From NCBI RefSeq assembly GCF_021401245.1, contig NZ_JACBFY010000003.1:496001-560000 (forward strand): 64,000 nt of DNA. Direction: 5' to 3'. How positions within the stretch are numbered: the first letter of the stretch is position 1; every line of letters begins with the position of its first letter. This document shows positions 1 to 64,000 of the stretch, piece after piece. Position numbers and translations under genes: made by a program. This stretch comes from Pseudacidovorax sp. NFM-22 (GTDB lineage Bacteria > Pseudomonadota > Gammaproteobacteria > Burkholderiales > Burkholderiaceae_C). Below the pieces are notes generated by a model. It did not search any database. It was not told where the DNA came from and worked only from the letters and a program-made list of their open reading frames with translations.

Positions 1-318
<318 letters not shown>

Positions 319-331
319 GCGCGCGAACACG

Positions 332-1168
332 ATGGAACGCATCGAACACCACGCCAGCTTCGGCGGCAGCCAGGAGGTGTGGAAGCACGCCAGCGCGGTG
401 CTGGGCTGCGAGATGAAGCTGGGCGTCTACCTGCCGCCCGCCACACTGGCCGGCGAGGCCTGCCCGGTGCTGTACTGGCTGTCGGGCCTGACCTGCAGCG
501 AGCAGAACTTCATCACCAAGGCGGGCGCGCAGCAGTACGCGGCGCAGCATGGGCTGATCCTGGTGGCGCCCGACACCAGCCCGCGCGGCGAGGCCATCGC
601 CAACGACCCCGCCTACGACCTGGGGCAGGGCGCCGGCTTCTACCTCAATGCGACGCAGGCACCGTGGGCGCCGCATTTCCGCATGGAGGACTACGTGGTG
701 CAGGAGCTGCCCGCGCTGGTGGAGCAGCACTTCGCCACCACCGCGCGGCGCGGCATCTCCGGCCATTCGATGGGCGGCCATGGCGCGCTGACGCTGGCGC
801 TGCGCCACCCGGGCCGCTATGCGAGCGTGTCGGCCTTCTCGCCCATCGTGGCGCCGACGCAGGTGCCCTGGGGCCAGAAGGCCTTCGCGGCCTACCTGGG
901 TGAGGACCGCAGCGCGTGGGCGGCGCATGATGCGGTCGCGCTGATCGGCACCGCCACCGAGCGCCTGCCGCTGCTGGTGGACCAGGGCGAGGGCGATGAA
1001 TTCCTGGCCGGGCAACTGAAGCCCGAGCTGCTGCAGAAGGCCTGCGACGCTGCGGGCCATCCGCTCACGCTGCGCCTGCAGCCAGGCTACGACCACAGCT
1101 ACTACTTCGTCGCCAGCTTCATCGGCGACCATGTGGCGCACCACGCCAAGGCGCTGAAAAGCGCCTGA
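332..1168 (+). CDS. fghA: S-formylglutathione hydrolase
   Basis: Hydrolyses S-formylglutathione to formate and glutathione, completing glutathione-dependent formaldehyde detoxification. The 278-residue length is normal for this esterase-D family alpha/beta hydrolase. The nucleophile elbow GHSMGGHG places the catalytic serine at about residue 146. An acidic DQGEGDEF segment and a C-terminal YDHSYYF histidine supply the rest of the triad. The oxyanion-side motif LSGLTCSEQNF near residues 50-60 is typical of the family. It lies just behind the formaldehyde dehydrogenase and is probably co-transcribed with it. A GC-rich hairpin follows the stop codon. Confidence 0.95.
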   Translation: MERIEHHASFGGSQEVWKHASAVLGCEMKLGVYLPPATLAGEACPVLYWLSGLTCSEQNFITKAGAQQYAAQHGLILVAPDTSPRGEAIANDPAYDLGQGAGFYLNATQAPWAPHFRMEDYVVQELPALVEQHFATTARRGISGHSMGGHGALTLALRHPGRYASVSAFSPIVAPTQVPWGQKAFAAYLGEDRSAWAAHDAVALIGTATERLPLLVDQGEGDEFLAGQLKPELLQKACDAAGHPLTLRLQPGYDHSYYFVASFIGDHVAHHAKALKSA

Positions 1169-1171
1169 AGG

Positions 1172-1196
1172 AGAGGGGGCGGCTCGCGCCGCCCTC
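1172..1196. terminator. Possible bidirectional terminator between fghA and a Bug receptor gene
   Basis: A seven-base-pair GC stem (GGGCGGC / GCCGCCC) with a TCGC tetraloop sits between two convergent genes. It has no T-tract, so intrinsic termination is uncertain; the position between convergent stops is the main argument. Confidence 0.35.
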
Positions 1197-1200
1197 GGCA

Positions 1201-2172
1201 TCACTCGGCGGTGATGTTCCCGGTGCGCACCACCTCGGCCCAGCGCGTCGCGTCCTTGGCGATCAGCTTGCCGAGCTCGGCGGGCGTCGAATGCGCCGGC
1301 ACCATGCCCTGCGCCTCGAAGATGGTGGCCACCTCGGGCTGCTTGAGCACGTCGGCGATCTCGCGGTTGAGCCGGTCGACGACGGCCTGGGGCGTGCCCT
1401 TGGGTGCCAGCACGCCGTACCACATGTCCACGCTGCCCATCTTGAGACCGGCCTCGGCCAACGTGGGCGTCTGCGGCAGCTGCGGCACCCGCTTGTCGCT
1501 GCCCACGGCCAGGGCCTGCAGCTTGCCGGCCTTGATGTGCGGCAGGGCCACATGCACGGGCAGGAACATGGCGTCGAGCCGGCCCCCCAGCAGGTCGGTC
1601 ACGGCGCCCGCCGTGCCCTTGTAGGGCACGTGCAGCATGTCGATGCCCGAGGTCTGCGTCAGCAGCGCCATCGACAGGTGATGCGGCGTACCCACCCCGG
1701 GCGTGCCGTAGGTCAGCTGGCCGGGTTTGGCCTTGGCCTGCGCCACCAGATCGGCGGCGGTCTGGGCCTTCTGCACCTGCGGATTGGTCACCAGCAGCAG
1801 CGTGCCCCACGACGTGAGTGCCACCGGCGCGAAGTCGTTGACCGGGTCATAGGGCAGCGACTTGTACAGGCTCTTGTTCATCACCAGGGTGTTGACCTGC
1901 ACCAGCAGCGTGTAGCCGTCGGGCGCGGCGCGGGCGACGCGCTCGCTGCCGATGTTGCCGCTGGCGCCGGGCACGTTGTCCACCACCACCGGCTGGCCCA
2001 GGGTCTTGGGCAGGCGGGCCGACAGCTGGCGGGCCACGATGTCGATGCCCGTGCCTGGCGTGTAGGGCACCACCAGCGTGATGGGCCGGTCGGGCCAGGC
2101 CCAGGCGGGGGCGGCGGCCGTCATCGCGGCGGCCACCAGGGGCAGCCAGCGCATCCACTTCGTCGTCTTCAT
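1201..2172 (-). CDS. Bug-family (TctC-like) periplasmic solute-binding protein
   Basis: A 323-residue secreted receptor of the tripartite tricarboxylate transporter family. These proteins bind carboxylates or other small solutes in the periplasm and often lack linked membrane components. A signal peptide spans about residues 1-25 (hydrophobic core then AWA). The family hallmarks follow: WPDRPITLVVPY at the mature N-terminus, then a GTGIDIVARQL segment, PVVVDNVPGASG, and a DGYTLL motif. No TctA/TctB genes are nearby. It is transcribed in the same direction as the LysR gene upstream and may take up the substrate of the divergent FAD hydroxylase; the ligand cannot be told from sequence. Confidence 0.9.
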   Translation of the reverse strand: MKTTKWMRWLPLVAAAMTAAAPAWAWPDRPITLVVPYTPGTGIDIVARQLSARLPKTLGQPVVVDNVPGASGNIGSERVARAAPDGYTLLVQVNTLVMNKSLYKSLPYDPVNDFAPVALTSWGTLLLVTNPQVQKAQTAADLVAQAKAKPGQLTYGTPGVGTPHHLSMALLTQTSGIDMLHVPYKGTAGAVTDLLGGRLDAMFLPVHVALPHIKAGKLQALAVGSDKRVPQLPQTPTLAEAGLKMGSVDMWYGVLAPKGTPQAVVDRLNREIADVLKQPEVATIFEAQGMVPAHSTPAELGKLIAKDATRWAEVVRTGNITAE

Positions 2173-2304
2173 GTCTCCACTCCTGCCGCAGGTCGCGGCG
2201 TTCGAATCTCAGGTTGCGCCAGCGCAAGGCGGTGGCTGGGCACCCGTGTTATTGGGCCAGCGGTCTGCCATGAAGTGAAATTCAGGAATCACATGCATTG
2301 ATTA

Positions 2305-2327
2305 GCCGCCGCAATGAATGCGGCGGC
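2305..2327. terminator. Hairpin downstream of the first LysR gene
   Basis: A nine-base-pair perfect stem (GCCGCCGCA / TGCGGCGGC) with a five-base loop lies 14 bp beyond the LysR stop codon. There is no clear T-run on the minus strand. It could end the LysR transcript or separate it from the Bug gene. Confidence 0.35.
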
Positions 2328-2340
2328 ACGCGCGGCGGCT

Positions 2341-3240
2341 TCAACGCGACATCGTCGGCAGCAGCTCGACCAGCACCTCGTCGAAGGCCTGCATTGCTGC
2401 CGTCTGCGCCGCGCCGCGTCGAGACACGCGGTAGAAGCCCAGCTTGAGCTGCGGGCTGCCCAGCACCTCCATGGCCACGCGGTGGCGCCGGCAGGCGGCG
2501 ACGGCGAAGGTGGGGATGACGGCGCTGCCGAAGCCGGCCTCCACCATCGAGATCATGGTGGCGATGAAGCTCACGGGCTGCGTCTCTGCGGGCACGATGC
2601 CCAGGCGGTGAAGGTGGGTGTCGATGCTGCGCTGGATCGGGTTCTCCGTCGGCAGGGTGATCAGCCGCGTGCCGCGCAGCGAGGTCCAGTTGCTGCGGCC
2701 CAGCGCGGCGGGCGCCTCGTCGGCCGGCGAGACCTTCATCAGCGCGAATTCGGCGATCTGCCGCCGCACCAGACCCGCGCTCACCTTGAAGAAGAAGCCC
2801 AGGCCGATGTCCGCCGCGCCCGACTCCACCAGCGCCTGCACGCCCTGCAGGTCGTTGTCCATCAGCTGGATGCGCACCTCGGGCTGGGCCTGGCTGAAGC
2901 GCGCGAGCATCTGCGGCAACAGGTGCGAGGACACCAGCGGTGTCGCTGCGATGCGCAACTGCTGCCGCGTGCGCTGGCCCAGGGCGCCGACCTCGGTGCC
3001 GGCATCGTCCAGCTGCTGCAGCACGTTCTCCGCCACGGCGGCGAAGCGTCGGCCCGCCTCGGTCAGCTGCACGGCGCGCGTGGTGCGGTCGAAGAGCCGG
3101 GCGCCCAGCTGCTTCTCGACCTCGCGCACCAGGATGCTGAGGCCGGCCTGGGTCATGTGCACCCGCTCGGCGGCCCGGGTGAAGCTGCCGGCCCGGGCGA
3201 CGCTCAGGAAGGCGCGGATCTGCCGCATGGTCAGGTTCAT
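2341..3240 (-). CDS. LysR-family transcriptional regulator
   Basis: A 299-residue regulator of normal LysR length. The N-terminal winged helix-turn-helix is clear: MRQIRAFLSVARAGSFTRAA, then a recognition helix around MTQAGLSILVREVEKQLGA and the FDRTTRAVQLTEAG wing. The C-terminal part is the substrate-binding-like effector domain. It is divergent from an FAD-dependent hydroxylase with a 78-bp shared control region holding a T-N11-A dyad. It most likely controls that hydroxylase and perhaps the Bug receptor behind it. The ligand is unknown. Confidence 0.92.
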   Translation of the reverse strand: MNLTMRQIRAFLSVARAGSFTRAAERVHMTQAGLSILVREVEKQLGARLFDRTTRAVQLTEAGRRFAAVAENVLQQLDDAGTEVGALGQRTRQQLRIAATPLVSSHLLPQMLARFSQAQPEVRIQLMDNDLQGVQALVESGAADIGLGFFFKVSAGLVRRQIAEFALMKVSPADEAPAALGRSNWTSLRGTRLITLPTENPIQRSIDTHLHRLGIVPAETQPVSFIATMISMVEAGFGSAVIPTFAVAACRRHRVAMEVLGSPQLKLGFYRVSRRGAAQTAAMQAFDEVLVELLPTMSR

Positions 3241-3250
3241 ATGCCGATTT

Positions 3251-3267
3251 TATGAGTGCATGTCATA
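3251..3267. promoter_or_regulatory. Putative LysR operator (T-N11-A) between regulator and hydroxylase
   Basis: The 17-base sequence TATGAGTGCATGTCATA contains matched arms TATGA and TCATA and fits the T-N11-A rule of LysR binding sites. It starts 11 bp upstream of the regulator's ATG and about 52 bp before the hydroxylase start, a position suited to autoregulation and control of the divergent gene. Confidence 0.5.
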
Positions 3268-3318
3268 CCTAAACTTGTCTGATGCCCGGGGCTGCGGCCC
3301 AATACCGCCATCGCCTAC

Positions 3319-4983
3319 ATGACATCGGGACCGCACACCATGACCGCAGACAACCCAAGCACCGGCATTCCGCACGAGAAGACGCAGGTCGTCATCGTCG
3401 GCGGTGGCCCGGTGGGCATCGGCCTGGCCATCGAGCTGGGCCAGCGTGGCATCCACTGCACGCTGGTGGAGCGCCACCGCGAGCCGCAGCCCATTCCCAA
3501 GGGCCAGAACCTGACGCAGCGCACGATGGAGCATTTCCATTTCTGGGGCGCAGAAGCGGCCCTGCGCGCGGCCCGCACCATTCCGCCCGAGTACGGCATC
3601 GGTGGCCTGACGGCACATGGCACGCTGCTCAGCCCCTACCACTACGACTGGCTGCAGCGCGAACTGGTGCGGCCCTACTACTTCACCGCCAACGAGCGCC
3701 TTCCCCAATACGCCACCGAGGCGGTGCTGCGTGCGCGTGCCGCCCAGTTGCCCACCGTGCGCGTGCTCTACGGCTGGACGGCCGAGGACGTGCGCGTGGA
3801 CAACGACACCGTGTACGCCGAGGTCGCCGAGACGGGCGGCGAGGGCCGCCGCGTCATCGAAGGGCGCTACCTGGTGGGCTGCGATGGCAGCCGCTCCAAG
3901 GTCCGGGCCCAGGCCGGCATCACGCAGAACCTGTCGGACCACGACCGGATGATGGTGCTGCTGGTGTTCCGCTCCGAGGGCCTGCACCAGTTGCTGTCGC
4001 GCTACCCCGGCAAGTCCTACTACAACGTGCTGCAGCCCGAGCTGGACGGCTACTGGAAGTTCTTCGGCCGTGTCGATCTGGGCAGCACCTGGTTCTTCCA
4101 TGCGCCGGTGCCGCCCGGCACCACGCGCGACAACTTCGACTTCAAGCGCTACCTCCACGAGGCGGTGGGCGCTGAGTTCGAGGTGGACTTCCAGCACATC
4201 GGCTTCTGGGACCTGCGCTTCGCCATCGCCGACCGCTACCGCGCCGGCCCGGTCTTCATTGCGGGCGACGCGGCCCACAGCCATCCGCCCTACGGCGGCT
4301 ACGGCGTCAACACCGGCTTCGAGGATGCCCGCAACCTGGGCTGGAAGCTGGCCGCCACGCTGCAGGGCTGGGGGGGCGAGGCGCTGCTCGACTCCTACGA
4401 CGCTGAGCGGCGGCCCGTGTTCGCCTCCACCTCGCGCGACTTCATCGCCCGCTCCATCGAGATCGACCGCGACTTCCTGCGCGCGCACGATCCGGCCCGC
4501 GACCCCGCCGCCTTCGAGCAGGCGTGGAACGCGCGCAGCAGCGGTGCCGTGGGCGAGGTGCAGTCCTTCGAGCCGCATTACGAAGGCTCGCCGATCGTGC
4601 TGCATGGCCCGGGCGCCGAGCCTGGTCCGTGCAGCGCGGTGGGCAGCCACAGCTTCCGGGCGCGCCCCGGCCACCACCTGGCGCCGGCCGCTTTGCACGA
4701 CGGCCGCAATGTGTTCGAGGCGCTGGGCGAGGGCTACACGCTGCTCGCCTTCGGCGCAGCGGACGATGACGTGGCGGCCATGGTCGAGGCCGCGGCAGCG
4801 GCGAAGCTGCCCCTGACCGTGGTTCGCGACACGGCAGAGGGCGAGCGCGAGCGTTACGGCGCCGCGCTGGTCCTGGTGCGGCCGGACCAGTTCGTCGCCT
4901 GGGCCGGCGACGGCCTCGCCAGCACAGGGCAGGCGCAGCAGGTGATGGACACGGCGAAGGGGAACGGCGCCGCCGGCGCCTGA
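3319..4983 (+). CDS. FAD-dependent aromatic-ring hydroxylase (MhpA/PheA-type flavin monooxygenase)
   Basis: A 554-residue class A flavoprotein monooxygenase, which uses NAD(P)H and oxygen to hydroxylate an aromatic substrate. The dinucleotide-binding motif VVIVGGGPVGIG occurs at about residues 24-35. The second FAD motif, GDAAHSHPPYGGYGVNTGFE, has its aspartate near residue 317. The C-terminal 150 residues match the region that follows the FAD_binding_3 domain in MhpA-like enzymes. The length equals that of 3-(3-hydroxyphenyl)propionate hydroxylase, but the substrate cannot be assigned; no ring-cleavage gene is adjacent. An alternative start at 3340 removes seven residues. Confidence 0.85.
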   Translation: MTSGPHTMTADNPSTGIPHEKTQVVIVGGGPVGIGLAIELGQRGIHCTLVERHREPQPIPKGQNLTQRTMEHFHFWGAEAALRAARTIPPEYGIGGLTAHGTLLSPYHYDWLQRELVRPYYFTANERLPQYATEAVLRARAAQLPTVRVLYGWTAEDVRVDNDTVYAEVAETGGEGRRVIEGRYLVGCDGSRSKVRAQAGITQNLSDHDRMMVLLVFRSEGLHQLLSRYPGKSYYNVLQPELDGYWKFFGRVDLGSTWFFHAPVPPGTTRDNFDFKRYLHEAVGAEFEVDFQHIGFWDLRFAIADRYRAGPVFIAGDAAHSHPPYGGYGVNTGFEDARNLGWKLAATLQGWGGEALLDSYDAERRPVFASTSRDFIARSIEIDRDFLRAHDPARDPAAFEQAWNARSSGAVGEVQSFEPHYEGSPIVLHGPGAEPGPCSAVGSHSFRARPGHHLAPAALHDGRNVFEALGEGYTLLAFGAADDDVAAMVEAAAAAKLPLTVVRDTAEGERERYGAALVLVRPDQFVAWAGDGLASTGQAQQVMDTAKGNGAAGA

Positions 4984-5134
4984 ACGGCGCGGGAAGCGGC
5001 CGCGTCGCGCCGTCCATGCGGCGCAGGCAAGGCGGCCGCGCCCTCGGCCGTCACGCCCATGCGGCGTCGGCCGACAGGGCCAGCGCGTACGGAGGAGAGC
5101 GCCTCGCCGGTGGCCGCCGATAATCCCGCGCGAT

Positions 5135-5896
5135 ATGTCTTCCTCCCCCAAAGTGATCTTCGGCTTCCACGCCGTGGGCGTGCGGCTGAAGACCTCGCCG
5201 GGTTCCGTCCTCGAGGTGCTGTTCGATCCCACGCGGCGTGATGCCCGCATGAAGCAGTTCATCGCCCGCGCGCAGGAAAGCGGCGTGCGCCTCATCGAAG
5301 CCGACGGCGTGCGCCTGGCCCGCCTGACCGGCGGCCATGGGCACCAGGGCGTCGCCGCCCGCGTCGAGCCCGTCGCCCAGACCCATTCCCTCGACGAGTT
5401 GCTGGACCAGCTCGAAGCTGCCGGCACCGTTCCGCTGCTGCTGGTGCTCGACGGCGTGACCGATCCGCACAACCTGGGCGCCTGCCTGCGCGTGGCCGAC
5501 GGCGCCGGCGCCCAGGCTGTGATCGCGCCCAAGGACCATGCCGCCGGCATCAATGCCACCGTGGCCAAGGTGGCCAGCGGCGCGGCCGAGACGGTGCCCT
5601 ATTTCATGGTGACCAACCTGGCGCGCACGCTCAACGAGCTGAAGGAACGCGACATCTGGGTCGTGGGCACCAGCGACGACGCGCCCGGCACCCTCTACCA
5701 GTGCGACATGCGCCGCGCCACGGCCCTGGTGTTGGGCGCCGAGGGCGCCGGCATGCGCCAGCTCACCCGCAAGACCTGCGACGAACTCGTCAGCATTCCC
5801 ATGGCTGGCGCGGTCGAGAGCCTGAACGTGTCCGTGGCCAGCGGCGTGTGCCTGTACGAGGCCATGCGCCAGCGCCAGGCGGCCACCGCATCCTGA
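5135..5896 (+). CDS. rlmB: 23S rRNA (guanosine-2'-O)-methyltransferase RlmB
   Basis: SpoU/TrmH-family enzyme that methylates the 2'-O of G2251 in 23S rRNA using S-adenosylmethionine. The 253-residue protein has the N-terminal substrate-binding domain beginning with IFGFHAVGVRLK, followed by the knotted methyltransferase domain. All three SpoU motifs are present: LDGVTDPHNLGACLRVAD, VLGAEGAGM, and IPMAGAVESLNVSVA. The stop codon overlaps the possible first ATG of the next small gene (TGATG). Confidence 0.95.
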   Translation: MSSSPKVIFGFHAVGVRLKTSPGSVLEVLFDPTRRDARMKQFIARAQESGVRLIEADGVRLARLTGGHGHQGVAARVEPVAQTHSLDELLDQLEAAGTVPLLLVLDGVTDPHNLGACLRVADGAGAQAVIAPKDHAAGINATVAKVASGAAETVPYFMVTNLARTLNELKERDIWVVGTSDDAPGTLYQCDMRRATALVLGAEGAGMRQLTRKTCDELVSIPMAGAVESLNVSVASGVCLYEAMRQRQAATAS

Positions 5897-5916
5897 TGAA
5901 GAAAGAGCAAGAAGCC

Positions 5917-6258
5917 ATGAACGACAACAACGACAACGACAACCTGCCGGGCGGTGCCGGCTTCGAACCCTCGGCCAAGCTCGCCTTCGACCTGAACCTG
6001 GCGCTGTACCTGGACCTGGTCGCCCTGCTGGAGCGCAACGGCGTCGTCAGCTACCGCCAGATGGCAGCGCGCGTGCTCAACATCAGCATGAATGCGCGCG
6101 AAGACGGGAATCAGCCGCTGGCCTCGGCGCTCGAGGGCATCGCCCAGGGCTTCGCCGGCCGGGGTGACGGCCTGTCCATCGACACGCTCAAGGTGGCCGG
6201 CGACGTGCGCAACGACGAAGCCATGGGCGACATCCCCATGCGGCCCGAAGGACTCTGA
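5917..6258 (+). CDS. Small hypothetical protein downstream of rlmB
   Basis: A 113-residue protein that I do not recognise. It starts with an Asn/Asp-rich tail (MNDNNDNDN) and has a helical, leucine-rich middle (LAFDLNLALYLDLVALLERNG). The C-terminus is acidic. There is no signal peptide or membrane segment. A purine-rich GAAGAAAGAG stretch gives a good ribosome binding site for the ATG at 5917; an ATG at 5896, overlapping the rlmB stop, would add seven residues and is less well placed. Tight coupling to rlmB suggests co-expression only. Confidence 0.6.
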   Translation: MNDNNDNDNLPGGAGFEPSAKLAFDLNLALYLDLVALLERNGVVSYRQMAARVLNISMNAREDGNQPLASALEGIAQGFAGRGDGLSIDTLKVAGDVRNDEAMGDIPMRPEGL

Positions 6259-6280
6259 TCCCCCGGTCTGTCGGGTCGGC

Positions 6281-7183
6281 TCACTGCCGCCGGCCCGTCT
6301 CCTTCACGCGTTCGAGCAGGAAGTCGATGAACACCGTCGTCGCCCGCGTGTGGTGGCGGTTGGGCATGTACAGCATGTACATGTGGTTGCCGAAGATGGA
6401 CAGGCGCCATTCGTCCAGCGTGGTCAGCACCTCGCCGCGGTCCACCGCGTTGCGCACCACGTAGTCGGGCACGATGCCCACGCCCAGGCCGGCCTCGATG
6501 GCCTGGCGCAGGAACTCGAAGTTCTCGGAAATCAGCGTCGGCTCCAGCAGCACCTCGTGCCGCTCGGCGCCCAGGTAGGCCGCCACGCGCAGCTGGCGGC
6601 CGATGACCATGGCCGTGATCAGCGGCGACTGGCGCAGCGCCTCCAGCGACTGCGGCAGGCCGTGCGCCTGCGCATAGGCGGGCGAGGCGCAGGCCACGTA
6701 GCGCACCCGGCCCAGGTCGCGCGCCACCAGGTTCTGCGGCGGCTCGGACATCACGCGTACCGCGATGTCCACCTCGCCCTGCAGCAGGTCTTCCACCCGG
6801 TTCTCGAACACCACGTCCAGCACGATGCCGGGGTACTGCCGCTTGAAGTCGATCAGCCACGCGGCCATGACCTGCTGGCCGTAGCCGCTGGGCACCGACA
6901 GCCGGATGCGGCCCTGCAGGCTCTGGCCCAGCATCTGCACCGATTCGCGGGCGGCCAGCAGCTCGTCGCGGATGGCGCGGCCGTGCTCGTACAGCCGCTG
7001 GCCGATCTCGGTCGGCTCGATGCGGCGGGTGGTTCGGCGCAGCAGTTGCTGGCCGAGGGTGCGCTCGAACTGCGCCAGGCGGTAGCTCACGTTGGCGCGG
7101 CTCATGCGCAGGCGGCGCGCGGCCTCGCTCAGGTTGCCGGCTTCGATGATCTCCACCAGCAGGGAGAGCATGTTCAGGTCCAT
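6281..7183 (-). CDS. LysR-family transcriptional regulator of the beta-oxidation operon
   Basis: A 300-residue LysR regulator starting at the ATG at 7183 (a TTG at 7189 is also in frame). The helix-turn-helix is in the first 60 residues: LLVEIIEAGNLSEAARRLRMSRANVSYRL, read here as two adjoining segments, then TTRRIEPTEIGQRL. The effector domain contains a SGYGQQVMAAW stretch typical of the CrgA/DsdC-like subgroup. It is divergent from the fadB-like gene. Palindromes touch its own start codon, pointing to autorepression plus control of the operon. It is convergent with the small gene behind rlmB. Confidence 0.92.
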   Translation of the reverse strand: MDLNMLSLLVEIIEAGNLSEAARRLRMSRANVSYRLAQFERTLGQQLLRRTTRRIEPTEIGQRLYEHGRAIRDELLAARESVQMLGQSLQGRIRLSVPSGYGQQVMAAWLIDFKRQYPGIVLDVVFENRVEDLLQGEVDIAVRVMSEPPQNLVARDLGRVRYVACASPAYAQAHGLPQSLEALRQSPLITAMVIGRQLRVAAYLGAERHEVLLEPTLISENFEFLRQAIEAGLGVGIVPDYVVRNAVDRGEVLTTLDEWRLSIFGNHMYMLYMPNRHHTRATTVFIDFLLERVKETGRRQ

Positions 7184-7184
7184 C

Positions 7185-7211
7185 GTCAAATCCCATTTGA
7201 CAGTCTGTCAA
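7185..7211. promoter_or_regulatory. Overlapping palindromes, putative LysR operator
   Basis: Two perfect dyads share one arm: GTCAAAT-CCC-ATTTGAC at 7185-7201 and TTGACA-GTC-TGTCAA at 7197-7211. The second fits T-N11-A (7198-7210). The result is three TGTCAA-type half-sites in alternating orientation directly upstream of the regulator's ATG and about 95 bp before the fadB-like start. Confidence 0.55.
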
Positions 7212-7305
7212 GCAAGCGGCGGATTGTCATCCACGGCGAGCGGGACAAGAATGCGACGTTGCCGGCGCAATGCCGGCTTGTGCCTTTCCTGGAGACAGCC
7301 GCCTC

Positions 7306-9432
7306 ATGACATCGACCCCCGCCACGCCTGCCGACGCCGTCCGCCACCAGATCCAGGGCGAGATCCTGCAGATCACCGTCGACAACCCGCCCGTCAATGC
7401 GCTCTCGGCCGCGGTGCGCCGCGGCCTGCTGGCCGCCATCGAGGCCGCGGACGCGGAGCCGCGCGTGAAGGCGGTGCTGATCGTGGGGCAGGGTGCCAAC
7501 TTCATCGCCGGGGCCGACATCCGCGAATTCGGCCAGACGCCGCAGCTGCCCTCGCTGCCCGAGGTGTGCAACCGCATCGAGGCCTGCAGCAAGCCCGTCG
7601 TCGCCGCGCTGCGCGGGGCGGCCCTGGGCGGTGGCCTGGAGATCGCGATGGCTGCGCATTACCGCGTGGCCCTGGCCGATGCCAAGCTGGGCCTGCCCGA
7701 AGTGCAACTGGGCCTGATGCCCGGCGCCGGCGGCACGGTGCGGGCGCCTCGCCTCATCGGCGCCGAGCCGGCCCTGGAGCTCATGCTGAGTGGCCGCCAC
7801 GTCAAGGCCAAGGAAGCCCTGTCGCTGGGCCTGGTGGACCGCCTGGCCGAGGGCGACGACGCCGTGGCCGCGGGCCTGGCTTATGCCCAGGCGCTGCTGG
7901 CCGCCGATGCCTGCGTGCGCCGCACGCGCGATGCGCAGGGCCTGGCCGACCGGGCCGCCGCGCAGGCCGCCATCGATGCCGCCCGCGCCGACACCGCCAG
8001 GAAGTCGAAGAACCTGTTCTCGCCCCACAAGATCGTCGAGGCCGTGCAGACCGCGCTCGACAAGCCCTTCGACGAAGCCATGACGCTGGAGCGTCAGGCC
8101 TTCATGGCCTGCATCGACAGCCCGCAGCGTGCCGGCCTGATCCATGCCTTCTTCGCCGAGCGCGAAGTGGTCAAGGTGCCCGAGGCCCAGGCCGCGCAGC
8201 CACGCAAGCTCGACAAGGTGGGCATCGTCGGCGGCGGCACCATGGGTGCCGGCATTGCCGTGTCGGCGCTGGACGCCGGCCTGCCGGTGGTGATGGTCGA
8301 GCGCGACGATGCCTCCATCGCCCGCGGTCAGGCCAATGTCGAGAAGGTCTATGACGGCCTGATCAAGAAGGGCCGCATGACGCCCGAGGCCAAGACGGCC
8401 GTGATGGCGCGCTTCAGCGGCAGCACCGACTACGCCGCCTTCGCCGACGTGGACCTGGTGATCGAAGCCGTGTTCGAGGACATCGAGGTCAAGAAGGCCG
8501 TCTTCAAGGAACTGGACCGCGTCTGCAAGCCCGGCGCCGTGCTGGCCACCAACACCTCGTACCTGGACATCGACGCCATCGCCGCCAGCGTCTCGCGGCC
8601 GCAGGACGTGATCGGCCTGCATTTCTTCAGCCCGGCCAACATCATGAAGCTGCTGGAGATCGTGGTGCCGGCCAAGGTCAGCGCCGATGTGGTCTCCACT
8701 GCGTTTGCGCTGGCCAAAAAGATGAAGAAGGTGCCGGTGCGCGCCGGCGTGTGCGACGGCTTCATCGGCAACCGCATCCTGGCCGTCTACAAGCAGGCCG
8801 CCGACTACATCATGGAAGACGGCGCCAGCCCCTACGAGATCGACGAGGCGGTGCGCGGCTTTGGCTACCCGATGGGCCCCTTCCAGGTGACCGACCTGGC
8901 CGGCGGAGACATCGGCTGGGCCACGCGAAAGCGCCGCGCCGCCACGCGCGACCCGAAGGCGCGCTACGTGGAAGTGGCCGACCGCGTGTGCGAGCGCGGC
9001 TGGTTCGGCCAGAAGACCGGCCGCGGCTTCTACCTGTACCCTGAAGGCGCCCGCACCGGCCAGCCCGACCCGGAGGTGCTGGCCATCGTCGATGCCGAGC
9101 GGCAGAAGAAGGGCATCACCCCCCGCCAATTCACGCCCGAGGAAATCATGCGCCGCTACATGGCCGCCATGGTCAACGAGGGTGCGAAGGTGGTCGAGGA
9201 GGGCATCGCCCTGCGGCCACTGGATGTGGACGTGACCTTCCTGTACGGCTACGGCTTTCCGCGCTTCCGCGGCGGGCCGATGAAGTACGCCGACATGGTG
9301 GGCCTGCCCAAGGTGCTGGAGGACATCCGCACCTTCGCGAAGGAAGACCCGCTGTTCTGGAAGCCCGCGCCGCTGCTCGAGAAGCTTGTGGCAGAGGGCC
9401 GCGACTTTTCTAGTCTGAACCAGGCGCGCTGA
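7306..9432 (+). CDS. Bifunctional enoyl-CoA hydratase / 3-hydroxyacyl-CoA dehydrogenase (FadB/FadJ-like)
   Basis: A 708-residue fusion that catalyses two successive beta-oxidation steps, hydration of 2-enoyl-CoA and NAD-dependent oxidation of 3-hydroxyacyl-CoA. The N-terminal crotonase domain shows NFIAGADIREFG, then GGGLEIAM and LGLPEVQLGLMPGAGGT, with both catalytic glutamates in place. The Rossmann motif KVGIVGGGTMGAG starts near residue 304. It is followed by the dehydrogenase motif GLHFFSPANIMKLLEIV and CDGFIGNRI. A CTGGAGA ribosome site precedes the ATG at 7306; an upstream ATG at 7270 is poorly placed. First gene of the catabolic operon. Confidence 0.93.
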   Translation: MTSTPATPADAVRHQIQGEILQITVDNPPVNALSAAVRRGLLAAIEAADAEPRVKAVLIVGQGANFIAGADIREFGQTPQLPSLPEVCNRIEACSKPVVAALRGAALGGGLEIAMAAHYRVALADAKLGLPEVQLGLMPGAGGTVRAPRLIGAEPALELMLSGRHVKAKEALSLGLVDRLAEGDDAVAAGLAYAQALLAADACVRRTRDAQGLADRAAAQAAIDAARADTARKSKNLFSPHKIVEAVQTALDKPFDEAMTLERQAFMACIDSPQRAGLIHAFFAEREVVKVPEAQAAQPRKLDKVGIVGGGTMGAGIAVSALDAGLPVVMVERDDASIARGQANVEKVYDGLIKKGRMTPEAKTAVMARFSGSTDYAAFADVDLVIEAVFEDIEVKKAVFKELDRVCKPGAVLATNTSYLDIDAIAASVSRPQDVIGLHFFSPANIMKLLEIVVPAKVSADVVSTAFALAKKMKKVPVRAGVCDGFIGNRILAVYKQAADYIMEDGASPYEIDEAVRGFGYPMGPFQVTDLAGGDIGWATRKRRAATRDPKARYVEVADRVCERGWFGQKTGRGFYLYPEGARTGQPDPEVLAIVDAERQKKGITPRQFTPEEIMRRYMAAMVNEGAKVVEEGIALRPLDVDVTFLYGYGFPRFRGGPMKYADMVGLPKVLEDIRTFAKEDPLFWKPAPLLEKLVAEGRDFSSLNQAR

Positions 9433-9515
9433 GCCGCCTCTTTCTTCATTCTGTTTTCCCGGCATGGGTTCATGCGCTTGTTGGCGCAGGGCCGTGCTCA
9501 CCCCAAAGGACCCCT

Positions 9516-10712
9516 ATGGACCTGAGATTCACGGCCGAGGAAGAGGCCTTCCGCAGCGAGGTGCTGCAGTTCCTGCGCGACAGGCTGCCTGCGCGCATCG
9601 CCGACAAGGTCAAGCGCGGGCTGCGCCTGACGCGCGAGGACATGACCGAATGGCACGGCATCCTCAACCAACGCGGCTGGCTGGCCAACCACTGGCCCCA
9701 GCAGTACGGCGGCCCGGGCTGGGGCGCGGTGCAGAAATTCATCTTCGAGAACGAATGCGCGCTGGCCGGCGCGCCGCGCATCGTGCCCTTCGGCGTCAAC
9801 ATGCTGGGGCCGGTGCTCATCAAGTACGGCAGCGAAGCGCAGAAGCAGTACTGGCTGCCCCGGATCCTCAGTGGCGAAGACTGGTGGTGCCAGGGCTATT
9901 CCGAGCCGGGCTCGGGCTCGGACCTGGCCTCGGTCAAGACCACGGCGGTGCTGGACGGCGACCATTACGTGGTCAATGGCCAGAAGACCTGGACCACGCT
10001 GGGCCACCACGCCAACATGATCTTCTGCCTGGTGCGCACCAACCGGGAGGCCAAGGCGCAGTCGGGCATCAGCTTCCTGCTGGTGAACATGGACTCGCCC
10101 GGCGTGGAGGTGCGGCCCATCATCACGCTGGATGGCGAGCACGAGGTCAATGAAGTCTTCTTCACCGACGTGCGCGTGCCGGCCGCCAATCTGGTGGGCG
10201 AGCAGGACAAGGGCTGGACCTACGCCAAGTACCTGCTGACCTACGAGCGCACCAACATCGCGGGCGTCGGCTTCTCGGTGGCCGCGCTGGAAAAGCTCAA
10301 GCGCATCGCCGCCAAGGTGCAGCGCAACGGTCGGCCGCTGGCGCAGGACCCCCTCTTCGCCGCCCGCCTGGCCAAGGTCGAGATCGACCTGGAGAACATG
10401 AAGACCACCAACCTGCGCGTGATCGCCGCCGTGGCCGGCGGCGGCGTGCCGGGGGCGGAAAGCTCCATGCTCAAGATCCGCGGCACCGAGATCCGGCAGG
10501 AGATCTCCTCGCTGGCCCGCCGCGCCATGGGCCCCTACGCGCAGCCCTTCATCGAGGCCGCGCTGCACGAGGGCTGGGACGAGCCCCCCGTCGGCCCCGA
10601 AGAGGCCGCGCCGCTGGCCGCCCAGTACTTCAACAACCGCAAGCTGTCGATCTTCGGCGGCTCCAATGAAATTCAGAAGAACATCATCTCCAAGATGATC
10701 CTCGGCCTATGA
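9516..10712 (+). CDS. Acyl-CoA dehydrogenase, first of a pair
   Basis: A 398-residue flavoprotein that introduces the alpha,beta double bond into an acyl-CoA. The middle domain carries GYSEPGSGSDLASVKTTA, the FAD and substrate contact motif. The C-terminus has the FGGSNEIQKNI stretch shared by the family. It follows the fadB-like gene by 83 bp and its stop overlaps the start of a second, different acyl-CoA dehydrogenase. Such adjacent unlike pairs sometimes form heteromeric enzymes acting on bulky or branched substrates, as in steroid side-chain degradation; that is an inference here. Confidence 0.93.
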   Translation: MDLRFTAEEEAFRSEVLQFLRDRLPARIADKVKRGLRLTREDMTEWHGILNQRGWLANHWPQQYGGPGWGAVQKFIFENECALAGAPRIVPFGVNMLGPVLIKYGSEAQKQYWLPRILSGEDWWCQGYSEPGSGSDLASVKTTAVLDGDHYVVNGQKTWTTLGHHANMIFCLVRTNREAKAQSGISFLLVNMDSPGVEVRPIITLDGEHEVNEVFFTDVRVPAANLVGEQDKGWTYAKYLLTYERTNIAGVGFSVAALEKLKRIAAKVQRNGRPLAQDPLFAARLAKVEIDLENMKTTNLRVIAAVAGGGVPGAESSMLKIRGTEIRQEISSLARRAMGPYAQPFIEAALHEGWDEPPVGPEEAAPLAAQYFNNRKLSIFGGSNEIQKNIISKMILGL

Positions 10713-11851
10713 ACTTCGAGCACACCGAAGACCGCCGCATGCTGGCGGATTCCCTGGACCGCTTCATCGCCGACCAGTACGGCTTCGAGGCCCGCGACCG
10801 CATCGCCAGGAGCGAGGAGGGCTTGAGCCGCGCGCACTGGGCGCAGATGGCCGAGATCGGCGCCATCGGCGCGTTGCTGCCCGAGGCCGTGGGTGGGTTC
10901 GGCGGCACCGGCTTCGACGTGGCCGTCGTGTTCGAGAGCCTGGGCAAGGGCCTGGTGGTCGAGCCCTTCCTCGGCGCGCTGGTGGTGGGGCAGGCCCTCG
11001 CTGCCTCGGGCAGCGAGGCGCAGCAGGCCCGCGTGGCCGGTCTGGTGGATGGCAGCACCCTCGCCGCACTGGCGCACGACGAGCCCGGCTCGCACTACGA
11101 GGCCCACCGCGTGGCGACGCGCGCCGTGCGGCAGGGCGAGGGCTGGCGGCTCGACGGTGCCAAGGCCGTGGTGGCGCTGGGCGCGCAGGCCGACCTGCTG
11201 CTGGTCTCGGCCCGCATCGGCGGTGCCATCGACGATGCGCCGGGCATCTCGCTCTTCCTGGTGCCCGGCGATGCGCCCGGCCTGATGCGCCGCGACTGCC
11301 CGCGCATCGACGGCGGCCGCGTGGCCGAGCTGACGCTGGAAGGCCTGCAACTGCCTGCCGATGCGCTGCTGGGTGCGGAAGGCGAGGGCGCTGCCCTGCT
11401 GGAGCGCGCCACCGGCTGGGGCGTGCTCGCCCTGTGCGCCGAGGCCCTGGGCGCCATGGAGATCGCCAAGCGCGACACGCTGGAGTACCTGCGCACCCGC
11501 AAGCAGTTCGGCGTGCCCATCGGCAGCTTCCAGGCCCTGCAGCACCGCATGGCCGACCTGCTGCTGGAAGTGGAGCAGGCCCGCTCCGCCGTCATCAACG
11601 CGGCGGCGGCCATCGACGGCGACGACCGCCTGGCGCGCGAGAAGGCGCTGTCGGCCGCCAAGTACAGCATCGGCCGCATCGGCACCAAAGTGGCCGAAGA
11701 GAGCATCCAGCTGCATGGCGGCATCGGCATGACCTGGGAGCTGCCGCTGTCGCACTACGCCAAGCGCCTGGTCATGATCGACCACCAGTTCGGCGACGAG
11801 GACCACCACCTGGCGCGCTACATCGCGCTGAATGCGGAGGTGGCGGCATGA
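10709..11851 (+). CDS. Acyl-CoA dehydrogenase, second of a pair
   Basis: A 380-residue acyl-CoA dehydrogenase whose ATG overlaps the stop of the preceding paralogue by four bases. The N-terminal helical domain is followed by a less conserved middle domain: the usual SEPxxGSD motif is replaced by LAHDEPGSHYEAH. The C-terminal domain keeps TRKQFGVPIGSFQALQHRMAD and the EESIQLHGGIGMTWE region. The weak middle motif with a strong C-terminal domain fits a partner subunit of the first dehydrogenase, though this is not proven. Its stop overlaps the CoA-transferase start. Confidence 0.9.
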   Translation: MNFEHTEDRRMLADSLDRFIADQYGFEARDRIARSEEGLSRAHWAQMAEIGAIGALLPEAVGGFGGTGFDVAVVFESLGKGLVVEPFLGALVVGQALAASGSEAQQARVAGLVDGSTLAALAHDEPGSHYEAHRVATRAVRQGEGWRLDGAKAVVALGAQADLLLVSARIGGAIDDAPGISLFLVPGDAPGLMRRDCPRIDGGRVAELTLEGLQLPADALLGAEGEGAALLERATGWGVLALCAEALGAMEIAKRDTLEYLRTRKQFGVPIGSFQALQHRMADLLLEVEQARSAVINAAAAIDGDDRLAREKALSAAKYSIGRIGTKVAEESIQLHGGIGMTWELPLSHYAKRLVMIDHQFGDEDHHLARYIALNAEVAA

Positions 11852-13053
11852 CGATGCGCCTGCCGCTCGAAGGCGTGCGCGTGCTGGACCTTTCGCGCGT
11901 GCTGGCCGGACCCATGTGCGCCCAGGCGCTCGGCGACCTGGGCGCCGAGGTCATCAAGGTGGAGCATCCCGGCCGCGGCGACGACACGCGCGACTGGGGC
12001 CTGCGCGTGGGCGCGCGCAACACCAGCTACTTCAACAGCGCCAACCGCAACAAGCGCTCCATCGGCATCGACCTGGGCACGGCCGAGGGCCAGCAGCTGG
12101 CGCGCGAGCTGGCCGCGAAGTGCGACGTGCTGATCCAGAACTTCAAGTTCGGCGGCATCGAGAAGATGGGCCTGGGCTACGACGCGCTGCGCGCGATCAA
12201 CCCGGGCCTGGTGTACTGCTCCATCACCGGCTACGAGCGCGGCGGCGCCGAGAAGGCCCGGCCCGGCTACGACCTGGTGGTACAGGGCGAGGCCGGCCTG
12301 ATGGCGCTCAATGGCGAGGAAGGGCAGGGCCCGCTCAAGTTCGGCGTGGCGGCGGTGGACATGTTCACCGGCATGTATTCGGCGCAGGCCATCCTGGCGG
12401 CGCTGTTCGACCGCCAGCGCACCGGCCAGGGCCGGCATGTGGAGATGGCGCTGTACGACTGCGGCCTGATGATCACCGCTTACTACGGCATGGAGGCGCT
12501 GCTGCAGGGCGGCGACCCGCCCAAGTACGGCAATGCGCATCCGTCCATCGTGCCCTATGGCGTGTTCGACGCGGCCGATGGACCGGTGGTCATCACCGTG
12601 GGCAACAACACGCAGTTCCAGCGCTTCTGCACCGACGTGATCGAGCGGCCCGAGATGGCCACTGACGAGCGCTATGCCACCAACCTCGCGCGTTCGCGCA
12701 ACCGCCACACGCTGCTGCCCGAGCTGCGCGCCGAACTGGCCAAGCGCCCGCGTGCGTTGCTGCTCGAACGCATGCGCGCTGCGGGCATTCCCTGCGGCGA
12801 AGTGTTGGGCCTGCTGGAGGCGTTGCAGTCCCAGCGCACCGCCGATGCGGGGCTGCTGACGCAGTACGCCGAGCCTGATGCGCCAGACGTCCCTGTGCCC
12901 GTGCTCGCGCCGCCCTACCGCCTCGATGGCGCCCGTGTGCCGGTGCGCCGCGCGCCGCCGGGCCTGGCTCAGCACACCGAGGATGTACTGGGTGAGTTGC
13001 TCGGCCTGGACGCGATCCGCGTCGCGGCGCTGCGGCAGTCCGGCGCGCTCTGA
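11848..13053 (+). CDS. Family III CoA-transferase (CaiB/BaiF type)
   Basis: A 401-residue enzyme that moves CoA between carboxylic acids, probably activating the pathway substrate with an intermediate's CoA. The N-terminus has the family signature GVRVLDLSRVLAGPMCAQAL and GAEVIKVEHPGRGDDTR. The likely catalytic aspartate is residue 171 in VAAVDMFTGMYSAQ, followed by RTGQGRHVEMALYD. The start codon overlaps the previous stop (ATGA), showing translational coupling. With an acyl-CoA ligase also encoded downstream, the operon offers two routes of CoA activation. Confidence 0.93.
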   Translation: MTMRLPLEGVRVLDLSRVLAGPMCAQALGDLGAEVIKVEHPGRGDDTRDWGLRVGARNTSYFNSANRNKRSIGIDLGTAEGQQLARELAAKCDVLIQNFKFGGIEKMGLGYDALRAINPGLVYCSITGYERGGAEKARPGYDLVVQGEAGLMALNGEEGQGPLKFGVAAVDMFTGMYSAQAILAALFDRQRTGQGRHVEMALYDCGLMITAYYGMEALLQGGDPPKYGNAHPSIVPYGVFDAADGPVVITVGNNTQFQRFCTDVIERPEMATDERYATNLARSRNRHTLLPELRAELAKRPRALLLERMRAAGIPCGEVLGLLEALQSQRTADAGLLTQYAEPDAPDVPVPVLAPPYRLDGARVPVRRAPPGLAQHTEDVLGELLGLDAIRVAALRQSGAL

Positions 13054-13115
13054 ATGCCTTCCTGCGGCAGCCTCCCAAGCGGGCGTCTGTCCGATGCGGG
13101 CCAATGAACCCAGGT

Positions 13116-13209
13116 CCGTTCGGGCTGAGCTTGTCGAAGCCGGGCACGCGCGTGTCAAAGCCCTTCGGCCCTTCGGCAGGCTCAGGACAGGCAAGCTCAG
13201 AGCGAACGG
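13116..13209. repeat. Palindromic intergenic repeat element
   Basis: Outer arms of 18 bases, at 13116-13133 and 13192-13209, are inverted copies with two mismatches (both end in CCGTTCG...GAGCTTG form). Inside lie further related pieces, such as CTTCGGCAGGCTCAGGAC, so the whole 94-bp unit can fold into a long imperfect hairpin. It resembles the dispersed repeats built on GGGCTGAGCTTGTCGAAG in Comamonadaceae intergenic regions; only one copy is present here. It divides the CoA-transferase from the next Bug gene. Confidence 0.6.
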
Positions 13210-13288
13210 GTGAACCGATCTGCATCTCGGGTGTAGTCGGCTTTCTTTTTTTGACGACACGGTCCCACGAGGATCTGGAGACATCACC

Positions 13289-14281
13289 ATGACCCAGCGA
13301 GCCCACAACGCCCGCCGCCTTCTTCTCGCCGCCGCGGGCAGCGCCCTCGGCCTGGCCGCATTGCCGGCCATCGCCCAGGCCTGGCCCGAGAAGCCCATCA
13401 AGCTGATCGTGCCCTTCCCGCCGGGCGGTCCCACAGACACCGCTTCGCGCCTGGTCGGCCAGAAGCTGGCCGAGCGCCTCAAGCAGCCGGTGGTGGTGGA
13501 AAACCGCGCCGGCGCCTCCGGCACCATCGCCGCGCAGTTCGTCGCCAAGAGTGCGCCGGACGGCTACACGCTCATGATGCTGGCCACGCCCACGCTGCTG
13601 GCGCCCCACCTGTACAAGAGCGCCGGCTACGACATGGCCAAGGACTTCGCGCCCGTCGCCACGGTGTACGACCTGCCCATCGTGATGGTGGTCAACCCCA
13701 CCGTGCTGCCCGACGTGAAGACGCTGCCCGACCTCATCGCCAAGGCCAAGGCCGAAGGCGGCAAGCTCAACTACACCAGCTCGGGCCCGGGCAGCTTCGG
13801 CCATTTGACGACCGAGATGCTCAAGGACCTGGGCGGCTTCGACATGCAGCACATCGCCTACAAGGGCGGCACGCCGGCCGTGACCGACCTGCTGGGCGGC
13901 CAGGTGCCGGTGATGTATGCCGACCTGGTCGCGGCCCTGCCGCACATCCAGGCGGGCAAGCTGCGCGCCATTGCCGTCGGCTCGCCGCAGCGCATCGCCC
14001 AGTTGCCGGACGTCAAGACGGTGGCCGAGCAGGGCTTCAAGGGCTTCGACGCCGTGTCCTGGGGCGGGCTGCTGGCGCCGGCCGGCACGCCGCAGCCAGT
14101 CATCGACCGCGTGAGCCGCGAGGTCAAGGCGATCTTGGCGGAGCCCGACATCCAGAAGCGCCTCATTCAGGCCGGCGCCATCGCCGAGTACCAGGCCCCT
14201 GCGCAGATGGCCGGCCGCATGCGCACCGACTTCGACAAGTGGGGCAAGGTGATCCGCGACAAGCAGGTGGCGGTGAACTGA
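13289..14281 (+). CDS. Bug-family periplasmic solute-binding protein
   Basis: A 330-residue receptor of the tripartite tricarboxylate transporter type. The signal peptide covers about the first 30 residues and ends AIAQA. The mature protein opens with WPEKPIKLIVPFPPGGPTD, the classic Bug beta-strand and loop. PVVVENRAGASGT, DGYTLM and the C-terminal part follow in normal order. GATCTGGAGACATCACC upstream gives a clear ribosome site. It ends within the ATG of the acyl-CoA ligase, so capture of a carboxylate and its CoA activation appear coupled. Confidence 0.92.
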   Translation: MTQRAHNARRLLLAAAGSALGLAALPAIAQAWPEKPIKLIVPFPPGGPTDTASRLVGQKLAERLKQPVVVENRAGASGTIAAQFVAKSAPDGYTLMMLATPTLLAPHLYKSAGYDMAKDFAPVATVYDLPIVMVVNPTVLPDVKTLPDLIAKAKAEGGKLNYTSSGPGSFGHLTTEMLKDLGGFDMQHIAYKGGTPAVTDLLGGQVPVMYADLVAALPHIQAGKLRAIAVGSPQRIAQLPDVKTVAEQGFKGFDAVSWGGLLAPAGTPQPVIDRVSREVKAILAEPDIQKRLIQAGAIAEYQAPAQMAGRMRTDFDKWGKVIRDKQVAVN

Positions 14282-16208
14282 TGGCCGCCGCCGCGTCTTC
14301 CTCCCAGGCCTGGCCGCCGCAGCATCCGCCGCTGGCCGCGCCGTTCCTGGTGCGCAGCCGGGCCGACATCGAGCGGCTGGCCGCTACGCCGCTGGCCGAG
14401 GCGCTGCCCGCGCAGAGCACCTACGAGCTGATCCGCAACGCTGCGCTGGCCTTCGGCGACAAGACGGCCCTGACCTTCCTGCGCGACGGCAACCCCGACA
14501 CGCCGCCGCTGCGCTGGACCTACGCCGAGCTGCTGGCCCGCATGCACCAGACGGCCAATGCGCTGCATGCATTGGGATTGGGCGCGACGGACACCGTGGC
14601 GGCGCTGCTGCCGGGCTGCCTCGAATACCACCTGGCCCACTGGGGCGGCCAGGCGGCCTGCATCGTGCAGCCGCTCAACCCGCTGCTGACCGAGGACAAG
14701 CTGGCGGCGCTGCTGGCGGCCACCGGCGCCAAGGCGCTGATCGCCTACGGCGCGCCGGAAGATGCCGACTACTGGGCCAAGGCCTGCGCCTGCAGGCGCG
14801 CGTGCCCGGCCTGCGGCATGTGCTGCGCGTGGCGCCGCATGACGAGTCGCCCGCGGATGCGCCGGCGTTGCCGACCGGTGCACTGCACTTCCACGAAGCG
14901 CTGGCGGCGCAGCCCGGCGACCGCCTGCTGAGCGGCCGCGTGATCGCCGCCGAGGACGTGGCGGCCTGCTTCCACACCGGCGGCACCACGGGCGCACCCA
15001 AGCTCGCCCTGCATACGCACGGCAACCAGGTCTTCACCGCCTGGGCCAGCGTGGTCACGCAGGGCACGAACAGCGCGGACGTGGGCATCGCCGGCTTCCC
15101 GCTCTTCCATGTGGCCGGCGTGCTGCCCGGCGCGCTGGCCTCGCTGTCGGCCGGCGCCGAGATCGTGATCCCCACCACGCTGCTGATGCGCAACCGCGAG
15201 GTGGTCCGCAACTACTGGAAGCTGGTGGAGCGCTATCGGCCCACCGTGCTGGCCGCGGTGCCCACCATGCTGGCGGCGCTGGCCAATGTGCCGCTGGAAG
15301 GCGCGGACATCTCCTCCATCACCTACTGCCGCACCGGCGCGGCGCCACTGCCGGCGGAACTGGGCGCGCGCTTCGAGCGGCTGTTCGGCCTGCATGTGCA
15401 CGAGAGCTTCGGCATGACCGAGATGGCTGGCATCAGCAGCGTCACGCCGCGCGGCGTGCATGCGCCCGCCGGCTGCGTGGGCTTCGTGCCGCCGCATGCG
15501 CAGGTGCGCATCGTGGCCCTCGACGCGCAGGGCGGCGCCAGCGCGCGCGAGGTGGCGCCAGGCGAGACGGGCATGGTGCTGTTCAAGTCGCCCAACGTCT
15601 TTCCGGGCTACCTGGACCCGCGCGACACCGCCAAGGCCTTCACGCCCGATGGCTGGCTGGCCACGGGCGACCTGGGCCGGCTGGACGCGCAGGGCCTGCT
15701 GCACCTGGCCGGCCGCGCCAAGGACCTGATCATCCGCGGCGGCCACAACATCGACCCCGGCATGCTCGAAGACGCCCTGGGCGCGCATCCCGCCGTGCAG
15801 ACCTGCGCGGCCGTGGGCGCGCCCGACGCCTATGCCGGCGAACTGCCGGTGCTCTTTGCCACGCTGCGGCCGGGCGCGGAGGCCACGGAGGCCGAGCTGC
15901 TGGCCTTCGCCAGTGCCCGCGTCGACGAGCCGCCGGCGCGGCCGAAGTGGGTGGCGGTGCTGCCGGCATTGCCCACCACCAACGTCGGCAAGATCTACAA
16001 GCCCGAGCTGCGGCAGATGGCCGCGGTGGCGGTGGTTCGGCAGATCGTGGCGGGGCAGGGCGAAGGCGCGGGCAGCGTGCGCATCGAGCCCGAGGGCGCC
16101 GCCGACGTGGCCGTGCACCTCGGCGCCGGCTGGACCGACGACGCGCGTGCAGCGTTGCAGGCCGCCCTGGACCCTCTGCCCGTGAAGGTGCACCTGCGGG
16201 ACGGCTGA
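14281..16208 (+). pseudogene. AMP-forming acyl-CoA ligase, interrupted by a frameshift
   Basis: An acyl-CoA synthetase of about 642 residues if repaired. It would use ATP to activate a carboxylic acid as its CoA thioester. The first 167 codons run in frame from the ATG at 14281 (overlapping the previous stop). Near 14783-14786 the homology moves to another frame: YWAKA is followed in the new frame by LRLQARVPGLRHV. The original frame stops at 14931. One missing C (GGCCTG where GGCCCTG is expected) explains it. Beyond the break all motifs are intact: HTGGTTGAPKLALHTHGN, SFGMTEMAG, LATGDLG, and the C-terminal VGKIYKPEL lysine. Either a sequencing error or a recent inactivation. Confidence 0.85.
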
Positions 16209-16255
16209 ACAGCGCTCGACGATTTCAAGTGGAAGCAAGAAAAGGAGACAAGACC

Positions 16256-17263
16256 ATGACCTCGACCGATCCCCTCGGCCTGACCCGCCGTCACCTGCTG
16301 CGCGCCACGGCCGCGGCAGGCGCTGCCGGCCTGCTGCCGCTGGCGCAGGCCCAGTCCGGCTGGCCCGACAAGCCGATCCGCTTCGTCGTGCCCTTCAACG
16401 CCGGCGGCGCCACCGACATCGTGGCGCGCCTGCTGTCGGAGAAGCTCGCGCCCCGGCTGGGCCAGCCCATCGTGGTCGACAACCGCGGCGGGGCCGGCGG
16501 CATCCTGGGCACCGACATGGTGGCCAAGGCCGCGCCGGACGGCAGCACCTTCACCGTGGCGCTGAGCACTTCGCTGCTGATCAACCAGTTCCTCTACAGC
16601 AAGCTGCCGTACAACCCGCAGAAGGACCTGGCCCTGGTCTCGCAAGTGGCCGTGGCACCCGTGGTGCTGGCGGTGCACCCGAGCGTGCCGGCGAAGAACG
16701 CACAGGAGCTGCTGGCCTACGTGCGGGCCAACCGCAGCAAGGTGTCATATGGCTCCTGGGGCATCGGCTCGTATGCGCACCTGGGCGGCGCCTTCATGAG
16801 CCGCAGCCAGAACGCCGACATGGCGCACGTGGCCTACAAGGGTGAGGCCTTGATGCTGCAGGACCTGATCGGCGGCCAGATCCAGATGGCCTTCGCCAGC
16901 GCGCTGGGCGCCAAACCACATGCCGACACCGGCCGGCTGCGGCTGATCGGCGTGACGGGCGAGCAGCGCATGGAGATCCTGCCGCAGTTGCCCACGCTGG
17001 CCGAGCAGGGCATGCGCGAAGACGCCTACCGTCTCGTGGGCTTCGTCGGCATGGCCGCGCCGGCGCGCACGCCGCCGGAGATCGTGCAGCGCATGTCGCG
17101 CGAGGTGCAGCAGCTGTGCGAGCAACCGGAGATCAAGGCCCGCATCGTGGCCATGGGCTTTTCGGTGGCTGCGTCTACGCCCGAGGCTTTTGCCGCTGCC
17201 TACAAGCGCGACGCGCCGGGCTGGGAGGCGCTGGTGAAGGAGTCGGGCGCCAGCCTGGACTGA
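16256..17263 (+). CDS. Bug-family periplasmic solute-binding protein with Tat-like signal
   Basis: A 335-residue Bug receptor, the third in the window. The start at 16256 follows an AAAGGAGA ribosome site. The signal region LTRRHLLRATAAAGAAG carries twin arginines before a weakly hydrophobic core and an AQAQ end, so export by the Tat route is possible, unlike the other two Bug proteins here. The mature part begins WPDKPIRFVVPFNAGGATDI and contains PIVVDNRGGAGGILG. It closes the catabolic operon, 47 bp behind the acyl-CoA ligase. Confidence 0.9.
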   Translation: MTSTDPLGLTRRHLLRATAAAGAAGLLPLAQAQSGWPDKPIRFVVPFNAGGATDIVARLLSEKLAPRLGQPIVVDNRGGAGGILGTDMVAKAAPDGSTFTVALSTSLLINQFLYSKLPYNPQKDLALVSQVAVAPVVLAVHPSVPAKNAQELLAYVRANRSKVSYGSWGIGSYAHLGGAFMSRSQNADMAHVAYKGEALMLQDLIGGQIQMAFASALGAKPHADTGRLRLIGVTGEQRMEILPQLPTLAEQGMREDAYRLVGFVGMAAPARTPPEIVQRMSREVQQLCEQPEIKARIVAMGFSVAASTPEAFAAAYKRDAPGWEALVKESGASLD

Positions 17264-17382
17264 GCCGGACGTCGGGGCGACCAGCGCGCTGCGGCCGCCA
17301 GCGGGGGGCAGGGGCACTTCGCCTGTATGGGCCGATTCGCCCAGGTCGGCTGGCCGTCAATCGGCTGGTGTCCAATGCGGCC

Positions 17383-18621
17383 ATGGCTCCCCGACGACTC
17401 CCGACCCTCTCTGCTGTTCCACCGACCCCGGCCGAGCCTTCTTCGGCCATGACGCCCGCCGAGGCGGCCAGGGACGGCCGCACGGTCCGCGCCCTGGTGC
17501 TTCAGGGCGGCGGCGCACTCGGCGCCTACCAGGCCGGCGTGTATGAAGGGCTGACCGACGAGCACCAGGCGATCGACTGGGTGGCGGGCGTCTCCATCGG
17601 CGCCATCAATGCGGCGCTGATCGCGGGCAACCCGCCCGAGCGGCGCGTCGAGCGGCTGCGGGAGTTCTGGCAGCTGGTCTCGTCGGCGCCGGGCCAGCAG
17701 CTGCCCATCTGGGCAGGCGAGCGCCGGCTGCTCGCCCAGTTCAGCGCCAATGCGGCCGTGGCGATGGGCATTCCCGGCTTCTTCTCGCCGCGCGTCGACC
17801 CGACGCTGCTGCTGGGCGGCGCGGCACCGGTGCTGAGCTACTACGACACCTCCGCGCTCAAGGCCACGCTGGAGCGGCTGGTGGACTTCGACCGCCTCAA
17901 CGACGACGGCGTCCGTGTCTCGGTCGGTGCGGTCAACGTGCGCAACGGCAACTCGGTGTACTTCGACAACCACCGCGTGCGCATCGGGCCGGAACACATC
18001 ATGGCCAGCGGCGCGCTGCCGCCGGGCTTTCCGCCGGTGCACATCGACGGCGAGGACTACTGGGACGGCGGCATCGTCTCCAACACGCCCCTGCAGTATG
18101 TGCTGGACGAGCACGAGCGCGACCGCCGCCTGCTCGTGCTGCAGGTGGATCTGTTCAGCTCTGTCGGCCCGATGCCCACCACACTGGCCGAGGTGACGGC
18201 CCGGCAGAAGGACATCCAGTTCTCCAGCCGCACCCGACTCAACACCGACGTGCTGGGCGCCAACGTCAACCTGCAGCAGGCGCTGGCCGGCCTGCTGGAG
18301 CGCCTGCCGCCCCAGATGCTGGAAGAGCCCGGCCTGCGCGCCTTGTGCCAGCACCTGCGCAGCGAGCCCATCGACATCGTCCACCTCATCCACCGGCCCG
18401 CCGACTGGGAGCAGGACGCCAAGGACTTCGAGTTCTCCCGCCTGGCCGTGGACGCGCACTGGGCCGACGGCCTGCGCGACATGCGCCACACGCTGGCCCA
18501 TCCGGAGTGGCTGCAGCGCCAGGTGCAGGGCGGCGGCGTCACCACCTTCGACCTGGCGCGGCCCGACCATGCGCGCGTGCGCCGGCCCGGCACCGGGGTG
18601 GACACGGCGCCTTCCGCCTGA
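17383..18621 (+). CDS. Patatin-like phospholipase
   Basis: A 412-residue lipid acyl hydrolase if started at 17383. The oxyanion-hole loop QGGGALGAYQAGVYEGL is near residue 41-57. The nucleophile serine is about residue 71 in GVSIGAINAA. The partner aspartate of the Ser-Asp dyad is about residue 228 in YWDGGIVSNTP. The C-terminal 120 residues match the extra domain found in bacterial patatins of this type. There is no signal peptide, so it is probably cytoplasmic. The start is uncertain: an ATG at 17449 would also keep the whole domain. Confidence 0.88.
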   Translation: MAPRRLPTLSAVPPTPAEPSSAMTPAEAARDGRTVRALVLQGGGALGAYQAGVYEGLTDEHQAIDWVAGVSIGAINAALIAGNPPERRVERLREFWQLVSSAPGQQLPIWAGERRLLAQFSANAAVAMGIPGFFSPRVDPTLLLGGAAPVLSYYDTSALKATLERLVDFDRLNDDGVRVSVGAVNVRNGNSVYFDNHRVRIGPEHIMASGALPPGFPPVHIDGEDYWDGGIVSNTPLQYVLDEHERDRRLLVLQVDLFSSVGPMPTTLAEVTARQKDIQFSSRTRLNTDVLGANVNLQQALAGLLERLPPQMLEEPGLRALCQHLRSEPIDIVHLIHRPADWEQDAKDFEFSRLAVDAHWADGLRDMRHTLAHPEWLQRQVQGGGVTTFDLARPDHARVRRPGTGVDTAPSA

Positions 18622-18683
18622 GGCCGCCGACATGCCGCCGTCCCCCGTTGGCCCCGCCGCATCGCAGTGATAAGGTCGCGCGC

Positions 18684-19181
18684 ATGCCTGTTACCTCGCA
18701 TCACCTTTCCCGTCGACTCCTGGGCCTGGGGCTCATGGCCGCCGCGCTGGCCGGCTGCACCTCGGTGCCGCTGGACGTGCCCACGCCTGCCCCCCGGCCC
18801 CCGGCGCCGCGCGAACCGCAACTGTCCGCCTTCAGCACGCGCCTGGACGGCCGCAACCAGGTGCCGCCCGTGGCCAGCATGGGCACCGGCACGCTCGATG
18901 CCGTGCTGGACAAGAACACCGGCCTGCTGCGCTGGCGTCTGGCCTACAGCAATCTCAGCGGCCCGGTGACCGCGGCGCATTTCCACGGACCGGCGCTGAT
19001 CGGCATGAACGCGCCACCGGGCATCACCATCGACGCGTCGCCCAACCGCGCTCCTGAAGGCCGGGCCAACCTCACGCCCTCGCAGCAGGCCGAGCTGCTG
19101 GCCGGCCGCTGGTACGTCAACCTGCACACGGCCCGCTATCCCGATGGCGAGCTGCGCGGCCAGCTCATCGAGCGCCGCTGA
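18684..19181 (+). CDS. CHRD-domain lipoprotein
   Basis: A 165-residue putative outer-membrane or periplasmic lipoprotein. The first 25 residues form a lipoprotein signal with lipobox LAGC, followed by a proline-rich linker. The rest is a CHRD domain: STRLDGRNQVPPV, GTGTLDAVLDKNTGLLRW, TAAHFHGPA and WYVNLHTARYPDGELRGQL are its usual landmarks, with conserved histidines. CHRD domains occur in chordin and in many bacterial secreted proteins; their bacterial role is unknown. It stands between the patatin and the two-component genes, nine bp before the response regulator. Confidence 0.88.
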   Translation: MPVTSHHLSRRLLGLGLMAAALAGCTSVPLDVPTPAPRPPAPREPQLSAFSTRLDGRNQVPPVASMGTGTLDAVLDKNTGLLRWRLAYSNLSGPVTAAHFHGPALIGMNAPPGITIDASPNRAPEGRANLTPSQQAELLAGRWYVNLHTARYPDGELRGQLIERR

Positions 19182-19190
19182 GCCCGCGCC

Positions 19191-19850
19191 ATGCGACTGC
19201 TCCTGCTGGAGGACGACCTCATGATCGGCGAGGCCGTGCTCGACCTGCTGCGCGCCGAGCACTATGCCGTCGACTGGGTCAAGGACGGCGAGGCCGCCGA
19301 GTCGGCCCTGCGCACGCAGGACTACGACCTGGTGCTGCTGGACCTGGGCGTGCCGCGCCGTGAGGGGCTGGAGGTGCTGCGCGGCCTGCGGGCCCGCAAG
19401 CAGCGCATGCCGGTGCTCATCACCACGGCACGCGACGCCGTGCAGCAGCGCGTCGAGGGCCTGGATGCCGGCGCCGACGACTACGTGCTCAAGCCCTACG
19501 ACCTGGACGAGCTGCTGGCCCGCATCCGCGCCCTGTTGCGCCGCGCCGCCGGCCGGGCCGAGCCGGTGTACGAGCACAAGGGCGTGAGCCTGAACCCCGC
19601 CACGCACGAGGCCATGGTCGACGGCAAGCCCATGGTGCTGTCGGCCCGCGAGTGGGCGGTGCTGGAGGCGCTGATCGCACGGCCTGGCCTCATCCTCTCG
19701 CGGCCCCAACTGGAAGAGAAGCTCTACAGCTGGAAGGACGAAATCAGCAGCAACGCGGTCGAGGTCTACATCCACGGCCTGCGCAAGAAGCTGGGCGCGG
19801 ACCTGATCCGCAACGTGCGCGGCGTCGGCTACATGGTCCCGAAGGAATGA
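19191..19850 (+). CDS. OmpR-family response regulator (QseB/TctD-like)
   Basis: A 219-residue DNA-binding response regulator. The receiver has the acidic pocket at Glu7-Asp9, the phosphorylated aspartate at residue 51 (LVLLDLGVPRREG), and the lysine in YVLKPYDLDELLARI. The C-terminal winged helix contains the NAVEVYIHGLRKKLGADLI recognition segment. The stop overlaps the kinase start by four bases, so the two proteins are made together. Target genes are unknown; the CHRD lipoprotein immediately upstream is a candidate. Confidence 0.93.
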   Translation: MRLLLLEDDLMIGEAVLDLLRAEHYAVDWVKDGEAAESALRTQDYDLVLLDLGVPRREGLEVLRGLRARKQRMPVLITTARDAVQQRVEGLDAGADDYVLKPYDLDELLARIRALLRRAAGRAEPVYEHKGVSLNPATHEAMVDGKPMVLSAREWAVLEALIARPGLILSRPQLEEKLYSWKDEISSNAVEVYIHGLRKKLGADLIRNVRGVGYMVPKE

Positions 19851-21175
19851 AGCGTCCGCGGCTGATGCGCTCGCTGCGGGCCCGGCTGCTGGCCTTCCTG
19901 CTGGCGGCCATCGTGCTGGCCGGCGGCATCCAGGCCGCCGTGACCTACCGCACCGTGCTGCGCGAGGCTGACGCCATCTTCGACTACCACATGCAGCAGA
20001 TGGCGCTGTCACTGCGCTCGGGACTGCCGCCGAGCGGCGCCGTGAGCGGCCTCGGTCCCTCGGACCAGAACTTCGACTTCGTCGTGCAGGTGTGGACGCA
20101 GGACGGCCAGCGCATCTTCGAATCCGCCGACGAGGCGCTGCTGCCGCAACTGGCCGTGCTGGGCTTCGCCGAGGTGAATGCGCGCGGCACCACCTACCGC
20201 GTGCTGTCGATGCAGACGCGCGGCCTGGTCATCCAGGTGGCGCAGGACATGGCGGCGCGGCGGCAGATGGCCGGCAGCCTGGCGCTGCGCACCGTCGCGC
20301 CTGTGGCACTGATGGCGCCGCTGCTGATGCTGGTCGTGTGGTGGGTGGTGAGCGGCTCGCTGGCGCCGGTCTCGCGCGTGCGCAGCCAGGTGGCCTCCCG
20401 CCAGCCTGACGACCTGTCGCCGGTGGGCGAGGAGGACCTGCCCGAGGAAGTGCAGCCGCTGGTCGCCGAACTCAACCTGCTCTTCGAGCGGGTGCGGCGG
20501 GCCTTCGACGCGCAGAAGCATTTCGTGGCCGATGCGGCGCACGAGCTGCGCTCGCCGCTGGCAGCGCTCAAGCTGCAGGTGCAGCTGCTGCGCCGGGCCA
20601 GCGATCCAGCGGCCCATGAGCAGGCCGTGCAGCGCCTGGCCGCCGGCATCGACCGGGCGACGCGGCTGGTGGAGCAGTTGCTGACGCTGGCGCGCAACGA
20701 AGCCCATGCCGCGGCCGGAGGCGAGGCCGTGCCGGTGGACCTGGCGGCACTGGCCCGCGAGGCGATCGCCGATGCCGTGCCCGGCGCCGAATCCCGACGC
20801 ATCGACCTGGGGTTGGCGCGCGCCGACGCCGTCAGCGTGGCGGGCCATGTGGATGCACTGCGCATCCTGCTGCGCAACCTGGTGGACAACGCCGTCAAGT
20901 ACACCCCCGAGGGCGGGCGCGTCGACGTGACCGTGCAACAGCAGGAAGGCGGTGATGCGGTGCTGCTGGTCGAAGACTCGGGGCCTGGCCTGGCCGAGTC
21001 CGACCACGAGCGGGTGTGGGACCGCTTCTACCGGGCGCCTGACGCGGGTGCTTCAGGCAGCGGCCTCGGCCTGGCCATCGTGCGCTCGGTGGCGCAGCTG
21101 CATGGCGCGGAACTGGCGTTGGACCGCTCGGCCACGCTGGGTGGGTTGCGGGTGCGGGTGCGCTTTCGAGGCTGA
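19847..21175 (+). CDS. Sensor histidine kinase partner (QseC/TctE-like)
   Basis: A 442-residue membrane kinase. A first membrane segment lies at about residues 13-32. A periplasmic sensor region of some 115 residues follows, including the FDYHMQQMALSLRSG element common in this subfamily. A second segment is near residues 148-170. The phosphoacceptor is His232 in HFVADAAHELRSPLAAL. The ATPase motifs are LVDNAVKYTPEGG, VEDSGPGLA and GSGLGLAIVRSVAQLHG. It is paired with the preceding response regulator. The stimulus is not evident from sequence. Confidence 0.92.
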   Translation: MKRPRLMRSLRARLLAFLLAAIVLAGGIQAAVTYRTVLREADAIFDYHMQQMALSLRSGLPPSGAVSGLGPSDQNFDFVVQVWTQDGQRIFESADEALLPQLAVLGFAEVNARGTTYRVLSMQTRGLVIQVAQDMAARRQMAGSLALRTVAPVALMAPLLMLVVWWVVSGSLAPVSRVRSQVASRQPDDLSPVGEEDLPEEVQPLVAELNLLFERVRRAFDAQKHFVADAAHELRSPLAALKLQVQLLRRASDPAAHEQAVQRLAAGIDRATRLVEQLLTLARNEAHAAAGGEAVPVDLAALAREAIADAVPGAESRRIDLGLARADAVSVAGHVDALRILLRNLVDNAVKYTPEGGRVDVTVQQQEGGDAVLLVEDSGPGLAESDHERVWDRFYRAPDAGASGSGLGLAIVRSVAQLHGAELALDRSATLGGLRVRVRFRG

Positions 21176-21232
21176 TCAGGAGCGCCACGGCGCAGGCGCG
21201 CTTGGCAAGGCGGACCGACCGACGCGGAGAAC

Positions 21233-22063
21233 TCAGCCTTTTCCGGCCGGGACTGATCGCGCGGGCTTGGCGGGGCTGAGTCGATCGATGCGCAGTCGTT
21301 GCCGGTCGTCCGAGATCATTCGGGCTGCCATGAGGACAGCGCCAACGCAGGCCAGTCCCCCCGCTCCCGTGAGCAGCAGCAGAAGAACGATCTGGTACTT
21401 CGCCGCGTCGATGGGATCCATCCCTGCAAGCAGCTGCCCGGTCATGATGCCGGGCAGGGTGATGATGCCGGCGGCAGACATCTGGTTGATGATCGGAACG
21501 ATCCCGCGACGGATGGATGTGCGAACCAACTCCTGCAATGCCGTCTTCATGGGCAGGCCCAGAGCCAGCTGGGCTTCGACACCGGGCCGGTGCACGGCAA
21601 TACCGTCGAAGAAGGTGTCCAGTCCAAGGCTGGCTGCATTGAGCACGCTTCCCAGCACGATGCCCAGGAGCGGGATCGCATAGCGCGGGTCATGCCAGGG
21701 GTTCGGCCGGATCGCGGTGAGCAACGCCAGCACCACGGTGGCCGCGCTGGATATTGCCACCGTGGCAGCGGCGATGCCGAAGTTGCCTCCGTTCGACAGC
21801 CGCCAGCTTGGCCTGGCCGCCACCTCGCGTGCAGCTGCGGTGACCATGACAAGGGCGACCAGCGTGGTCGCCAGAGGAGATTGCGTCTGGAACACGAGCC
21901 TCAACACCCAGCCCACCAGCAGCAGTTGGACCGCCATGCGCATGGCGGCCCAGAGCATTTGCCGGTGGACGCGTAGCTGGAGCAGCAGCGATATGGCCGC
22001 GTTGACAAGCGCAAGCAGCGCAGCCAGGGCGATGTCGGTGAACTGGAGGTGTATGACGGTCAT
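21233..22063 (-). CDS. fetB: FetB-like ABC transporter permease
   Basis: A 276-residue integral membrane protein of the UPF0014/FetB family, which with FetA exports iron in E. coli and protects against oxidative stress. About six to seven hydrophobic segments are visible. The family landmarks are a Met/Arg-rich loop near AAMRMAVQLLLVGWVLRLVF, and the P-rich segment GIVPIINQMSAAGIITLPG with MTGQLLAGMDPIDAAKYQI. I place the start at the ATG at 22063, which overlaps the expected fetA stop as ATGA. In the sequence as given, the fetA frame runs straight into fetB, but this seems to be an indel effect rather than a true fusion. Confidence 0.85.
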   Translation of the reverse strand: MTVIHLQFTDIALAALLALVNAAISLLLQLRVHRQMLWAAMRMAVQLLLVGWVLRLVFQTQSPLATTLVALVMVTAAAREVAARPSWRLSNGGNFGIAAATVAISSAATVVLALLTAIRPNPWHDPRYAIPLLGIVLGSVLNAASLGLDTFFDGIAVHRPGVEAQLALGLPMKTALQELVRTSIRRGIVPIINQMSAAGIITLPGIMTGQLLAGMDPIDAAKYQIVLLLLLTGAGGLACVGAVLMAARMISDDRQRLRIDRLSPAKPARSVPAGKG

Positions 22064-22702
22064 GACGCTGAGAGGCGGCCGCCATCGACCACCAGCGAGC
22101 GTGTTGCCCCGGCGCGCCTGTTCGTCCGAGTGTGTCACCCAGAGGATCGCCAGCCCCTGCCCGCATTGCCGGCGCAGCAGGTCCTCATAGGCCTGCGTCG
22201 ACTCGGCGTCCAGTGCTGCCGTGGGCTCGTCCAGCAGCAGCACGGCAGGTTCACGGGCCAGCGATCGCAGGAGGGCCAATCGCTGCCTTTCGCCGGTGGA
22301 CAAGCGGAGAACCTCGGCGCCGAGCGACGTCTGCGGCAGACCCAGTGCCTCGACCATCTGCGCAATGCGCAAGCGCTGAGCAGCGTCGAAATGGTCACCC
22401 ACCGTGGGCGCCCACCACGCAGGCTCCGCCGACTGGTAGATGACCCGACGGCGCCACTGCGGGCCGCTGAACTGCTCGCGCGGCTGGCCGTCCAGCTCGA
22501 CCGTGCCTCCGGTGGGGGGATCGAGGTCGGCGATCAGCCGCAGCAGGACTGATTTGCCGGAGCCGGAGCGCCCTCTTATCGCGACACATTCGCCGCGGTC
22601 GAGCTGGAGCGCGTGCGGGCCGGAGCGGGGCGATTGAAGATGTCGGACCACTAGCCGGGGTGGGATTGGCTGCATTCGCTGCGCGCTCGCTTCAATTTGC
22701 AT
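22060..22702 (-). CDS. fetA: FetA-like ABC transporter ATPase, with a probable one-base frameshift near its end
   Basis: ATP-binding partner of the FetB-like permease, about 213 residues. Walker A is RGRSGSGKS, the signature is RLSTGERQRLALLRSL, Walker B is AVLLLDEPTAALD, and the H-loop is WVTHSD. After THSDEQARR the given frame reads into fetB without a stop. In the next frame the text is TRSLVVDGGRLSAS followed by TGA, a normal ABC-ATPase ending that overlaps the fetB ATG. Removing one base from the C-run at 22107-22110 restores this. The start at 22702 is a choice; the ATG at 22675 is also possible. Confidence 0.82.
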
Positions 22703-23129
22703 GACATGGTAAGGCGGCGTCGGCCAAGCGCCCCAGGGCGTCGGTGCCAGGCTGTGGATGGGCGGGGTGCTGCAGGGGGCTCCTTGCCATGGCGGTGCCA
22801 AATGGTTCCGGCATCTACAATTCGGGCCCTTTGGGCCGTGGCCTGGAAGGGCTCGATCCGCAAGAGTCGGTGTGGCCTTCGGCCAAAGCCAGGGACGCAG
22901 CCTGCACCCCCCGGACTCGACGGTGGCCCCGCAACACCCCTGCGTGCCCGACCTGAGGTGCGAGTGGTGGCAGGCCAACAGCCCTTCATCTTGCAACGTC
23001 AGCGAGTCGTTCGCCGCAGCCCGTGCTCTGCGGCCAGCGGGCCGCGTAGGCCGCATGGCGCTGCGTGCCCACCCCTCTGGTTGGGCGCGGGTCCGACAAC
23101 ACGCGCGTAGCTACATATCAGTCCTGCCA
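22703..23129. other. 427-bp intergenic region between divergent fetA and rimO
   Basis: No gene or RNA is supported here; frames open on both strands are GC artefacts without family features. A TACAAT hexamer at 22816-22821, inside GCATCTACAATTCGGG, could be a -10 for rimO, but no convincing -35 lies 16-18 bp before it and it would give a leader of about 300 bases. Confidence 0.4.
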
Positions 23130-24518
23130 ATGAACACCCCAACGATCACCGACGAGCCGAAGCGCGCACCCAGTATCGGCATGGTCTCCCTCGGCTGCCC
23201 GAAGGCCCTGACCGATTCCGAGCTGATCCTCACCCAGCTCAGCGCCGAGGGCTACCAGACCTCCAAGACCTTCCAGGGCGCGGACCTGGTGATCGTCAAC
23301 ACCTGCGGCTTCATCGACGACGCTGTCAAGGAAAGCCTGGACACCATCGGCGAGGCACTGGCCGAGAACGGCCGGGTGATCGTCACCGGCTGCCTGGGCG
23401 CCAAGACCGGCGGCAGCGGCGGCAACATGGTGCGTGAACTGCATCCCTCGGTGCTGGCCGTCACGGGCCCGCATGCCACGCAGGAGGTGATGGACGCCGT
23501 CCACGCCAACCTGCCCAAGCCGCACGATCCCTTCATCGATCTGGTTCCGCCGGCGGGCATCAAGCTCACGCCGCGCCACTACGCCTACTTGAAGATCAGC
23601 GAGGGCTGCAACCACCGCTGCACCTTCTGCATCATCCCCTCGATGCGCGGCGACCTCGTCTCACGGCCCATCGGCGACGTGCTGAAGGAAGCCAAGGCCC
23701 TGTTCGAGGGCGGCGTGAAGGAACTGCTGGTGATCAGCCAGGACACCTCGGCGTACGGCGTGGACATCAAGTACCGCACCGGCTTCTGGGACGGCAAGCC
23801 GGTGCGCACGCGCATGCTCGACTTGGTCGCTGCGCTGGGTGACATCGCCGAGCCGTACGGCGCCTGGGTGCGGCTGCATTACGTGTACCCCTATCCGAGC
23901 GTCGACGAGGTCGTGCCGCTGATGGCCCAAGGCCGCGTGCTGCCCTACCTGGACGTGCCGCTGCAGCACAGCCATCCCGACGTGCTGCGCCGCATGAAGC
24001 GTCCGGCCAGCGGCGAGAAGAACCTGGAGCGCATCGCGCGCTGGCGCGAGATGTGCCCGGAGTTGGTGATCCGCAGTACCTTCATCGCCGGCTTTCCGGG
24101 CGAGACGGAAGAGGAGTTCGAGCACCTGCTGGACTTCGTGCGCGCCGCGGGCATCGACCGTGCCGGCTGCTTCGCCTACAGCCCTGTGGAAGGCGCCACG
24201 GCCAACGAGTTGCCCGGCATGCTGCCCGAAGCCGAGCGCGAGGCGCGCCGCGCGCGCTTCATGGAAGTGGCCGAGGCCGTGTCGGCCCAACGCCTCCAGC
24301 GCCGCGTCGGCGCCACCATGCAGGTGCTGGTCGACTCGGCGCCCGGCCTGGGCCGCAAGGGCGGGGTGGGCCGCAGCTATGCCGATGCGCCCGAGATCGA
24401 CGGCGTGGTGCGGCTGCTGCCGCCGGAGAAGAGCAGCAAGACGATGAAGGTGGGCGAGTTCACCAAGGCGCGCATCGTGGCGGCCGAAGGGCACGACCTG
24501 GTGGCGCTTCCCATCTGA
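23130..24518 (+). CDS. rimO: Ribosomal protein S12 methylthiotransferase RimO
   Basis: Radical-SAM enzyme that adds a methylthio group to the conserved aspartate of ribosomal protein S12. The 462-residue protein has the order expected of the MiaB/RimO family. An N-terminal UPF0004 domain opens with [13 protein letters not shown] and contains CGFID and VTGCLGAK cysteines for the auxiliary cluster. The radical-SAM motif CNHRCTFC follows, with IIPSMRG after it, and a C-terminal TRAM domain ends the protein. The ATG at 23130 lacks a strong Shine-Dalgarno, but homologous sequence begins just inside it. A bidirectional terminator follows. Confidence 0.95.
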
Positions 24519-24575
24519 GGCCGCCGCAGGACGGGGAGGCACAGCCTCCTCGTCCTGTGCCCGGCGTGCCCAAAC

Positions 24576-24603
24576 AAAAAGGCCACCCGAAGGTGGCCTT
24601 TTT
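24576..24603. terminator. Bidirectional intrinsic terminator between rimO and tRNA-Leu
   Basis: Stem GGCCACC / GGTGGCC with a four-base loop, flanked by AAAAA and TTTTT. It has a T-tract on both strands, so it can end rimO on the plus strand and the first tRNA-Leu transcript on the minus strand. Confidence 0.88.
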
Positions 24604-24612
24604 GCTGTGTCT

Positions 24613-24697
<85 letters not shown>

Positions 24698-24748
24698 TCA
24701 ATATTCGTCGCTTTCGCGAAGAACATATCCGTTTCAGGAAAGCCTGCG

Positions 24749-24778
24749 ATCATATCAGCAATCAGATAAGTTGTGCAA
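24749..24778 (-). promoter_or_regulatory. Sigma-70 promoter for tRNA-Leu copy A
   Basis: Minus strand: -35 TTGCAC (24773-24778) and -10 TATGAT (24749-24754) with an 18-bp spacer, 52 bp before the mature tRNA. A CTTTCCTGAAACG block just downstream is repeated in the copy B promoter. Confidence 0.65.
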
Positions 24779-24871
24779 CTGACTGCCAAAAAATCTTTGC
24801 TGATCCATTCCGACTGGTGTCCCGCGGGGAGGCTGGACGTCTGCGGAGCAGCAATGGCTCTCACAAATAAG

Positions 24872-24898
24872 AAAGCCGCCGGGGTTGCCGGCGGCTTT
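24872..24898 (-). terminator. Intrinsic terminator of tRNA-Leu copy B
   Basis: An 11-bp stem (AAAGCCGCCGG / CCGGCGGCTTT) with a five-base loop lies just after the 3' end of copy B, with a T-rich TTTCTTATTT tail on the minus strand. It makes copy B a separate transcription unit. Confidence 0.85.
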
Positions 24899-24902
24899 GT
24901 GT

Positions 24903-24987
<85 letters not shown>

Positions 24988-25052
24988 CAATTTCTGTCGT
25001 ACCCTAGAGGGGTTAACGTCAAAAATTTGTGTGCGTTTCAGGAAAGAAGGAG

Positions 25053-25080
25053 ATCATATCAAAAATCCCGCAGTTGCCAA
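25053..25080 (-). promoter_or_regulatory. Sigma-70 promoter for tRNA-Leu copy B, antisense to the start of rnr
   Basis: Minus strand: -35 TTGGCA (25075-25080) and -10 TATGAT (25053-25058), spacer 16 bp. The element overlaps the presumed ribosome binding site and first codons of rnr on the plus strand, so strong tRNA transcription could interfere with rnr initiation. Confidence 0.6.
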
Positions 25081-27346
25081 CCCCCTGTTGGAAGAGTTCG
25101 AAGGAACGGTGCAAGGTCACCGTGATGGCCATGGTTTCGTGCAGCGCGACGACGGGGAAGCCGATGTGTATCTGCCACCGAACGAAATGCGGGCGGTGCT
25201 CCACAAGGACCGGGTCAAGGCGCGCATCGTGCGCACCGACCGGCGGGGCCGTCCGGAAGGGCGGGTGGTCGAGATCGTGGAACGCCCTGCGCAGCCGATC
25301 ATCGGGCGGCTGCTGAACGAAGGAGGCGTCTGGCTGGTGGCGCCTGAGGACAAGCGCTACGGCCAGGATGTGCTGATCCCAAAGGGCGCCACCGGCACCG
25401 CCAAGACGGGCCAGGTGGTCGTGGTGCAGCTCACCGAGCCGCCAGCCCTGTTCGGTCAGCCGGTGGGTCGCGTGGCCGAGGTGCTGGGCGAGATCGACGA
25501 CCCCGGTATGGAGATCGAGATCGCGGTGCGCAAGTACGGCGTGCCGCATGTGTTCTCCGAGGCTTGCCTGGCCGAGGCCAAGGCGCTGCCCGACAAGGTG
25601 CGGCCCACCGATCGGCGCCACCGCATCGACCTGCGTGATATTCCCCTGTGCACCATCGACGGCGAGGACGCGCGCGACTTCGACGACGCGGTGTACTGCG
25701 AGCCCATGAAGATGGGCCGTGGCAAGACCGCGAAGACCGGCTGGCGCCTGCTGGTCGCCATTGCCGATGTCAGCGCCTATGTGAAGACCGGCTCTCCCAT
25801 CGACATCGACGCCTACGACCGCGCCACTAGCGTGTACTTCCCGCGGCGGGTGATCCCGATGCTGCCGGAGAAGCTGTCGAACGGCCTGTGCTCGCTCAAC
25901 CCGGACGTCGACCGCCTGTGCATGGTGTGCGACATGGTGATCACGGCCGAAGGCGAGATCGAGGCCTACCAGTTCTACCCGGCCGTGATGCACAGCCACG
26001 CCCGCTTCACCTACACCGAGGTGGCGGCCATCCTCGCCAACACGCGCGGCCCCGAGGCGGCGCGCCGCAAGGAGCGCGTGCAGGACCTGCTCAATCTGGC
26101 GGACGTGTACCGCGCCCTGCTGGCGCAGCGCAGCAAGCGCGGCGCCGTGGACTTCGAAACCACCGAGACGCAGATCGTCTGCGACGAATCCGGCCGCATC
26201 GAGAAGATCGTGCCGCGCACGCGCAACGAGGCCCACCGGCTGATCGAAGAGGCCATGCTGGCCGCCAACGTCTGCAGTGCCGACTTCATCGCACAGAGCA
26301 AGCACCCCGGTCTGTTCCGCGTGCATGAAGGCCCGACACCCGAGAAGAAGGAGATCCTGCGCAACTACCTGCGGGCCATGGGCGTGGGCATGTCGATCAC
26401 CGACGAGCCGCATCCTTCCGAGTTCCAGGCCATCGCCGAGGCCACCAAGGGCCGGCCCGATTCGCAGCAGATCCACACCATGCTGCTGCGCTCGATGCAG
26501 CAGGCGATCTATACGCCGATCAACAGCGGCCACTTCGGCTTGGCCTACGACGCCTACACCCACTTCACCAGCCCGATCCGGCGCTATCCGGACCTGCTGG
26601 TGCACCGCGTGATCAAGGCGATCCTCGACGGCGCGCGCTACCAGTTGCCGGTGCTGCCCACGCCGGGCGAGGCCCATGCCAAGCTGGCCAAGCGGCTTGC
26701 CTCGCGCGTGAAGGCGCCGACGCAGGCGCCAGCCAAGCTGCCGGCGGCGCAGACGAAGGAAACGCAGGCCTGGCAGGCCGCCGGCCTGCACTGCAGCGCC
26801 AACGAGCGCCGCGCCGACGAGGCGAGCCGCGACGTCGAGGCCTGGCTCAAGTGCAAGTACATGCGCGAGCACCTGGGCGAGGAGTTCGGCGGCGTGGTCA
26901 CCGCGGCCACCACCTTCGGCATCTTCGTCACGCTGGACGCGATGTATGTCGAAGGCCTGGTGCACATCACCGAGCTGGGCGGCGAGTACTTCAAGTTCGA
27001 CGAGGCGCGGCAGGAACTGCGCGGCGAGCGCACCGGCATCCGCTATTCCATCGGCACGCGCGTGCGTGTGCAGGTGAGCCGCGTCGACCTGGATGGCCGC
27101 AAGATCGACTTCCGCCTGGTGCGCGAGGGCGAGGACCTCACCGCCCGCGCCATGCGCGACAAGGGCGTGTCAGCGCAGGGCGTGCCGGTCAAGGCGTCGG
27201 AAAAGCGGCAGTCGCGCCAGCGTGCCGCGTCCAATTCGTCGCGCCACGAAGGCAACCTGCCGGCTTCGCCGATCCAGGCGCTGAAATCGGCCGTCAAGAA
27301 GGCGGCTGGCAAGATCAAGAAGAAGCGCCGTCCGCCGCGTCCCTGA
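25058..27346 (+). CDS. rnr: Ribonuclease R
   Basis: Processive 3'-to-5' exoribonuclease of the RNase II family, degrading structured RNA. About 762 residues from the start used here. An N-terminal cold-shock domain begins [19 protein letters not shown]. The RNB catalytic domain has [17 protein letters not shown], with the metal-binding aspartates, then [21 protein letters not shown]-terminal S1 domain ([17 protein letters not shown]) and a basic tail ending KKKRRPPRP complete it. The start is unresolved: a perfect AAGGAG at 25047-25052 sits five bases before an in-frame ATC (25058), where ATG would be expected. GTG 25031, TTG 25088 and GTG 25109 are alternatives. Confidence 0.93.
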
Positions 27347-27434
27347 GCTTTCCCTTCACCCTGAGACTCCATCCAAAAGGCCATCGGCTTCCTGCATCGT
27401 CCCGGCGATGCGGCCGGTGGCCGGGTTCCTTTCC

Positions 27435-28214
27435 ATGACCGACAAGAGTTCCAATCCTGCGGCCCGCGCGCCGCGCATCGCGATCATCACTGGCGCCGGC
27501 TCCGGCATCGGCCGTGCCTCCGCCCTGGCCCTGCTGGCGGACGGCTGGAGTGTGGTGCTGGCGGGTCGCCGCCCCGAGCCGCTGGAGGCCGTGGCCGACG
27601 ACTCCGGCGCGGGCGAGCGCGTCTTCGCAGTACCGACCGATGTGACCCAGCCCGAATCGGTGGATGCGCTGTTTGCCGCCACCTTGCAGCGCTACGGCCG
27701 GGTCGACCTGCTCTTCAACAATGCAGGCGTGAGCAACCCGCCCGGTCCTTTCGAGGACTGGACGCCCGAGCAATGGAAGGGCGTCGTCGACATCAACCTC
27801 AACGGCATGTTCTATTGCCTGCAACGCGCCTTCCGCGCCATGCGGGACCAGTCGCCGCGCGGTGGGCGCATCATCAACAACGGGTCCATCTCGGCCCACA
27901 CGCCGCGGCCCAACTCCATGGCCTACACGGCCACCAAGCATGCAGTGGCCGGCTTGACCAAGACAGCTGCGCTGGATGGCCGCAAGTACGACATCGCGGT
28001 GGGCCAGGTCGATGTGGGCAACGCGCTCACCGAGATGGCTGCCAAGTTCCAGCGCGGCGTGCCGCAGGCCAATGGCGAGATCGCCATCGAGCCGACGATG
28101 GACGTCAACGTCGTGGGCCAGTCGGTGCTCTACATGGCCAATCTGCCGCTGGAGGCCAATGTGCTCTTCCACACGGTGATGGCCACCAAGATGCCGTTCG
28201 TCGGTCGCGGCTGA
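27435..28214 (+). CDS. Short-chain dehydrogenase/reductase
   Basis: A 259-residue NAD(P)-dependent oxidoreductase of the classical SDR family. The cofactor motif TGAGSGIG lies near residues 20-27, NNAGV in the middle, and the catalytic tyrosine and lysine are in [12 protein letters not shown] serine-containing stretch [10 protein letters not shown] provides the third catalytic residue. Substrate unknown. It follows rnr by 88 bp on the same strand, with no sign of functional linkage. An in-frame ATG at 27408 would add nine residues. Confidence 0.88.
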
Positions 28215-28226
28215 GGCGCGTGCGCG

Positions 28227-29696
28227 TCAGGCGGGCAGCGCCAGTCCGAGGCCGGCTTGGCGGGCCAGTTGCGACGCGCTGAACGGACGGTCGGCGGGCC
28301 AGCCGTCCGCGGCCGCGCCGTGCCACCACACGGCCTGGGTTGCTGCGCTCTGCGGATCGAGGCCGGATGCCAGGGCCGCGCCCACCATGCCGGCCAGCAC
28401 GTCGCCGGTGCCGCCGGTGGCCAGCCGTGCGTTGCCCGTGGGATTGATGTGGGGGCAGTCATCGGGGCTCGCGATCACCGAGCCTGAGCCCTTGAGCACG
28501 ATGGTGCAGCCCAAGGCGTGCGCCAGCTGGCTTGCCGCGGCCAGACGATCCGCCTGCACGGCCGGGGTGTCGGTCTCCAGCAGCCTTGCGGCTTCGAGCG
28601 GATGCGGCGTGAGCACGGTGGCCCGACGGGCCTGCGCTCGTTTCTGCAGCAGTTCGCGCCAATCCGGGTGGCGCCCGAGTGCGTTGAGGCCATCGGCATC
28701 GAGCACCAGCGACTTCGCGTGGGCGAGCACCTCGGGCAGGAGCGCGTCCACGGCCGTGCCGCCTCCGCACCCGCAGACCACCGTCATCCGGTCAAGCGCC
28801 AGTGACCGAGGGTTGCGGCGCATGAGCGCGTCGTCGGCCGCGGGCGAGGGCGCTTCGTCGTCCAACAGGCCCACGAACACACGGCCTGCGCCCGCATGCA
28901 GCGCAGCGGTGGCCGCGAGCCATGCGGCCCCTGTCATGCCCGGAGCACCACCGATGACCGCGACGTCGCCGAAGCTGCCCTTGTGACTGTCGTGCGGGCG
29001 CGAGGCTGGTGCCGGGCGCCCAGGCAGGCGAGCATCCGGCGGGACACCGGTTCGATCGGCCCCCAGGTCGTCGAACCACACCACGCCCGCCGCGTCGCGG
29101 CCTTGCGCCGTGAACAGTCCGGGCTTGAGCGTGAGCAGACTCAGGCAGTGGCGCCGGCCCGGGCCTGCAATGCCCGGATCGGCCGCAGACCGCCCGGTGT
29201 CCGCGTCCAGGCCGCTGGGCAGGTCGACCGCCAGCACAGGCGCGCCGCTGGTCTGCATGCGGCGCAGGTGATCGTGCATCCGGCCACCGGGCGCTCGCGA
29301 GGCGCCCAGGCCAAGCAGCGCGTCGACGGCCAGGTCAAAGTGCACGGGCGCCTCAGGGGCGAGGGGGATGCCGGCCGCGCGCAGACGGTCGAAGGCGTCG
29401 CGCGCGTCGGAGGGCAGTCGCTGCGCGTCCCCGTCGAAGGTGACGGTCACCGGCCGACCGCGCCGCACCAGTTCGAGCGCCGCCTCGAAGCCGTCGCCGC
29501 CGTTGTTGCCCGGGCCGCATGCGATCCAGATGCAGCGTGCGTGCGGGACCAGGGCCATGGCCAAGCGTGCCGTTGCCGCGCCGGCACGCCGCATGAGCGT
29601 GTGCGCAGGCAGGTGGGCGGCAGCGGCTCGTTCGATGTGCCGCGATGCGGCGACGCCGTGCAGCGGATGGGGCAGGGTGAGGTCCAGGCGGTGCAT
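28227..29696 (-). CDS. nnr: Bifunctional NAD(P)H-hydrate epimerase / ADP-dependent NAD(P)H-hydrate dehydratase
   Basis: A 489-residue metabolite-repair enzyme that restores damaged hydrated NADH and NADPH. The N-terminal YjeF_N epimerase domain has CGPGNNGGDGFEAALEL near residues 58-74. The C-terminal YjeF_C kinase-like dehydratase domain has HKGSFGDVAVIGGAPGMTGA and the nucleotide loop ATGGTGDVLAGMVG. The ATG at 29696 is used because upstream sequence has no homology-like features. It follows dadA on the minus strand after a 28-bp gap, so it may be co-transcribed with it. Confidence 0.93.
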   Translation of the reverse strand: MHRLDLTLPHPLHGVAASRHIERAAAAHLPAHTLMRRAGAATARLAMALVPHARCIWIACGPGNNGGDGFEAALELVRRGRPVTVTFDGDAQRLPSDARDAFDRLRAAGIPLAPEAPVHFDLAVDALLGLGASRAPGGRMHDHLRRMQTSGAPVLAVDLPSGLDADTGRSAADPGIAGPGRRHCLSLLTLKPGLFTAQGRDAAGVVWFDDLGADRTGVPPDARLPGRPAPASRPHDSHKGSFGDVAVIGGAPGMTGAAWLAATAALHAGAGRVFVGLLDDEAPSPAADDALMRRNPRSLALDRMTVVCGCGGGTAVDALLPEVLAHAKSLVLDADGLNALGRHPDWRELLQKRAQARRATVLTPHPLEAARLLETDTPAVQADRLAAASQLAHALGCTIVLKGSGSVIASPDDCPHINPTGNARLATGGTGDVLAGMVGAALASGLDPQSAATQAVWWHGAAADGWPADRPFSASQLARQAGLGLALPA

Positions 29697-29724
29697 GGTG
29701 CGAGCATGCCTGAACCCGCGCGGC

Positions 29725-30981
29725 TTAGCGCCGCAGCAGGCGCTCCATGCCCAGGCCGTCGATGTCCACCTCGGGCTCGCGGTGAGCGACCAGATCGGCC
29801 AGCACGCGTGCGCTGCCGCATGACAGCGCCCAGCCGCTGGAGCCATGGCCCAGGTTCAGCCATACGCCGGGAACGCCGCTCGGGCCGATGATCGGCGGCC
29901 CGTCTGGCAGCATCGGGCGCGCGCCCTTCCACTGCTGCATGCCTGCGCTCAGATTGACGCCCCCTGGAAACCAGTCCTGCAGCACCTTGAAGAGCGTCGG
30001 CAGCGCCGCTGGATGGATGCGGCCGGGCTCGCCGCCGAGTTCTGCGCCACCCGCCACGCGCACCCGCTGGCCTTGCCGCGAGATGGCCACCTTGAAGCGC
30101 TCGTCCATCACGGCGCTGCGCGGTGCATTCAACGGCTCGCGTATCGGTGCGCTGATCGAGTGCCCGTACACCGGTGCGAGCGGGATCTGCAGTCCGAGGG
30201 GCGCCAGCAGCGGGACGGCGCCCAGGCCGGCGCAGACGATGATGGCATCGAATGCCACCGACTCGGAGCCCGAGGCCAGGCTGAGCGAACGCGGATGCGC
30301 AGCCGACAGCGGCGCGATGTCGCAGCCGAAATGGAACTGGGCCCCCAGGGCCTCGGCTTCGCGCTTGAGCAGCAGCGCGAACTGCCGGCAGTTGCCGACC
30401 TCGTCCTGGGGCAGGTGGATGGCACCGGCCAGGGCCGTGCCTTCGGCCAAGCCAGGTTCGATGCGGCGGGCGGCATCGGCGTCGACCACTTCGAAGGCGG
30501 CGCCGGCTTCGCGCAGGACGTCCAGGCCGGGCTGGATCAGCTTCTGTTCGCGCGTGCCGCGCAGCAGGACGAGGTAGCCATCGCTGCGCTCATAGGCCAG
30601 CTCGCGGCCTTCCACGATCCCGTGCAGGCGCTGCCGGCTGTAGAAGGCCAGGCGCTGCATGCGGCCGCGGTTGGCCAGGTAGGTCTCGAGCCGGCAGGCC
30701 TTCTGCCAGGCGCGCATGAAGGCGAGGTCGCGGCGGTGCAGTGGCCAGCGCAGCTTGATGGCGCCATGGGCCGACAACAGCGAGCGCAGCACCTTCCTGC
30801 GCATGCCCGGCGCGGCCCACGGTGTGACGTAGCCGGGGGCGACGACGCCGGCGTTGGCGAAGCTCGATTCCTCGGCGGCCGCCTGGCGGCGTTCGAAGAC
30901 GGCGACGTCGTGGCCGTCGCAGGCCAGTTCCCAGGCAGTGGTGACGCCGATGATCCCGGCGCCCACGATGGCGATTTTCAT
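29725..30981 (-). CDS. dadA: D-amino acid dehydrogenase
   Basis: FAD enzyme of 418 residues that oxidatively deaminates D-amino acids at the membrane and passes electrons to the respiratory chain; with alanine racemase it supports L-alanine catabolism. The N-terminal FAD motif is [20 protein letters not shown]. The DAO-type core continues with [18 protein letters not shown], a DadA-specific stretch, and ends with [18 protein letters not shown], the C-terminal FAD loop. A palindrome lies just upstream. No alanine racemase gene is present in the window. Confidence 0.94.
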
Positions 30982-31032
30982 TGGAGAGCAGAGGAGGGCA
31001 GGGCACGCCGCGCGCGGTCAGCCGATGCGCGG

Positions 31033-31059
31033 AGCATAGTTCAGGCAACGTTTGTTGCC
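31033..31059 (-). promoter_or_regulatory. Putative dadA promoter and palindromic operator
   Basis: Perfect dyad GGCAAC-GTTT-GTTGCC at 31044-31059, followed on the minus strand four to five bases later by TATGCT (31033-31038), a fair -10 hexamer. The dyad covers the spacer region, where a repressor or Lrp-type regulator could act. No good -35 is seen. Confidence 0.4.
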
Positions 31060-31189
31060 GGCTGTTGGCGGACGCGGGCCGGACCGGATCTGCGGGGAAG
31101 CGATTCAGCTGCCTTCATCCGTCGATCTGCGAGGCCTGGCCGGGCGGCCGCCTGGCGGGCGTTGCTGTCGAGGAGGGGAGGGCTCGTGA

Positions 31190-31336
31190 TACACTCCCGC
31201 GGTTTCGTCGGTCCCGGCTGTCTTCTGCATGCCGGGTTGGGGCCCAAGGCAGCATGTGGCTGTGTGGCTTGCCGGCGGAATTCATCCGCGAACCAGCCCA
31301 TTCAAGGTGTTCGCCACCCGGCCATGCTGCCGGGTG
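31190..31336 (+). promoter_or_regulatory. rpsB promoter and leader with hairpin
   Basis: The 399-bp gap between dadA and rpsB holds no gene. A TACACT -10 candidate at 31190-31195 is followed by a GC-rich CCCGCGG discriminator, giving a leader of about 180 bases. Near its end an eight-bp hairpin (CACCCGGC / GCCGGGTG, loop CATGCT) spans 31315-31336, 44 bases before the ATG. This resembles leaders in which ribosomal protein S2 represses its own operon, but I cannot confirm the known consensus. Confidence 0.4.
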
Positions 31337-31380
31337 CGATATGCGGGCTGGATTCAAGACCCAACCTTTGGAGAACTGCA

Positions 31381-32142
31381 ATGTCCACCACCATGCGTGA
31401 GATGCTGGAAGCCGGCGTCCACTTCGGCCACCAGACCCGTTTCTGGAACCCCAAGATGGCTCCGTTCATCTTCGGCCACCGGAACAAGATCCACATCATC
31501 AACCTGGAAAAGTCGCTGCCGATGTTCCAGGACGCGCAGAAGTACGCCAAGCAGCTGGCTGCCAACCGCGGCACCATCCTGTTTGTCGGCACCAAGCGCC
31601 AGGCCCGTGAAATCGTCTCCGACGAAGCCCGCCGCGCCGGCATGCCTTTCGTCGAGACCCGTTGGCTCGGCGGCATGCTGACCAACTTCAAGACGGTGAA
31701 GACCTCCATCAAGCGCCTCAAGGACATGAAGGCCCAGCAGGAAGCCGGCCTCGAAGGCATGTCGAAGAAGGAACAGCTGACCTTCACCCGCGAGATCGAG
31801 AAGCTCGAGAAGGACATCGGCGGCATCCAGGACATGAACGCCCTGCCGGACGCCATCTTCGTGATCGACGTGGGCTTCCACAAGATCGCCGTGTCCGAAG
31901 CCCGCAAGCTGGGCATCCCGCTGATCGGCGTGGTCGACTCCAACCACTCGCCCGAAGGCATCGACTACGTGATCCCCGGCAACGACGACTCCTCCAAGGC
32001 CGTCGCCCTGTACGCACGTGGCATGGCCGACGCTGTCATCGAAGGCCGCAACAATGCCGTCAATGACGTGGTCAAGGCCGTCGCCGAAGGCGAAGGCGAC
32101 GAATACGTCGAAGTCGAAGACAACGCTTCCGCCTCGGCCTGA
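31381..32142 (+). CDS. rpsB: 30S ribosomal protein S2
   Basis: A 253-residue structural protein of the small subunit. Recognised throughout: [20 protein letters not shown] at the N-terminus, then [40 protein letters not shown], and [19 protein letters not shown]. The TTTGGAGAACTGCA leader places a good Shine-Dalgarno before the ATG. It heads the conserved rpsB-tsf-pyrH-frr group. The C-terminus is acidic and Glu-rich. Confidence 0.99.
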
Positions 32143-32161
32143 TTTCCAAGGCGGTCCGGAG

Positions 32162-32184
32162 AAGGGGCTTCGTGGCCCCTTTTT
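32162..32184 (+). terminator. Terminator or attenuator between rpsB and tsf
   Basis: Stem AAGGGGC / GCCCCTT with loop TTCGTG, followed by a T-run, 20 bases after rpsB and 40 before tsf. Partial termination here would lower EF-Ts relative to S2, as known for rpsB-tsf in other bacteria. Confidence 0.8.
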
Positions 32185-32224
32185 CGTTCCTCTGGCTACT
32201 GAAAACGATCTACGGAGTTAAGAC

Positions 32225-33148
32225 ATGGCAGCAATTACCGCAAGCATGGTCGCCGAGCTGCGCGCCAAGACCGATGCCCCCATGATGGAGTGCAAGAAGG
32301 CCCTGACCGAGGCCGAAGGCAACATGGAAAAGGCTGAAGAGCTGCTGCGCGTCAAGCTGGGCAGCAAGGCCGGCAAGGCCGCCGCCCGCATCACCGCGGA
32401 AGGCGTGGTCGCCGCCAGCATCGAAGGTACCGTCGGCGCACTGATCGAAGTCAACAGCGAAACCGACTTCGTGAGCAAGAACGACAGCTTCATCGCCATG
32501 GCCCAGGCCGCGGCGCAACTGGTCGCCAAGCACAACCCGGCCGACGTGGCCGCGCTGGGCGCCCTGCAATACAGCCAGGACGGCTTCGGCCCCACGCTGG
32601 AGGACGTGCGCAAGGGCCTGATCGGCAAGATCGGCGAGAACATGTCGATCCGCCGCTTCAAGCGCTTCGACACCGGTGCCAAGCTGGCTTCCTACCTGCA
32701 CGGCACGCGCATCGGCGTGGTCGTCGAGTACGAAGGTGACGACACGGCTGCCAAGGATGTGGCCATGCACGTGGCCGCCATGAAGCCCGTGGCGCTGTCC
32801 GCCAACGACGTGCCCGCCGAGCTGATCGAGAAGGAACGCGCCGTGGCCGCCGGCAAGGCTGAAGAGGACCGCAAGGCCGCTGAAGCTGCCGGCAAGAAGC
32901 CCCAGCCCGACGACATCGTGGCCAAGCGCATCGAAGGCGGCGTGCAGAAGTACCTCAAGGAGGTCTCGCTGTTCAACCAGGCCTTCGTCAAGAACGACAA
33001 GCAGACCGTCGAGCAGATGCTCAAGGAGAAGGCCACGACCGTGAAGGGCTTCACCCTGTACGTCGTCGGCGAAGGCATCGAGAAGAAGGTCGACGACTTC
33101 GCGGCCGAAGTCGCTGCACAGGTGGCCGCCGCCAAGGCTGGCGCCTGA
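32225..33148 (+). CDS. tsf: Elongation factor Ts
   Basis: Guanine-nucleotide exchange factor for EF-Tu, 307 residues. The N-terminal UBA-like domain reads [19 protein letters not shown]. The core contains the EF-Tu contact region around [14 protein letters not shown]. The C-terminal dimerisation-type part ends with [23 protein letters not shown] leader gives the ribosome site. It is followed by a strong terminator. Confidence 0.98.
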
Positions 33149-33160
33149 TCGTCCGCGCAG

Positions 33161-33201
33161 GCGGTGGCGGGCCCTGTAACGGGGCGTGCCACCGCTTTTT
33201 T
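33161..33201 (+). terminator. Intrinsic terminator after tsf
   Basis: Eight-bp stem GCGGTGGC / GCCACCGC with a 19-base loop containing a smaller GCCC/GGGC pairing, followed by six Ts. It separates rpsB-tsf from pyrH. Confidence 0.85.
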
Positions 33202-33217
33202 CTTGCGCCTCACCACG

Positions 33218-33223
33218 TACACT
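33218..33223 (+). promoter_or_regulatory. Candidate pyrH promoter -10
   Basis: TACACT, 33 bp before the pyrH ATG and just past the tsf terminator, followed by CCCCCCGC. The same TACACTCCC context occurs ahead of rpsB. The -35 region (CTTTTT at 17 bp) is poor. Confidence 0.35.
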
Positions 33224-33255
33224 CCCCCCCGCTTCAACATTCTGTTCCATTGCCT

Positions 33256-33978
33256 ATGCAAGACGCCTCTCCCGCCCATAAGCGTATTCTTCTCAAGCTG
33301 TCGGGTGAGGCGCTGATGGGCGACGACGCCTTCGGCATCAATCGGGCGACCATCGTGCGCATGGTCGAGGAAGTGGCTGAAGTGGTGCGTCTGGGCGTCG
33401 AGGTGGCGGTGGTCATCGGCGGCGGCAACATCTTCCGCGGCGTCGCGGGCGGTGCCGTGGGCATGGACCGTGCGACGGCCGACTACATGGGCATGCTGGC
33501 CACGGTGATGAACTCGCTGGCCCTGGCCGACGCCATGAACAAGCAGGGCCTGACCGCGCGCGTCATGTCGGCCATCGCCATCGACCAGGTGGTGGAGCCG
33601 TACGTGCGGCCCAAGGCGTTGCAGTACCTCGAAGAGGGCAAGGTGGTCGTGTTCGCCGCCGGCACCGGCAACCCCTTCTTCACCACCGACACCGCCGCTG
33701 CATTGCGCGGCGCTGAAGTGGGCGCCGAGCTGGTGCTCAAGGCCACCAAGGTCGACGGCGTGTACAGCGCCGATCCCAAGAAGGATCCGACGGCCCAGCG
33801 CTATTCATCGCTCTCCTTCGACGAGGCCATTTCCCAGAACCTCGGCATCATGGACGCGACCGCCTTCGCGCTGTGCCGGGATCAGAAACTGCCCATCAAG
33901 GTGTTCTCCATCTTCAAGGCCGGTGCCCTCAAGCGCGTGGTGCTGGGTGAGGACGAAGGCACCTTGGTGCATGTCTGA
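33256..33978 (+). CDS. pyrH: UMP kinase
   Basis: Phosphorylates UMP to UDP in pyrimidine nucleotide synthesis; 240 residues. Bacterial UMP kinases belong to the amino-acid-kinase fold, and the signatures are here: [37 protein letters not shown], and [17 protein letters not shown], with [13 protein letters not shown] near the C-terminus. A TTG at 33250 is in frame but the ATG at 33256 fits family N-termini. Frr follows 15 bp later. Confidence 0.98.
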
Positions 33979-33993
33979 CAACGAGAACAAATC

Positions 33994-34554
33994 ATGACCA
34001 TTGCCGATATCCGCACCGGGACCGAAGCCAAGATGAAGCAGACGCTGACCGCGCTGCAGGGCCATCTCGCCAAGATCCGTACGGGCCGCGCCAATCCGGC
34101 CTTGCTGGACAGCATCCATGTCGACTATTACGGCTCGCAGGTGCCGCTGTCGCAGGTGGCCAATGTGGCCCTGCTCGACGCGCGCACCATCAGCGTCCAG
34201 CCCTGGGAAAAGAACATGGGCGCCAAGATCGAGAAGGCCATCCGCGAAAGCGATCTGGGCCTCAATCCCGCCAGCATGGGTGAGCTGATCCGCGTGCCGA
34301 TGCCGCCGATGAGCGAGGAGCGCCGCAAGGAGATGACCAAGCTGGCGCGCAATGAAGGCGAAAGCGCCAAGGTCGCCACCCGCAACCTGCGCCGCGACGC
34401 CAACGAGTCGGTCAAGAAGCTGGTCAAGGACAAGGCGGCGTCGGAAGACGACCAGAAGCGCGCCGAGGCCGAGATCCAGAAAATGACCGACCGCTACATC
34501 GCGGAGATCGACAAGCTGGTGGCGGCCAAGGAAGCCGACATCCTGGCCGTCTGA
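33994..34554 (+). CDS. frr: Ribosome recycling factor
   Basis: A 186-residue tRNA-mimicking protein that, with EF-G, splits post-termination ribosomes. The length matches the family (185). The hinge and head motifs are [23 protein letters not shown], read as [15 protein letters not shown] then SIHVDYYG, with VPLSQVANV, and the C-terminal long helix contains [14 protein letters not shown]. Placed directly after pyrH, the usual bacterial order. Confidence 0.98.
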
Positions 34555-34624
34555 GGCCCGCCCTGTCGCGTCGCCCATTCCCCGTGTCTTTTCCGGAACG
34601 CCGGAGCCAGGAGCCGACCCGTCC

Positions 34625-35365
34625 ATGACTGCCCAACGTGTGCCGCGCCATGTCGCCATCGTGATGGACGGCAACGGCCGCTGGGCGACGCGCCGGTTCC
34701 TTCCTCGGGTGGCCGGCCACCGTCAAGGCGTCGAATCGCTGCGCCGCTGCGTCCGAGCCTGCTCCGACCGCGGCATCGAGGTGCTGACTGTCTTTGCGTT
34801 CTCCTCGGAGAACTGGAACCGGCCCAAGGACGAAGTCTCCGGCCTGATGGACCTGCTGCTGCTGGTGTTGCAGCGCGAGGTACCACGGTTGGCGGCGGAC
34901 GGGGTGCAACTGCATTTCGTGGGTGATCGCACCGCCTTGTCGGCCCGGCTCGTGTCTGGCTTGTCCAAGGCCGAGGCGGACACTGCGCAGAACACGCGTC
35001 TGGTGCTGAACATCTGCTTCAACTATGGCGGCCGTTGGGACATCGCCCAGGCGGCGGCCCAGTTGGCCCGGCATGGTCACCCCATCACCGAGGAAAGCCT
35101 CGGCCGGGCCATGGCGCTGGCGCACAGCCCTGATCCGGACCTTGTGATCCGCACCGGTGGCGAACAGCGCTTCTCCAACTTTCTGCTCTGGCAGAGCGCC
35201 TACTCCGAGCTGTACTTCACAGACTGCCTGTGGCCGGAGTTCGACGAGGCCGCGCTCGATCTGGCGATCGAGGCCTTCCGTGGCCGCGAGCGTCGCTTCG
35301 GCAAGACCTCTGAGCAGTTGGTGGCGGGCCACCAACCGCAGCCGCTGCAAAGCCAGGTGGCCTGA
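34625..35365 (+). CDS. uppS: Undecaprenyl diphosphate synthase (isoprenyl transferase)
   Basis: Cis-prenyltransferase that makes the C55 lipid carrier for peptidoglycan and O-antigen from farnesyl and isopentenyl diphosphate. It has 246 residues. The first conserved region is HVAIVMDGNGRWATRR with catalytic Asp15, then GHRQGVESLRR, TVFAFSSENWNRP, and LVIRTGGEQRFSNFLLWQSAYSELYF. Start of the lipid-precursor section of the cluster. The gene begins 70 bp after frr. Confidence 0.97.
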   Translation: MTAQRVPRHVAIVMDGNGRWATRRFLPRVAGHRQGVESLRRCVRACSDRGIEVLTVFAFSSENWNRPKDEVSGLMDLLLLVLQREVPRLAADGVQLHFVGDRTALSARLVSGLSKAEADTAQNTRLVLNICFNYGGRWDIAQAAAQLARHGHPITEESLGRAMALAHSPDPDLVIRTGGEQRFSNFLLWQSAYSELYFTDCLWPEFDEAALDLAIEAFRGRERRFGKTSEQLVAGHQPQPLQSQVA

Positions 35366-35377
35366 GCGACGTTCTCC

Positions 35378-36226
35378 ATGCTGAAGCAGCGCATCATCAC
35401 CGCCCTCGTCCTGCTGGCCGTTCTGCTGCCGGCGCTGTTCTACCCATCGCCCGAGCCTTTCGCCGGCGTCATGCTGGTGCTGGTGGCCGCAGCAGGTTGG
35501 GAATGGGGCCGTCTCAATGGTTATCGCCAGGGCATCGCCTTGCTGCTGGGTGGCGAGATGGTGCTGCTGTGCGCGTTGTCGTGGTGGCTGGGGCTGCTGT
35601 CGAAGCCGTTGCCTTTGCTGTGGACGGTGGCCGGGGCAGCCTGGGTGCTGGGTGGCGCCGCACTGCTGAAACTGGCGGTGCCGGGCTGGCCGCACATTCC
35701 AAAGGCCGTCCGTGTCGTTGGCGGGCTGCTGGCGCTGTGGGCGGCGTGGCTCGCGGCGGTGCAGGCGCGCACCATCGGCATCAATTTCCTGCTGTCGATC
35801 CTCGTGCTGGTCTGGGTGGCCGACGTGTTCGCGTATTTCGCGGGCCGCGCCTTCGGCCTTCGCTTCACCCATCGCAAGCTGGCGCCAGCCATCAGCCCTG
35901 GCAAGAGCTGGGAAGGGGTGTGGGGCGGCGTGATCGGCGTGATCGTGCTTGCGGCTTGCTGGGTCTGGGCGGACCGGGCGGCCGGTGCCGTGGTCCCCAG
36001 CCTGTACACGCATCTGGCTGCACGCGGTTGGTGGCTGCTGCTGCTGGGCGTTGTGTTTCTTGCCGCGATGAGCGTGGTGGGCGATCTGGTCGAGTCGCTC
36101 ATCAAGCGCAGCGCCGGCGCCAAGGACAGCAGCGGACTGTTGCCGGGCCACGGTGGCGTGCTCGACCGCATCGACGCGCTGCTCCCGACACTGCCATTGG
36201 CGATGATGCTGTCGTCACCGGCCTGA
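35378..36226 (+). CDS. cdsA: Phosphatidate cytidylyltransferase
   Basis: Integral membrane enzyme that makes CDP-diacylglycerol from CTP and phosphatidic acid, the branch point of phospholipid synthesis. The 282-residue protein has seven to eight hydrophobic segments. The CdsA signature is at the C-terminus: [19 protein letters not shown] followed by [11 protein letters not shown]. It starts 12 bp after uppS and precedes dxr by 19 bp. Confidence 0.96.
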
Positions 36227-36245
36227 TCTTCTTCAAGGGATTCCG

Positions 36246-37424
36246 GTGAGACAACGCGTGACCATCCTCGGGGCGACGGGCTCCGTGGGCACCAGCACCC
36301 TGGACGTGATCGCCCGCCATCCGGACCGCTACGAGGTCTTCGCCCTGACGGCCGCCACCCGCGTCGACGAACTGGCCGCACAGTGCCTGCGTTTCCAGCC
36401 CCGCTTCGCCGTCATGGCCGACGAGCGGGCGGCGCGCGATCTGGCCTCGCGCCTGGAGGCCGCCCAAATGTCCACCCGCGTCCTGAGCGGCCCGCAGGCG
36501 CTGGACGAGGTGGCGGCGCATCCCGATGTCGATGCCGTGATGGCAGCCATCGTGGGCGCTGCCGGGCTGGCGTCGTGCCTTGCCGCCGCGGCGGCCGGAA
36601 AGCGGTTGCTGCTGGCCAACAAGGAGGCGCTGGTGGTGGGTGGCGCGCTGTTCATGGAGACGGTCCGCCGCGGTGGTGCGACCCTGCTGCCGATCGACAG
36701 CGAACATTCCGCCATCTTCCAGTGCCTGCCCGAAGACCCGGCCAGTTGGCCCCAGCGGGTGGAGCGGCTGATCCTCACCGCGTCGGGCGGTCCCTTCCGT
36801 GGGCGCGACCCGTCCACTCTCTCGGACGTGACGCCGGACCAGGCCTGCGCGCATCCCAACTGGGTGATGGGTCGCAAGATCTCGGTGGATTCCGCGACCA
36901 TGATGAACAAGGCGCTGGAGGTGATCGAGGCCCGGCATCTGTTCGGGCTGCCCCCGTCGCGCATCGAGGTGACGCTCCATCCGCAGAGCGTCATCCACTC
37001 CATGGTGGAGTTCATCGACGGCTCCGTGCTCGCGCAACTGGGGACGCCCGACATGCGTGTGCCGATCGCCTGCGGCCTGGCCTGGCCCGAACGGGTGGAG
37101 AGCGGCTCGCAGCGGCTCGACTTCCGTCAGCTGGCATCGCTGACCTTCGAGGAGGCCGACGAGCGGCGTTTTCCGGGGCTGAAGCTCGCCTGGCAGGTAC
37201 TCGAGGCCGCACCCGGCACGCCGGCAGTGCTCAACGCGGCGAACGAGGTGGCGGTCGCGGCCTTCCTGGACGGGCGGCTTCGCTTCGACAGGATCCACGC
37301 CGTCAACGTCGAAACTTTGGACCGTGTGCGGCCCTCCAAGGCGCAGTCCCTGGCCGACCTGCTGGATCTGGATGCGCAGGCCCGGCGTGCCGCCGAGCTT
37401 GCCGTCGACCGGATGGCATCCTGA
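36246..37424 (+). CDS. dxr: 1-deoxy-D-xylulose 5-phosphate reductoisomerase
   Basis: Second enzyme of the MEP isoprenoid pathway, forming 2-C-methylerythritol 4-phosphate with NADPH. 392 residues. NADPH motif [17 protein letters not shown] at the very N-terminus; [39 protein letters not shown], and the substrate loop [20 protein letters not shown] follow. GTG is used as start, since the nucleotide-binding strand begins only a few residues later. A GTG at 36258 would be the only reasonable alternative. Confidence 0.97.
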
Positions 37425-37444
37425 CTGCAACCCCCCTGCCTGCC

Positions 37445-38821
37445 ATGCTCACCCTCGTTGCCTTCGTCGTCGCGCTGGGGCTGCTGATCGCCGTCCATGA
37501 ATATGGCCATTACCGCGTGGCCGTGGCCTGCAATGTGCGGGTCATCCGTTTCTCCATCGGTTTCGGTCCCGCCTTGTTACGGTGGAAGCCGCGTCGGCAG
37601 CGTCCCGGCCAGGACACGGAGTTCGTCGTGGGCGCGTTGCCGCTGGGCGGGTACGTGCGCATGCTCGACGAGCGCGAGGCACCGGTGGCGCCCGAAGAGC
37701 GCCATCGCGCTTTCAATACGCAACCCTTGAAGTCCCGGGCCGCCATCGTGGCTGCCGGCCCTGTGGCCAACCTGCTGCTGGCCGTGCTTCTCTACGCGGT
37801 GGTGGGATGGATCGGCGTCCAGGAACCTGCGGCCGTGATCGGCAAGCCCGCCGAAGCTTCCTTGGCCGCCGAGGTTGGGCTTCAGGGTGGCGAGCGAGTC
37901 CTACGGGTTGGGGATGATGGCGCCGAATCGCTCAGTCCCGTCTCCTCTTTCGAGGATCTTCGGTGGCAGGCGACGCGGGCTGCCCTGGACGGGCGGGACC
38001 TCCGGCTCGAGATCGAAGGCGCCGCAGGCCGCGGAACACGCGAGGTGGTGCTGCCACTGAGCAGCATGGGCGCGCGAGATGCCGATCCGCAGATGTTCGC
38101 CAGGATCGGCCTGGCCGCGCCGTTCACCCGCCCGGTCATCGGCGAGGTAATGGCCGACGGGGCTGCGAGCCGGTCCGGCCTGAAGGCGGGCGACCAGGTC
38201 CTGTCGGTCGGCAGCACGACGGTGATCGACGGCCAGCATCTGCGCGAACTCATCCGCCGCTCGGTGGACGGGCGTGAAGGCCGCGCGCAACCCTGGCATA
38301 TCGAGCGCGACGGGCGGATGCTGACCCTGGAGGTGCGGCCCGACGTTCGCGACGAGTCGGGCACCGCCATCGGACGAATCGGCGCCTATGTCGGGGCCGC
38401 GCCTGAGATGGTGACGGTGCGGCAGGGGCCCCTGGACGGCCTCGTCAAGGGCGTGCAGCGCACCTGGGAGGTGTCGACGCTGACGCTCAAGATGATGGGC
38501 AAGATGGTGATCGGGGAAGCGTCCATCAAGAACATCAGCGGGCCCCTCACCATCGCCGATTACGCGGGCAAGTCCGCCAGCCTGGGGCTGACCCAATACC
38601 TCGTCTTCCTGGCCCTCATCAGTGTGAGTCTGGGCGTACTGAACCTGCTGCCGCTGCCGGTCCTCGATGGGGGGCACCTGATGTATTATCTTTGGGAGGG
38701 CCTGACTGGCAGGGGCGTGTCCGACGCCTGGATGGAACGTCTTCAGCGCGGGGGTGTCGCGCTGCTGCTGGTGATGATGTCGATTGCACTCTTCAACGAC
38801 GTGAATCGTCTCTTTGGTTAA
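37445..38821 (+). CDS. rseP: RIP zinc metalloprotease RseP
   Basis: Inner-membrane site-2 protease, 458 residues, that cleaves anti-sigma factor RseA after DegS in the envelope stress response and clears signal-peptide remnants. The zinc motif HEYGH occurs at residues 18-22 in the first membrane segment. Two PDZ domains lie between about residues 110 and 300. A later LDGGHL motif supplies the third zinc ligand in the penultimate membrane segment. Placed between dxr and bamA in the usual order. Confidence 0.96.
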   Translation: MLTLVAFVVALGLLIAVHEYGHYRVAVACNVRVIRFSIGFGPALLRWKPRRQRPGQDTEFVVGALPLGGYVRMLDEREAPVAPEERHRAFNTQPLKSRAAIVAAGPVANLLLAVLLYAVVGWIGVQEPAAVIGKPAEASLAAEVGLQGGERVLRVGDDGAESLSPVSSFEDLRWQATRAALDGRDLRLEIEGAAGRGTREVVLPLSSMGARDADPQMFARIGLAAPFTRPVIGEVMADGAASRSGLKAGDQVLSVGSTTVIDGQHLRELIRRSVDGREGRAQPWHIERDGRMLTLEVRPDVRDESGTAIGRIGAYVGAAPEMVTVRQGPLDGLVKGVQRTWEVSTLTLKMMGKMVIGEASIKNISGPLTIADYAGKSASLGLTQYLVFLALISVSLGVLNLLPLPVLDGGHLMYYLWEGLTGRGVSDAWMERLQRGGVALLLVMMSIALFNDVNRLFG

Positions 38822-38827
38822 CCTTCA

Positions 38828-38859
38828 GCCGGCCCCTGGCGGCGCCGGCCTTCTTCTTC
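38828..38859 (+). terminator. Possible attenuator hairpin between rseP and bamA
   Basis: GCCGGC repeats at 38828-38833 and 38844-38849 can pair across a ten-base loop, followed by CTTCTTCTTC just before the bamA ATG. The tail is only half T, so it may instead shape translation initiation of bamA. Confidence 0.3.
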
Positions 38860-38863
38860 ACAC

Positions 38864-41344
38864 ATGAACCAACAGATCAGTCGCTTTCGCCTGCGCAGCG
38901 TGGCAGCGGTGCTCACCAGTGCGTTGGCCGCGACGGCCGCCTGGGCCATTGAGCCGTTCACCGTCCGGGACATCCGCATTGAGGGCCTGCAGCGTGTCGA
39001 GCCCGGCACGGTGTTCGCTTCCATTCCCCTGCGCGTCGGCGAGACCTACACCGATGATCGCGGCTCCGCGGCCATCCGTGCGCTGTTCGACCTGGGCCTT
39101 TTCAAGGACGTGCGCATCGACGTGAATGGCAACGTGGTGGTGGTGATCGTCGAGGAACGTCCCACCATCGCCGATGTCGACTTCGTGGGCGCCAAGGAGT
39201 TCGACAAGGAAGCGCTGAAGAAGGCGCTGCGCGAGGTCGGCCTGACCGACGGCCGTCCTTTCGACAAGGCGCTGGCGGATCGTGCAGAGCAGGAGCTCAA
39301 GCGCCAGTACATCTCCCGCAGCCTCTACAACGCCGAGGTGGTGACCACGGTGACGCCCATCGAGCGCAACCGGGTCAACCTCACGTTCACGGTCACCGAA
39401 GGGGCGCCGGCTCGCATCCGCGACATCCGGATCGTGGGTGCCAATGCCTTCAGCGAGTCCACGCTGCTCGGGCTGTTCGACCAGGACACCGGCGGCTGGC
39501 TGTCGTGGTACACCAAGTCGAACCAGTACTCGCGCACCAAGCTCAACGCCGATCTCGAGACGCTCAAGCAGTACTACATCACGCGTGGCTACATGGAGTT
39601 CCGTGTCGACTCCACGCAGGTGGCGATCTCGCCCAACCGGCAGGATCTGTCGATCACCGTCAACATCCACGAAGGCCCGAAGTACGTCGTGTCGGGCGTC
39701 CGCCTCGATGGCAACTACCTCGGGCGCGACGACGAGTTCAAATCGCTCATCACCATCAAGCCGGGCGAGGCTTACAACGGTGAGCAGGTGACGGAGACCA
39801 CCAAGGCCTTCAACGACTACTTCGCCAGCTTCGGCTATGCCTTCGCCCGTGTGCAGGCCAAGCCGGAGATCGACCGCGAGAACAACCGCGTCGCGTTGGT
39901 GCTCCAGGCCGATCCGTCGCGCCGCGTCTATGTGCGCCGGATCAACGTGTCCGGCAACAACAAGACGCGCGACGAAGTGATCCGCCGCGAGTTCCGCCAG
40001 TTCGAGGCATCGTGGTACGACGGGGATCGCATCAAGCTGTCGCGCGAGCGGGTGGACCGTCTCGGCTACTTCACCGAAGTCAATGTCGACACGCAGGAGG
40101 TGCCGGGGTCGCCAGACCAGGTCGACCTGACCTACAACGTGGTCGAGAAGCCGACGGGTTCGCTGCAACTGGGCGCGGGTTTCTCGAGTTCGGACAAGAT
40201 CTCGCTGAACTTCGGCATCACGCAGGAGAACGTCTTCGGATCGGGCAACTACCTCGGTCTGAACGTCAATACCAGCAAGTACTACCGCACCATCTCGCTG
40301 ACCACTACGGATCCGTACTTCACACAGGACGGCATCTCCCGGACGATCAGCGTCTTCCATCAGACCACGCGGCCCTACTACAGCACCGACGGCGACTACT
40401 CGCTCGTGGCCGAGGGCGGCTCGATCCGTTTCGGCGTGCCGTTCAGCGAAGTGGACACGGTCTTCTTCGGTGCGGGCATCGAACGCTACAAGTTCAAGCC
40501 GGGCGATGTGCCCGACTACTCGCTGCTGGCACTCGTCAACCCGGCGCTGGCGACCTACTACCGCGACCTGTACGGCAAATCCATCCCGCAGGCGTACCTG
40601 AACTACTTCCAGTGCGGCTTCCAGTATGGCGCGGGCGGCTACGCCACGTCGCTGGACTGCAACCGCGACTCGGTCTGGGGTGTGCCCTTGACGATCGGCT
40701 GGGCCCGCGACGATCGGGACAGCGCCCTGGTTCCGACCAAGGGTCGCGTTCAGCGCGCCAACCTCGAGTTCGGCGTGGGCGGCGATTTCAGCTACGGCAA
40801 GACGAGCTACCAGTTCCAGCAGTACATCCCGCTGTCCAAGCAGTACACGCTGGCCCTCAACGCCGAACTGGGCTATGCCAAGGCGTTCGGCGGCAAGGAC
40901 TACCCGATCTTCAAGAACTTCTATGCCGGTGGCCTGGGCTCCATCCGCGGCTTCGAGCAGAACTCGCTCGGTCCGCGCGACACGGTCACGACCGCGGCAC
41001 TGGGTGGCACGAAGAAGGCCGTGTTCAACATCGAGCTGAGCACGCCGTTCCCGGGCGCGGGCAATGACCGCACGCTGCGTCTCTATACCTTCCTCGACGC
41101 CGGCAACGTGTTTGCCGACCGGCGCGACGGCCAGACCGATGAGCAGTGGAAGGCGCAGCAGCGCATCCGTGCCTCCTTCGGCCTGGGGATCAGCTGGATT
41201 TCGCCGCTCGGCCCGCTGCGCATCGCCTATGCAGTGCCCATCCGGCAGCAGAAGGAAGTGCCGGACCCCAACAATCCTCTCGTCCCGCTGGTGCCGGCGG
41301 ACCGCACGCAGCGCGTCCAGTTCCAGATCGGTACGGCATTCTGA
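38864..41344 (+). CDS. bamA: Outer membrane protein assembly factor BamA
   Basis: Central component of the BAM machine that folds and inserts outer-membrane beta-barrels. 826 residues. A signal peptide ends near residue 29 (AATAAWA). Five POTRA repeats follow to about residue 430: the first begins IEPFTVRDIRIEGLQRVEPG. The C-terminal 16-strand barrel includes the lock motif GGLGSIRGFEQNSLGPRD and a terminal phenylalanine (QIGTAF), the signal recognised by BAM itself. A 110-residue span with cysteines (FQCGFQYG, SLDCNRDSV) lies in the extracellular loop region. Followed by ompH. Confidence 0.98.
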   Translation: MNQQISRFRLRSVAAVLTSALAATAAWAIEPFTVRDIRIEGLQRVEPGTVFASIPLRVGETYTDDRGSAAIRALFDLGLFKDVRIDVNGNVVVVIVEERPTIADVDFVGAKEFDKEALKKALREVGLTDGRPFDKALADRAEQELKRQYISRSLYNAEVVTTVTPIERNRVNLTFTVTEGAPARIRDIRIVGANAFSESTLLGLFDQDTGGWLSWYTKSNQYSRTKLNADLETLKQYYITRGYMEFRVDSTQVAISPNRQDLSITVNIHEGPKYVVSGVRLDGNYLGRDDEFKSLITIKPGEAYNGEQVTETTKAFNDYFASFGYAFARVQAKPEIDRENNRVALVLQADPSRRVYVRRINVSGNNKTRDEVIRREFRQFEASWYDGDRIKLSRERVDRLGYFTEVNVDTQEVPGSPDQVDLTYNVVEKPTGSLQLGAGFSSSDKISLNFGITQENVFGSGNYLGLNVNTSKYYRTISLTTTDPYFTQDGISRTISVFHQTTRPYYSTDGDYSLVAEGGSIRFGVPFSEVDTVFFGAGIERYKFKPGDVPDYSLLALVNPALATYYRDLYGKSIPQAYLNYFQCGFQYGAGGYATSLDCNRDSVWGVPLTIGWARDDRDSALVPTKGRVQRANLEFGVGGDFSYGKTSYQFQQYIPLSKQYTLALNAELGYAKAFGGKDYPIFKNFYAGGLGSIRGFEQNSLGPRDTVTTAALGGTKKAVFNIELSTPFPGAGNDRTLRLYTFLDAGNVFADRRDGQTDEQWKAQQRIRASFGLGISWISPLGPLRIAYAVPIRQQKEVPDPNNPLVPLVPADRTQRVQFQIGTAF

Positions 41345-41352
41345 GTCAGTCA

Positions 41353-41889
41353 ATGAAGAAGATGTACTCGTGGTCTGCGGCCGCACTGCTGGCAGGCCTG
41401 ATGATGACGGGCGTGTCGTATGCCCAGGAATCCTTCCGGTTTGGCGTGGTCAATCCTGATCGCGTGATGCGCGAGGCGCCGGCGGCCAAGGCCGCCCAGA
41501 CTCGCCTGGAACAGGAGTTCCTCAAGCGCGAGAAGGATCTCAAGGACCAGGAAGCGGCACTCAAGGCGGCCTCGGACAAGCTGGAGCGCGATGCGCCGAC
41601 CCTGTCCGAGACCCAGCGGACCCAGCGCCAGCGCCAGCTGGTCGATCAGGACCGCGATTTCCAGCGCAAGCGCCGTGAGTTCCAGGAAGACCTCAACCTG
41701 CGTCGCAGCGAAGAACTGCAGAAGGTGTACGAAAGCGCGCAACGTGCGATCAAGCAGGTCGCCGAGGCCGAGAAGTACGACGTGATCCTTCAGGATGCGG
41801 TCTACGTCAATCCCAAGCACGACATCACCGACAAGGTGATCAAGGCCCTGAACGCCGCGGCCGCTCCGAACGGCAGCGGCAGCAAGTGA
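41353..41889 (+). CDS. ompH: Periplasmic chaperone OmpH/Skp
   Basis: A 178-residue trimeric chaperone that holds unfolded outer-membrane proteins on their way to BAM. The signal peptide covers about residues 1-24 (ending SYA). Strand [14 protein letters not shown] is followed by a long charged coiled coil of about 100 residues and the return strand [13 protein letters not shown]. The gene begins eight bp after bamA, the almost universal arrangement. Confidence 0.95.
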
Positions 41890-41899
41890 CGCCGGCGCC

Positions 41900-42886
41900 G
41901 TGAGCCTGCTTCTGGGCGAGATCGTTGCCGCGCTCGGCGGCGAGCTGCTCGGCGATGCGGAGATGGTGGTGGAGAGGCTGGCGCCGCTCGCGGCGGCTGG
42001 CCCGGCCGCCATCAGCTTCCTGAGCCACCCTCGTTATCGCAAGGAATTACTGGCCTCCCGTGCGGGCTGTGTCATCGTGGCCCCGTCCATGCGGGACGAG
42101 GCAACGGCGCGCGGAGCCTGCCTGGTCGTCGACGATCCCTACCTCTACTTTGCCCGGCTGACACAGCTGTGGAAGGCGCGGCACTCGCCCGCGCAACCAC
42201 CGGGCATCCATCCCTCGGCAGTGGTCGATGCGGGTGCGCATGTCGATGCGACGGCGGTCATCGGTCCGCTGTGCGTGGTCGAACGCGGTGCGCGCATCGG
42301 GGCCGGCACCGTCCTCAAGTCGCGCGTCACCGTCAGCGAGGACTGCGTCATCGGTGATCGCTGCCTGCTCCATCCTGGCGTGGTCATCGGTGCCGATGGC
42401 TTCGGACTGGCGCCTCATGAAGGCGCCTGGGTCAAGATCGAGCAGCTGGGGGCGGTACGCATCGGCAACGACGTGGAGATCGGCGCCAACACCTGCATCG
42501 ACCGGGGCGCGCTGGAGGACACGGTGCTCGAGGACGGCGTCAAGCTGGACAACCTCATCCAGATCGGCCACAACGTGCGCGTCGGTCGCAACACGGCCAT
42601 GGCCGGCTGCGTGGGCGTGGCCGGGAGCGCCGACATCGGCGCGCATTGCACCATCGGCGGCGGCGCGGTGGTGCTGGGTCACCTCAAGCTGGCGGATGGC
42701 GTCCATGTCTCCGCCGCCACCGTGGTCACCCGTTCGATCCTCAAGCCGGGGCAGTACACTGGCGTGTTTCCCATTGATGACAACGCGGCCTGGGAGCGCA
42801 ATGCCGCCACGCTGCGTCATCTGCACCAGTTGCGCGAGCGCCTGCGCGCGCTCGAGAAGCAAGCCGCCTCCGGCCTGACACCATGA
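41900..42886 (+). CDS. lpxD: UDP-3-O-(3-hydroxyacyl)glucosamine N-acyltransferase
   Basis: Third step of lipid A synthesis: transfers a second 3-hydroxyacyl chain from acyl carrier protein. 328 residues. N-terminal uridine-binding domain, then a left-handed beta-helix of hexapeptide repeats from about residue 100. The catalytic histidine region reads [19 protein letters not shown]. Start is GTG at 41900, ten bp after ompH. Its end overlaps the fabZ ATG by four bases. Confidence 0.97.
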
Positions 42887-43335
42887 CGAACACGCTCGAC
42901 ATCCACCAGATCCTCAAGCTCCTGCCCCATCGCTACCCCTTCCTGCTGGTCGACCGGGTGCTGGACATGGAGAAGGGCAAGCGCATCACGGCGCTGAAGA
43001 ACGTGACGATGAACGAGCCGTTCTTCAACGGCCACTTCCCGCATCGTCCGGTGATGCCCGGCGTGCTGATGCTGGAGGCCATGGCGCAGGCCGCGGCACT
43101 GCTGTCCTTCCGCTCGCTGGACATCGTGCCGGACGACAACACCGTCTATTACTTCGCCGCAATCGACGGCGCACGCTTCAAGCGTCCGGTGGAGCCGGGC
43201 GACCAGCTGACGCTCGAGGTCGAGATCGACCGCATGAAGGCGGGCATCTCCAAGTTCCGGGGCCGCGCCAAGGTGGGCGAAGAACTCGCGTGCGAGGCCG
43301 AGCTGATGTGTGCCATGCGTCGCATCGAGGCCTGA
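42883..43335 (+). CDS. fabZ: 3-hydroxyacyl-[acyl-carrier-protein] dehydratase FabZ
   Basis: Hot-dog-fold dehydratase of fatty acid elongation; it competes with LpxA and LpxD for 3-hydroxyacyl-ACP, hence the shared operon. 150 residues. Key motifs are [18 protein letters not shown] and [20 protein letters not shown] with the catalytic histidine and glutamate. It begins within the end of lpxD and is followed by lpxA after three bases. Confidence 0.97.
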
Positions 43336-43338
43336 GGC

Positions 43339-44127
43339 ATGCCCCAGATCCACCCGACCGCCATCGTCGACCCGGGCGCCGAGCTGGATGCGTCGGTCAG
43401 CGTCGGCCCCTACGCCGTGATCGGGCCCAAGGTCCGCATCGGGGCGGGCACCTCCGTCGGCCCGCACTGTGTGATTGAAGGGCGCACGACCATCGGGCGT
43501 GACAACCGGATCTTCCAATTCGCGTCGCTCGGGGCGATCCCCCAGGACAAGAAATACGCGGGCGAGGACACGGCCCTCGAGATTGGCGACCGCAACACGA
43601 TCCGGGAGTTCTGTACCTTCAACCTGGGCGTGCCAGGCGCCGGTGGCGTCACGCGCGTGGGCCACGACAACTGGATCATGGCGTACAGCCACATCGCGCA
43701 CGACTGCCGGGTCGGCGACCACACGACACTGTCCAACAACACCACCCTGGCCGGCCATGTGGAACTGGGCGACTGGGTGACGGTGGGCGGCCTGGTGGGC
43801 ATCCACCAGTTCGTGAAGGTGGGGGCGCATGCAATGGTCGGTTTCGCGACCGCCGTTTCCCAGGACGTCCCGCCCTTCATGCTGGTCGATGGCAATCCCA
43901 TGGCCGTTCGCGGCTTCAACATCGTGGGCCTGAAGCGCCGGGATTTTTCGGCAGCGCGTCTTGCGGCCATCAAGCAGATGCATCGCCTGTTGTATCGCCA
44001 GGGCCGCACGCTCGATGACGCCCGCGCCGCCATCGACGCACTCGCCGTCGACATGCCCGATGCGGCAGTCGACGTTCAGCTGATGAGCGCCTTTCTCGCG
44101 GACAGCACGCGCGGCATTGCACGCTGA
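43339..44127 (+). CDS. lpxA: UDP-N-acetylglucosamine 3-hydroxyacyltransferase
   Basis: First step of lipid A synthesis. 262 residues, matching the E. coli enzyme. Hexapeptide repeats form the left-handed helix from the start ([20 protein letters not shown]). The active-site region is [20 protein letters not shown] with the catalytic histidine. A C-terminal helical domain includes [16 protein letters not shown] at 43339 follows the fabZ stop by three bases; lpxB starts one base beyond the stop of lpxA. Confidence 0.97.
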
Positions 44128-44128
44128 C

Positions 44129-45283
44129 ATGGCGGGGACTTCCGTGTCTTCGCGCCAGTTCGCGATGGTCGCGGGCGAGGCGTCCGGCGATCTCCTGGCC
44201 AGCCTGCTCATCGACGGTCTCAAGCCCCGTTGGCCCGACGCCTCGCTGGTGGGCATCGGCGGGCCGCAGATGCTTGCCCGCGGATTCCAGAGCTGGTGGC
44301 CCCAGGAAAAGCTCGCCGTGCGTGGCTACATCGAAGTGCTGCGCCACTATGCCGAGATCGCCGGCATCCGCAGGCACTTGCGGGCCCGCTTGCTGCGCGA
44401 ATGGCCACAGCTGTTCATCGGCGTCGACGCACCCGATTTCAACCTCGATCTCGAGGCCGCACTGCGCGGGCGCGGCATCCGCACCGTCCATTTCGTATGC
44501 CCCTCCATCTGGGCATGGCGGGCAGACCGCATCGAGAAGATCCGCGCCGCCGCCGACCATGTGCTGTGCATCTTCCCCTTCGAGCCCGCGCTGCTGGCGG
44601 AGCAGGGCGTCTCTGCCAGCTACGTGGGCCATCCGTTGGCGAATGTGATCCCGATGGAGGTGGACCAGCGTGCCGCCCGCCGCGCCCTGGATCTGGACGA
44701 AGACCGGCCCGTGGTCGCCCTCCTGCCCGGCAGCCGGCGTTCGGAACTGCGATATCTGGCGACACGTTTCTTTGCCGCCGCTGCGCGCATGCGGCGCAGC
44801 CGTCCGGAGCTCCAGTTCGTGGCGCCCATCATTCCCAGCCTGCGCGGGGAGGCCGAGGCCTTGCTGGCAGCCAGCGAAATGGCCGGCGCGATCAGGCTCG
44901 TCGACGGCCGCTCGCACCAGGTGCTGGCCAGCTGCGACGTGACGCTGATCGCCAGCGGTACGGCCACGCTGGAGGCGGCGCTCTTCAAGCGGCCCATGGT
45001 GATCGCCTACAACATGAACCGCGTCTCCTGGCACCTCATGCACCGGCAGCAGTTGCAGCCCTGGGTGGGACTGCCGAACATCCTGTGCAGCGATTTCGTG
45101 GTGCCGGAATTGCTGCAGGAAGCTGCCACGCCGCAGGCACTTGCGGATGCCACGCTGGCGTGGCTCGACGCGCCGGAGCGCGTTGCCGCACTGCGCCAGC
45201 GGTTTACGCAACTCCATGGTGAGTTGCTGCGTGACACCCCCACACTCTGTGCCGATGCGATCGAGAAAGTCCTCCAAGCCTGA
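44129..45283 (+). CDS. lpxB: Lipid-A-disaccharide synthase
   Basis: Glycosyltransferase family 19 enzyme joining lipid X and UDP-diacylglucosamine at the inner membrane. 384 residues. Motifs in order: [16 protein letters not shown] at the N-terminus, [44 protein letters not shown], and the C-terminal [21 protein letters not shown] with the acceptor-binding glutamate. The ATG overlaps no other gene but is nearly contiguous with lpxA. Its last 29 bases overlap the rnhB start used here. Confidence 0.97.
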
Positions 45284-45956
45284 ACAGGTGCCCCTCGCGT
45301 GGGACGCCCCGGGCCTGCTGGCCGGCGTGGACGAGGCTGGGCGCGGCCCTCTGGCCGGACCGGTGGTGGCGGCGGCGGTGATCCTGGACGACCTGCACCC
45401 CATCAAGGGCCTGGCCGATTCCAAGGTGCTCACGCCGCTGCGGCGCGAGAAACTGCACGACGAGATCCTGGCCAAGGCGCTGTGCTGCTCGATCGCCACC
45501 GCCACGGTGGAGGAGATCGACACCCACAACATCCTGCAGGCGACGATGCTGGCCATGCGCCGCGCCGTGCAGGGCCTGCGCCTGCGGCCCTCCAAGGTGC
45601 TGGTCGACGGCAACCGCCTGCCGCCCCTGGATGTGCTGGCCGAAGCCATCGTCAAGGGGGACGCACGGGTGAAGGCCATTTCCGCCGCCTCGATCCTCGC
45701 CAAGGTCCATCGGGACCGGCTGTGCCTGGCGCTGCACGACGAGTTTCCGCAGTATGGCTTTGCGACCCACAAGGGCTATGGCACCCCCGAGCACCTGGCG
45801 GCGTTGCGCCAGCACGGTGCCTGCGTCCATCACCGGCGTTCGTTCTCGCCTGTGGCGCAGGCGCTGCAGGTGGCCGGCGTGCCGCCCGTGGTGGTGCAGG
45901 TGGAGAGCACCGTACGCGTGCAGATGGCCGCGTCACCGGAGCGGCTGCTGCCATGA
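45255..45956 (+). CDS. rnhB: Ribonuclease HII
   Basis: Removes ribonucleotides and RNA primers from RNA-DNA hybrids. About 233 residues from the ATG at 45255. Catalytic Asp26-Glu27 lie in [17 protein letters not shown]; another catalytic aspartate is in [10 protein letters not shown], and [21 protein letters not shown] follows. The start inside lpxB is typical of this pair; a GTG at 45288 would remove 11 residues and avoid the overlap. Its stop overlaps the next ATG. Confidence 0.95.
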
Positions 45957-46792
45957 GTGCGGGCTCGAGGGTCCCGGACGGTTCCCGCTCGCCGGCCTTG
46001 CCGGCCCGTGCGGCCGAGCCCGTGCGCATCAGCTCGCGCGACAACCCGCTTCTGAAGGATTTGCGTCGCCTGGCCCGCGATGGCGCCGCTTACCGGCGCC
46101 TGGGACGACTCTGGCTGGAGGGGGACCACCTTTGCAGTGCGGCGCTGAATCGGGGCCTTCGGCCGGCGGCTGCGGTCTTCGCGGAATCCTTCTGGGCCCA
46201 CGCGCCGAAGCAACTCGCCGAGGCGGCGCCCAAGGTCTTCCTGCTGCCGGACGCGCTGCTGGCGGAGGCCAGTGGACTGGAGTCGCCCGCGCCGGTCGGC
46301 TTTCTGATGGATCTGCCTGAGCAGCGTTCCGTCCAGGCCGGACTGGCGTCGGTCGTGCTCGACCGCCTTCAGGATCCCGGCAACGTCGGCTCCATCCTGC
46401 GCAGTGCATCTGCCTTTGGATTCGGGCAGATCCTGGCACTCAAGGGTACGGTGGCGCTGTGGTCGCCGAAGGTGATGCGCGCGGGCATGGGGGCGCATTT
46501 CGCCTTGCGCCTCGTTGAAGGCCTGGAGCCCGAGGCCGTGGGCGACCTTGGCTTGCCGCTGCTGGCCACGAGCTCCCATCGGGGACTATGGCTGCACCAG
46601 GCCCCGTTGCCCTGGCCCTGCGCCTGGATGATGGGGCACGAAGGGCAGGGGGTGGGCGCGGGGCTCGATGCCCGGGCGGACCTGCACATCCGCATTGCCC
46701 AGCCGGGCGGCGAGGAGTCGCTCAACGTCGCAGCCGCCGCCGCCGTCTGCCTTCACGCCAGCGCCGCCTTGAAGCTGTCCGCGCAGTCCTGA
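45953..46792 (+). CDS. SpoU/TrmH-family RNA 2'-O-methyltransferase
   Basis: A 279-residue S-adenosylmethionine-dependent RNA ribose methyltransferase. N-terminal substrate-binding domain: [19 protein letters not shown] and RLWLEGDHL, similar to the RlmB/TsnR type. The knot motifs are [29 protein letters not shown] and [18 protein letters not shown]. The exact modified nucleotide is not evident. It is coupled to rnhB by an ATGA overlap and ends the large plus-strand cluster. Confidence 0.92.
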
Positions 46793-46950
46793 CGGGGGAA
46801 CCGCCCGGGGCGTGCAACGCGCTTCCGGGCGTGCAATTTCTCACATTCGTGCGTAACTTGCTGGGCAAGCGGCGCCCGTTGGGGCAGAATTGTGAACTTT
46901 CGTGTCAAAAACATTGACCGAGTTGGCGAAAACGTCAGCCAGGATCCTGT

Positions 46951-48765
<1,815 letters not shown>

Positions 48766-48880
48766 GCGGCTTTTCGCAAACCGCGTCGCCCGATTCTTTT
48801 CTTCGCCAGAAAATTCCCTAGCACCGTTCGCAGCCAGCGCGGCCACGAACCTTGGGCGACCGTCTTATCCGGAGAACCCA

Positions 48881-50057
48881 GTGCTTTTGTCCCTCCAAGG
48901 GTCTTTTTCGCCCGCCATCCTGGCGCTCGCTGACGGCACGGTCTTTCTCGGCAAGTCGATCGGTGCCGCCGGCACCACAGTCGGCGAGGTGGTGTTCAAC
49001 ACCGCCATCACCGGCTACCAGGAAATCCTCACCGACCCCAGTTACTGCCAGCAGATCGTCACCCTGACGTATCCGCACATCGGCAACTACGGCGTCAATG
49101 AGGAAGACATCGAAGCCGACAAGATCCAGGCCGCCGGGCTCATCATCAAGGACCTGCCGCTGCTGGCGTCCAATTTCCGCAAGACGCGCAGCCTGAGCGA
49201 GTACCTCGCCGCCAACGGCACCGTCGCCATCGCCGGCATCGACACCCGCCGCCTGACCCGCCACCTGCGCACCCATGGCGCGCAGAACGGCACCATCGTC
49301 GGCCTGGCCGCTGGCGAGACGCCCACGCAGGAACGTATCGACGCCGCCATCGCCGCCGCCAAGGCCGCGCCTTCCATGGCCGGCTTGGACCTGGCCAAGG
49401 TGGTCTCCACCCGCCAGACCTACGAATGGACACAGACGGAGTGGAAGCTGGGCGCTGGCTACGGCGTGCAGATCACGCCGCGTTTCCATGTCGTGGCCTT
49501 CGACTTCGGCGTCAAGAAGAACATCCTGCGCATGCTGGCGCAGCGCGGCGCCCGCATCACGGTGGTGCCGGCGCAGACGCCTGCGGCCGACGTGCTCAAG
49601 CTCAAGCCCGATGGCGTCTTCCTGGCCAACGGCCCCGGCGATCCGGAGCCCTGCGACTACGCCATCGCCGCGGCCCGCGAGTTGATCGAGACCGGCATCC
49701 CCACCTTCGGCATCTGCCTGGGCCACCAGATCATGGCCCTGGCCTCGGGCGCCAAGACCTTCAAGATGAAGTTCGGCCACCACGGCGGCAACCATCCGGT
49801 CAAGGACCTGGACACGGGCCGGGTCTCCATCACCAGCCAGAACCACGGCTTCGCCGTGGACGAGAAGACGCTGCCCGCCAACCTGCGTGCGACGCACATC
49901 AGCCTGTTCGACAACACGCTGCAGGGCCTGGCCCGTACCGACAAGCCGGCCTTCTGCTTCCAGGGCCACCCCGAGGCATCGCCCGGCCCGCACGACATCG
50001 GCTACCTCTTCGACCGCTTCACGGCCCTCATCGAAAAACACAAGGCGGAGGCGGTGA

Positions 50058-50065
<8 letters not shown>
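48881..50065 (+). CDS. carA: Carbamoyl-phosphate synthase small subunit
   Basis: Glutamine amidotransferase subunit that supplies ammonia to CarB for carbamoyl phosphate, feeding arginine and pyrimidine synthesis. 394 residues. The N-terminal domain starts [17 protein letters not shown] and contains [18 protein letters not shown]. The class I amidotransferase domain has catalytic Cys279 in [12 protein letters not shown] and the His/Glu pair in [14 protein letters not shown] at 48881 is chosen because GGAG lies six bases upstream. Its end overlaps the carB start by eight bases. Confidence 0.97.
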
Positions 50066-53285
<3,220 letters not shown>

Positions 53286-53292
53286 GCGCCGC

Positions 53293-53317
53293 GGCGAGCG
53301 AGTCCCTGGGGCTCGCC
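53293..53317 (+). terminator. Possible terminator after carB
   Basis: GGCGAGC and GCTCGCC (53293-53299, 53311-53317) can pair across an 11-base loop just after the carB stop. No T-tract follows, so the call is weak. Confidence 0.35.
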
Positions 53318-53354
53318 CGCTTGCATGGCACGGGCGGCTCGCTAGAGTGCGCGC

Positions 53355-54317
53355 ATGCCGCCCGCACCGCCTGCCATCGCCGAGCACCGACGCCTCTGGA
53401 GCACGGAGGCCGTCGGATGCAACGAGCGGCTGGACTACTGGGTCGGTGCGATCTGCGAGGCCTTCCTCGAGATGGACTGCAGCTCGCGCGAGGCCGAGGC
53501 CTTCGGCGGCCAACTCGCAAGCCGTGGCGTCGAGGAAATCTCGGTCAACCAGGTCATCGCATCCACGCAGGATGTCTACAGAACGCCGGCCGGCATTGCC
53601 CGCAGCCGGCGTTCCCATTTCTACCTGATCGGCCAGGCCGACCGGCCCTGGCACGTGCGGCAGGGCGGCCAGGTGGCGCACCTTCGAGCCGGCGATGCGG
53701 CACTGGTCGATGCCGCGGTGCCGTACGAGCTGCACTTTCCGCAGGGCGTGCATTGCGTGTCGGTGCAGCTTCCACGGGCCTGGGTTGCGCAATGGTTGAG
53801 CGGGCCGGAGGCGCATGGTCCCCGCGTGGCGTGGCACGACCAGGGCTGGGGCCGCAGCCTGGGGGCACTGCTGGTGCAGCTCGCGCGCGATCCGGATACC
53901 GCGGCCGCCATGCCCGCGCCCATGTTCGCGCAGCACCTGGGCGCACTGATGGGCGCAGCCTTCGAGCCGCCGCGGGCGGAGGAGGGCGCGTGCGTCAGCC
54001 TGCACGGCCGGCTGCTGACCCTGATGCGCGCGCAACTCGACCGGCCGGGCCTGCGCGCCGAGATGCTGGCCCACGAGGCCGGCGTCTCGCTGCGGACGCT
54101 GCACCGCGCCTTTTGCGCGGCGGGCGGTACCTTCGCTGGCACGCTCCGGTCCCTGCGCATCGAGCGAGCGCAGGCGCTGTTGATGCAGCCCCGGCTTGCC
54201 CATCTGGGGGTCGGCGAAATCGGCCGGCGCTGCGGCTTCGCCGATGCGTCGCACTTCGTGCGTGAGTTCCAGCGGAGCGCGGGGTCTACGCCGGCCGCAT
54301 GGCGTCGCAAGCGCTGA
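53355..54317 (+). CDS. AraC-family transcriptional regulator
   Basis: A 320-residue regulator. The N-terminal half resembles the AraC-binding-like domain of ornithine/toluate-type regulators (RSRRSHFYLIGQADRPWHVR). The C-terminal 100 residues hold two helix-turn-helix motifs: LAHEAGVSLRTLHRAFCAAG and GEIGRRCGFADASHFVREFQ, ending with GSTPAAWRRKR. Downstream on the same strand is an alpha/beta hydrolase gene that it may control. Both genes interrupt the carB-greA order expected in Burkholderiales, so they look like an accessory insertion. Confidence 0.9.
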   Translation: MPPAPPAIAEHRRLWSTEAVGCNERLDYWVGAICEAFLEMDCSSREAEAFGGQLASRGVEEISVNQVIASTQDVYRTPAGIARSRRSHFYLIGQADRPWHVRQGGQVAHLRAGDAALVDAAVPYELHFPQGVHCVSVQLPRAWVAQWLSGPEAHGPRVAWHDQGWGRSLGALLVQLARDPDTAAAMPAPMFAQHLGALMGAAFEPPRAEEGACVSLHGRLLTLMRAQLDRPGLRAEMLAHEAGVSLRTLHRAFCAAGGTFAGTLRSLRIERAQALLMQPRLAHLGVGEIGRRCGFADASHFVREFQRSAGSTPAAWRRKR

Positions 54318-54456
54318 GCGCAAAGCTGTCTCGCCGCGTGGTTGCGGCTGGTTCGGGCCACGCCGGTGCGCCTGGCCGCAACGGTTGTTCTGTGCGGATA
54401 TCGCCGTGGCACGTGGCGTCCATGGGGATGGCCCGGAGAGGCCATTGCGTGGGCGA

Positions 54457-54485
54457 CCGGCCCATTAAGGTCTGCCATGGGCCGG
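54457..54485. promoter_or_regulatory. Inverted repeat upstream of the alpha/beta hydrolase
   Basis: Nine-base perfect arms CCGGCCCAT (54457-54465) and ATGGGCCGG (54477-54485) around an 11-base spacer, 53 bp before the hydrolase ATG and within the 220-bp gap after the AraC gene. It could be an operator or, with the following CCTTTTCC, a weak terminator of the AraC transcript. Confidence 0.4.
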
Positions 54486-54537
54486 CCACCGCCTTTTCCT
54501 GGGGTCGGCTGCCTTGATCATCGAATGGAGCAACCCC

Positions 54538-55264
54538 ATGGCAGACACCTACGTTCTCGTGCATGGCGCCTGGCACACTGGCGCCGAGATGGAAGCGACT
54601 GCGCGATTCCTTCGTGAGCGCGGCCACGTCGTCCACTGTCCCACGTTGGCCGGCAATCGTCCGGGCGACGACCGATCCGTCATCGGCCTGGCCGATGCCG
54701 TCGACTCCCTGGCGGCCTTCATCGAGCAGCAGGATCTGAAGGACGTCCGGCTGGTGGGCCACAGCTACGGCGGCATGGTCATCAGCCACATGCCGCACCG
54801 GCTTCCGGGGCGCATCCGCCGCCTCGTCTACTGGAACGCCTTCGTCCCGCTGGATGGGCAATGCCTCAACGACATGGTGCCGCCACACTACCGAGAGCTC
54901 TTCGACGGCGTGGCGGCGGCCAATGGTCAGGCGGTGATGCTGCCTTTTCCGATCTGGCGCGAATCCTTCATCAACGACGCCGATGAGGCCATGGCGCGCA
55001 GCACCTATGCGCTGCTCAATCCGCACCCCTACCGCACGTTCACCGAACCGGCCGTCCTGCCGCAGCCGCTGGCTGCACTGGAGGTGGGCAAGAGCTACGT
55101 CAATGCCCAGCAGGACACCGCGCTGCCGCACAGCCTGCCTTGGCATCCGTCTGTCCGAGCGGCTGGGGCTGTTCCGGCTGGTGGAGTGCGCGGGCAGCCA
55201 TGAGCTGTGCTTTTCAAACCCGTCGCTGCTGGGCGCGAAGATCGAGGAGGCAGGCCGCGACTGA
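54538..55264 (+). pseudogene. Alpha/beta hydrolase, frameshifted before its catalytic histidine
   Basis: An esterase-like protein of about 241 residues if repaired. The N-terminal frame from ATG 54538 (GGAG eight bases upstream) gives VLVHGAWHTGAEMEATA and the nucleophile Ser76 in LVGHSYGGMVISH. At about 55144-55150 the coherent frame changes: LPHSLPWH is followed in the next frame by RLSERLGLFRLVECAGSHEL and then CFSNPSLLGAKIEEAGRD, ending at 55264. The likely catalytic histidine is in GSHEL, so the unshifted product ending at 55203 would be inactive. One extra base, or a two-base loss in a CG run, would explain it. Confidence 0.82.
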
Positions 55265-55298
55265 TGTCACAGGAGCGCCTGCCTCGTCCGTGCGGGTT

Positions 55299-55375
55299 TT
55301 GACCCGGCCGCAACAGCCGGCATAATCGAATGACCGACACCGCCCGGCTCCGGCCCGGCGGTGTCGTTCTTTTTT
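55299..55375 (+). promoter_or_regulatory. GraL-like promoter-terminator leader of greA
   Basis: A strong promoter, TTGACC (55299-55304), 16-bp spacer, CATAAT (55321-55326), is followed almost at once by an intrinsic terminator: ten-bp stem CGACACCGCC / GGCGGTGTCG (55335-55344, 55357-55366), then TTCTTTTTT. Transcripts starting near 55333 would mostly end after about 40 bases, leaving greA, 102 bp further on, to read-through. This is the arrangement of the GraL leader described ahead of E. coli greA. Confidence 0.7.
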
Positions 55376-55476
55376 GCCGCCGGCCCATGCCGCTGTGCGC
55401 GTCGCGCATCGGTGGGGCAGCCCCTCCTTGGGATGGGCCGCCCGGGCTTCTTTGACAGACCAGAACGACGACGGAC

Positions 55477-55953
55477 ATGGCCACCATTCCCATCACCAAG
55501 CGTGGCGCAGAAAAGCTGCGCGAAGAACTCCATCGCCTGAAGACGGTGGAGCGTCCCTCCGTGATCAACGCCATCGCCGAGGCGCGCGCTCAGGGCGACC
55601 TGAGCGAGAACGCCGACTACGACGCCGCCAAGGACCGCCAGGGCTTCATCGAAGGCCGTATCCAGGAGATCGAAGGCAAGCTGTCGGCCGCGCAGGTCAT
55701 CGACCCTTCCGAGATCGACGGCGGCGGCAAGGTCGTCTTCGGCGCGACGGTCGAGCTGGAGGAAGAGTCCACCGGCGACACCGTCAAGTACCAGATCGTC
55801 GGCGAGGACGAGGCCGACCTGAAGCAGGGCCTGATCAACATTTCCAGCCCCATCGCCCGTGCCCTGATCGGCAAGGAAGAAGGCGACGTGGCCGAGGTGC
55901 AGGCGCCTGGTGGCGTCAAGCGCTACGAGATCGTCGGCGTCAGCTACGCCTGA
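55477..55953 (+). CDS. greA: Transcription elongation factor GreA
   Basis: Rescues backtracked RNA polymerase by stimulating cleavage of the nascent transcript. 158 residues, the usual length. The N-terminal coiled coil begins [17 protein letters not shown] and its tip carries the acidic pair in [20 protein letters not shown]. The C-terminal FKBP-like domain contains [20 protein letters not shown] and [15 protein letters not shown] regulated leader lies upstream. DUF4149 gene follows after four bases. Confidence 0.97.
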
Positions 55954-55957
55954 GCAC

Positions 55958-56362
55958 ATGGCCTGGAAACCGCGGGTGGCCTTGATGGCCGCCGGGCTCT
56001 GGTGGGGCAGTCTCACGGCCATCGGCTTCGTCGCTGTGCCGCTGCTGTTCATGCACCTGCCCACGCCCGCGCTCGCCGGGGCGACCGCGGCCAAGCTGTT
56101 CTCCGCCCAGACCTGGATCACCGTGGGCTGCGTGCTCCTCATGCTGGTGGCGATGGGCCGCCGGGACGAGGGCGAGCCGGAGACGCCCCCGGGCGCGGTG
56201 ATGCTGATGCTCGGCGGCTTGTTGCTGGCCCTGCTGGTGGAGTACGCCGTCGCGCCGCGGATCGTCGCGCGCGAGAACCTTCGCCTGTGGCACGGCGTGG
56301 GAACGGCCATGTACGCGGCGCAATGGCTGTGTGCGGGTGCAACCCTGTGGCGTAGAGCCTAG
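55958..56362 (+). CDS. DUF4149-domain membrane protein
   Basis: A 134-residue protein with four hydrophobic segments (about residues 6-24, 43-58, 76-94 and 112-130) and short loops. The first segment includes LMAAGLWWGSLTAIGFVAVP, characteristic of DUF4149, a small inner-membrane family of unknown function. Genes of this type commonly sit next to greA in Burkholderiales. Starts four bases after the greA stop, so is probably co-transcribed. Confidence 0.8.
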   Translation: MAWKPRVALMAAGLWWGSLTAIGFVAVPLLFMHLPTPALAGATAAKLFSAQTWITVGCVLLMLVAMGRRDEGEPETPPGAVMLMLGGLLLALLVEYAVAPRIVARENLRLWHGVGTAMYAAQWLCAGATLWRRA

Positions 56363-56417
56363 CGAAGGCGCGTCCCGCCACTTGGTGGCACCATGGCCGG
56401 TCATAACAACATCAAGA

Positions 56418-57311
56418 ATGACCATGGACTCCCAGATCATCGAGATCACTGCCTCGTCCGTGGGGCAGTTGCAAGAAAACCCGGCATGGACCGCCGCGCT
56501 CGAGTCCGGCAAGGTGCTGTACTTTCCGCACCTCGGCTTTGGCCTGAGCGCTGAGGAGCAGGCGCTGCTGCGCCCCGAGATGCGCGATCCGAAGTCGCGC
56601 AACATCAGCCTCGATGCCGACGGCCGACTCAAAGGCCTGGCGGGCGAGGGCGCCGTCCAGGCCGCCGTCACCGACTGGATGGGCCGGTTCCGGGCGCAGT
56701 CGCAGGAGTTGATCGCGCGGCTGCTGCCTGGGTACCAGCACAAGCTGCGGCTGGCTCCCACGAGCCTGCGCCCTTCGGAGGTGGAGAGCCGCGAGCAATC
56801 CTGGCGCGCCGACGACCGCCGGCTGCATGTGGATGCCTTCCCCTCGCGGCCCAACCGGGGCGAGCGCATCCTGCGCGTGTTCACCAACATCCACCCCTCG
56901 GGCGGCGAGCGCGTCTGGCGCGTGGGCGAGCCCTTCGAGACCGTCGCCCGCACCTTCCTGCCGCGCGCCAAGCCCTATGCGCTCTGGCAGGCCAAGGCGC
57001 TGGCGGCGCTGCATGTGACCAAGTCGCTGCGCAGCGAGTACGACCACCTCATGCTCCAGTTGCACGACGGTATGAAGCGAGACCTGGACTACCAGCGCAA
57101 CTCGCCGCAGCAGACCGTCCACTTCCCGGCAGGCTCGACCTGGGTCTGCTTCTCGGATCAGACCTCGCATGCCGCGATGTCGGGCCAGTACATGATGGAG
57201 CAGACCCTGTTCCTGCGCGCCGGCGGCGAGTACGACCATGCGGCAAGCCCGCTGGGCATCCTCACGCGCCTCACAGGGCGGTCGTTGGTCGGTGCAGACG
57301 CGGCGGGCTGA
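56418..57311 (+). CDS. kdoO: Kdo hydroxylase (3-deoxy-D-manno-oct-2-ulosonic acid 3-hydroxylase)
   Basis: Fe(II)/2-oxoglutarate-type dioxygenase of 297 residues that converts the outer Kdo of lipopolysaccharide inner core to Ko. The family features are VLYFPHLGF near residue 34, RNISLDADGRLKG, and WRADDRRLHVDAFPSRPNRG, in which His137 and Asp139 should bind iron, with distal His251 in SDQTSHAAMSGQ. No signal or membrane segment. A neighbouring glycosyltransferase gene, convergent, suggests a small LPS-core modification locus. Start ATG 56418 or 56424. Confidence 0.88.
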   Translation: MTMDSQIIEITASSVGQLQENPAWTAALESGKVLYFPHLGFGLSAEEQALLRPEMRDPKSRNISLDADGRLKGLAGEGAVQAAVTDWMGRFRAQSQELIARLLPGYQHKLRLAPTSLRPSEVESREQSWRADDRRLHVDAFPSRPNRGERILRVFTNIHPSGGERVWRVGEPFETVARTFLPRAKPYALWQAKALAALHVTKSLRSEYDHLMLQLHDGMKRDLDYQRNSPQQTVHFPAGSTWVCFSDQTSHAAMSGQYMMEQTLFLRAGGEYDHAASPLGILTRLTGRSLVGADAAG

Positions 57312-57332
57312 ACGAGGCCCGCGCAGTCGCTG

Positions 57333-58124
57333 CTATTCGTGCCAGTGCTCGTCGACCCAGACGGCGGGCTCGATATGCCGGAAGCGCCGGTTGCGTCGGC
57401 CCGCGAGCGCGTCCGGTGGGTTGCATTCCCCGTGGAAGATGACGATGCGCGCACCGGGCGGCACCACGGGCGCCTTCCACAGGTTGGTGGGCCAGGGCGG
57501 GATGCTGTGGTACTTGAAGCTCGGGCACCACTCGGCCGGCCAGTAGCTCAGCTTGCCCTGGCGATGCATGAAGGCAGACAGGTAGGCCTGTTCGTTGCGG
57601 TACTGCCGCGGCACCTCGTCCATGTGGGCGCGGAAGTACGCCAGCACGTCCGCATGGGCACCCAGTTCGAAGCGATAGACCGAGGAATTACCCGTCACCC
57701 GTTCGCCGAATCGCCAGAAGCGCGGGTAGTCGTGGATGATGAGGAATTCACCGGGTTGCTCGAAGAAGGCATCCAGGCCACCGACGATCACCACGTCCAG
57801 GTCGACGAACAGTGCCGTGCCGCGCAGGCGGTGCAGGTCCGCCTCGAAGGTGGTGAGCTTGCGCCAAGCGCGGTCCGGCTGGCCCGGCTTGAGCTCCATC
57901 GCCAGTTGCGGGATGGGCAGGCAGCGCACCTCGGGGCGGATGCCCCGGTCGTCGTCCGTGAGGCAGACGAAGCTGAAGTCGCCGGTCATGTGCCGGCGGA
58001 CCATTGCATAAAGCCGGTTGACGTAGTGGGGGCCGTACTTGGTGCCCCACTTCATGCACAGGATGTGCCGCTGCCTCTCCGCCGACGCGCCATCGGCAGC
58101 GCCGGCGGCTGAAATCGCGCTCAC
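57333..58124 (-). CDS. Putative glycosyltransferase
   Basis: A 263-residue cytoplasmic protein. It reads ILCMKWGTKYGPHYVNRLY near the N-terminus, LFVDLDVVIVGGLDAFFEQ in the middle and VIFHGECNPPDAL near the end. The DLD triplet after a hydrophobic strand is a DxD metal/nucleotide-sugar site, as in GT-A fold enzymes related to family 8. Residues YRNEQAYLSAFM and WCPSFKYH also occur in such proteins. Donor and acceptor are unknown; placement beside kdoO suggests an LPS or other glycan target. It is four bases from yhbY and may share its transcript. Confidence 0.7.
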   Translation of the reverse strand: MSAISAAGAADGASAERQRHILCMKWGTKYGPHYVNRLYAMVRRHMTGDFSFVCLTDDDRGIRPEVRCLPIPQLAMELKPGQPDRAWRKLTTFEADLHRLRGTALFVDLDVVIVGGLDAFFEQPGEFLIIHDYPRFWRFGERVTGNSSVYRFELGAHADVLAYFRAHMDEVPRQYRNEQAYLSAFMHRQGKLSYWPAEWCPSFKYHSIPPWPTNLWKAPVVPPGARIVIFHGECNPPDALAGRRNRRFRHIEPAVWVDEHWHE

Positions 58125-58127
58125 GCG

Positions 58128-58598
58128 TCAGTCCTGCCGCTTCTTGATGGATTTCTGCTTGGGCTTGGCGCGCTTGACCAGTCCGCCGGGCGTGAGGCGC
58201 TGGTTGCCCAGCACGCGCAGCATCTTGACCTCCGGCCGCTGGCCGCCACGCTTGCTGTATTTGAGGATCTTGACGTCGCGCGGGCCGGGCATGCGGTCTT
58301 CGTCTTCCTCGCGGGTCTTGGTCGGCTTGGGACGCCACAGCACGAGCAACTTGCCGATGTGCTGGATGGGCGCGGCGTCCAGGGCATCGGCCAGTTCGCC
58401 CAGCATGGCGTCGCGGGCGAGGCGGTCGTCGGAGAAGACGCGGATCTTGATGAGGCCGTGCGCCTTGAGGGCCGCGTCGGCTTCCTTCTTGACAGCGTCG
58501 GTGAGCCCGTCGCTGCCGATCATGACGATCGGGTCGAGGTGGTGGGCGTCCGCACGATGCGCCTTGCGCTGTGCGGGAGTCAGTTGAATGGCGGGCAT
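58128..58598 (-). CDS. yhbY: YhbY-family RNA-binding protein
   Basis: A 156-residue protein with a CRS1-YhbY (KH-like) domain in its first 100 residues: [23 protein letters not shown], seen as two adjoining blocks, then [10 protein letters not shown] and the GxxG-containing KLLVLWRPK. YhbY associates with pre-50S ribosomes in E. coli. The C-terminal 55 residues are basic and lysine-rich ([18 protein letters not shown]), probably RNA-binding. It is divergent from rlmE across just 20 bp. Confidence 0.9.
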
Positions 58599-58618
58599 CC
58601 CCGTATTATCGAGCCCGC
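58599..58618. promoter_or_regulatory. Bidirectional promoter core between yhbY and rlmE
   Basis: The 20 bp between the two start codons contains GTATTATC. Read on the plus strand this is a -10 TATTAT (58604-58609); on the minus strand it is GATAAT, shifted by one base. Both match TATAAT in five of six positions. Start points expected six to seven bases on would fall within a few bases of each ATG, so both mRNAs would be leaderless or nearly so. No Shine-Dalgarno is seen for either gene. Confidence 0.55.
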
Positions 58619-59275
58619 ATGAAAGTCCGCACCCAGAGCAAGAAGGTCAACAAGGCCTGGCTCAACGATCACGTCAACGATCCTTACGTCAAACTGGCCG
58701 CCAAGGAGGGTTACCGCGCCCGCGCGGCCTACAAGCTCAAGGAGATCGACGAAGCCTTCGGCCTGGTGCGACCGGGGCAGGTGGTGGTGGATCTGGGGTC
58801 CACACCGGGTGCCTGGAGCCAGTACCTGCGTCGGCGCATGGCACCCGTGGGCGCAGCGCAAGGTGCGCTGGACGGGACGCTGATCGCGCTAGACATCCTG
58901 CCGATGGAACCGATCGAAGGCGTCGTCTTCCTGCAAGGGGACTTCCGCGAGCCAGAGGTGCTGGCGCAACTGGAGGCCGCCGTCGCCGGGCGGCCGGTGG
59001 ATCTGGTGGTGTCGGACATGGCCCCGAATCTGTCCGGTATCGAGTCTGCAGACGCGGCGCGTGTCGAGAACCTGGTGGAACTGGCGGTGGATTTCGCGGT
59101 CCATCACCTGCGTCCTGAAGGGGCGCTGGTGACGAAGGTTTTTCATGGTGCCGCCTACGACCCGCTTGTCCGGTTGTTCAAGGCGACGTTCAAGGTGGTG
59201 AAGCCCCACAAGCCCAAGTCGTCGCGGGACCGCTCGTCGGAAACCTTCCTCGTGGGCATCGGGCTGAAGTCTTGA
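58619..59275 (+). CDS. rlmE: 23S rRNA (uridine-2'-O)-methyltransferase RlmE
   Basis: FtsJ/RrmJ enzyme that methylates U2552 in the 23S rRNA A-loop at a late stage of 50S assembly. 218 residues. The core motifs are SRARAAYKL-like [18 protein letters not shown], the SAM loop [24 protein letters not shown] with catalytic aspartate, and VTKVFHG with catalytic lysine; [11 protein letters not shown] ends it. Conserved neighbour of ftsH, as in E. coli, where it is heat-inducible. Confidence 0.96.
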
Positions 59276-59357
59276 CGTGCCGCAGCTTCAGCGCGATTCG
59301 AATTTCGTAACCGTGCTGGTCCTATGGACGTCATAGGTGTGTAGGTCTTTTTCGCAG

Positions 59358-59385
59358 CTTGAAAAGCCTAAAATAACCGTCAATT
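59358..59385 (+). promoter_or_regulatory. AT-rich promoter region of ftsH
   Basis: The 171 bp before ftsH is distinctly AT-rich around 59345-59390. CTTGAAAA at 59358-59365 matches a sigma-32 -35, but the matching -10 is poor. TAAAAT at 59369-59374 could instead be a sigma-70 -10. Heat-shock control of ftsH is known in other proteobacteria; the exact element here is unsettled. Confidence 0.3.
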
Positions 59386-59446
59386 AGCATCGTGCAAGGG
59401 TTCACGATGGCGCGTGTCCCACCGCGCATTACGACTGGAGCTTCGT

Positions 59447-61366
59447 TTGAACAACAATCAGTGGTTTTCCAAGATCGCCGTCTGGCTGGTCATCGCCATG
59501 GTGCTTTTTACGGTGTTCAAGCAGTTTGACACCCGAGGCGCCATGGGATCCGGCACGGTGAACTACTCCGAGTTCCTGGAGCAGGTCCGCAACAACCAGA
59601 TCAAGAGCGCGGTCATCCCCGAGGGCTTGGCCGGTGGCGAAATCACCGCCATCACCAACGACGACCGGAAGATCCGCACCAACGCCACCGTGCTCGATCG
59701 AGGCTTGGTCGGCGACCTCATCGACCACAATGTCAAGTTCGACGTCAAGCCGCGCGAAGAGGGCTCGCTGCTCATGACGCTGCTGGTGAGCTGGGGCCCC
59801 ATGCTGCTGCTCATCGGCGTGTGGGTGTACTTCATGCGCCAGATGCAGGGCGGCGGCAAGGGCGGCGCCTTCAGCTTCGGCAAGAGCAAGGCGCGCATGC
59901 TGGACGAGAACAACAACACCGTCACTTTTGCAGACGTCGCGGGCTGCGACGAGGCCAAGGAAGAGGTGAAGGAGGTCGTCGACTTCCTGAAGGACCCGCA
60001 GAAGTTCCAGAAGCTGGGTGGCCGCATTCCCCGAGGCCTTCTGCTGGTCGGCCCTCCGGGCACCGGCAAGACGCTGCTGGCCAAGTCCATTGCTGGCGAA
60101 GCCAAGGTGCCGTTCTTCAGCATCTCGGGCTCGGACTTCGTGGAAATGTTCGTCGGCGTTGGCGCAGCCCGTGTGCGCGACATGTTCGAGAACGCCAAGA
60201 AGAACGCACCCTGCATCATCTTCATCGATGAAATTGACGCGGTGGGCCGCCAGCGTGGCGCAGGCCTGGGTGGCGGCAACGACGAGCGCGAGCAGACGCT
60301 CAACCAGATGCTGGTCGAGATGGACGGCTTCGAGACCAACCTCGGCGTGATCGTGGTCGCTGCGACGAACCGCCCGGACATTCTGGACGCCGCGCTGCTG
60401 CGCCCCGGCCGCTTCGACCGCCAGGTCTATGTGACGCTGCCGGACATCCGGGGTCGCGAGCAGATCCTGAGCGTGCACATGCGCAAGATCCCGGTGGGTC
60501 AGGACGTCAACCCGAGCGTCATCGCTCGCGGCACGCCCGGCATGTCCGGTGCCGACCTAGCCAACCTGTGCAACGAAGCCGCGCTGATGGCGGCTCGCCG
60601 CAACGCCCGCGTCGTGGAGATGCAGGACTTCGAGAAGGCCAAGGACAAGATCTTCATGGGTCCCGAGCGCAAGAGCATGGTCATGCCCGAGGAAGAGCGC
60701 CGCAACACGGCCTACCACGAGTCCGGCCATGCGCTGATCGGCAAGATGCTGCCCAAGTGCGATCCGGTCCATAAGGTCACCATCATTCCGCGTGGCCGCG
60801 CGCTCGGCGTGACGATGAGCCTGCCCGAGAACGATCGGTACAGCTACGACCGCGAGTACATGCTGAACCAGATCAGCATGCTGTTCGGTGGCCGGATCGC
60901 CGAAGAGGTGTTCATGAACCAGATGACCACCGGCGCTTCGAACGACTTCGAGCGTGCCACCAATCTGGCCCGCGACATGGTCATGAAGTACGGCATGAGC
61001 GAGGCCCTGGGCCCGATGGTCTATGCCGAGAACGAGGGCGAGGTGTTCCTGGGCCGTTCGGTAACCAAGACCACCAACATGAGCGAGGCCACCATGCAGA
61101 AGGTGGACTCGGAGGTGCGCCGCATCATCGACGAGCAGTACGCCCTGGCGCGTCGCCTGATCGAGGAGAACAGCGACAAGATGCACGCCATGGCCAAGGC
61201 CCTGCTCGAATGGGAGACCATCGACGCCGAGCAGCTGGACGACATCATGGCGGGCCGCGAGCCGCGTCCGCCCAAGGACTTCACGCCGCGCACGCCGTCC
61301 TCCGGTGGCGGCGGCAGCGGTGGCGCTCCGGCCGTCAAGCCCGACCCGGCGCCCACCGCAGCATGA
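59447..61366 (+). CDS. ftsH: ATP-dependent zinc metalloprotease FtsH
   Basis: Membrane-anchored AAA+ protease, 639 residues, which degrades misfolded membrane proteins and, in many bacteria, LpxC and sigma-32. Two membrane segments (about residues 6-24 and 102-121) flank a periplasmic domain. Walker A GPPGTGKT is at 202-209, Walker B is [11 protein letters not shown], and the zinc motif HESGH is at 424-428. TTG at 59447 is the start: GGAG lies six bases upstream and [17 protein letters not shown] is the usual N-terminus. The C-terminus is Gly/Pro-rich. Confidence 0.97.
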
Positions 61367-62283
61367 TGCCGGCCGCGCACGGCATGCAGACGGGGCCTTC
61401 GGGCCCCGTTTTCTTTGGTTGGCAGGCGGGCCGTTTCCAGCTGGATCTGGCGCGGCCGCTGGTGATGGGCATCGTCAACGTGACGCCCGATTCCTTCTCG
61501 GACGGCGGCTCGCATGCGGATGTGTCTTCTGCGCTGGCGCACTGCGAACAGCTCCTTTCCGAAGGGGCCGACATCCTCGACATCGGCGGCGAATCCACCC
61601 GGCCCGGAAGTCCCGCCGTGCCGCTGGAGGAAGAACTTCGACGGGTCGTGCCGGTGATCCGCGAAGCGGTCCGGCTGGGTGTGCCGCTGTCCATCGACAC
61701 CTACAAACCGCAGGTGATGCAGGCCGTGCTCGACCTGGGCGCGGACATCGTCAACGACATCTGGAGCCTGCGGCAGCCAGGCGCCCGCGAGGTCGTGGCG
61801 GGCCATCCTCGCTGCGGCGTCTGCCTGATGCACATGCACCGCGATCCCCAGACCATGCAGTTGGCGCCCATGGAGGGCGACGCCGTGGTTCAGGCGATGG
61901 ACTTTCTGGCGGAACAGGTGCGTCAGCTTCAAGCCTTGGGCGTGGCCGCCGAGCGCATCGTGATCGACCCTGGCGTGGGCTTCGGCAAGACCGTTGAGCA
62001 GAATTTCGCACTTCTGGCCCGCCAGCAGGCCTTTGGGCAACTTGGTTTCCCGATTCTTGCGGGATGGTCGCGAAAATCCGCGCTGGGTGCCGTCACCGGC
62101 CTGGCGGAGGCGTCGCAACGCGCCCTGCCCAGCGTCGTGGCGGCCGTGCTCGCGGCCGACCGCGGCGCTCGCGTGCTGCGTGTGCACGACGTGCGCGAGA
62201 CGGTGCAGGGGTTGGCCGTGTGGTCAGCCATGCAGGCCCAGACGCCAGCCGCTCGACCACAACAACAAGAACCCGACACATGA
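61363..62283 (+). CDS. folP: Dihydropteroate synthase
   Basis: Joins p-aminobenzoate to dihydropterin pyrophosphate in folate synthesis; target of sulfonamides. About 300 residues. [15 protein letters not shown], then [14 protein letters not shown], the substrate loop [20 protein letters not shown], and the late GWSRKSALG lysine/arginine motif are all present. The start is unclear: ATG at 61363 overlaps the ftsH stop, while ATG at 61384 is also in frame. A terminator-like hairpin lies in this 5' segment. The stop overlaps the glmM ATG. Confidence 0.95.
61390..61416 (+). terminator. Terminator-like hairpin overlapping the start of folP
   Basis: Eight-bp stem ACGGGGCC / GGCCCCGT with a TTCG tetraloop, followed by TTTTCTTT, lies 24 bases after the ftsH stop but inside the predicted folP reading frame. 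It probably ends most ftsH transcripts and leaves folP-glmM to read-through. Confidence 0.7.
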
Positions 62284-63614
62284 CCAGACAGTATTTCGGC
62301 ACGGACGGTATCCGTGGCACCGTGGGGCAGGCCCCGATCACCCCCGACTTCGTGCTGCGCCTCGCGCATGCGGTGGGCCGCGTGCTCAAGCGCAAGGAGG
62401 CGCGGCCCACCGTGCTCATCGGCAAGGACACGCGCATCTCCGGCTACATGCTGGAGTCGGCGATGGAGTCCGGCTTCAACTCCGCGGGCGTCGACGTGCT
62501 GCTGCTGGGGCCCTTGCCGACGCCTGGCGTGGCGTACCTGACGCGCGCGCAGCGGGCCAGCCTCGGCGTGGTGATCAGCGCGAGCCACAACGCCTATCCC
62601 GACAACGGCATCAAGTTCTTCAGCGCGCAGGGGACCAAGCTCAGCGACGAGTGGGAGGCCGAGGTCGAGGCTGCGCTGGCCGAGCCGCCCGTGTGGGTCG
62701 ACTCCGCCGGGTTGGGCCGGGCGCGTCGGCTGAGCGATGCCGCGGGCCGCTACATCGAGTTCTGCAAGAGCACCTTCCCGACCGACCTCAGCCTGCGCGG
62801 CATGCGCCTGGTGGTCGATGCCGCGCACGGCGCGGCCTACCAGGTGGCGCCCAACATCTTCCACGAGCTGGGTGCGGATGTGGCCAGCATCGGAGTGCGG
62901 CCCGACGGGCTCAACATCAACAAGGGCGTGGGTGCCACCCATCCCGGCGCCTTGGTGGCCGAGGTCAGGGCCCAGGGTGCGGATTACGGCATCGCGCTCG
63001 ACGGCGACGCCGATCGCCTGCAGATGGTCGATGCGTCGGGGCGGCTGTTCAACGGCGACGAGTTGCTGTACCTGATGGCCATGGACCGCGTGGCCCGCGG
63101 CACGCCGGTGGAAGGCGTGGTCGGCACGCTGATGACCAACAAGGCCGTGGAGGTGGCCTTGCGCAAGGCCGGCATCGACTTCGTCCGCGCCAAGGTGGGT
63201 GACCGCTATGTGCTGGAAGAGCTGGAGCGGCGGGGCTGGCTGCTGGGCGGCGAAGGCTCGGGCCACTTGCTGGCGCTGGATCGCCACACCACCGGCGATG
63301 GCTTGGTCAGCGCACTGCAGGTGCTCCAGGCCATCGTGCGTCGGGGATGCAGCATGGCTGAACTGCTGGCCGAGGTGCAGCTCTTCCCGCAGTGTCTGGT
63401 CAATGTGCGGCTCGCCCCCGGACAGGACTGGAAGGCCAACCAAGCCCTGGCCGAGGAAAGCGCCCGCGTGGAGACCGAGTTGGGCGACCAGGGCCGCGTG
63501 CTGATCCGTGCCAGCGGCACGGAGCCGTTGCTGCGGGTGATGGTGGAAGCCCCCGAGGAAGCGCGCGCCCAGGCGCTGGCCTCGCGCATTGCCGCCACCG
63601 TCGCCGTCGCCTGA
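62280..63614 (+). CDS. glmM: Phosphoglucosamine mutase
   Basis: Interconverts glucosamine 6-phosphate and glucosamine 1-phosphate for UDP-GlcNAc, and thus for peptidoglycan and lipid A. 444 residues. [16 protein letters not shown] at the N-terminus; the phosphoserine is Ser102 in [17 protein letters not shown]; the metal loop is [13 protein letters not shown]; the sugar-binding [12 protein letters not shown] and phosphate-binding [14 protein letters not shown] follow. Translationally coupled to folP through an ATGA overlap. Confidence 0.97.
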
Positions 63615-63624
63615 GCCGGCGGAC

Positions 63625-64000
63625 ATGCAAGCGTGCGTCGCGGCCGTCCACGCCAGCACCGTGCACGGCTTCTCCAAGTTCGAGGAAGACCACATCGTGC
63701 TGGTCGAAGGGCAGGGGGTCGAGGGGGATGCCCATGCCGGCACGACCGTGAAGCACCGCTCTCGCGTGGCCCGCAATCCGCAGCAGCCCAACTTGCGCCA
63801 GGTGCACCTGCTGCATGCCGAACTGTTCGACGAGTTGCTGCCGCGGGGCTTCCCGGTCTTTCCCGGCGAACTGGGCGAGAACATCACGACGCGTGGCCTG
63901 GACCTTCTGAGCCTGCCCACCGGCACGCGGCTGCAGCTCGGCGCGAGCGCCGAAGTGATGCTCACGGGCCTGCGCAATCCATGCAAGCAGATCGACCGCT
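63625..64000 (+). CDS. MOSC-domain protein, N-terminal part
   Basis: Partial gene cut by the window end; 125 residues are seen. The sequence shows a MOSC (MoCo sulfurase C-terminal) domain: VEGDAHAGTTVKHRSRVAR near residues 37-55, FPGELGENITTRGLDL, and the conserved cysteine in GLRNPCKQID, which in MOSC proteins carries or receives sulfur during molybdenum-cofactor-dependent reactions. No beta-barrel domain precedes it, so it is of the short YiiM-like type. It begins ten bases after glmM. Confidence 0.85.
   Translation, partial: MQACVAAVHASTVHGFSKFEEDHIVLVEGQGVEGDAHAGTTVKHRSRVARNPQQPNLRQVHLLHAELFDELLPRGFPVFPGELGENITTRGLDLLSLPTGTRLQLGASAEVMLTGLRNPCKQIDR

Follow-up and report, generated by a model that had tools for sequence, protein, structure and literature searches.

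In the window, that is, the whole stretch of 64,000 nucleotides that was analysed, the transcription elongation factor gene greA is preceded by a sigma-70-like promoter and, directly behind it, by a terminator-like hairpin with a T tract. This arrangement is conserved among relatives, goes with greA and is absent where carB abuts greA. We consider it to be an attenuated leader of greA, with a probability of roughly three in four, at which the promoter is predicted to be active and transcription would partly terminate and partly read through into the gene. The outcome is a greA leader that can be aligned among relatives and that Rfam did not recognise: searches of the whole window and of 12 greA-leader loci gave no gathering-score match at greA, the best sub-threshold match reaching 15.2 bits compared with a cut-off of 42.5.

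Anatomy of the leader in the window

The features of the leader are as follows.

55299..55304, + strand: -35 hexamer TTGACC, 5/6 matches at spacing 16
55319..55326, + strand: -10 box with the conserved GG, GGCATAAT, the hexamer CATAAT being 55321-55326
55333 (55332-55334 possible), + strand: predicted transcription start, the 7th base after the -10 box, from spacing
55335..55366, + strand: terminator hairpin with a perfect 10-bp stem and a 12-base loop, from the fold, covariation in relatives and model R1
55367..55375, + strand: T tract TTCTTTTTT, from sequence; release predicted at about +38 to +43
55376..55476, + strand: rest of the greA 5' UTR, 101 bases, from sequence
55477..55953, + strand: greA, transcription elongation factor, ATG at 55477, from NCBIfam and Pfam

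The promoter TTGACC-16-CATAAT (55299-55326) has 10 of 12 matches and is the sole promoter-like site between 54000 and 57000, where shuffled sequences gave a mean of 0.1. The hairpin begins after a distance of 8 bases from the -10 box; its arms CGACACCGCC (55335-55344) and GGCGGTGTCG (55357-55366) are paired with each other, and the loop contains an inner 3-bp stem. The fold of 55330-55378 has -29.6 kcal/mol (z -5.98), and none of 200 shuffles was equally low. Hence, the preliminary description was right in placing a 10-bp terminator with a T-tract within about ten bases of a good sigma-70 promoter. It had also given 102 bp from the T tract to greA; the spacer exists, its length being 101 bases. 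No -10 candidate (at least 4/6 matches with A2 and T6) was found in this stretch. The identity of GreA is given by NCBIfam NF001264 (4.4e-74), with which Pfam concurs.

The program-made terminator scan did not contain the greA hairpin because it allowed loops of 3-8 bases only. A fold-based hairpin scan of our own, validated on GraL of E. coli, was used instead. An ATG at 55330 was considered as a leaderless or leader-peptide start and was dropped, since relatives inspected by eye do not retain it. Upstream of the leader the window holds carB (50058-53285), an AraC-type regulator and an alpha/beta-hydrolase ORF. As a separate observation, this ORF (54514-55264) shows a frame change near its C-terminal end, which represents a real lesion or a sequencing error; the ORF is continuous in L002-L005 and L058.

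The pair of promoter and hairpin before greA is not a product of chance. A single definition of terminator-like hairpins was applied to both strands of 464 kb of the own genome, made up of the window and a further 400 kb of the contig. Among the 60 strong hairpins (dG <= -16, at least 6 T of 10), a single one had a -10 box of at least 5/6 matches in the 45 bases before it, and this is the greA leader. At dG <= -12, such a -10 box preceded 7 of 577 hairpins in the same 464 kb, and a 9-of-12 promoter with its -10 in these 45 bases was found before 3 of the 577, the greA leader being the best with 10/12. Another, weaker promoter (9/12, TACAAT) leading to a short hairpin and T tract was noticed in L238 (G000:C15), on the minus strand at about 15713-15762 of the reverse complement; the ORF behind it resembles, by eye, a Rieske-type oxygenase.

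Conservation of hairpin and -10 box among relatives

For the comparison, the region upstream of greA was taken from 221 loci. Of these, 15 belong to the genus (counting the own genome), 80 are named loci, which are the best 80 of at least 582 confirmed ones, 78 belong to the family, and 48 represent further families of the order. In the family sample 26 loci are best matches, and 52 more were hand-picked from listings; the order sample was drawn from 49 other families, one locus from each that gave a match, f26 giving none. One named locus, L075, was left out because it lies at a contig end, leaving 79. The resulting 172 family-level loci were reduced to 161 distinct genus- and family-level leaders by duplicate removal; some named loci share their species with genus or family loci, and close relatives are favoured by the sampling. 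Among the best 80 of at least 582 named loci, the greA locus nearest to that of the window is a MAG labelled uncultured Pseudacidovorax with a 100% identical GreA, the own record possibly being absent; this agrees with the betaproteobacterial origin proposed in the preliminary description.

Cut-offs of the hairpin scan were our own choice, with a loose (dG <= -7) and a stricter (dG <= -12) setting. At the loose setting, a hairpin with a T tail within 200 bases of greA was found in 15/15 genus, 73/79 named, 74/78 family and 25/48 order loci, a few of the hairpins counted lying inside carB. A -10 box preceded these hairpins in 15/15, 52/73, 54/74 and 9/25 cases, respectively. Absence of the pair from close relatives, which had been named beforehand as speaking against such a leader, does therefore not occur, as all 15 genus genomes carry both parts. 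At the stricter setting, 146 of the 161 distinct leaders have the hairpin with its T tail, compared with 475 of 3220 controls (20 dinucleotide shuffles of each 200-base greA upstream region), and hairpin plus 5-of-6 -10 box occur together in 110/161 leaders and in 10/3220 shuffles. Such a -10 box thus lies within 45 bases before 110 of the 146 hairpins and is missing before 36. The box GGCATAAT is present in 94/146 leaders with and 4/15 without the hairpin (Fisher p 0.01), a moderate association at these cut-offs.

The -10 box is CATAAT in 88 of 107 distinct leaders having both hairpin and -10. Each of the two Gs before CATAAT is found in 99% of these 88 leaders, and the Gs were not a selection criterion. 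The -35 element is weak in the family, 31/107 leaders having at least 4/6 matches at spacing 16-18 (7% when letter-shuffled). The distance from the predicted start to the 3' end of the hairpin is 34 bases in the window and 35 in the median of relatives (27-62), and the hairpin ends 16-116 bases (median 32) before their start codon. With the start placed by spacing, 2 bases of RNA precede the hairpin in the window and 8 in the median, 15 or more being present in 6/107 relatives. The T tract is broken (TTTGCTTTT) in many relatives, and termination may be weak there, judging from the sequence. In the order sample, which represents other families, 21/48 loci carry a hairpin at dG <= -12. Among 18 hairpin loci of this sample with a measured carB gap, the -10 box precedes the hairpin in 6; hence, the hairpin may act on carB read-through in these families instead.

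For an alignment, 66 of the 107 distinct leaders were retained after thinning by hand. They had been chosen for having hairpin and -10, so that conservation of the -10 box in the alignment is partly by construction, the GG excepted. The consensus reads GGCATAAT, about a dozen variable bases and ACACCGCCG.GCGGCAACGC.CGGCGGTTT.CTTTT, with TTT.CTTTT in the T tail. The outer stem is nearly invariant and the inner stem covaries: 43 cells have both sides changed, compared with a mean of 13.1 after shuffling, and none of 500 shuffles was as high. Pairing amounts to 93% and drops to 27-47% when the partners are slid against each other.

A covariance model, R1, was built from the 66 aligned leaders, which include the leader of L004, identical to that of the window. 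Its match in the window, at 55319-55370 with 46.1 bits, is the only one in the own genome that rises above noise, the next having 24.3 bits (E 0.55). At E <= 0.01, 30 of the 60 family genomes searched gave exactly one match each and the remaining 30 gave none. The match lies directly before greA in all 25 family genomes with a listed greA position, some of these leaders being in the model; as several leaders are, the telling part of the searches is the absence of a second copy. A weak second R1 match within the window (24867-24909) overlaps the end of one tRNA gene. Two tRNA genes stand close together here, at 24616-24697 and 24906-24987 on the minus strand, with identical Rfam scores.

Link to greA and competing explanations

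The hairpin belongs to greA. In most relatives carB is the upstream neighbour and the hairpin lies within the gap. It is also kept behind a hydrolase, a relative of the 56331-57311 ORF, a TonB receptor, TetR, SSF, URO-D, GH3 and transglutaminase-like genes, and in L132 the upstream ChaC gene points away from greA while TAGAAT, hairpin and T tract are all present before it. This persistence through changes of the upstream gene, including a divergent one, ties the hairpin to greA. All nine leaders with carB 40 or fewer bases from greA are without the hairpin, and none of the 124 leaders with hairpin and a measured carB gap falls into this range, all gaps being at least 73 bases. Five leaders have no hairpin at the cut-off despite carB being 74-198 bases away, three of them showing a hairpin of another type by eye; it is also absent in L228.

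By eye, a different type of greA leader was seen in L092, L057, L202, L228, L114, L118 and L128. It has GGCATAAT or a similar box, in some cases overlapping the carB stop codon, followed by a longer GGACAG...CTGTCC-like or GGGAGC...GCTCCC-like hairpin. Four of these loci (L057, L092, L202, L228) were scored as hairpin-less, yet they carry GGCATAAT and a hairpin recognised by eye, with the T run several bases later.

In an attenuated leader, RNA polymerase would start at about 55333 and encounter the intrinsic terminator before 45 bases have been transcribed. Many transcripts would then stop at a length of about 38-43 bases, the remainder continuing into greA. In most relatives greA would be reached by read-through of the hairpin, because a 5-of-6 -10 box between T tract and start codon is found in 4 of 146 family leaders and the stretch there has a median length of only 24 bases. 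The folds of 55333-55376 and 55285-55376 retain the hairpin and contain no alternative antiterminator structure, for which there is no room on the 5' side. Since almost no RNA precedes the hairpin, a 5'-side antiterminator is not possible in most leaders; the read-through fraction would consequently either be a fixed set-point or depend on RNA polymerase, on pausing and on factors such as GreA itself and the Nus factors.

Alternatively, the hairpin could be a plain terminator of the upstream gene, carB in general and the hydrolase in the window, with the -10-like GGCATAAT as an incidental or minor promoter. Such a role would suit the position of the hairpin in the gap behind an adjoining carB in most relatives, as well as the hairpins without -10 box in several other families. 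It is unlikely, however, given that the hairpin persists when the upstream gene is replaced or points away, that greA of E. coli keeps a hairpin despite its divergent neighbour, and that greA would be left without a visible promoter when -10 boxes behind the hairpin are so rare. The short stretch behind the hairpin in most relatives also speaks against a separate small RNA that is encoded ahead of greA with a terminator of its own, greA being driven from another promoter in the 101-base spacer. The short RNA would then be a complete transcription unit, and in this clade the spacer is long enough; but it is free of -10 candidates and the sole promoter-like site of the 3-kb region lies upstream of the hairpin, which makes this version the most improbable of all.

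Rather improbable, if somewhat less so than a separate small-RNA gene, is a function of the hairpin as 5' mRNA stabiliser or translation element instead of a terminator. Only a few bases separate the predicted 5' end from the hairpin, which in many cases ends just ahead of the start codon, as would be expected for such an element, whereas the T-rich tail after the stem, present in 146/161 leaders and in the consensus, and the strong T tract of the window, 101 bases away from the ATG, point to termination. An attenuated leader of greA therefore remains our preferred reading.

Relation to GraL and other terminated leaders

GraL is the greA leader of Escherichia coli, reportedly a subject of Potrykus 2010, and the preliminary description had seen a GraL-like layout with unrelated sequence in the window. 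This view was borne out. Applied to E. coli as a positive control, the same script placed the GraL hairpin 103 bases upstream of greA, with TAAAAT 23 bases in front of the hairpin and dacB divergent. Both leaders have, in the window by sequence, a sigma-70 promoter directly before an intrinsic terminator in the greA 5' UTR, both terminators lie about 100 bases before greA, and an upstream gene is not required. In contrast, no sequence relationship is detectable: blastn of the window leader against GraL gave only words of 8 and 9 bases, and R1 gave no match at the greA leader of E. coli, the sole weak one in L258 (E 0.92) lying elsewhere. Furthermore, greA usually stands behind carB in the Pseudacidovorax relatives, and one sigma-70-like promoter was found in the window leader compared with P1 and P2 in E. 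coli. P1 and P2 overlap, P2 being sigma-E dependent; no GAACTT-like site (5/6 matches) was found from 55201 to the greA start, which is a weak test. GraL is moreover terminated imprecisely, about one third of transcripts reading through, is part of a GreA-dependent autoregulation, and acts in trans (nudE).

In 40 genomes from other orders of the class (Gammaproteobacteria in GTDB), which were hand-picked from listings, 10 have a hairpin at dG <= -7, 5 at dG <= -12, and 3 have hairpin plus -10 box; carB abuts greA in these other-order genomes, judged by eye. The layout is real and conserved among the relatives, far above chance, and the principle of greA control suggested in the preliminary description would be limited to the lineage. 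Common inheritance with GraL was rejected because the leader is mostly absent in the other orders, and from the sequences the two look like convergent leaders of separate origin.

In the parts of Dylewski 2019 (PMC6829880) that are drawn on here, GraL RNAs have 37-47 and 49-59 bases, similar to the RNAs of about 40 bases predicted for the window leader. Catalytically active GreA represses its own gene via the GraL leader in E. coli, and the presence of GreA leads to more GraL in vivo, not in vitro. The full GreA response requires some 18 bases of RNA ahead of the hairpin (section 2.5), compared with 2 in the window; which GraL parts the mechanism needs is left as an open question in these parts of the paper. 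By analogy with E. coli, GreA might raise termination at the window leader and thereby limit its own synthesis, a feedback that we regard as possible with odds somewhat below even. If true, the E. coli circuit would have a counterpart with unrelated sequence and simpler anatomy, and what the mechanism needs, a promoter-proximal terminator, would be separable from the particulars of GraL such as the 18-base 5' part and the stem sequence.

Terminators in the 5' region of greA are reported for many species and read as attenuators in the parts of Naville and Gautheret 2010 (PMC2965389) used here, where greA leaders are named in a figure legend for Enterobacteria and bacilli and antiterminator structures are given. 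The greA-/rnk-leaders described there share with the present leader the conservation of a terminator upstream of greA across relatives, and differ in their antiterminators, for which there is no RNA in most leaders here. Closer in this respect is the rimP-leader of the same source, a conserved terminator, in its general form without antiterminator, before rimP-nusA-infB, for which a termination factor has been proposed as reader. Its operon likewise includes a gene for a transcription factor; the gene and the stem motif (GGGc...gCCC) are different. Among the literature matches listed, there was no greA leader study in Betaproteobacteria, and a text find for greA gave no mention in the main texts of PMC4603805, PMC5688073, PMC7011215, PMC10175445 and PMC7563307. 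As greA attenuation is already in print (PMC2965389, PMC6829880), the window leader is a new, apparently convergent case of a known kind.

A more far-reaching and rather doubtful possibility is that promoter and terminator alone form a GreA dose sensor in Burkholderiaceae, evolved independently of enterobacteria, in which the polymerase itself would read the GreA level within the first 40 bases; the expression of GreA and GreB alike would then require reading through a terminator. Regarding the second Gre gene, greB was considered as another conserved case in the family and dropped: a hairpin (dG <= -12) within 150 bases was found in 18/50 family loci, none of the 18 had a -10 box before it, and ARAGORN reports no tRNA in L303, one of the genus loci. 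The greB start codons were picked by script and some may be wrong. Within the genus, all 15 greB loci have an intrinsic terminator 21-67 bases ahead of the gene (L017-L031; own genome L020:1248-1410, G000:C18). This terminator belongs to tRNA-Arg(ACG) in the own genome, and a tRNA 3' end is visible by eye at the other genus greB loci.
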